Shown in pieces: positions 1 through 24,724 of a stretch of DNA of 24,724 nt. The notes beneath the pieces were generated by a model. That model saw only the letters and a list, made by a program, of their open reading frames with translations. It searched no databases and was not told the origin of the DNA. Each line of letters begins with the position of its first letter. Within the stretch, counting starts at the first letter, position 1. Source of the stretch: a virus; IMG/VR virus record IMGVR_UViG_3300034009_000006, positions 1 to 24,724 of that record; one strand, 5' to 3'. Position numbers and translations under genes: made by a program.

Positions 1-111
1 ATCGCCCTCACCAGCCACGACGCGGGCGGCGTCACCCGCCGCGACATCGGGCTGGCGCAGGCGATCGACGGCCTCGCGCCCCAGCTTGCCCCGGAGGCGA
101 TGCGCCACTAG
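1..111 (+). CDS. phhB: pterin-4a-carbinolamine dehydratase, C-terminal end (partial)
   Basis: Only the last 36 codons are present; the frame is open from base 1 and stops at TAG. The residues [20 protein letters not shown] match the C-terminal signature of 4a-hydroxytetrahydrobiopterin dehydratase, where the usual form is LTTHDAGG(L/V)T..D..LA..ID. The family recycles the pterin cofactor of aromatic amino acid hydroxylases in the cytoplasm. It ends 24 bp before the tRNA gene and belongs to the host chromosome, not to the inserted element. The call rests on a short stretch, but the motif is distinctive. Confidence 0.8.
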
Positions 112-135
112 AGGACCGTCCTTCCAGGACCTTGC

Positions 136-226
136 GGAGCGGTGGCCGAGTGGTCGAAGGCGCTCGCCTGGAAAGTGAGTATACGCCAAAAGCGTATCGA
201 GGGTTCGAATCCCTCCCGCTCCGCCA
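136..226 (+). tRNA. tRNA-Ser (anticodon GGA)
   Basis: A complete class II tRNA can be folded by eye. The acceptor stem is GGAGCGG with CCGCTCC, followed by G and an encoded CCA. The D arm is GCC..GGC. The anticodon stem is CTCGC/GTGAG around the loop CTGGAAA (anticodon GGA, reading UCC and UCU). There is a long variable arm (TACGC..GCGTA) and a T arm GAGGG-TTCGAAT-CCCTC. The integrase gene follows 158 bp downstream, so this tRNA is the likely integration target; the element keeps the 3' end of the gene intact. Confidence 0.97.
199..226 (+). other. probable attachment-site core (att) in the tRNA-Ser 3' end
   Basis: Tyrosine integrases of this type usually recombine in the T-arm/acceptor part of a tRNA gene and restore its 3' end. 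The integrase begins just downstream, which marks the T arm to CCA end as the probable crossover region. The second copy needed to prove this would lie at the far end of the element, outside the window, so the exact core is inferred. Confidence 0.45.
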
Positions 227-339
227 CTACCCCAGCGCAAACGGGCGCATACAGTCGCAGACCCCTTGATTTTCTGCCGTTTTAGCCGTATTGGCTACCG
301 TACGCAGTCGCATGATGTCGCATCAAATCGCCGGTTTGA

Positions 340-380
340 TGGGGGTATTGTGGGGGTAGCGAAACCCAGATTGGGGGTAT
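340..380. repeat. three phased TGGGGGTA direct repeats upstream of int
   Basis: TGGGGGTA occurs starting at 340, 351 and 372, immediately before the integrase start codon at 384. The spacings are 11 and 21 bp, about one and two helical turns, so all copies face the same side of the helix. This looks like an array of integrase arm-type or directionality-factor binding sites that may also autoregulate int. The repeats are seen directly; the function is inferred from position. Confidence 0.55.
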
Positions 381-383
381 CGG

Positions 384-1694
384 ATGCTGACGGACACTCA
401 AGCCAGAAAAGCCGCTCCGCAGGAGCGGGACTATAAGCTCTCCGACTCAGGCGGGCTCTTCCTCCTGGTCACCAAGGGCGGAGCGAAAAGCTGGCGCCTG
501 AAGTACCGCTACGGCGGCAAGGAGAAGCTGCTCACCTTCGGGCTCTACCCGGACGTGGGTCTAGCGGAGGCGCGGAAGCGCCGCGACGAGGCGCGGCGCC
601 AGCTGCGGGAGAACGTCGATCCGGCGGTCGAGAAGCAGAAGGCTCGGCTGGACGCGGCGGCTGCGGCGAGCCAGACCTTCGAGAAGCTGGCCCGGAAGTG
701 GCACGCCAACGAAGAGGGCCGCTGGGGCGAGGTTCACGCTGCCGACGTGCTGCGCAGCCTTGAGCGGGACGTCTTCCCCGCGATCGGCCGGTTGCCGATT
801 AGCCAGATCGACACCCCCTTGATCCTCTCCGCCCTCCGCAAGGTCGAGGCCCGCGGATCGATTGAAACTGCCCGGCGCTGCCGGCAGCGGATATCGGCCG
901 TCTTCGTCTACGCCATCTCGGAGGGCCATGCCCGGGAGGACCCGGCCGCCGTGGTCGCCAAGGCGCTCAAGCCTCTTCCGAAGAAGGGCCGCCAGCCGTC
1001 AATCGTCGACGGGATCGATGACCTTGAGGAGATGGTGCGGGCCGCACAGAACCTGCTCATCGCCGCCGAGGACGCGGGAGCTTCCCCGGTGACCAAGCTG
1101 GCCTCGCGCCTGCTAGCGCTCACCGGCGTCCGCCCCGGAGTCGTGCTGGGCACGACTTGGGCCGAGTTCGAGGATCTGGACGGCGACGCGCCGCTCTGGC
1201 GGATCCCCGCACGCCGCATGAAGCTGAGCAGGGATCGCAAGGACGAGGAGCAGTTCGACCACCTTGTTCCCCTGTCCCGGCAGGCCGTCGAGGTCGTGGA
1301 GGCGGTTCGCCGCCTCACCGGGCGGGCCGCCTACGTCTTCCCGAATCAGCGCCACAGCTACCGGCCGATGAGCGAGAACGCGATCGGCTACCTTTACAAC
1401 CGCGTCGGCTACCATGGGCGGCACGTCCCCCACGGCTGGCGCGCGGCCTTCTCCACCATCATGAACGAGAAGGCGGAGCGCGACGCGCGCGAGACCGAGC
1501 GGCCAGCTCTGGCGGAGCTGGATCGCAAGGTCATCGACCTGATGCTCGCGCACGTTCCTGAGAATAAGGTGGAGGGCGCTTACAACCGGGCCTCGCACAT
1601 GGGCAGGCGCCGGGAGATCGCGCAGGAGTGGGCGGACATGATCTGCGAGACGCTGAACCGCCCCGCCCAGCTGCTAGAGATGCCGCGGCGCTGA
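384..1694 (+). CDS. int: tyrosine-type site-specific integrase (tRNA-targeting, DUF4102/P4 type)
   Basis: 436 aa, a normal length for the P4/CP4-57-like integrase family. It catalyses integration and excision of the element at the neighbouring tRNA-Ser gene. The N-terminal ~90 residues carry the arm-binding DUF4102-like domain (DSGGLFLLVTKGGAKSW, with TFGLYPDVGLAEAR following). A SAM-like core-binding domain spans roughly 95-200 and the catalytic domain roughly 215-430. The catalytic set is visible: R250 in TGVRPG, H350 and R353 in HGWR, H390 in LAHV, and Y400 in AYNRA. The enzyme therefore looks intact. The gene reads away from the tRNA into the element and its stop codon overlaps the Shine-Dalgarno sequence of the next gene, so int is the first gene of a short rightward operon. 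Confidence 0.96.
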   Translation: MLTDTQARKAAPQERDYKLSDSGGLFLLVTKGGAKSWRLKYRYGGKEKLLTFGLYPDVGLAEARKRRDEARRQLRENVDPAVEKQKARLDAAAAASQTFEKLARKWHANEEGRWGEVHAADVLRSLERDVFPAIGRLPISQIDTPLILSALRKVEARGSIETARRCRQRISAVFVYAISEGHAREDPAAVVAKALKPLPKKGRQPSIVDGIDDLEEMVRAAQNLLIAAEDAGASPVTKLASRLLALTGVRPGVVLGTTWAEFEDLDGDAPLWRIPARRMKLSRDRKDEEQFDHLVPLSRQAVEVVEAVRRLTGRAAYVFPNQRHSYRPMSENAIGYLYNRVGYHGRHVPHGWRAAFSTIMNEKAERDARETERPALAELDRKVIDLMLAHVPENKVEGAYNRASHMGRRREIAQEWADMICETLNRPAQLLEMPRR

Positions 1695-1705
1695 AGGAGA
1701 ACGAG

Positions 1706-2095
1706 ATGCCCGCCATACCCCTCAAGGAAGCGATGATCGTCTGGACGCCCGACAGCGATCTGTGGCGCCAGAACCGGCGAGCGTCCCCGGCCGGCTCGAT
1801 CGCGCTTGTGCATTGGCCGGAGCATAAGAGCGCCTGGACCCGCTTCCCGAAGTCGGACGGCGCCTGCGCCGCCGACTGGCAAAACGGCAGCGACGAATAT
1901 CGCATGGATCGCCTTGCGCGGCTCGTACGGCAGCTGCTCGAGCAGGAGGGAATCCCGCAGGAGCACGTCAGCCAAGTCCTGCGGGGGATTGAGATCCCCG
2001 ACCCGGATTATTTCTCCGAAGCGCTGCGCCGGCAAGCCGAGCGACGGGGGCTCGAGGAGGAGGAAGAGGACGAGGAGGAGCCGGGCCATGGGTGA
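1706..2095 (+). CDS. hypothetical protein with acidic C-terminal tail
   Basis: 129 aa, not recognised. The ATG at 1706 has an AAGGAG ribosome-binding site that overlaps the int stop codon, so it is preferred to the longer in-frame reading that begins inside int. The N-terminal half is rich in W and basic residues (IVWTPDSDLWRQNRR). The middle predicts amphipathic helix (MDRLARLVRQLLEQEG), and the C-terminus has a run of nine E/D residues. It overlaps the following gene by 8 bp, showing translational coupling. A small DNA- or protein-binding accessory factor is possible, but nothing in the sequence proves it. Confidence 0.75.
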   Translation: MPAIPLKEAMIVWTPDSDLWRQNRRASPAGSIALVHWPEHKSAWTRFPKSDGACAADWQNGSDEYRMDRLARLVRQLLEQEGIPQEHVSQVLRGIEIPDPDYFSEALRRQAERRGLEEEEEDEEEPGHG

Positions 2096-2633
2096 GGCAA
2101 AGGCGAAGCGCGAGCGCCTCAGGGCAGTGATGCTCGACGAGTGCGAGAAGTGGAGCTTTCCGCCCAGCGTGGCCGAGGCGCAGGCCGTCGCCGAAGTGGG
2201 GCAGTTGCCGAGCGTCACCGCTCGGCGGGTCCCCGAACGCGATATCGCTTATATGCGGATGCCCGGCAAGGAGTGCCACGCGAACTGCGCCTGGTACGCT
2301 GACAACGACCCCGACAAGGCGACGCGGCACGTCATAGGCTGGTGGCGCCAGCCGGGCGCTTTTGTCCTACACTCGGTCGTTGAGCGGGCGGGGCAATATT
2401 TCTGCATCACTCCGCAGCTGCCCGACACGCCAGAGACCTTTGAGTTCATCCCAGATCCGGCCGTTGAGGGCCGGCAGGAAGGCGAGGTCCGCCGCTTCTA
2501 TCGGAACGGCCATCCCTGCCACCCCGGCCTCCGCTTCGATCCACCGTGGACCATCCGCTACATGGAGGCGGTCAAAGCCCGCTTGCTCGCGGGAGTCCAC
2601 CCGATGAGGGCGGGCGAAGTCGAGGTCGCTTAG
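2088..2633 (+). CDS. conserved phage/island hypothetical protein with CHxN motif
   Basis: 181 aa. ATG at 2088 follows a GAGGAG ribosome-binding site inside the previous gene and overlaps it by 8 bp. A central block has the order GKECHANCAWYADN, then GWWRQPGAFVLHSV, then ITPQ and FEFIPD. This is a compact globular domain with a CHxN motif, a GWW motif and an HS dyad, a pattern recalled from uncharacterised proteins on mobile elements; no function can be named. The N-terminus (residues 1-20) is basic and helical. It is the last gene of the int operon and overlaps the oppositely oriented HIRAN gene tail-to-tail by 4 bp. Confidence 0.75.
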   Translation: MGEAKAKRERLRAVMLDECEKWSFPPSVAEAQAVAEVGQLPSVTARRVPERDIAYMRMPGKECHANCAWYADNDPDKATRHVIGWWRQPGAFVLHSVVERAGQYFCITPQLPDTPETFEFIPDPAVEGRQEGEVRRFYRNGHPCHPGLRFDPPWTIRYMEAVKARLLAGVHPMRAGEVEVA

Positions 2634-2971
2634 CCGGGCTCGTCGCCGTCCATATTGAGCGTCAGGATCGCCCCTAGCGGCAGCCCGGTTCGCCGGCCGC
2701 CGGTGACCTTGCCAATGATCGCGCGGACGTCGTACCCGCGGTCGAGCTTGCTCCCGATCCACCCGCAATAGTCGGCGCCAAGATAGCCGATCTTCACTCC
2801 TCGGCAGCTGTGGACGGCGACAGCGCTCGGATCGTGCGGGTTGGCGGGTTCCCGGCAGAGCTCTACGGTTTCGCCCGCGGTGCAGCGACCGAGTTCCTCC
2901 TGCCGACTGGACCCGTCCTCGTTGTCGAATTGGCTGCCGACCAGGCGCAGCCGGAAGTCGTTGATTCCCAT
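2630..2971 (-). CDS. stand-alone HIRAN-domain protein
   Basis: 113 aa from the ATG at 2971; a longer in-frame reading to 3076 overlaps the upstream gene and looks less protein-like. The protein is almost entirely a HIRAN domain: an N-terminal strand (DFRLRLVGSQF), then GETVELCREPANPHDPSAVAV with the hallmark REP-NP-DP-AV signature at residues 40-52, and IGYLGADYCGWI at 61-72. HIRAN domains bind DNA, including 3' single-stranded ends, and are usually fused to SNF2 helicases or nucleases. Here the domain stands alone with no enzymatic partner. It is the last gene of a leftward operon of four very small genes. The start site is uncertain because no strong ribosome-binding site is visible. The domain call is firm. 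Confidence 0.85.
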   Translation of the reverse strand: MGINDFRLRLVGSQFDNEDGSSRQEELGRCTAGETVELCREPANPHDPSAVAVHSCRGVKIGYLGADYCGWIGSKLDRGYDVRAIIGKVTGGRRTGLPLGAILTLNMDGDEPG

Positions 2972-3017
2972 GCCGGCGGCATAGCGCGCGCCGAGCGCCG
3001 CCGACAACCGAAGCCCG

Positions 3018-3227
3018 TCAGGCGGCGCGGCGGCCCTCCTCGCGCAGCCCATCGATCGCGGCCCACACCTCCGCATCCAGCGGGCCGGAGAGCCCAGCTA
3101 GGGCCTTCTCAAGCATCAGGTCGTAGAGATCGAAGTCGCGCCCGGCGCTGGGCAGCGCCTTAGCGATAACGCCGACGAGGTGAGCAACCTCGTGGCCGGT
3201 ATAGGTGACGGAGGCGGGCTTAGACAT
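3018..3227 (-). CDS. small hypothetical protein
   Basis: 69 aa from the ATG at 3227, which has an AAAGG ribosome-binding site 6 bp upstream; another ATG two codons earlier (3233) sits too close to that site. The sequence predicts mostly helix: YTGHEVAHLVGVIAKAL, then FDLYDLMLEKALAGL, then AEVWAAIDGLREEG. It has no cysteine pairs, no membrane segment and no recognisable family. It lies between the HIRAN gene and another tiny gene in the same orientation and is presumably cotranscribed with them from the operator region near 3700. Confidence 0.65.
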   Translation of the reverse strand: MSKPASVTYTGHEVAHLVGVIAKALPSAGRDFDLYDLMLEKALAGLSGPLDAEVWAAIDGLREEGRRAA

Positions 3228-3269
3228 GGGCATCCTTTCGGGAGGGTAGGCGATGGAGCTGGAGGCGGC

Positions 3270-3500
3270 TCAGTAGGACCGGGGCTGGAGGCGCTCGCGG
3301 GCGGCGTGCGCCGCGCCCACCATGTTCGTCCAAATGGTGCCGTCGCGGGTCCTGACGCTCAGGCCGCTGTTGAGGGCGAGGCGCTCCTTGTCGTTGAACA
3401 CCTCCTCCATTTCGGCATCGCTGTAGCGGGAGACCCACTCGTTGCGGCGGGTGTCGGTCCCGAGGAGGAAATACAGGCCGTCGATCTTGGTGCTCTTCAT
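3270..3500 (-). CDS. small hypothetical protein
   Basis: 76 aa, unknown family. The ATG at 3500 has AAGGA upstream at a workable distance. The sequence begins MKSTKIDGLYFLLGTDTRR and looks like a small alpha/beta protein with a basic C-terminus (AARERLQPRSY). Codon use is GC-rich and like its neighbours. It is part of the leftward operon of small genes reading away from the triple-palindrome region. Confidence 0.65.
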   Translation of the reverse strand: MKSTKIDGLYFLLGTDTRRNEWVSRYSDAEMEEVFNDKERLALNSGLSVRTRDGTIWTNMVGAAHAARERLQPRSY

Positions 3501-3512
3501 CGCATCCGATCC

Positions 3513-3653
3513 TTAGAAAGCGAAAGTGACCCAGCGGGCGTCGAGGGTGGTCATCTTGCGGGCCTTCCGAAGCGCCTCCGCCTCGTTCCGGGCGCGGACG
3601 TAGAGGTCCTCGAACCGCTGCGCCTGGATCGCCTGAATGAAGTAGGTCTGCAT
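3513..3653 (-). CDS. very small hypothetical protein
   Basis: 46 aa from the ATG at 3653, preceded by GGAAG. The sequence starts MQTYFIQAIQAQRFEDLYVR and continues as a charged helix (ARNEAEALRKARK), ending WVTFAF. The longer in-frame reading up to 3776 runs through the operator palindromes and is rejected. It is the first gene of the leftward operon, 18 bp from the nearest palindrome, so its transcription probably starts inside the operator region. Confidence 0.6.
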   Translation of the reverse strand: MQTYFIQAIQAQRFEDLYVRARNEAEALRKARKMTTLDARWVTFAF

Positions 3654-3670
3654 CTTCCGTCTCCGTTCGA

Positions 3671-3775
3671 TGTGTATTGGATACACCGAGTTGCGGCGGC
3701 AGTCTAGCATTTTCTGTGTATCGCATACACAAATAGAGCTTGCGGCGTGTCGGCTTTCGCTGTATTGAGTACACA
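3671..3775. promoter_or_regulatory. triple-palindrome operator array between divergent operons
   Basis: Three copies of the 17-bp dyad TGTGTAT-N3-ATACACA lie at 3671-3687, 3715-3731 and 3759-3775. The middle copy is perfect, the left has one mismatch and the right has three. Their centres (3679, 3723, 3767) are exactly 44 bp apart, about four helical turns, so all face the same side. The region is locally AT-rich and separates hicA (rightward) from the small-gene operon (leftward), so both promoters should lie here. The HicB-like protein, which carries a ribbon-helix-helix segment, is the obvious candidate ligand. The palindromes are observed; the regulator is inferred. Confidence 0.75.
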
Positions 3776-3796
3776 TAGAGACAAGGAACGACGCAG

Positions 3797-3991
3797 ATGA
3801 TCAGCAGCCGGGAAGCCCTGAAAATCCTCAAAGCCGATGGCTGGTACGAGGTCCGGACGCGCGGCGACCACATCCAGATGCGGCATCCGACGAAGCCGGG
3901 CCTCGTGACGGTCCAGCATCCGGTGAAGGACCTTTCCCTCCGCAACATCATCAGCATCGAGAAGCAGAGCGGGGTAAGGCTCCGGCCCTGA
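3797..3991 (+). CDS. hicA: HicA-family mRNA interferase toxin
   Basis: 64 aa, the normal HicA length. HicA toxins are dsRBD-like ribonucleases that cut mRNA until HicB blocks them. The family pattern is complete: N-terminal helix SREALKILKADGWYEVR, catalytic loop RGDHIQMRHP with H25, strand GLVTVQHP, and a C-terminal SLRNIISIEKQSGV helix. The start ATG follows AAGGAACGAC. The gene begins 22 bp after the third operator palindrome. Its antitoxin normally overlaps or directly follows; here a 47-codon ORF is inserted before the hicB-like gene. Confidence 0.93.
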   Translation: MISSREALKILKADGWYEVRTRGDHIQMRHPTKPGLVTVQHPVKDLSLRNIISIEKQSGVRLRP

Positions 3992-4028
3992 GGGGCCGCC
4001 GCCGATACCGCCGACAAGGAGACCGACA

Positions 4029-4172
4029 GTGCCCACCCTGATTTTCAAAATAGGCCGCATCGAGTGCTGGGAGATGGGCGGCGAGTTCTACATCTACGGC
4101 GTACTCGCCAGCGGCCCGCAGGTTTGCCCGAGCGAGGGCATGGCGAGAGCCGTAGCAGCCAGCGCATACTAA
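4029..4172 (+). CDS. 47-aa protein between hicA and the hicB-like gene
   Basis: A GTG-initiated ORF of 47 codons with AAGGAG 6 bp upstream of the start. It reads MPTLIFKIGRIECWEMGGEF, continues with YIYGVLASGPQV and ends at a TAA 20 bp before the next start codon. The reading fits a small beta-rich protein with GC-rich codon use, and the strong ribosome-binding site supports translation. No family is recognised. Its place inside a toxin-antitoxin operon suggests a third component or an accessory cargo gene. Confidence 0.6.
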   Translation: MPTLIFKIGRIECWEMGGEFYIYGVLASGPQVCPSEGMARAVAASAY

Positions 4173-4192
4173 CCCTGAGCAGGAGACTGACA

Positions 4193-4843
4193 ATGCCCCC
4201 GATCTACTACCCCGCCGTCATCGACCGCAGCGCCAGCGGATACGGCGTCAGCTTCCCCGACTTCCCGGGCTGCGTCGCGGCCGGTGCCACCGTCCAGGAA
4301 GCGGCGGTGAACGCCGAGGCGGCCTTGGCCTTGCACCTCGATGGCATGCGCGCCGATAAGGAGAAGGTCCCCCAGCCGTCCTCCCTCGACGACATCGAGC
4401 CGGTGGAAGGCGCGGACGACGTCGCGCGCGTCCTCGTCAGGGTTGAGGTGCCCGCGGGCTTCACCCGCATTCAGGTGACCATCGAGGACGGCGTCCTCGC
4501 GGCGATCGACGCGGTCAGCAGCAATCGGTCCGGCTTCCTCGTCGATGCCGCGCGGGTCGCGCTGCAAGAGCGTGCGGGCTTGGCCAAGCACTTGCTGCTC
4601 GTGGCTTGGCAGAAGAAGAACGGCTGGCTCTTCCGCGAGAAGGCGCCGGAAGCGATCTTCGCTCACCGATCGGTCTATGGTATCCGCGCCATGCCGGGCG
4701 ACTTTGCCATCGTCAGCATGAAAGACCCGGTGACCCCCGCGATGATGGCGGACATGGAGGCCCATCTGCGCGGACGCGAGTTTCAGGCCTCAGTGGGTCC
4801 TTTGCGGCCGGACGATTATCACTGGGTGCAGCAGGGACGATAG
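4193..4843 (+). CDS. hicB: HicB-like antitoxin with ribbon-helix-helix segment and extra C-terminal domain
   Basis: 216 aa from the ATG at 4193, which has AGGAG upstream. Residues 1-65 are a standard HicB partial RNase H-like fold (YYPAVIDRSASGYGVSFPDF, PGCVAAG, then a helix to LHLDGMRADKEKVPQPS). Residues 78-127 look like a ribbon-helix-helix operator-binding segment (VPAGFTRIQVTIEDGVLAAI, then RSGFLVDAARVAL). Most HicB proteins end here. This one continues for ~89 residues (LLLVAWQKKNGWLFREK, GIRAMPGDFAIVSMKDP, HWVQQGR) with normal GC3 and no family I recognise. It should neutralise HicA and bind the palindromes upstream; the extension's job is unknown. Confidence 0.85.
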   Translation: MPPIYYPAVIDRSASGYGVSFPDFPGCVAAGATVQEAAVNAEAALALHLDGMRADKEKVPQPSSLDDIEPVEGADDVARVLVRVEVPAGFTRIQVTIEDGVLAAIDAVSSNRSGFLVDAARVALQERAGLAKHLLLVAWQKKNGWLFREKAPEAIFAHRSVYGIRAMPGDFAIVSMKDPVTPAMMADMEAHLRGREFQASVGPLRPDDYHWVQQGR

Positions 4844-4856
4844 ACGCTGCCGCGCC

Positions 4857-5411
4857 TTACCCCTCACCCGCTTCGCTCCCGTGTTCATCCGCCACCGGCT
4901 GGAACTCCAGCGGGAACTGCGCCTGCTGCGGCGGCAGGTCCAAGTCGGCTATCCCCCGGACGTCCATTGTCGCTCCGCTGAGCTTTCTGATGTCTTCGTC
5001 ATCGGAGTAGAGGACGTCTGCGCCTTCGACCCTTGCGATCGAGACGATTTGTTCGTCGAACTTCACCTTCCGGCGCGGGGCCGACGAGCGCCGGCCGGAG
5101 GTGAGGCGCTCTTGCTCCAGGGCCGCAAACTCTACCGCCGCGAGTTCATCGAAGGGCGCTACGCGCACGTGCTTCGTTGTGCTCAGGATCCTCAGCCACT
5201 CGGGCGCCGCCGGCCCTGCATAGACAAGGACCTCCGCGAGGGCGGGCGCGGGAACGATGATCTTGGCCTTGGACCTCTGAAGCTCGGCTATGAGGTACGC
5301 GATACGGTCGCCGCAACGCGTCACGGGCTGCGAAGTCGCTGGATCGACGGGTGCTCCGACCTCGGCGTCGAAGAGGTAGACGAGCACGCTCGCGTCGAAA
5401 GCCACTATCAA
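4857..5411 (-). CDS. PIN-domain protein (putative ribonuclease)
   Basis: 184 aa. It begins at a TTG that overlaps the upstream stop as TTGA; a GTG two codons later is the alternative start. PIN domains are metal-dependent RNases, often VapC-type toxins. The acidic residues line up: D6 in AFDASVLVYLFD, E60 in APALAEVL, D119 in KFDEQIVSIA and D137/D138 in LYSDDEDI. The length is greater than a typical VapC (~130 aa) because of an insert at residues 16-35 and a C-terminal tail rich in P, Q and E. It is translationally coupled to the unknown gene upstream, so the pair probably acts together. It converges on hicB with a 13-bp gap. Confidence 0.88.
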   Translation of the reverse strand: MIVAFDASVLVYLFDAEVGAPVDPATSQPVTRCGDRIAYLIAELQRSKAKIIVPAPALAEVLVYAGPAAPEWLRILSTTKHVRVAPFDELAAVEFAALEQERLTSGRRSSAPRRKVKFDEQIVSIARVEGADVLYSDDEDIRKLSGATMDVRGIADLDLPPQQAQFPLEFQPVADEHGSEAGEG

Positions 5412-6151
5412 TGCGCCGCCCCCTCATCCCGCCGATCATCGAGCAGGCGCTGGACGACGTCTGGAACGTCGCCGAGGCGGGATGGTGCGGCACGCAAGCG
5501 CTCGACCACGTCACTGAGCGGCGCATCGTCGAGTTCGTCGAAGTCCAGGATCTTGAAGGCGCGAAGCTCCCAGCTGCCGTCCCCGTGCCGATACCACGTC
5601 CCCGTTCCCCGAAAGCGCAGCGTGCCCCCGAACAGGTGGTGCCGCAGGCGAAGCGCCAAGGCTTCGGTCGCGGTTAAAACCGAGAACTCGCGATGGCCGT
5701 CGCGGATATGAACGTGCTTGCTCTCGTCCTTGCCGCCGATCCGGTAGACCTGCCCGTCGAGGATGCCGTCCTGCCGGAAGGGACCGAACACCGCCGGCTC
5801 CGGCCGGCGCTTGCCTGGGAACGGGATCACCACCGCATCGCCGTCACCAGTGAGCGAGCCGTAAGCGTTGTCTTGGCGGAGCATCTGATCAATATCGTCG
5901 AACGCCTTGCGCGTCTCCTTCGTCGCCGTGCCAGCGCGAAGCGAGTGAACTCGCTCGCGGACCTTCGGCCGGGCCGGCTCATCAACCCCGGCCTTGATGG
6001 CAACCGAGGCGTCGTAGACTTCGCGAAAGTGGACATTCGCTCCCTCGCCGAGCAGGCGCGCGAACGCGGCCATATACTCAGCCAGCCGCTCCATCGGGAT
6101 GGTCCGCGGCGTGTAGCTGTCGCTGATATGGAAGCTGTAGCCCTCGTCCAT
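5408..6151 (-). CDS. unknown partner of the PIN-domain protein
   Basis: 247 aa from the ATG at 6151 (GAGG 6 bp upstream); in-frame TTG and GTG codons extend it up to 6208 but have weaker start signals. The N-terminal half has the block YTPRTIPMERLAEYMAAFAR, then LLGEGANVHF and ARPKVRERV, a pattern recalled from uncharacterised proteins that precede PIN-domain genes in proteobacteria. The C-terminal half predicts mixed beta strands (VYRIGGKDESKHVHIRDG, GGTLRFRGTGTWYRHGDG). No HTH, RHH or AbrB DNA-binding motif of a classic antitoxin is evident. Its stop overlaps the PIN start by 4 bp. A toxin-antitoxin-like or RNA-processing pair is an inference. Confidence 0.75.
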   Translation of the reverse strand: MDEGYSFHISDSYTPRTIPMERLAEYMAAFARLLGEGANVHFREVYDASVAIKAGVDEPARPKVRERVHSLRAGTATKETRKAFDDIDQMLRQDNAYGSLTGDGDAVVIPFPGKRRPEPAVFGPFRQDGILDGQVYRIGGKDESKHVHIRDGHREFSVLTATEALALRLRHHLFGGTLRFRGTGTWYRHGDGSWELRAFKILDFDELDDAPLSDVVERLRAAPSRLGDVPDVVQRLLDDRRDEGAAH

Positions 6152-6211
6152 ATCTTGCCTCACGTCGTTCGTTGGTGATCTATAGCTGTCGGCATAAACC
6201 GTCACCAAACG

Positions 6212-6244
6212 AAAAAGGCGGCGGAAGCCGAAGCTCCCGCCGCC
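6212..6244 (-). terminator. intrinsic terminator of the methylase transcript
   Basis: On the minus strand GGCGGCGG (6244-6237) pairs with CCGCCGCC (6224-6217) around a 12-nt loop and is followed by TTTTT (6216-6212). This is a textbook rho-independent terminator 57 bp after the stop of the DNA methylase gene. It separates the methylase transcript from the leftward PIN operon. Confidence 0.85.
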
Positions 6245-6300
6245 CTGCCAGTCGTATGCAATCGGGCCTGATGCCGAAGCAGCGCGGCAACCGGCGCCTC

Positions 6301-7134
6301 TTACCGCGCCTCGCCGATGAGCGGCAGGGGCCGGTTCGAGACAATCAGCTCGCCCACGCGCTTCCCTCCGGACGTCTTCGTTGCGATCGTATAGGTGGTC
6401 GCCACCTCCTCGGTGTAGAACTCGCCGAACGCCTTTCGCGCCGGCAGCTCGTCGTTGATCGAGAGGATGAACTGCCCTGAGATGCGGGCCAGCTGATCCG
6501 CCAGCCGTCCGAAGTCCTCGGGATCAAAGACGCCCGATCCGTAGTCGTCCTCGCAGCCACAATAAGGCGGGTCGAGATAGAACAGGGCGCCCGGGTGGTC
6601 GTAGCGGCTCAGGAACGTCGAATATTCCAGCCGCTCAATCGTCACCGCAGCAAGCCGATCATGCGCATCCTCGAGCAACGGGACCAGCTTGAGCAGGTCG
6701 AATCGGGCAGGCTTCCGTGCGTCCACGCCGAAATTCCGGCCAGCGACCTTGCCCCCGAACGCCGAGCGCTGGAGATAGAGGAACCGCGCCGCCCGCTCCA
6801 GATCGGTAAGCGTGGAGGGGTCGACCTGCATCAGCCGATCAAACTCGGCCCGGCTTGAGAGCTGCCACTTCAGCGTGTCGAGAAACGCCTGATAGTGGCG
6901 CTGGAGGATTCTGAACAGCGTGACGACGTCGCCGCTGATATCGTTGATCGCTTCAGCCCGTGGTCGGCGGCGGCGGCGGAAGAAGATGCCGCCCATTCCG
7001 ACGAACGGCTCCGCGTAGGTCTCGCAGGAAATCATGTCGATAATTGCGGTGAGGCGGCGGGCGAGATTGCGCTTGCCGCCGATGTAGGGCGCGACCGGAG
7101 ATACCGGCCGCACATGCTCCAATGTGGACTCCAT
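6301..7134 (-). CDS. D12-class DNA adenine N6-methyltransferase
   Basis: 277 aa, the normal size for a Dam/D12-class enzyme that methylates adenine N6 with S-adenosylmethionine. Motifs are in order: PYIGGKRNLA (16-25), the SAM-binding EPFVGMGGIFF (42-52), NDISGDVVTLFRIL (64-77), and the catalytic DPPY at 188-191 followed by CGCEDDYG. There is no restriction endonuclease gene nearby, so this is probably an orphan phage methylase for protection or regulation. The target site cannot be read from the sequence. The ATG at 7134 has only a weak ribosome-binding site. A U-poor hairpin lies just upstream and an intrinsic terminator downstream, so it may be transcribed separately or at the tail of the late operon. 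Confidence 0.93.
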   Translation of the reverse strand: MESTLEHVRPVSPVAPYIGGKRNLARRLTAIIDMISCETYAEPFVGMGGIFFRRRRRPRAEAINDISGDVVTLFRILQRHYQAFLDTLKWQLSSRAEFDRLMQVDPSTLTDLERAARFLYLQRSAFGGKVAGRNFGVDARKPARFDLLKLVPLLEDAHDRLAAVTIERLEYSTFLSRYDHPGALFYLDPPYCGCEDDYGSGVFDPEDFGRLADQLARISGQFILSINDELPARKAFGEFYTEEVATTYTIATKTSGGKRVGELIVSNRPLPLIGEAR

Positions 7135-7156
7135 GTCGGTTCTTGTTCCATGAGAA

Positions 7157-7181
7157 CCCCGCCCGTGCGCCGGGTGCGGGG
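7157..7181 (-). promoter_or_regulatory. GC-rich hairpin upstream of the methylase start
   Basis: CCCCG-CCCG (7157-7165) pairs with CGGG (7171-7174) and, after a 2-nt bulge, CGGGG (7177-7181), around a 5-nt loop. On the minus strand no U tract follows, so it is not a classical terminator. It sits 23 bp before the methylase ATG and about 100 bp after the late operon's last gene, where it could act as an attenuator or RNA-processing boundary. Confidence 0.4.
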
Positions 7182-7282
7182 CGGCCAGCTAGGCCAGCTG
7201 CGTCGTGACGAGGGTCAAGTCTCGTCGGTTGCCGTGGTAACGACACGGCACCCCCGCTCGGCCTGCCGACCGGCGAACGTGT

Positions 7283-7459
7283 TCAGGTTCTGGTGGTTGA
7301 GGACTCGGCCGATCGAACAGGGCACGCCGGCCGCAGGTGGTCGGTCTCGCCGCAGCTCGTGCAGCGCAGCCGTGGGCGCGCCGAAAACCGATCCCAGGTA
7401 TCCGGGCAGGCGTCGGAACGGTGCGACGCGGAGCCGCAGTAGGAGCATTCGAGGCTCAT
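7283..7459 (-). CDS. small protein with two CCHC zinc knuckles
   Basis: 58 aa. The start ATG overlaps the stop of the preceding gene (ATGA). Two perfect CX2CX4HX4C motifs are present: C5-C8-H13-C18 (CSYCGSASHRSDAC) and C33-C36-H41-C46 (CTSCGETDHLRPAC). They are joined by a 14-residue linker rich in basic and aromatic residues (DTWDRFSARPRLR). This is the zinc-knuckle geometry of retroviral nucleocapsid proteins, which bind single-stranded nucleic acid. Such a tandem is rare in bacteria. The gene is last in the late operon, after the lysis genes. Binding of phage DNA or RNA is inferred from the motif only. Confidence 0.8.
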   Translation of the reverse strand: MSLECSYCGSASHRSDACPDTWDRFSARPRLRCTSCGETDHLRPACPVRSAESSTTRT

Positions 7460-7572
7460 AGGCTCAGCGGCTCGCCCACGGCCACGATGCAGGTTCCGCT
7501 CGCGCCATAAGCGAGCATCGCCAGCAATGCGGCTATAGCCAGCAGGATGGCCGCCGCTGCGAAGCGCGCCAT
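7456..7572 (-). CDS. 38-aa single-TM peptide in the lysis cassette
   Basis: The ATG at 7572 shares one base with the stop of the holin-like gene (TGATG), and its stop overlaps the next start (ATGA). The peptide reads MARFAAAAILLAIAALLAML and then AYGASGTCIVAVGEPLSL: one strongly hydrophobic helix at residues 4-22 and a short tail with one cysteine. Tight coupling on both sides argues for real translation. It could be a small holin or antiholin-type or spanin-like partner, but it lacks a convincing lipobox, so no specific role is assigned. Confidence 0.6.
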   Translation of the reverse strand: MARFAAAAILLAIAALLAMLAYGASGTCIVAVGEPLSL

Positions 7573-7925
7573 CAGGGCCTCTCCTCCACCGGAACGGCTT
7601 CCCTCGGCTCATTGATGACCCTCACGTCCTGCGGTCCTGGAGGAGAGGCGGACGCTAGTTGCGTCCCCATCCGCTCGACCTGACGTCCGGAGGAAAGGGC
7701 GACGAGCGTCGCGAGACAATCCCCCAGCTTGAGCGCCGCCGCCGTCGCTATCGAAACGAGCACGTTCTCGGCCCAATTGGGCAGCGTGAAGTTGGGGCGA
7801 GAGGTGAGGAAGAGGCCGACGATGATGGCCAGCAGGATGACGATCAGGCCGCCGGATATGACCAGCAACACCACCCGATCAGAGATCGGCTCTCGCGCCG
7901 GCATGGCTTTGGGAGCCTCAGCCAT
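7572..7925 (-). CDS. holin-like two-TM membrane protein
   Basis: 117 aa from the ATG at 7925 (GGAGG 7 bp upstream inside the endolysin gene); a long in-frame extension upstream is antisense-like low-complexity sequence and is rejected. Residues 19-43 form a strong membrane helix (VVLLVISGGLIVILLAIIVG), and a second helix runs through NWAENVLVSIATAAALKLGD. The C-terminal tail is polar. Size, topology and position directly after the endolysin (8-bp overlap) fit a holin that opens the inner membrane for the muramidase. No named holin family is recognised. Confidence 0.7.
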   Translation of the reverse strand: MAEAPKAMPAREPISDRVVLLVISGGLIVILLAIIVGLFLTSRPNFTLPNWAENVLVSIATAAALKLGDCLATLVALSSGRQVERMGTQLASASPPGPQDVRVINEPREAVPVEERP

Positions 7926-8607
7926 GGGCAGCCCTCCGACGATAGGCCGCCGCCAGCCGGTCATCGTACCGGTTCTCGCGGTAAGCGGTCCCGTTGTAAC
8001 CCTTGGCGAACGCCGCCCAGTCGCCGCGCCGGAGCGCGGCTGCGAGGCCCCGCCGCTCGACGAAGGAGACAAAGGCATCCAGCTGGTCCGCCTCCGTCTG
8101 CGCCTGGCGCCAGGCGAAGGCCCACGGGGTCGCGGCGCCGCAGAGCTCGTAATTCTCGCCGAGGATCTGGAAGCCGCCGTAGGAGGCGGAGGCGAAGCCT
8201 GCATCGACGTCGAGCCCCACCGCATCGAGCAGCTGCTCATACCGGCCGAGCTGGCTCGCCGGGTAGAGCGCGCGGTTCCACCGCCGCGACGAGATATGCG
8301 GGTGAGACACGTCGAAACGGTGGCCGGTGGCGCGGCTGAACCGGTGAGGCTCGAACAGGATCGCCGGACGCCCGCCGATGAACGGCCGACCCGTGCTCTC
8401 GACGTCGTAGACCGCCCAGACCTTCGCCGGCTCGACGCCGAGCCGCTCGGCCGCCGCCGCCGCGTCCTCGTCTGTCAGCGCGTGATCGGGGCCATTCGTC
8501 AGCGCCTGGATGACCGCCCGGCGCGTAGCCGGTCCATACAGGCCGTCGATCGAGCCGGCATAGCAGCCGTGCTCGGTCAGCCGCGCCTGCAGCTGCCGCA
8601 TGTCCAT
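7918..8607 (-). CDS. endolysin: N-acetylmuramidase with N-terminal peptidoglycan-binding segment
   Basis: 229 aa. Residues 1-37 (RQLQARLTEHGCYAGSIDGL, YGPATRRAVIQAL) match a short PG_binding_1-type domain. Residues ~55-225 match the N-acetylmuramidase family (DUF3380/PF11860 type): VWAVYDVESTGRPF with the probable catalytic E70, then ILFEPHRFSRATGHRFD, ASYGGFQILGENYELCG and AFAKGYNGTAYRENRYDDRL. It cleaves the glycan backbone of peptidoglycan for host lysis. There is no signal peptide, so export should depend on a holin; the holin-like gene overlaps its 3' end. Start ATG 8607 has GGAGA at good spacing. Confidence 0.93.
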   Translation of the reverse strand: MDMRQLQARLTEHGCYAGSIDGLYGPATRRAVIQALTNGPDHALTDEDAAAAAERLGVEPAKVWAVYDVESTGRPFIGGRPAILFEPHRFSRATGHRFDVSHPHISSRRWNRALYPASQLGRYEQLLDAVGLDVDAGFASASYGGFQILGENYELCGAATPWAFAWRQAQTEADQLDAFVSFVERRGLAAALRRGDWAAFAKGYNGTAYRENRYDDRLAAAYRRRAAHG

Positions 8608-8631
8608 AAGGTGCTCTCCCGAGGGAAGGGG

Positions 8632-8940
8632 CTAGGGCTGCTTGTCGCCCATGCGGCGAAGGAGCCGGGACGCGTCCTTCACCGCGTCAGTGTTCTCGTT
8701 GAGGCAGTCGCAATGCTCGCGAAGAGCCTGCCGCGTCTTGTAGAGTTCCTCCGTGAGGAGCCGCATCTCGCCCGTGCTGAAGATAGCCGCCGCGGCGATC
8801 TGCCCCTCAGGGGGGCTGCCGGCAGACTTACCGCTCTTGACGTACTGGCGCAGGCCGAACACCGCCAGCCCGAGCGCGGAGACCACATAGAAGACGATCT
8901 GCGCCCACAGCGGTAGCGCGCTAACAGCTTCGGTCTGCAC
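8632..8940 (-). CDS. small membrane-anchored protein of the lysis region
   Basis: 102 aa from the GTG at 8940 (GGGAG upstream), overlapping the previous gene by 20 bp; the longer upstream reading is rejected because it is antisense to the preceding gene. One membrane helix lies near the N-terminus (LWAQIVFYVVSALGLAVFGL), followed by a charged, probably helical domain (MRLLTEELYKTRQALREHCD, NTDAVKDASRLLRRMG). Topology and position before the endolysin suggest a lysis accessory protein, possibly spanin- or antiholin-like. No family is recognised. Confidence 0.65.
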   Translation of the reverse strand: MQTEAVSALPLWAQIVFYVVSALGLAVFGLRQYVKSGKSAGSPPEGQIAAAAIFSTGEMRLLTEELYKTRQALREHCDCLNENTDAVKDASRLLRRMGDKQP

Positions 8941-9385
8941 GGATAGTCGCTCCCGCGCGCTTCTCACGGCGCGCCTTGTCGTCGGCGATGCGAGCGTCTT
9001 TGGCCGCGTCCAGCACGGCAAAAGCGTCGAACAGGAAGAAAATCGGCCAAATGCCGACCGTCACGGCCACCACTTCAGCCGAGGCAGCGCCGAGGAAAAG
9101 CGACATCCAGAGGAAGCACGTCAGGAACGAGCCGAGCGCCCTGAAGTGCGGAGACGGCCGCCACGCGCCGTTGATGTACAGGGCCGTGAGCCTGACCGCG
9201 CCCACCACCAGCGCCCACGCCGCCCATGCCTCACGGTCCATGACACGCCGCATCGTGGTGTAGTTCGGCTGCTCGAAGAGCGGCGCGTTGACCCCCCACA
9301 CGATACCAACCGCCAGGGTGATGAGCGCCAGCATCCATTCGGAGCGGCGGTAGGGCCATGTGGTGGAAAGGCGGACGAGTATCAT
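8921..9385 (-). CDS. four-TM phage membrane protein
   Basis: 154 aa. Hydrophobic segments occur at about residues 18-36 (MLALITLAVGIVWGVNA), 54-72 (AAWALVVGAVRLTALYING), 83-100 (LGSFLTCFLWMSLFLGA) and 104-124 (VVAVTVGIWPIFFLFDAF). A basic cytosolic tail follows (DDKARREKRAG). It lies between the tail genes and the endolysin. Such multi-TM proteins in this position can be holins or superinfection-exclusion proteins; which applies here cannot be decided from sequence. Confidence 0.7.
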   Translation of the reverse strand: MILVRLSTTWPYRRSEWMLALITLAVGIVWGVNAPLFEQPNYTTMRRVMDREAWAAWALVVGAVRLTALYINGAWRPSPHFRALGSFLTCFLWMSLFLGAASAEVVAVTVGIWPIFFLFDAFAVLDAAKDARIADDKARREKRAGATIRADRSC

Positions 9386-9416
9386 CGGCCGATCTCCATG
9401 GGTCTAGGCACGAGGC

Positions 9417-9920
9417 TCATAGCTCGAGAAGCTCCCCTGCATCGAGAAATGGGGCCGCCGCTTTTGCGGCGCCGATCGCTTGCCGGATGCTGGCGCTGAA
9501 CCGTATCTCTCGGTGAACGTCGACCAACGGGCGCGGCTCGACCGCCCCTTCCCCGACGTCGACGTCGATCATCAAGCTCGGCTCTTCGCCCAGCATCATC
9601 AGCACCAGGTCCCGCGCGAAGCCCGCGAGTCCGAAGCGTTCGATCATAGCACCGTCCGCGGTGCGGGTGACGCACAGCTCGACTTCGTTGCCGTGGCGGT
9701 CGAGGCGAACGGTTCCGTCCCCATGGATCCATCGCGCCCAAGCGGTGAAGGCGACGCCGCCGCCATTGTCCATCCGCTTCGGCACAACCGAGACGGCCAC
9801 AAGGAAGCCCTCGGAGAGCTTGAGCGCCGTCTCGTCCGGGTAGAGGCCCGGAGCGCGCGTGTCGTAGTCGAGACCGCTCGCCCGCGGCTCCGGCTGCGGG
9901 TCCAGCTTGATAAAGCCCAC
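9417..9920 (-). CDS. phage hypothetical protein after the tail hub
   Basis: 167 aa from a GTG with AGGAG 6 bp upstream, 12 bp after the tail hub gene. The first third is loop-rich and proline-rich (IKLDPQPEPRASGLDYDTR), followed by predicted beta strands (GFLVAVSVVPKRM, VAFTAWARWIHGDG, VELCVTRTADGAM). It ends with helical stretches (FARDLVLMMLGE, IRQAIGAAKAAAPFLDAG). No membrane segment and no recognised family. Its position between the hub and the lysis genes fits a minor tail or tail-tip accessory protein, but this is positional inference. Confidence 0.65.
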   Translation of the reverse strand: MGFIKLDPQPEPRASGLDYDTRAPGLYPDETALKLSEGFLVAVSVVPKRMDNGGGVAFTAWARWIHGDGTVRLDRHGNEVELCVTRTADGAMIERFGLAGFARDLVLMMLGEEPSLMIDVDVGEGAVEPRPLVDVHREIRFSASIRQAIGAAKAAAPFLDAGELLEL

Positions 9921-9932
9921 CTTCCTCTCCTC

Positions 9933-12900
9933 TCAGGGAATGTCGCCGCCGCCGATCGACGGACGAGGCCCGACGCCGGTGCCCGTGCTGCCGGAGCCGG
10001 TGCCAGTCCCGCTCGCCGGGAAGGTGACGGTGCAGGCGCCGACCCACATGCGTCCGTCCCCGCCATAGACGGCGTCGCCGTTCGCGGTGGCGACCAGCGT
10101 CTGCGCACCACCGGCAAAGTCGGGATTGTCGATGTAGAGCTGGTAGGTGACGGTAGAGCCGCTGGTGCCGCTGACCGTCGCGCTCATCGCGTTCAGCGAG
10201 AGCGTCACGCCGCCCATCAGCACCGATCCGGCCGTCACGGAGATGGTCGCGCTGGTCGGCGTCGCCGAATAGCTGATCGAGCCGGTGAACTTCCACCGCG
10301 CGCCGGCCGAAGTGATCGCGGGCATCTGCCTCGCGTCGCCCAGCCGAACCCCCGAGCCGGGATAGGTCAGCAGCTCCGCCATGGTTGGCGGCCTCACGCC
10401 GGCCAGATACCAGATCAGGCTGTTGGCTGCCGCGATGCTGCCGAAGTCGGTGTTATGGTTCGCGATGGTGAAGCGGTAGAAAAAGGCCGTCGCGGCGGTG
10501 ACCTTGAACAGCTTCTTAAACCGGTAGACCACGCCGGCCGCACCGCCGCCGCTGTTGACGGCGTTGAGCGTGTCGCGATCCGCGTCGAAGTCCAAGAGCA
10601 ACGTTTGGACCACACTTCCGGCCGAGTTCAGGATCCTAACCCGTACGCCAGCCCCAGCGAGGTCCCCAGCGTTGACGGCGCGCACTTCGGCATCAACGAC
10701 CAAGAACTGGTTCTGCACGACGCTCTGCTGCGTCGTTGAGCCGATGTCCTGCTCGATCTGGGCACCTGCCCCGGCTGCCGCGTCGAGCTGGTAGCCATTG
10801 CTCCCGCCGCTCTCGCCCGCGACCTTCGTGCCCGTGCCGTTCGAGGAGTTCGTCCACCGGGTCGGTATGCCCGGCGAGGTGGGGAAGTCGGCGAATCGGG
10901 GGTTGTCGTTGACGTAGTTCGTCCCGGATTGACCGTCCTGCACCTTCACGATGGAAAGCGAGTCGCTCACGTTATCCGGCGAGCCACTGGTGGCAGTGAC
11001 GACCACCTTCGCCGTTCCCGCCGGGAGCACCCCAGACTGGAGGTAGACGGTGGCCTGGTTCGTCGCCGTCGTCGTGCCTCCGGCCGTTGTCCGGAGCGTC
11101 ACAGCGCCGAGACTGGCCCCGGCGCTGTTGAACGCCGCGGCCGACCAGCTCAGGGTGCCCGTGTTGTTCTGGCGCTGGGCGGTGATGGTGACGACCTGCG
11201 TCGTCGGGGCCAGGACGCCCGAGGGGCCGTAGGTGAGCTGCTGGACATCCGAGACGATAATAAGGGATCGTGCCGGCGCGCCGTCCGAGGTTTTCGTGAT
11301 CGAGAGAGTGTCGGGCAGCCCGTCGCAGGTGCCGGTGACTATGACCTGCGTCGTCCCGGCGGGCAGCACCGCCGACTGCAGGTAGACCGTCGTTTCCGTC
11401 GTGGCGGCGGTCGTGCCGGCGGAGGTGGTCCGCAAGGTCACTGCCCCCAGGCTCGCTCCGGCGCTGTTATACGCGGTGGCGGCCCATGAGGGGTTCTGCC
11501 CGGCCGCCGTGTTCTGGCGAAGCATGTCGATCTTTATCGACTGCGTCGCGGGGCTCAGCGCTCCCGTCCCGTCCGCCGTGAATTGCTGCTTATCGGAGAT
11601 CAGGACGACCAGCTTAGCGCTTGCCCCGTCTTGCACCCTCAGGATGCTCTTTGAATCGCCCACGTTGTCGGGAGCGCCGCTCGTTGCGACGACGATGACC
11701 TGAGCGAACGAGGCCGGAAGAACCCCCGACTGCAGGTAGACTGTCGTCTGGGTGGTGGCGGCGGTGGTCCCGCCCGCGGTGGTTCGCAGCGGGACCGTGC
11801 CGAGGCTCGCCCCGGCAGAGTCATAAGCGGTTGCCGCCCAGCTCAGCGTACCGGCATTATTCTGCCGCTCGGCCGTGAAGGTGACGACCTGCGAGCCCGG
11901 AGAGAGAACGCCCGCAGCGTTGAACTTGAACTGCTGCACGTCCGACTTCAGCGTGAGCTGCGCTGGCTTGTTGAGCATCGCCCGCCACCAGCCGTTGACG
12001 GTGGTCGGGAGGGTGGGGGGCGCGTTACTCGACGGCGTCGAGTTGATGTAGATCCACGAGACGTCCTGGTCTTTTACGATGTGGCCCTCGCGGTATACCT
12101 CCGCAGGGTTGAAATCCCCTCGATCGACCAGAACAGCGGTGAAAGCCACATCCGAATAGGGGTGGACGTCCCACGTCGGCTCAGCGCCAATCGCGAGCTT
12201 CCACCAGGGCGCGCCCATCTCCAGCTGCTCGACGCTGGTCGTGGGCGGGAGGGAGGCGCCGGTCGCGTCGAGCGTCAGGCTCGACGCGCCGATGGCTACC
12301 GGAGCGACGAACAGCTTTCCGACCCAGTCTACGCCGGCGACAGCGTTCACGCTCGCCGCAATCCGCTGGATCAGGTCGCGAGCCGTAATCTGCTGCCCCG
12401 CGTAGAGGGAGATGTTCCACGGACGGGAGATGTCGAGCGCAGCCAGCGACGCCGTGTCGACCTTGCCCGCTCCGCCGGCAAGCAGCGCAAGGCGCTTGAT
12501 GACCGCCCCCGGCTTCCGGACCCAGCCGTCCGGCCCTCCCTTGTCTCCCTTCACCTGGTAGCTCAGTCGCCCTGCAGGCGGCGCCCCATGCCGGACAAGA
12601 CCCGCGGCCTTGCTGGTGGCCCAGCTGCCCGGCGCGATGGTCGCGGCGACGAGCGCGGCGTAGCTGGCGAAGTCTCCCGCCGAGGCACCGAACCTCTGGA
12701 GACGCTCCATCGCGTACTCGACGTCTTCGATTGCCCCGTAGGCCGACAGCTGGACGACGTTGTTCACGCTGTCGATCATGCGCGCGGGAACATACCGCGG
12801 TGCACCGATGGCCAGCGGCTTCGGCTGCCCCTTCCATGCGGCGTCGCCCTCGGCGCCGCCGGTGCCCGCGTAAGTGGTCAACAGGGGCGCGTCGAGCCAG

Positions 12901-13292
12901 CGATCATCGACCGCGAAAGGAATGTCGGCCGCCCCGTTTGCGACCCGCGGTTGGGCCGTCACGCGCCCATCGAAGCGAAGCACGTATGCGCCCCAAGCGT
13001 CCCCCGGCTCCCCGGTCCAGATCCGCAATCTGGCATCGGCGAGGGTATACCTCCCGAAATTCGGCCATGCCTCCGTTCCGAGGGCAAGAGCGGAGGACGG
13101 GGTCTCGATCCGCGCAGTGAATGCGCCGTCGAATAGGTCGTAGCGGAGCTGAGGGAGCCTCGCGAGAACCGGATACCAAAGCTGGCCATTGAGTCCGCAG
13201 ACCCGCTCGTCGTCGCTGTTCGACGCGTACAGCGAGACAGCGGCGCCGGCCACGGGATCGTAGCCGTCAATCTGGACGAGGACAGCGGCCAC
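9933..13292 (-). CDS. tail hub / tip protein with three Ig-like repeats
   Basis: 1119 aa from a GTG directly after the upstream TAG. The N-terminal ~440 residues resemble the conserved hub part of siphovirus tail-tip proteins (IDGYDPVAGAAVSLYASN, LARLPQLRYDLFDGAFTARI, a region to YINSTPSS). Residues ~448-794 contain three consecutive ~115-residue repeats, each starting SD(V/K)QQ and carrying NSAGASLG(A/T)V.LRTT and TTVYLQSGVLPAG. These look like Ig-like or jelly-roll adhesion modules. The C-terminal part has further beta-rich segments and ends in a Gly/Thr/Ser-rich linker (GTGTGSGSTGTGVG). The protein probably sits at the tail tip and contacts the host surface; repeat number may tune reach or receptor choice. 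Confidence 0.82.
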   Translation of the reverse strand: MAAVLVQIDGYDPVAGAAVSLYASNSDDERVCGLNGQLWYPVLARLPQLRYDLFDGAFTARIETPSSALALGTEAWPNFGRYTLADARLRIWTGEPGDAWGAYVLRFDGRVTAQPRVANGAADIPFAVDDRWLDAPLLTTYAGTGGAEGDAAWKGQPKPLAIGAPRYVPARMIDSVNNVVQLSAYGAIEDVEYAMERLQRFGASAGDFASYAALVAATIAPGSWATSKAAGLVRHGAPPAGRLSYQVKGDKGGPDGWVRKPGAVIKRLALLAGGAGKVDTASLAALDISRPWNISLYAGQQITARDLIQRIAASVNAVAGVDWVGKLFVAPVAIGASSLTLDATGASLPPTTSVEQLEMGAPWWKLAIGAEPTWDVHPYSDVAFTAVLVDRGDFNPAEVYREGHIVKDQDVSWIYINSTPSSNAPPTLPTTVNGWWRAMLNKPAQLTLKSDVQQFKFNAAGVLSPGSQVVTFTAERQNNAGTLSWAATAYDSAGASLGTVPLRTTAGGTTAATTQTTVYLQSGVLPASFAQVIVVATSGAPDNVGDSKSILRVQDGASAKLVVLISDKQQFTADGTGALSPATQSIKIDMLRQNTAAGQNPSWAATAYNSAGASLGAVTLRTTSAGTTAATTETTVYLQSAVLPAGTTQVIVTGTCDGLPDTLSITKTSDGAPARSLIIVSDVQQLTYGPSGVLAPTTQVVTITAQRQNNTGTLSWSAAAFNSAGASLGAVTLRTTAGGTTTATNQATVYLQSGVLPAGTAKVVVTATSGSPDNVSDSLSIVKVQDGQSGTNYVNDNPRFADFPTSPGIPTRWTNSSNGTGTKVAGESGGSNGYQLDAAAGAGAQIEQDIGSTTQQSVVQNQFLVVDAEVRAVNAGDLAGAGVRVRILNSAGSVVQTLLLDFDADRDTLNAVNSGGGAAGVVYRFKKLFKVTAATAFFYRFTIANHNTDFGSIAAANSLIWYLAGVRPPTMAELLTYPGSGVRLGDARQMPAITSAGARWKFTGSISYSATPTSATISVTAGSVLMGGVTLSLNAMSATVSGTSGSTVTYQLYIDNPDFAGGAQTLVATANGDAVYGGDGRMWVGACTVTFPASGTGTGSGSTGTGVGPRPSIGGGDIP
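10911..11951 (-). repeat. three tandem ~345-bp coding repeats in the tail hub gene
   Basis: Units run approximately 11951-11604, 11603-11259 and 11258-10911 (116, 115 and 116 residues). The boundaries come from the recurring SD(V/K)QQ motif at residues 450, 566 and 681. The copies share NSAGASLG and TTVYLQS blocks but have diverged clearly at the DNA level, so the duplication is not recent. Confidence 0.85.
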
Positions 13293-14108
13293 CTAGCCCG
13301 CCTTCGGAATGGGCACCAGGTCGACGAGATTCACCCGCCACTCCCAGCCGGTTGCCGCGCGCCAGACAGTGCCAAGCTCCCCGACGATCGGCCCAAACCA
13401 GCTTCGCTTCTGTCGCTGGGGATCCGGCGCAGGATCGGTGACGAGGACGATCGGCTCCTGTCCTGCATTCATCTCGATCAGGGGCTGGACCTTCTGCTCA
13501 ACCTCATCCTTCCGGACGTTGGGGAAGGTGATTCCCAACGCGCGGAGGCGCGCGGCACGGCGGCGCAACATGACGCCGTACGGAGACCACTCGACGCGGC
13601 CGAGGTCGCGGATGCCCCACCCGCCCCCGAAGGCGAAATTACGCTCCAGAATGTTGCGCTTTCCGATGGCAACGCGTCCGACCGTCACCTGCTCAGAGGC
13701 GAGCACACCGGCAATCGTGAAGCGCCAGTACCGGCGCGAAATCGCGCCGTCGTCTTTCGTCCACCACCCGACACCGCGTCCGTGGGTCGGCATTTCGGAG
13801 CCGGCCAGGAAAGGGACGACAGCACTGACGTAGACGTTGGTGGTGAACCCGGCATCGTCCGCCCCGCGCACCCTGAGGGTCCAAGCTGCCGTCGCCCCGG
13901 TGCAGCCGAACAGGAGCGCGGCATCGACTTCCTGCGCGGAACCTAGGTCGATATCCAAGCTGATCGTCGTCGGTCCTGCCGCTGTCTTCCACACGACCCC
14001 CATCCAGTCATTCCGGACATTATCCGGGCTGGTCCCCGCGCCTGCCGATGTGCTCGTCGACGAGGCGGCGCTTATCGGAAGCGGCCTCATCGCCCATGCG
14101 TTCGCCAT
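13293..14108 (-). CDS. minor tail protein
   Basis: 271 aa; its ATG directly abuts the upstream TAA and its TAG abuts the hub start. The first ~150 residues form a beta-rich domain (ISLDIDLGSAQEVDAALLFG, WTLRVRGADDAGF, RYWRFTIAGVLAS) that is reminiscent of a discoidin/galactose-binding jelly roll. The second half (GGWGIRDLGRVEWSPYGVML, then a helical part and DPAPDPQRQKRSWFG) looks like a tail structural domain. Position between tape measure and hub corresponds to the minor tail or distal-tail genes of siphoviruses. The fold comparison is tentative; the structural role is supported by gene order. Confidence 0.7.
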   Translation of the reverse strand: MANAWAMRPLPISAASSTSTSAGAGTSPDNVRNDWMGVVWKTAAGPTTISLDIDLGSAQEVDAALLFGCTGATAAWTLRVRGADDAGFTTNVYVSAVVPFLAGSEMPTHGRGVGWWTKDDGAISRRYWRFTIAGVLASEQVTVGRVAIGKRNILERNFAFGGGWGIRDLGRVEWSPYGVMLRRRAARLRALGITFPNVRKDEVEQKVQPLIEMNAGQEPIVLVTDPAPDPQRQKRSWFGPIVGELGTVWRAATGWEWRVNLVDLVPIPKAG

Positions 14109-14471
14109 TTAGATGAGCACCTCATAGCTGGTCGTCTCAGCCTGGAGATCGAGTTCGATCCGGGCGATGAGGCCGACGCCATTCACGGCATGTTCGGGAT
14201 CAATGAGTGTGACGCTCGGGATGCCGCCTGCCGGGTTCGGCCAGACCAGATCGGCAACGGTGACGGCAAAGCGGCGGCGTTCTACGCCTATCAGCGCCGC
14301 CCGCGCCGTCAGCGCAGCGGCAGCGTCCGTAGCGGCGTCAAAGAAGCCTTCGGAGGGCGCGTCACTTCCGTCGAGCGCATTCGGATACCGCGCCTTGAGC
14401 GCGGCATCAGACCAAGTCTCGATCCGCGCCGGACGAGTTCCGGCGGCGATGTCTCCTGCCAGTGCCGGCAT
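14109..14471 (-). CDS. small tail protein
   Basis: 120 aa; the start lies 2 bp after the tape-measure stop and the stop abuts the next start. The sequence has a helical alanine-rich centre (DAATDAAAALTARAALIGVE) and a beta-rich C-terminus (FAVTVADLVWPNPAGGIPSV, IARIELDLQAETTSYEVLI). No family is recognised. Strict end-to-end packing with the tail genes on both sides indicates a structural or assembly role in the tail tip. Confidence 0.7.
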   Translation of the reverse strand: MPALAGDIAAGTRPARIETWSDAALKARYPNALDGSDAPSEGFFDAATDAAAALTARAALIGVERRRFAVTVADLVWPNPAGGIPSVTLIDPEHAVNGVGLIARIELDLQAETTSYEVLI

Positions 14472-14473
14472 CG

Positions 14474-17400
14474 TCAGCCCGCCGCCTGCCGCCCAGCGAA
14501 GGCCCGAATAGAGCCTCCGATGAACCCGTTCGCGCCGCTGCCGCCCATCCGCTCGAGGAGGTCCTGAATGCCCCCGAGGCGGCCGTGGATGCGGTCGAGG
14601 AGGTCGTTTGCGGTGCCGGTATTGTTCGCCGTTCGCTCGGCGAAGGGGTCCGCCGCGGTGCGAATCGGCGTCGCGTTGTCGATGTTGCTGATCGCCCGGT
14701 TCGTATAATCCTGAATCTTCGCCATCTCGGAGAAGAAGGACCCCGTGGAGCCGCCGAGCTGCCGCTCGATGTCGAGATAGGCTTGGGCCGCCTGCAGGTA
14801 CTGCCCCTGATCTATGGTCTCTTTCGCGTCGATCTTTGCGAGGAACGGCTGCAGCGCCGCCTTCGCCGCCGCCTCCTGGTCGCGCAGCGAGAGTGGCGAC
14901 GCGGAGCCGAAGTTGAGATCCTTCAGGAAGTCCTTGAGGTCGGCCGAAGCTTCCCGCGTCCGCTCCTTCACCTCCTCAAGCTCGATCTTGTAGAGCTTCT
15001 GGGCATCGGCCCACTGCTGCTGCGTCGCGCCGCCCTCCTTCAGGGCCGCGACCGTCTTCTCCCAGCGCTCGTTCAGCTCGTCGAGTGCGGCACCGACCGG
15101 GTCCAGGCGAGCCGCCAGCTTCTTCGGAATTTCCTCGATCATCGCGGCCTTCTCGATCGCCCGCTCCAGATCCTGCCCGGAGGCGAGAATCTTCTTCGAG
15201 GCGGCCGAAATGCCGCTGATCACACCGTCCTGCAGCGCATCCTGAATGGCGTAGCGGATGGCGGCCTCTTGGTCCTTGCCGAAGTCGATCGCGCCCTTGC
15301 TCGTCTTGGTGCGCCCCTGCCCCGTAGGGTCGACCCGCCAATTGTCCTTCCGCAGCCCGATGGACACGGAAGGGGTGCCGGTCAGCTCACCGCCGAGCGC
15401 ATCCGCTATGCGCTTCAGCGCGTCGGCGACGGAACCGATCGCTCCGCTCGCGGCCTCTTCGCGCTTGCCGCTGTTGCCTCGGGTCGAGGTGACTCCGAGC
15501 GACCCCCACTGGTCGAAGCCGAGCGTGGCAGAGCCGCGCTTCGTCCCTTTGATAGCGTTCACCGCCAGCGCACCGAGCGGGCCGAGCAATCCCCCGGTTG
15601 GGTCGTCGATCCCGAAAATCTTATTGAGAAGCGAGCCCGCCGCCATGGCCATGCCGACATAGGGCATCGCCTGCCCGAGGCTTCCAGCGATGCCTCCCAA
15701 CCCGCCGGCCATCGAGCCGAGGCCATTGGCACCGTCGCCTGCGGCGATGCCGAGCGCGGGGCCAAAGATCGACTCGTTCGCGGGATTGTTCACCATGCCG
15801 GTGATGTCGCCATAACCGGCGTTGCCGGGGGTGCCCCACATGCCGCCGCCGAACAGACCGCTCAGGAAGCCGAGCGGGCCGCCTCCAGCCGTCGCCCCCA
15901 TCTGCTGGAGGATGTTGGTCGGCATGGTGAGCTTCTGGCCGGAGAGCAGCTGCATGGTCCACTGCGCCGCCAGCTGGCCGAGCACGCGGAAACCCATGTC
16001 TTCGAAGTCTTCCCAGATGCTCTTGCCCCCGGAGCGAAAGGCGTCCTCCCAGAACCCGGCGAGGCTCTCGAACTCCTCCCGCGCGCGGTCCCCCTGCCAC
16101 CGCAGGTACTCGTTCCACGCATCCTCCTGCTGCTCCATGAATCGGGCAGCGTCTGCGCGCTCTTTGTTCGCCTTCCGCTCAGCCTCGGCTCCGTCTTCCT
16201 GAGCATTGCGGATGCCGATGGTCGCTCGGAGAATGGCCTCAATGAGCTGCAGCCGATCTGCGTCGGTCTTGACCATGTCCTGCGCGCTGTCGACGGTCGC
16301 AAGCAGCTGGTTCAGCGCCTCGGCGCGAGCGGCCTTCTCCTGGTCAGTCAGGGTGGTCGTGTCACCCTGCGCAATGATCAGCTGGTCGAGGGCGCGGGAC
16401 TGCCCCTCAAGCGTGGAGAGCTGCGCCTGAAGCTCGGCCGAGACCACCCGCTGCTCATCGGGCAGCTTGGCGATCTGATCCGCATGCTGCTTCCGGAGGG
16501 CTGCAATCGCGGCCTCCGAGTCTGCCTCGCGCTCCAGTCCCTGCGCGCGCATCGCGGCGGACTTGAGCCCCGCCTCCTGGACGTCGAGGTTCTCCACCAG
16601 CGCATGATGGATGCGCTCGATCAGCTCGGCCTGCTGCTCAAGCTCCCGGTTCTGCTGGGTGGCCTCCTGCGCCGCGGTGGGGGCGCGCCGGAAGCCGAGA
16701 ACGTCGCGCGCCGGGAATGTGGCCGTATCCACCTTGTCGCTGGTATTGCCGCCCAGCACCCGGACATTGCCCTTGCGGTCGAATCCCTCAAAGAAGCCGA
16801 CATGCCCCTCGTCCGGGTTCTTGCCCCGCCTCAGCACCACAATATCGCCGCGGGTCGGGCTATCCGTATTCTCGCCGTAGGAGAGGAACGAGCGGGCATT
16901 CAGCGCGCCCGTCCCCTTCAGGCCCTGCGTCGCGAGCACGGCGTTGACGAAGGCCGCGCACCACTTGACGATTTCCGGGTCGATATTGAGGTTCGCCTCG
17001 CGGAACAGCGCCTGCAGGGTGCCCTTGTCCCCATGTTCACTCAGGCCCCGGTATTTCGCCGCCTCTTCGCTCAACCGCTCCCGGTTTTGCTCGGCAATAT
17101 CCCGCCCATAGTGCGGCTTCTGCCGCGACTTGCGTTCGGCCTCGTTGGCGGCGTCGACGGCCTTCTTGTGGTCGGCCTCTGCGCGCGTCAGCGCCTGCGT
17201 CATCGCGAGCTTGTCGGCGTCGGTCTTCTTGCTGTTCCGGTATGCCTGCTGGATGCGCTCAATGGAGTCGAGATAGTCTTCGTTCGCCCTTCGGGCCGCG
17301 TCCGTTGACGCAGCGGCGTCCCGACGTGCCTTTCCGATCTCCAGCTCGGCTATGGAGGCAACGTCTTTGTCGATAGCCTCGTCCAGCTGCCTCAGTCGTT

Positions 17401-18532
17401 CCTCGGCCTCCCGAACCGCGGCATCGGCGACCAAGACTCGACCGCCTGCGCCGTAGTAGGAAGGCTGCCCCTGCCCTACCTGAGCCATCGCGGCCTTCAT
17501 CCGTTCGATGCGGTTCTCGATCAAGGCCTTCGTATTTTCGCGGGTTATCTTGGTCTGCTCAAGGGTAGCCTTGGCATCGTCAATCGCTCTCTGCGTCGCC
17601 TCGCGAGACGTTTCGTTCATGTGTTTGGTCTGATCTTCGAGCTCACGGCTCGCCTCGATCAAACCCTCAGTCGTGATCTTGAACCTCTCCTGCGCCTCCC
17701 GAGTGATTTCCGTCTGGCGCGAGTTTTTCTCAAGCTCCGCCGTGGCTGCTTCGAGCGCGTCACCGGCACCAAAAAGCTTATCGCCGAAGAGCCCGACGAG
17801 GGTGAGGCCGCCGAGGATCGCGGTCCCCCAGCCGCCCGACAGGTAAGTCGCGAACTTGCCAGCCTGTCCGCCGACGTTCTGCAGAACGAAGGCCATCTGC
17901 GACGCCTGCATGGCGAAGGCGGCCATGACGCGCTGACCGCCGCCGACCTGAATGAAGAAGTCCTGCACCTGCTGCGATGCCTGGGTCATTGCCATCGCGT
18001 GGCCACGCGAAGACGTGACGCCTCGGTCCATTGACTGGTTCAGGAGCCGGTTTCCCTGAACGACGACGTCCGTCGAGGCGCGCGTCTGGTTCAGCTCCTG
18101 CTGCAGCAAGTCGAGCGCGTTGGCCTGCTGATGCAGGCCCCGCGCATTGTTCTCGGACTCTATGGCGGCGGCCCTCGCCGCCTGCAGGTAGACCCGCGTG
18201 CTCTCCGAAATGTCGCCTGTCTTGATCGCGAGCGCTTCAGCCGCGCTGGCGACTTGTCGGAGGGCCGCGGCCTCGGCATCGGCAGCAGCGGCAGCCTCCC
18301 GCGCTCCCTTGACGTTAAGGTCGAAATTTCCTCCGGCCGTCCGCGGCGTAGCCAGCGCGCGCTGCGCAATCTGCTGGATCTCGTTATAGCTCGTCTCGAA
18401 GGCGGATTTAGTGCGAGCGGCCGTGTCGCGGGCCGACGCTTCCATCTGCGAAAAGATGCGAGCGTTCTCCGACGAGAAAGCCGTGCCGTTCAGGGTGAGC
18501 CGGGCGACGATCTCGGCGGTCGAAGAAGCCAT
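14474..18532 (-). CDS. tape measure protein with embedded peptidoglycan hydrolase
   Basis: 1352 aa, start ATG 18532 with GGAGG 6 bp upstream. The protein sets tail length and is ejected with the DNA. The N-terminal region is long, charged and coiled-coil-like, with hydrophobic segments near residues 230-250 (GTAILGGLTLVGLFG) and a Gly/Ala-rich membrane-active stretch at about 880-980. Residues ~497-622 are an inserted NlpC/P60- or CHAP-like domain (TIGR02594 type): C525 in KWCAAFVNAVLATQGLKGTG, then GDIVVLRRG, H577 in GHVGFF, and VRVLGGNTSDKV. This domain probably cuts cell wall during DNA entry. The gene follows the chaperone/lipoprotein cluster, as expected for a siphovirus tail module. Confidence 0.93.
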   Translation of the reverse strand: MASSTAEIVARLTLNGTAFSSENARIFSQMEASARDTAARTKSAFETSYNEIQQIAQRALATPRTAGGNFDLNVKGAREAAAAADAEAAALRQVASAAEALAIKTGDISESTRVYLQAARAAAIESENNARGLHQQANALDLLQQELNQTRASTDVVVQGNRLLNQSMDRGVTSSRGHAMAMTQASQQVQDFFIQVGGGQRVMAAFAMQASQMAFVLQNVGGQAGKFATYLSGGWGTAILGGLTLVGLFGDKLFGAGDALEAATAELEKNSRQTEITREAQERFKITTEGLIEASRELEDQTKHMNETSREATQRAIDDAKATLEQTKITRENTKALIENRIERMKAAMAQVGQGQPSYYGAGGRVLVADAAVREAEERLRQLDEAIDKDVASIAELEIGKARRDAAASTDAARRANEDYLDSIERIQQAYRNSKKTDADKLAMTQALTRAEADHKKAVDAANEAERKSRQKPHYGRDIAEQNRERLSEEAAKYRGLSEHGDKGTLQALFREANLNIDPEIVKWCAAFVNAVLATQGLKGTGALNARSFLSYGENTDSPTRGDIVVLRRGKNPDEGHVGFFEGFDRKGNVRVLGGNTSDKVDTATFPARDVLGFRRAPTAAQEATQQNRELEQQAELIERIHHALVENLDVQEAGLKSAAMRAQGLEREADSEAAIAALRKQHADQIAKLPDEQRVVSAELQAQLSTLEGQSRALDQLIIAQGDTTTLTDQEKAARAEALNQLLATVDSAQDMVKTDADRLQLIEAILRATIGIRNAQEDGAEAERKANKERADAARFMEQQEDAWNEYLRWQGDRAREEFESLAGFWEDAFRSGGKSIWEDFEDMGFRVLGQLAAQWTMQLLSGQKLTMPTNILQQMGATAGGGPLGFLSGLFGGGMWGTPGNAGYGDITGMVNNPANESIFGPALGIAAGDGANGLGSMAGGLGGIAGSLGQAMPYVGMAMAAGSLLNKIFGIDDPTGGLLGPLGALAVNAIKGTKRGSATLGFDQWGSLGVTSTRGNSGKREEAASGAIGSVADALKRIADALGGELTGTPSVSIGLRKDNWRVDPTGQGRTKTSKGAIDFGKDQEAAIRYAIQDALQDGVISGISAASKKILASGQDLERAIEKAAMIEEIPKKLAARLDPVGAALDELNERWEKTVAALKEGGATQQQWADAQKLYKIELEEVKERTREASADLKDFLKDLNFGSASPLSLRDQEAAAKAALQPFLAKIDAKETIDQGQYLQAAQAYLDIERQLGGSTGSFFSEMAKIQDYTNRAISNIDNATPIRTAADPFAERTANNTGTANDLLDRIHGRLGGIQDLLERMGGSGANGFIGGSIRAFAGRQAAG

Positions 18533-18647
18533 CGGCCACCTCCGCGAAAGGAGCCCGTCTCAGCGGACTTGCTGTGGAATTACCTGCTCGAAGCGCAGGC
18601 GGGCTGCTCGCAGGCAGCGGCGCTCGGATCGAAGAGCGTTAGCTCGT

Positions 18648-18896
18648 CTAGCTGCCGCGCACCCTCGCCAATAGACAACTGCTGTCGGCAGTGATCTTCG
18701 AAAGCTTATGCTTCTCGGCGTTTTCGGCTTTCAACCAGGCCTGCTCGACCTTCCTCGCGGCCTCGCACAGCTCGGCTTCTGACCCGCCGTTCTTCTGAAG
18801 CATTGCATACTGCCGCTCCGCCGCCTCGGCTTCGCCCGAGGCGGTATTGCATCCGCCGATCGCCAGCGTCGCCAAGCTCAGGATCAGTATGCGCAT
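18648..18896 (-). CDS. small lipoprotein
   Basis: 82 aa from the ATG at 18896; an upstream in-frame ATG would place 12 extra residues before the signal. Residues 1-16 (MRILILSLATLAIGGC) are a type II signal peptide ending in a lipobox with C16. The mature part is helical (AAERQYAMLQKNGGSEAELC, EAARKVEQAWLKAENAEKHK) with two further cysteines. The pattern is recalled from sphingomonad genomes. It lies between the DUF6441-like gene and the tape measure. As an expressed prophage gene it could alter the host envelope, for example by superinfection exclusion, but that is speculation. Confidence 0.75.
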   Translation of the reverse strand: MRILILSLATLAIGGCNTASGEAEAAERQYAMLQKNGGSEAELCEAARKVEQAWLKAENAEKHKLSKITADSSCLLARVRGS

Positions 18897-18937
18897 CGCA
18901 CCTATATCGCTCAATCCCACTAGGGTGCGCAACCGCC

Positions 18938-19606
18938 TTACGCACCCCCTCGCGCACGCTGGGAATATGCCCGCTCCAAGCGAGGCATCGCGCGTCGGAC
19001 GACTGGGGCCACGGCGAAGCGAGCGTGGAAGGCGGCGCCGTAGGGAAGGACGACGAAAACAGGCACGGTGGCGCCCCTGCCTGGTCCGGTGGCTCGGCCC
19101 AGCCGGCGCCCGGCTCGCCCTGCTGGTGTCAGCCGCGCGTCGTCCATCACGAGCACGATGGTGCCGTTCGGCTTGGGCACGGGGCGAAGCTTGACGCCCT
19201 TCCTCCGCTCGAACTCCTCGGGGGTGAGATTGTTGAGCCTGCCTCGCGGCCCGGCTGCCGGAAGGGGGATAGCGATACCGCCGCCGTCTCGGCCGCGGAT
19301 GCGACCGCTGCTGATCAATGCCTGCCCTGCACCGCGAGACCGGCTCCCCGGCCGGCCCTTGATGTACACAGAGCCCGAAGGGTCGCGTGCGATCTTACCG
19401 CCAGCCGGGAAAGCCCGGCTCCCCCACACTTTCGCCAGATTGCCGGCGCCGGCGTCGCGTGACAGATCCTCCAGCGCCCGTCGCAGCCAGTCGGTGGTCT
19501 CGGCGACCGCCTCCTTGCTATAGCGGAGGTGCTCCCGCGTGATCCCATCCGCGACGCGAGCGAGCTGCGCGGGATCGATCTCGAAGTCTGGGATCGGTGC
19601 AGCCAT
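18938..19606 (-). CDS. DUF6441-like phage tail-module protein
   Basis: 222 aa. Its ATG shares one base with the stop of the frameshifted chaperone ORF (TGATG). The sequence has a helical N-terminus (TREHLRYSKEAVAETTDWLR, RALEDLSRDA), a basic Gly-rich centre (AKVWGSRAFPAGGK, IRGRDGGGIAIPLPAAG) and FERRKGVKLRPV, followed by strands (TIVLVMDD, VPVFVVLPYG). This order resembles the uncharacterised DUF6441 family found in phage tail clusters; the family name is given from memory. Position between chaperone and tape measure fits a tail assembly or completion protein. Confidence 0.7.
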   Translation of the reverse strand: MAAPIPDFEIDPAQLARVADGITREHLRYSKEAVAETTDWLRRALEDLSRDAGAGNLAKVWGSRAFPAGGKIARDPSGSVYIKGRPGSRSRGAGQALISSGRIRGRDGGGIAIPLPAAGPRGRLNNLTPEEFERRKGVKLRPVPKPNGTIVLVMDDARLTPAGRAGRRLGRATGPGRGATVPVFVVLPYGAAFHARFAVAPVVRRAMPRLERAYSQRARGGA

Positions 19607-20471
19607 CAGGAAGGCTCCTGACGCATCCAGCTATCGAGCAGCTTGAACGCGTCCCAAAGGGCTGCTGGCTGCTCCCCCAGCGAGCCGGCGCAGGGCAGGG
19701 GCGGCGCGCCTCTTCCGAAGACGCTCTCAGCGGAAAGCGCCCTGCACTCGAAGTAGAGGTCTACGACGTTGAACGCCCACCGCGGGACCGAGATGAGCGG
19801 GTTTTCCTCCCAGATCTCGCCGCCGATGTCCCACCCTCGCGGGGCGCGTCCGATGTCGAAGGCCGCAGGCTCTTGTCGGACGGCAAGGGCGGCGCGGAGT
19901 TTTTTTCGAAGCCCGTGGCGTACTGCATCTGATACGCCTGCATGCCTGCGACCCGGAGGGTGAGGGCCGGGATCTTCGACAAGGCGGCGATGGTGACGCG
20001 CCCGTCGATCCCCTTCTTGAACTCAGGCAGGTCCTTGCCGCTCCATCCGGTGCAGAACCACTGGAAGGCGAGCGTCGGCAGCAGCTCGTTGCGCCGCGCC
20101 ATTCGTCCAACGAGCGTCGAGTAGGGCGGCCAATGCTCAAGGACAGCAGCGCGGCTCTGCTCGAGCAGGGCGCGGTCCTCTGCGGCAAGCTGCGGCTTGT
20201 TACCGGGGCCAGCCGCTTCAGCGGCCTCCTTTTCCGCCGCCAGCGCCTGCTCGATGCGCTCTACGCCCTCCGGGTCATCCGCGAGCAAGGTCCTGACCCC
20301 GTCGAGGAAGGCCTCTTCCGTCTGGAAGTCGAAGACGCGGCCTGCGCGCATCTCCGCGACCGCCGCCTCGAACTCGCCGCGCTCGACCACGTCGCCCGCC
20401 CGCAGCATGAACTGCGTGTCCGGGTCCCACGAAGGGGACCAGGCCACGGGCTCCTTTGATGCTCGTATCAT
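19606..20471 (-). CDS. tail assembly chaperone with probable -1 programmed frameshift (G/GT type)
   Basis: The 0 frame starts at ATG 20471 (GGAGAG upstream) and runs 191 codons to the heptamer A AAA AAC (19905-19899). A -1 shift there continues for 97 codons (LRAALAVRQEPAAFDIGRAP, EIWEENPLISVPRWAFNVVD, ALWDAFKLLDSWMRQEPS) to the TGA at 19606, giving a 288-aa product. Without a shift the frame gives 236 aa, ending at 19761 in low-complexity R/S/G sequence. The -1 segment has no ATG, GTG or TTG until its last seven codons, so it needs a shift to be translated. The position between tail tube and tape measure matches lambda G/GT chaperones. A homopolymer sequencing error in the 7-A run is the main alternative. 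Confidence 0.8.
19899..19905 (-). promoter_or_regulatory. slippery heptamer A AAA AAC
   Basis: On the minus strand the codons GAA AAA AAC contain the X XXY YYZ heptamer A AAA AAC in the correct phase for a -1 shift. It lies within a run of seven A residues in an otherwise GC-rich gene. No clear downstream pseudoknot is visible; a weak CTTG/CAAG stem follows within 30 nt. Confidence 0.75.
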
Positions 20472-20482
20472 CGGCTCTCCGA

Positions 20483-21706
20483 TCAGTAGAAGGTGAGGAA
20501 GCGGTCACCGTCGCGGCTCGTCGGACCACGGCCCGGATTGAGTGCCTGGAAGGCGAGATCATCCGACCGCAGCCGGCCCCGCATGCCCGACGCAGCCCGG
20601 ATCGGCTGCGCGACCGGGAGGACCAGTGCCCACCGGTTGCCGAGCGTGTTGCCGCACCGGAGGACGCCGGGGTAGTTCAAGGCTGCCTGCATCTCCGCGA
20701 TGGCATCGCGCGTGCCGACCAGTGCGCGGAGGGGATCGCACTCGAAGACGGGGCGCCGCATTGCGATCTGGCCCGGCCCGAAGCCATAGGTCGTGTTCGG
20801 GTCTTCGACGCTTTCCAGCGCACCGCCGTTGCGGAGCGCCCAGGTCCTGATCGGCAGCTCCCGGCGATTCATCAGGAAGGCCGCCGAAACCGCAGTCCCC
20901 TTGGCCAGCAGGGGCGCCGAATGCGTCGCGATGACGGCGTTCGTGGGCATCGTCACCGTTGAGGAGCCGATATAGGTCCCGCTCATGCTGAAGGCGCCGA
21001 AACCGGGCCGCGCCGTCGTGCCCTCCAAGTCGAGGACCCCGCGCACGTCCTGCCACTGGTAGAGGTTGCCATCTTCGTAATAGCCGACCGTGTGGGGCGG
21101 GTGGTCCGTCAGGCGGCTCGCGGCATCGGTAGGGCTGGTCCCGGCATAGGTCCAGTTCGCCAGGAGTAGGAAGTTCGTGCTCGCCGCCAGTGGCGGAGAG
21201 AAGAGGTCCGTCAGCGTTGCCACGCGGCCGGAGGTGTAATCGGTGACGAACGTGATTGCGCCGCTGGCCGCAATCTGAAGCGGCTGCCCGCGATAGGTCT
21301 GCGCCACGTTCGAGTAGCTGACCGGCAGGGTGAGCGAGGTAGCGTCGCCGCCAGTGCTGTTGGCCCCACCGATGCCGGCGGTGAACTGGCCGCGCCAGCC
21401 ACACGCCTGGAAAGCCGTGTGCAGCGGCGGCTTCACCGAGTTCGTGTAGGCGGTTCCCGGCCCGGCACCCTTGATGCGGCTGCGGAAGCTGAGCGGAACC
21501 TCCTGCCCAATGATCAGCGGCGCGGAAGCGACATAGCTGCCGTTGGTCTCGTTGGTCTCCTCGCTGCCAAACGGCTCTCCATACGTGAAGCTGCCGGCCT
21601 CGATCGGCACCGCGTGAAGCGTCGGATCGAGCGTGGCGGCTACGCCCTCTGCCGACTGCGGCGCGATCAGCAGGAGCGAATTGTCCGGGCGAATGACTGG
21701 ATCCAT
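20483..21706 (-). CDS. major tail tube protein
   Basis: 407 aa, ATG with GGAGG 8 bp upstream. The N-terminus (IRPDNSLLLIAPQSAEGVAA, then DPTLHAVPIEAGSFTYGEPF) and the beta-rich middle (VPLSFRSRIKGAG, PVSYSNVAQTYRGQPLQIAA, GAFSMSGTYIGSSTVTMPTN) fit a siphovirus tail tube subunit. At ~400 residues it is longer than lambda gpV. The position after the tail terminator-like gene and just before the frameshifted chaperone is the strongest evidence. It polymerises as rings around the tape measure to form the tail tube. Confidence 0.82.
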   Translation of the reverse strand: MDPVIRPDNSLLLIAPQSAEGVAATLDPTLHAVPIEAGSFTYGEPFGSEETNETNGSYVASAPLIIGQEVPLSFRSRIKGAGPGTAYTNSVKPPLHTAFQACGWRGQFTAGIGGANSTGGDATSLTLPVSYSNVAQTYRGQPLQIAASGAITFVTDYTSGRVATLTDLFSPPLAASTNFLLLANWTYAGTSPTDAASRLTDHPPHTVGYYEDGNLYQWQDVRGVLDLEGTTARPGFGAFSMSGTYIGSSTVTMPTNAVIATHSAPLLAKGTAVSAAFLMNRRELPIRTWALRNGGALESVEDPNTTYGFGPGQIAMRRPVFECDPLRALVGTRDAIAEMQAALNYPGVLRCGNTLGNRWALVLPVAQPIRAASGMRGRLRSDDLAFQALNPGRGPTSRDGDRFLTFY

Positions 21707-21718
21707 GGTGGTTCCTCC

Positions 21719-22153
21719 TCAGGCGAATTGCGAGGGGTCGCCCCGCTCGGTTGCGTATTGGATGATGAAGTCTTGGGCGAAGGCGAGCCGGCGCTGGCTG
21801 GCGAGTTCGGCGACGTCGATGCGCAAGTCTGCGGGCTCGATCAGCTCGACGAGGCTGTTGAGCTCTGCGTCTCCCATGAGTGCCTTCACGACCCGCGCAT
21901 GTAGGTCGTTGAGGGCTGTGTGAGCGGCGGCCCCGGAGCCGCCTTTCACATAGCCGCCAACGGTGACCGACATCTCCTTGCGGCTCGTTCCAGCCTCTTC
22001 CTCGATGGAGCGTTCGCCTCCGTCGAAGAGGTCGAGTGCAGGGAAGCGTGATGGATCGCCCGAGGGCTGGCGTTCATATTCCCCGTCGTCAGGTTCAACG
22101 ACCGCGGCGAGCACGGCGTCCGCGAGGGCGAATATCTGCTCCCGAGCGCTCAC
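21719..22153 (-). CDS. tail terminator-like protein
   Basis: 144 aa from the GTG at 22153, which overlaps the upstream stop (GTGA) and has GGAGG 7 bp upstream; a longer in-frame ATG 10 codons earlier is less likely. N-terminal helix SAREQIFALADAVLAAVVE, central strands (KEMSVTVGGYVKGG), helix (TALNDLHARVVKALMGD) and a C-terminal segment LAFAQDFIIQYATERGDPSQ. The helix-strand-helix order and the YATERGDP ending are typical of minor tail U/tail terminator proteins that cap the tail tube. Gene order between the FII-like connector and the tube protein supports it. Confidence 0.72.
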   Translation of the reverse strand: MSAREQIFALADAVLAAVVEPDDGEYERQPSGDPSRFPALDLFDGGERSIEEEAGTSRKEMSVTVGGYVKGGSGAAAHTALNDLHARVVKALMGDAELNSLVELIEPADLRIDVAELASQRRLAFAQDFIIQYATERGDPSQFA

Positions 22154-22470
22154 GTCTGCGCCTCCTCGACGATGACTCGCCACGCGCCGACGTCGTCCAG
22201 ATCAGTGACGTCGTTGGCCTTCCATTTCGCTCCGCTTTCCTCGGTGAGGGTGTCTCCCTTGCGAGGTCGGCGCGGCAAATCGGATTGATCGATCTCGAAA
22301 GAGATCTGGCGGACTGTGTCGCCGGGGCCTTGGAAGGCCTGACCGGCTATATCGGACCTGATGGCAAGCACGCCCGTCAGCGGCGGATCGATACCGGCGC
22401 CCGTGTACGAGACCGGGCGCGCATACGCGGCACGGATGGCCTCCTGCGCGGCCCGCTCTCGGTCGAACAT
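22150..22470 (-). CDS. head-tail connector, FII-like
   Basis: 106 aa from the ATG at 22470, 4 bp after the previous stop; a longer reading upstream is antisense-like and rejected. The protein starts MFDRERAAQEAIRAAYARPV and has a small beta-barrel pattern (GVLAIRSDIAGQAF, VRQISFEIDQSDLPRRPRKG, AKWKANDVTDL, WRVIVEEA). This matches the lambda gpFII/head-tail attachment type, which sits between connector and tail terminator. Size and position agree. Confidence 0.72.
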   Translation of the reverse strand: MFDRERAAQEAIRAAYARPVSYTGAGIDPPLTGVLAIRSDIAGQAFQGPGDTVRQISFEIDQSDLPRRPRKGDTLTEESGAKWKANDVTDLDDVGAWRVIVEEAQT

Positions 22471-22474
22471 CTGC

Positions 22475-22795
22475 TTACTTGCGGCGGCGCGGCGCGGCCT
22501 CGGCCGCGGGCAACTCGGCAGGCGGGTCGTCCGCCGGGGGGACGCCATCGGCAGCACCTTCGCCCGCAGACGGGTCCTCCTCGCCAGCCGCCCGCTCATT
22601 CTCTGCGGCCTGGCGCTCGATCTGCTCGGCCTCGGTCTTCGACACGGCCCCACCTACGTCGATCAGATCCTGCGCGCGCTTGAGCGTGATGACGTCTTCG
22701 GCGACGTCGTCGCCGACCGTGAGTTCGCGTCCCGCGTCCCGATAGTTGCCCGCGTTGTCGATCGCGGGGGTATGCAGCACGATGTTCTTCAGCAT
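22475..22795 (-). CDS. small head-region protein with acidic tail
   Basis: 106 aa, ATG 22795 with GGAG 7 bp upstream. A compact N-terminal half (LKNIVLHTPAIDNAGNYRDA, GRELTVGDDVAEDVITLKRA) is followed by ~50 low-complexity residues rich in A, E and P (EEDPSAGEGAADGVPPADD), ending in a basic RRRK. No named family is recognised. Its place between the DUF2190 protein and the FII-like connector suggests a head completion or connector role. The N-terminal half is similar in layout to the 75-aa protein beside the capsid gene. Confidence 0.65.
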   Translation of the reverse strand: MLKNIVLHTPAIDNAGNYRDAGRELTVGDDVAEDVITLKRAQDLIDVGGAVSKTEAEQIERQAAENERAAGEEDPSAGEGAADGVPPADDPPAELPAAEAAPRRRK

Positions 22796-22816
22796 CGCAT
22801 GTCTCCCGAACGCGCT

Positions 22817-22843
22817 GCGGGCGCCGAGAAGCCCGGCGCCCGC
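22817..22843 (-). promoter_or_regulatory. perfect 9-bp GC hairpin after the DUF2190 gene
   Basis: GCGGGCGCC (22817-22825) pairs with GGCGCCCGC (22835-22843) around a 9-nt loop. It begins 23 bp after the DUF2190 stop. No U tract follows on the minus strand, so it is more likely an attenuator or RNA-stabilising element than a complete terminator. Confidence 0.5.
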
Positions 22844-22865
22844 GTCACGCTGTCATGGTTTCAGT

Positions 22866-23198
22866 TCAGCCGACCTGGCCGGTGAGCTTCACCCGCGCCG
22901 TGGCGTCGCCCCCGGCCGCAGCCTGAGTCGTGGCGCCGATCAGCTTGTTGCCGCTGGCGGTGCTCGTGACATTGCGAGCGGTGTTGTCCCAGTAGACGAG
23001 GGCGCCCTGCGTGAAGGCAATGCCGGCCGCCTTCGTGATGTCGTTGACGCCGACCATCAGGAACTCGCCGGAGCCGCCGTTCGGGATATCGGTCTTGGCG
23101 AGGCCGAAGAGAGCGCCGACCTGGGCGCCCTGACCGCTGGTGACGGCGTAGGGCGCGGTGAGGGTGAGCGTGTCACCCGGCTGAACATAGTTCTTCAC
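22866..23198 (-). CDS. DUF2190-family capsid-associated protein
   Basis: 110 aa from the GTG at 23198, which overlaps the upstream stop (GTGA) and has GGAG 8 bp upstream. The sequence is nearly entirely a DUF2190 domain: KNYVQPGDTLTLTAPYAVTS, GQGAQVGALFGLAKTDIPNG, then KAAGIAFTQGALVYWDNTAR and NKLIGATTQAAAGGDATARV. DUF2190 proteins are encoded next to phage capsid genes and are thought to decorate or stabilise the head. The GTG start is not an obstacle because coupling is tight. Confidence 0.88.
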   Translation of the reverse strand: MKNYVQPGDTLTLTAPYAVTSGQGAQVGALFGLAKTDIPNGGSGEFLMVGVNDITKAAGIAFTQGALVYWDNTARNVTSTASGNKLIGATTQAAAGGDATARVKLTGQVG

Positions 23199-23422
23199 TT
23201 GCGGTTCTCCTTCTTCTCGGGATCGCCCGTCTGCGCGACCGTCACGGTCTCGACCGGGGTTTCCTTGTTTTCCTTCGCGCTGAAGTCTTCGGTGACGTCC
23301 TCCGCGACCTTGTCCTTGACGAGGCGGTCGGCCTCGTCGTTCTCGAGGTGGAGAGCGCCCTCGTGCGGGTGCCGCAGCACGCCGTTGACGTAGGCGGAGG
23401 TGGTGAGCTTGATGAACTTCAT
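23195..23422 (-). CDS. small protein between capsid and DUF2190 genes
   Basis: 75 aa, ATG 23422 with GGAGA upstream. N-terminal half: KFIKLTTSAYVNGVLRHPHE, then HLENDEADRLVKDKVAED; C-terminal half is charged and disordered (FSAKENKETPVETV, GDPEKKENRK). No family is recognised. It overlaps the DUF2190 gene by 4 bp, so the two are made together, and it follows a hairpin after the capsid gene. A minor head or assembly protein is likely by position. Confidence 0.65.
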   Translation of the reverse strand: MKFIKLTTSAYVNGVLRHPHEGALHLENDEADRLVKDKVAEDVTEDFSAKENKETPVETVTVAQTGDPEKKENRK

Positions 23423-23434
23423 GGCTGGTCTCCA

Positions 23435-23472
23435 AGGGCGGGAAGGCCGGCTATCGCCGCGCTACCCGCCCT
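23435..23472 (-). promoter_or_regulatory. hairpin downstream of the capsid gene
   Basis: AGGGCGGG (23435-23442) pairs with CCCGCCCT (23465-23472), with an inner CGGC/GCCG stem around a short loop. It lies 19 bp after the capsid stop and lacks a U tract. It could protect the 3' end of the abundant capsid mRNA or partly stop transcription into the downstream genes. Confidence 0.5.
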
Positions 23473-23490
23473 GCTCGTGGTTGAGGGTGA

Positions 23491-24724
23491 TCAGGCGCCC
23501 GGCTGCTTGTAAGCCGACCGATAGTTGACCGCGCCGACGCCGTAGTCGTGGCGGACCTTCCACTCGACGCCGTCGACCCGCCAGCCGTCCTGGCTGTCGG
23601 TGAACGGCTCCGTCACGCCATTGAGGAAGACCACCTCGATCGCAGGAGCGAGGTTCGGGTCCGCGAAGGCGTAGTAGGCGGTGCCGGTCAGCCGCGGGGT
23701 GTCGACGATGTCCGAGAACAGGCCGTTGACGATGTTCGGGCGCTGGAGCTTGTTCGCGGCGTCCGGATCGTACTGGCTGCCGTTGATCAGCTTCGCGGTG
23801 CCGCCGAGTCCGATCGGGAAGAGGCCGACCGCAGGCCGGATCTCCAGATATTCGTTGCCCGCGACGTCCTTCTGACTGGCCATTGCCACCCGGATCGCAT
23901 CGAACGCGACGACTGACGGGGCCGCGCCGGCCCCAGCGAGATTGCCGTGGTTGGCGTGGAAGAGCGGCAGCCCGTCGTTCATCAGCGGATTCGAGTTGAG
24001 CAGCGCGTACACGTCGATCTCGATCGTGAGCTTAGCGGCCCGGCCGAGGTCGACCGCGAGACCCGAGAACACCTCCATATCGTCATTGACGATCGCCTGC
24101 CGCGACAGGTTGATGATGTTGCCCTTGGTGGTCGCGCGGATCTTCTCGCGAGCGAGGTCCGGGATCGGCTTGTTCTTGAACTCGCCGGCCTCGTTCACGT
24201 TGTCGAGCGCTCCGAAGCTGCCGCGCAGATAGCGGCTGTGATCCCGGAAGTCCGTCACCGTGCCGGTGCCGGCGAAGCGGGTCCACGTGTCGGGGGTGGT
24301 GGTGTAGGCCGCCTGCAGGGTGCGGTGGATCGCCTGCTCGAACAGGACCGGAAAGTCGCTGGTCGTCTGGGTGATTGCCGAACCGCGGGCCGTCATCGCC
24401 TCGCGAACGATGATGTCGGGATCGCGCGTGGTGACGGCCAGCCCCATGTTGGAAAGCGCCTCGCGGGCGAGGTCGACGTTGCGGACCCCGCGAAACTCAC
24501 CCGGATCGATCTTGACCGTCTCGCCGCGCGCCTTCGCCGCCTGCTCCACCAGGTGGGCGACGCCCGCCTTGACGAGGATCCAGTTGGTGGCGCCTTCGCG
24601 GAACTTCTCGCGCTGGTCAGACGTGACCCGAGCCGGGCTGGTATGTCCGACGTTGGCGGCGTCGCCGGCCTCGGCGAGCTTGTCGAGGATCCTGGCGCGG
24701 GCGTCTTCGACGCTGACAGCGTTG
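23491..24724 (-). CDS. prohead protease / major capsid fusion protein, C-terminal part (partial)
   Basis: The frame stays open to the window edge (410 codons visible), so the apparent start at 24549 is internal. The visible part is the capsid region: QTTSDFPVLFEQAIHRTLQA, TTPDTWTRFAGTGTVTDFRD, NIINLSRQAIVNDDMEVFSG, DGLPLFHANHGNL, MASQKDVAGNEYLEIRPAVG and VRHDYGVGAVNYRSAY. This matches the well-known ClpP-like prohead protease/major capsid fusion proteins of siphoviral prophages; the helical segment at 24550-24724 is the linker (DARARILDKLAEAG..REKFREGATNWI). The N-terminal ClpP-type protease should lie beyond the window. Confidence 0.9.
   Translation of the reverse strand, partial: NAVSVEDARARILDKLAEAGDAANVGHTSPARVTSDQREKFREGATNWILVKAGVAHLVEQAAKARGETVKIDPGEFRGVRNVDLAREALSNMGLAVTTRDPDIIVREAMTARGSAITQTTSDFPVLFEQAIHRTLQAAYTTTPDTWTRFAGTGTVTDFRDHSRYLRGSFGALDNVNEAGEFKNKPIPDLAREKIRATTKGNIINLSRQAIVNDDMEVFSGLAVDLGRAAKLTIEIDVYALLNSNPLMNDGLPLFHANHGNLAGAGAAPSVVAFDAIRVAMASQKDVAGNEYLEIRPAVGLFPIGLGGTAKLINGSQYDPDAANKLQRPNIVNGLFSDIVDTPRLTGTAYYAFADPNLAPAIEVVFLNGVTEPFTDSQDGWRVDGVEWKVRHDYGVGAVNYRSAYKQPGA

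Follow-up and report, generated by a model that had tools for sequence, protein, structure and literature searches.

A two-frame gene with a conserved -1 slip heptamer downstream of the tail tube gene in sphingomonad-type phages, a predicted tail assembly chaperone

The window analysed here, a 24,724-base virus record from IMG/VR, carries on its minus strand a gene that is, very probably, decoded in two ways. In this explanation, the best for the sequences compared, most ribosomes would remain in the 0 frame and produce a short G-like chaperone of 236 aa, and a minority would slip by -1 on the heptamer A_AAA_AAC, with tRNA-Lys and tRNA-Asn re-pairing on AAA AAA, to produce a GT-like fusion of 288 aa. 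By analogy with lambda, the G part would coat the tape measure protein, the T-like part would recruit tail tube subunits, the short form would be in excess and both forms would be absent from the mature virion. Comparison of related sequences showed that two domains are encoded in this arrangement, that a slip heptamer marks the junction between them and that the -1 domain is under selection; that the gene works like lambda G/GT is a prediction by analogy. We accept the two-frame arrangement noted at this site as real on the basis of its conservation in relatives, which settles the question.

The gene and its neighbours in the window

The chaperone-like gene starts at the ATG at 20471 and its 0 frame ends at the stop codon 19763-19761 (minus strand; the strand had not been given in the first-pass annotation), the product of 236 aa (19761..20471) comprising 191 aa up to the slip site and a tail of 45 codons beyond it. 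A GGAGAG at 20475..20480 (minus strand), upstream of this ATG, may act as a Shine-Dalgarno-like element. A run of seven A residues (19906..19900), followed by C at 19899, is read as GAA AAA AAC and places A_AAA_AAC in frame over Lys and Asn codons at 19905..19899; AAAAAAC occurs only once in the whole window, both strands counted. The -1 frame then offers 97 open codons (19899..19609), a T-like domain spanning 19606..19899 with its TGA (19608-19606), which overlaps the ATG of the next gene (19606), and the fusion encoded by 19606..20471 would reach 288 aa. The A run with its codons, the open -1 frame with its overlapping stop and the product sizes of 288 and 236 aa with a 45-codon tail had all been noted in the first-pass annotation and were borne out. 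So was its remark that the -1 frame lacks a usable start until its end, as the earliest start codon is codon 91 of 97, and no start codon lies between the -1 domain and the upstream stop in that frame, 41 codons away. The 97 open codons are by themselves weak evidence, because 32% of the 97-codon stretches on the minus strand of this GC-rich DNA are free of stops.

The order of genes, all on the minus strand, is tail tube, chaperone-like gene, DUF6441 gene, small lipoprotein-like ORF and tape measure. The gene immediately upstream (20483..21706) encodes a 407-aa protein that has homologues in 27 loci and weakly matches, in tblastn (E 2e-3), Rhodobacter phage proteins annotated as tail tube. 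Downstream, the DUF6441 gene (18938..19606; Pfam PF20039, E 9.8e-11; phrog_6367) has a start that overlaps the -1 stop by one base, and an ORF with a lipobox (18648..18932) lies between it and the 1352-aa tape measure protein (14474..18532), which was assigned from a phrog_1538 match (E 0.0037), length and position. The tape measure protein contains a CHAP domain (PF05257) at residues 522-596. In six relatives (L002, L006, L007, L012, L022 and L027) the slot of the lipoprotein-like ORF was occupied by differing membrane, secreted or lipoproteins, or by none. This slot before the tape measure presumably resembles the position of HK97 gp15, so its proteins are candidate exclusion proteins. HK97 gp15 is a superinfection exclusion protein (PMC10883804).

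Elsewhere in the window, a tRNA-Ser (GGA) gene at 136-226 (plus strand) is followed by a tyrosine integrase identified by Pfam (384-1694, plus strand), and together they probably mark the attachment site of a temperate phage. We also observed a HicA toxin and HicB-like antitoxin pair (3797-3991 and 4190-4843, plus strand), a protein whose PIN-domain match narrowly missed the Pfam cut-off (4857-5411, minus strand) and a D12-class adenine DNA methyltransferase (6301-7134, minus strand).

Relatives, protein domains and known frameshift chaperones

When the N-domain and the fusion were used as direct queries, no relatives were found in viral_contigs, genome_contigs or phages, and the DUF6441 neighbour as a query also found none. 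The upstream tail tube protein identified 27 loci, 19 of them viral and 8 in genome assemblies of bacteria titled Sphingomonas, Sphingobium, Sphingorhabdus and Sphingomonadales. Alignment of the fusion across the junction, as the first-pass annotation had proposed, revealed the same two-frame design in the gene that follows the tail tube in all 25 loci long enough to test. The -1 domain alone as a query identified 42 viral loci, partly on contigs already found, and in 42/42 the N-domain HMM match lay one frame off the -1 domain, with a same-frame fusion in 0/42. Resequencing that gives a single intact frame, or homologues lacking both the heptamer and the -1 domain, had been named as results that would speak against the frameshift, and at the level of the family the observed offset disposes of this objection. 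Merging both searches, removing duplicates and including the window gave a set of 47 distinct loci.

Mean column identity was 44% in the alignment of the N-domain (A1) and 47% in that of the -1 domain (A2), and AlphaFold2 produced confident models of both, with pLDDT 94.1 and pTM 0.84 for the N-domain and pLDDT 88.3 and pTM 0.80 for the -1 domain. Across the nine pairs tested, NG86 dN/dS never reached 1 in either domain, a result that is only qualitative because dS approached saturation for the more divergent pairs and the initial stretch of the -1 domain also codes in the 0 frame. At the level of sequence comparison, the -1 domain is thus under purifying selection.

Searches of Pfam and PHROGs returned no confident family for either domain, and NCBIfam, searched with the -1 domain only, returned none. 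One N-domain member matched a PHROG chaperone weakly (E 0.019). Foldseek structure searches gave no significant match, and hhalign detected no homology to lambda G or T. The protein family is therefore new in the sense of being absent from the libraries searched, whereas the frameshift mechanism is known and ordinary. Since this mechanism has already been described in lambda and Caulobacter phages, the novelty lies in the family and in the set of sites.

The lack of a sequence match or a significant structural match to known chaperones, together with the two genes that separate the chaperone-like gene from the tape measure, could mean that the frameshifting is real but that the protein has some role other than tail assembly chaperone. 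We consider this improbable, given that the gene sits downstream of the tail tube gene and ahead of the tape measure gene, its two-product frameshift design and the presence of named tail assembly chaperones at ranks 8, 9, 11, 20 and 27 (E 0.34 to 1.2) of the non-significant viral Foldseek matches. Among the features tested for a G/GT gene, we found a slip site late in the first frame, an open -1 frame, and a second domain that is reachable only by frameshift and is under selection.

A chaperone assignment is also consistent with the comparison with lambda gpG/gpGT. Both genes lie between tail tube and tape measure, as the first-pass annotation had said, and in both a long -1 domain (144 codons in lambda, 97 in the window) is entered by a -1 shift at an X_XXY_YYZ site close to where the first domain ends. 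The gene order is not identical to that of lambda, however, because the DUF6441 gene and the lipoprotein-like ORF intervene before the tape measure. The two also differ in their slip codons, GGA AAG in lambda and AAA AAC in the window, in their 0-frame tails, of 5 and 45 codons, respectively, and in sequence, as the hhalign result indicates. The lambda frameshift design is widely conserved despite low sequence similarity (PMC5009743), so homology to lambda G or T is not a required G/GT feature. A parallel in slip sites is offered by the alphaproteobacterial Caulobacter phages phiCbK and Colossus, for which AAAAAAC and GGGAAAC, the same two sites as in our loci, have been reported for the same gene (PMC3556154). 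In the phiCbK record, gp93/gp94 are annotated as a programmed frameshift, and we confirmed the layout; the likeness is one of layout and slip sites. Unlike the window, phiCbK has a 0-frame stop directly after the slip site (a tail of 0), a -1 frame of 156 codons and a tape measure gene that follows directly. The HK97-type tail assembly chaperone cluster, which is likened here by mechanism alone, also uses a -1 frameshift, with a reported efficiency of 6-7% in reporter tests (PMC3711429).

The slip heptamer and the site of the shift

The first-pass annotation had suggested that conservation of the slip site be checked, and a heptamer was found at the junction in the 47 distinct loci, the window included. 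It was A_AAA_AAC in 31 and G_GGA_AAC in 13, the remaining three having one each of AAAAAAA, AAATTTT and CCCTTTG, whereas in-frame XXXYYYZ heptamers (Y = A/T) occurred at only 2/7520 background codons of the family's N-domains. The slip site was altered in single lineages, to A_AAT_TTT in L067 (2492-2498) and C_CCT_TTG in L080 (2495-2501), and L072, a further sequence beyond the 47, which is identical to L074 at the junction, had no X_XXY_YYZ heptamer and only T_TTT (2495-2498).

The position of the shift is bracketed by stop codons. In six relatives the -1 domain is preceded at a distance of 3-4 codons by a stop in its own frame, and in four others the 0 frame terminates at the very next codon after the heptamer; across the family the shift is therefore confined to the heptamer or a few adjacent codons. 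Conservation of the -1 domain starts at the first codon after the heptamer, with L1 invariant and R2 conserved to at least 90%. Programmed -1 frameshifting at the heptamer is thus strongly supported by the compared sequences.

Seven A residues are near the length at which RNA polymerase slippage can occur, and the second product might accordingly arise in transcription and not on the ribosome. We regard this as very unlikely, since 13/47 loci carry G_GGA_AAC, with runs of only three, and one carries A_AAT_TTT, and the X_XXY_YYZ phase, as predicted by tandem tRNA slippage, is maintained at the sites; the G_GGA_AAC sites, which lack a long homopolymer, disfavour transcriptional slippage as the common mechanism. 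Expression of the -1 frame as a separate gene, with its own start or by reinitiation, is more doubtful still and hardly to be expected: in many relatives the -1 frame ahead of the domain does stay open over tens of codons, but in 28/47 loci no start codon occurs between the upstream stop and codon +30, which disfavours independent initiation, the sole start in the window comes near the end of the frame, and conservation begins directly after the heptamer. Errors of sequencing or assembly, or else a mutation, in the seven-A homopolymer could conceivably have split a single-frame gene in a single virus record, but this reading is practically negligible, being refuted for the family by the same frame offset in 42/42 loci, its presence in assemblies of named bacterial species and the 13 relatives in which GGGAAAC replaces the long homopolymer.

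We also examined RNA structure near this frameshift site. With windows of 54 bases, the mean folding z over 22 loci reached its minimum at the slip site, where windows beginning at -4 and +8 relative to the end of the site gave -1.06 and -1.04, compared with roughly -0.7 to +0.6 elsewhere. The window's own folding z was about -0.3, with no strong 3' stem, and good stems were present in individual relatives, e.g. L004, L018 and L022. A possible weak stem 3' of the slip site, pairing GTCCGA with TCGGAC (19848..19881, minus strand), is at most a candidate stimulator, suggested by the family mean folding z (about -1.05 at the slip site). RNAalifold returned no consensus structure. Two hand-named helices were paired more often than slid versions of themselves, but compared with shuffles their covariation was weak and about a third of cells were unpaired, and for these reasons we do not claim a conserved stimulator. 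The two-frame coding of the slip region may itself cause part of the folding signal.

The 0-frame tail, host tRNAs and significance

The first-pass annotation had described the 0-frame tail after the slip site as longer than expected. Its length of 45 codons stands, but the need for a special explanation does not, as tails in relatives range from 0 to 62 codons and are less conserved than the -1 frame. Their composition is rich in Ser, Gly, Ala, Pro and Lys. A functional 0-frame tail is disfavoured because the tail is absent in four relatives and its similarity was below that of the -1 frame in 184/190 pairs (37% versus 54%). The long tail is probably a by-product, the simplest reading being chance second-frame coding of constrained GC-rich sequence until a stop is reached. 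We also considered whether a TGA within the -1 sequence CTG A.. of the conserved ENPxLT region sets the common tail length of 36 codons, and rejected this, as it applied to only 14/24 loci with tails of 31-38 codons.

In Escherichia coli, which has one tRNA-Lys, A_AAA_AAC has been reported to be much less shift-prone than A_AAA_AAG (PMC5009743). Using ARAGORN, a tRNA-Lys(CTT) gene was confirmed in 4/4 searched genomes carrying relatives, and tRNA-Lys(TTT) was confirmed in one of the four, with a pattern match in the other three. We hypothesize that, where tRNA-Lys(CUU) is present beside tRNA-Lys(UUU), AAG would be read by its own tRNA and would slip poorly, pushing the sites towards A_AAA_AAC or G_GGA_AAC. 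It is possible, though on balance doubtful, that the host tRNA set explains AAC over AAG as the second slip codon and, as a separate matter, that the Ser/Lys-rich tail is functional where kept.

Taken together, these results add a chaperone family that has no confident counterpart in Pfam, in PHROGs or, as regards the -1 domain, in NCBIfam, and they provide 47 distinct natural slip-site loci from sphingomonad-type phages and prophages. With its bracketing stops and changed heptamers, this set can serve to test the influence of host tRNAs on the choice of slip site. The finding also aids the correct annotation of sphingomonad-type prophages, in which the -1 domain would escape automatic gene callers.
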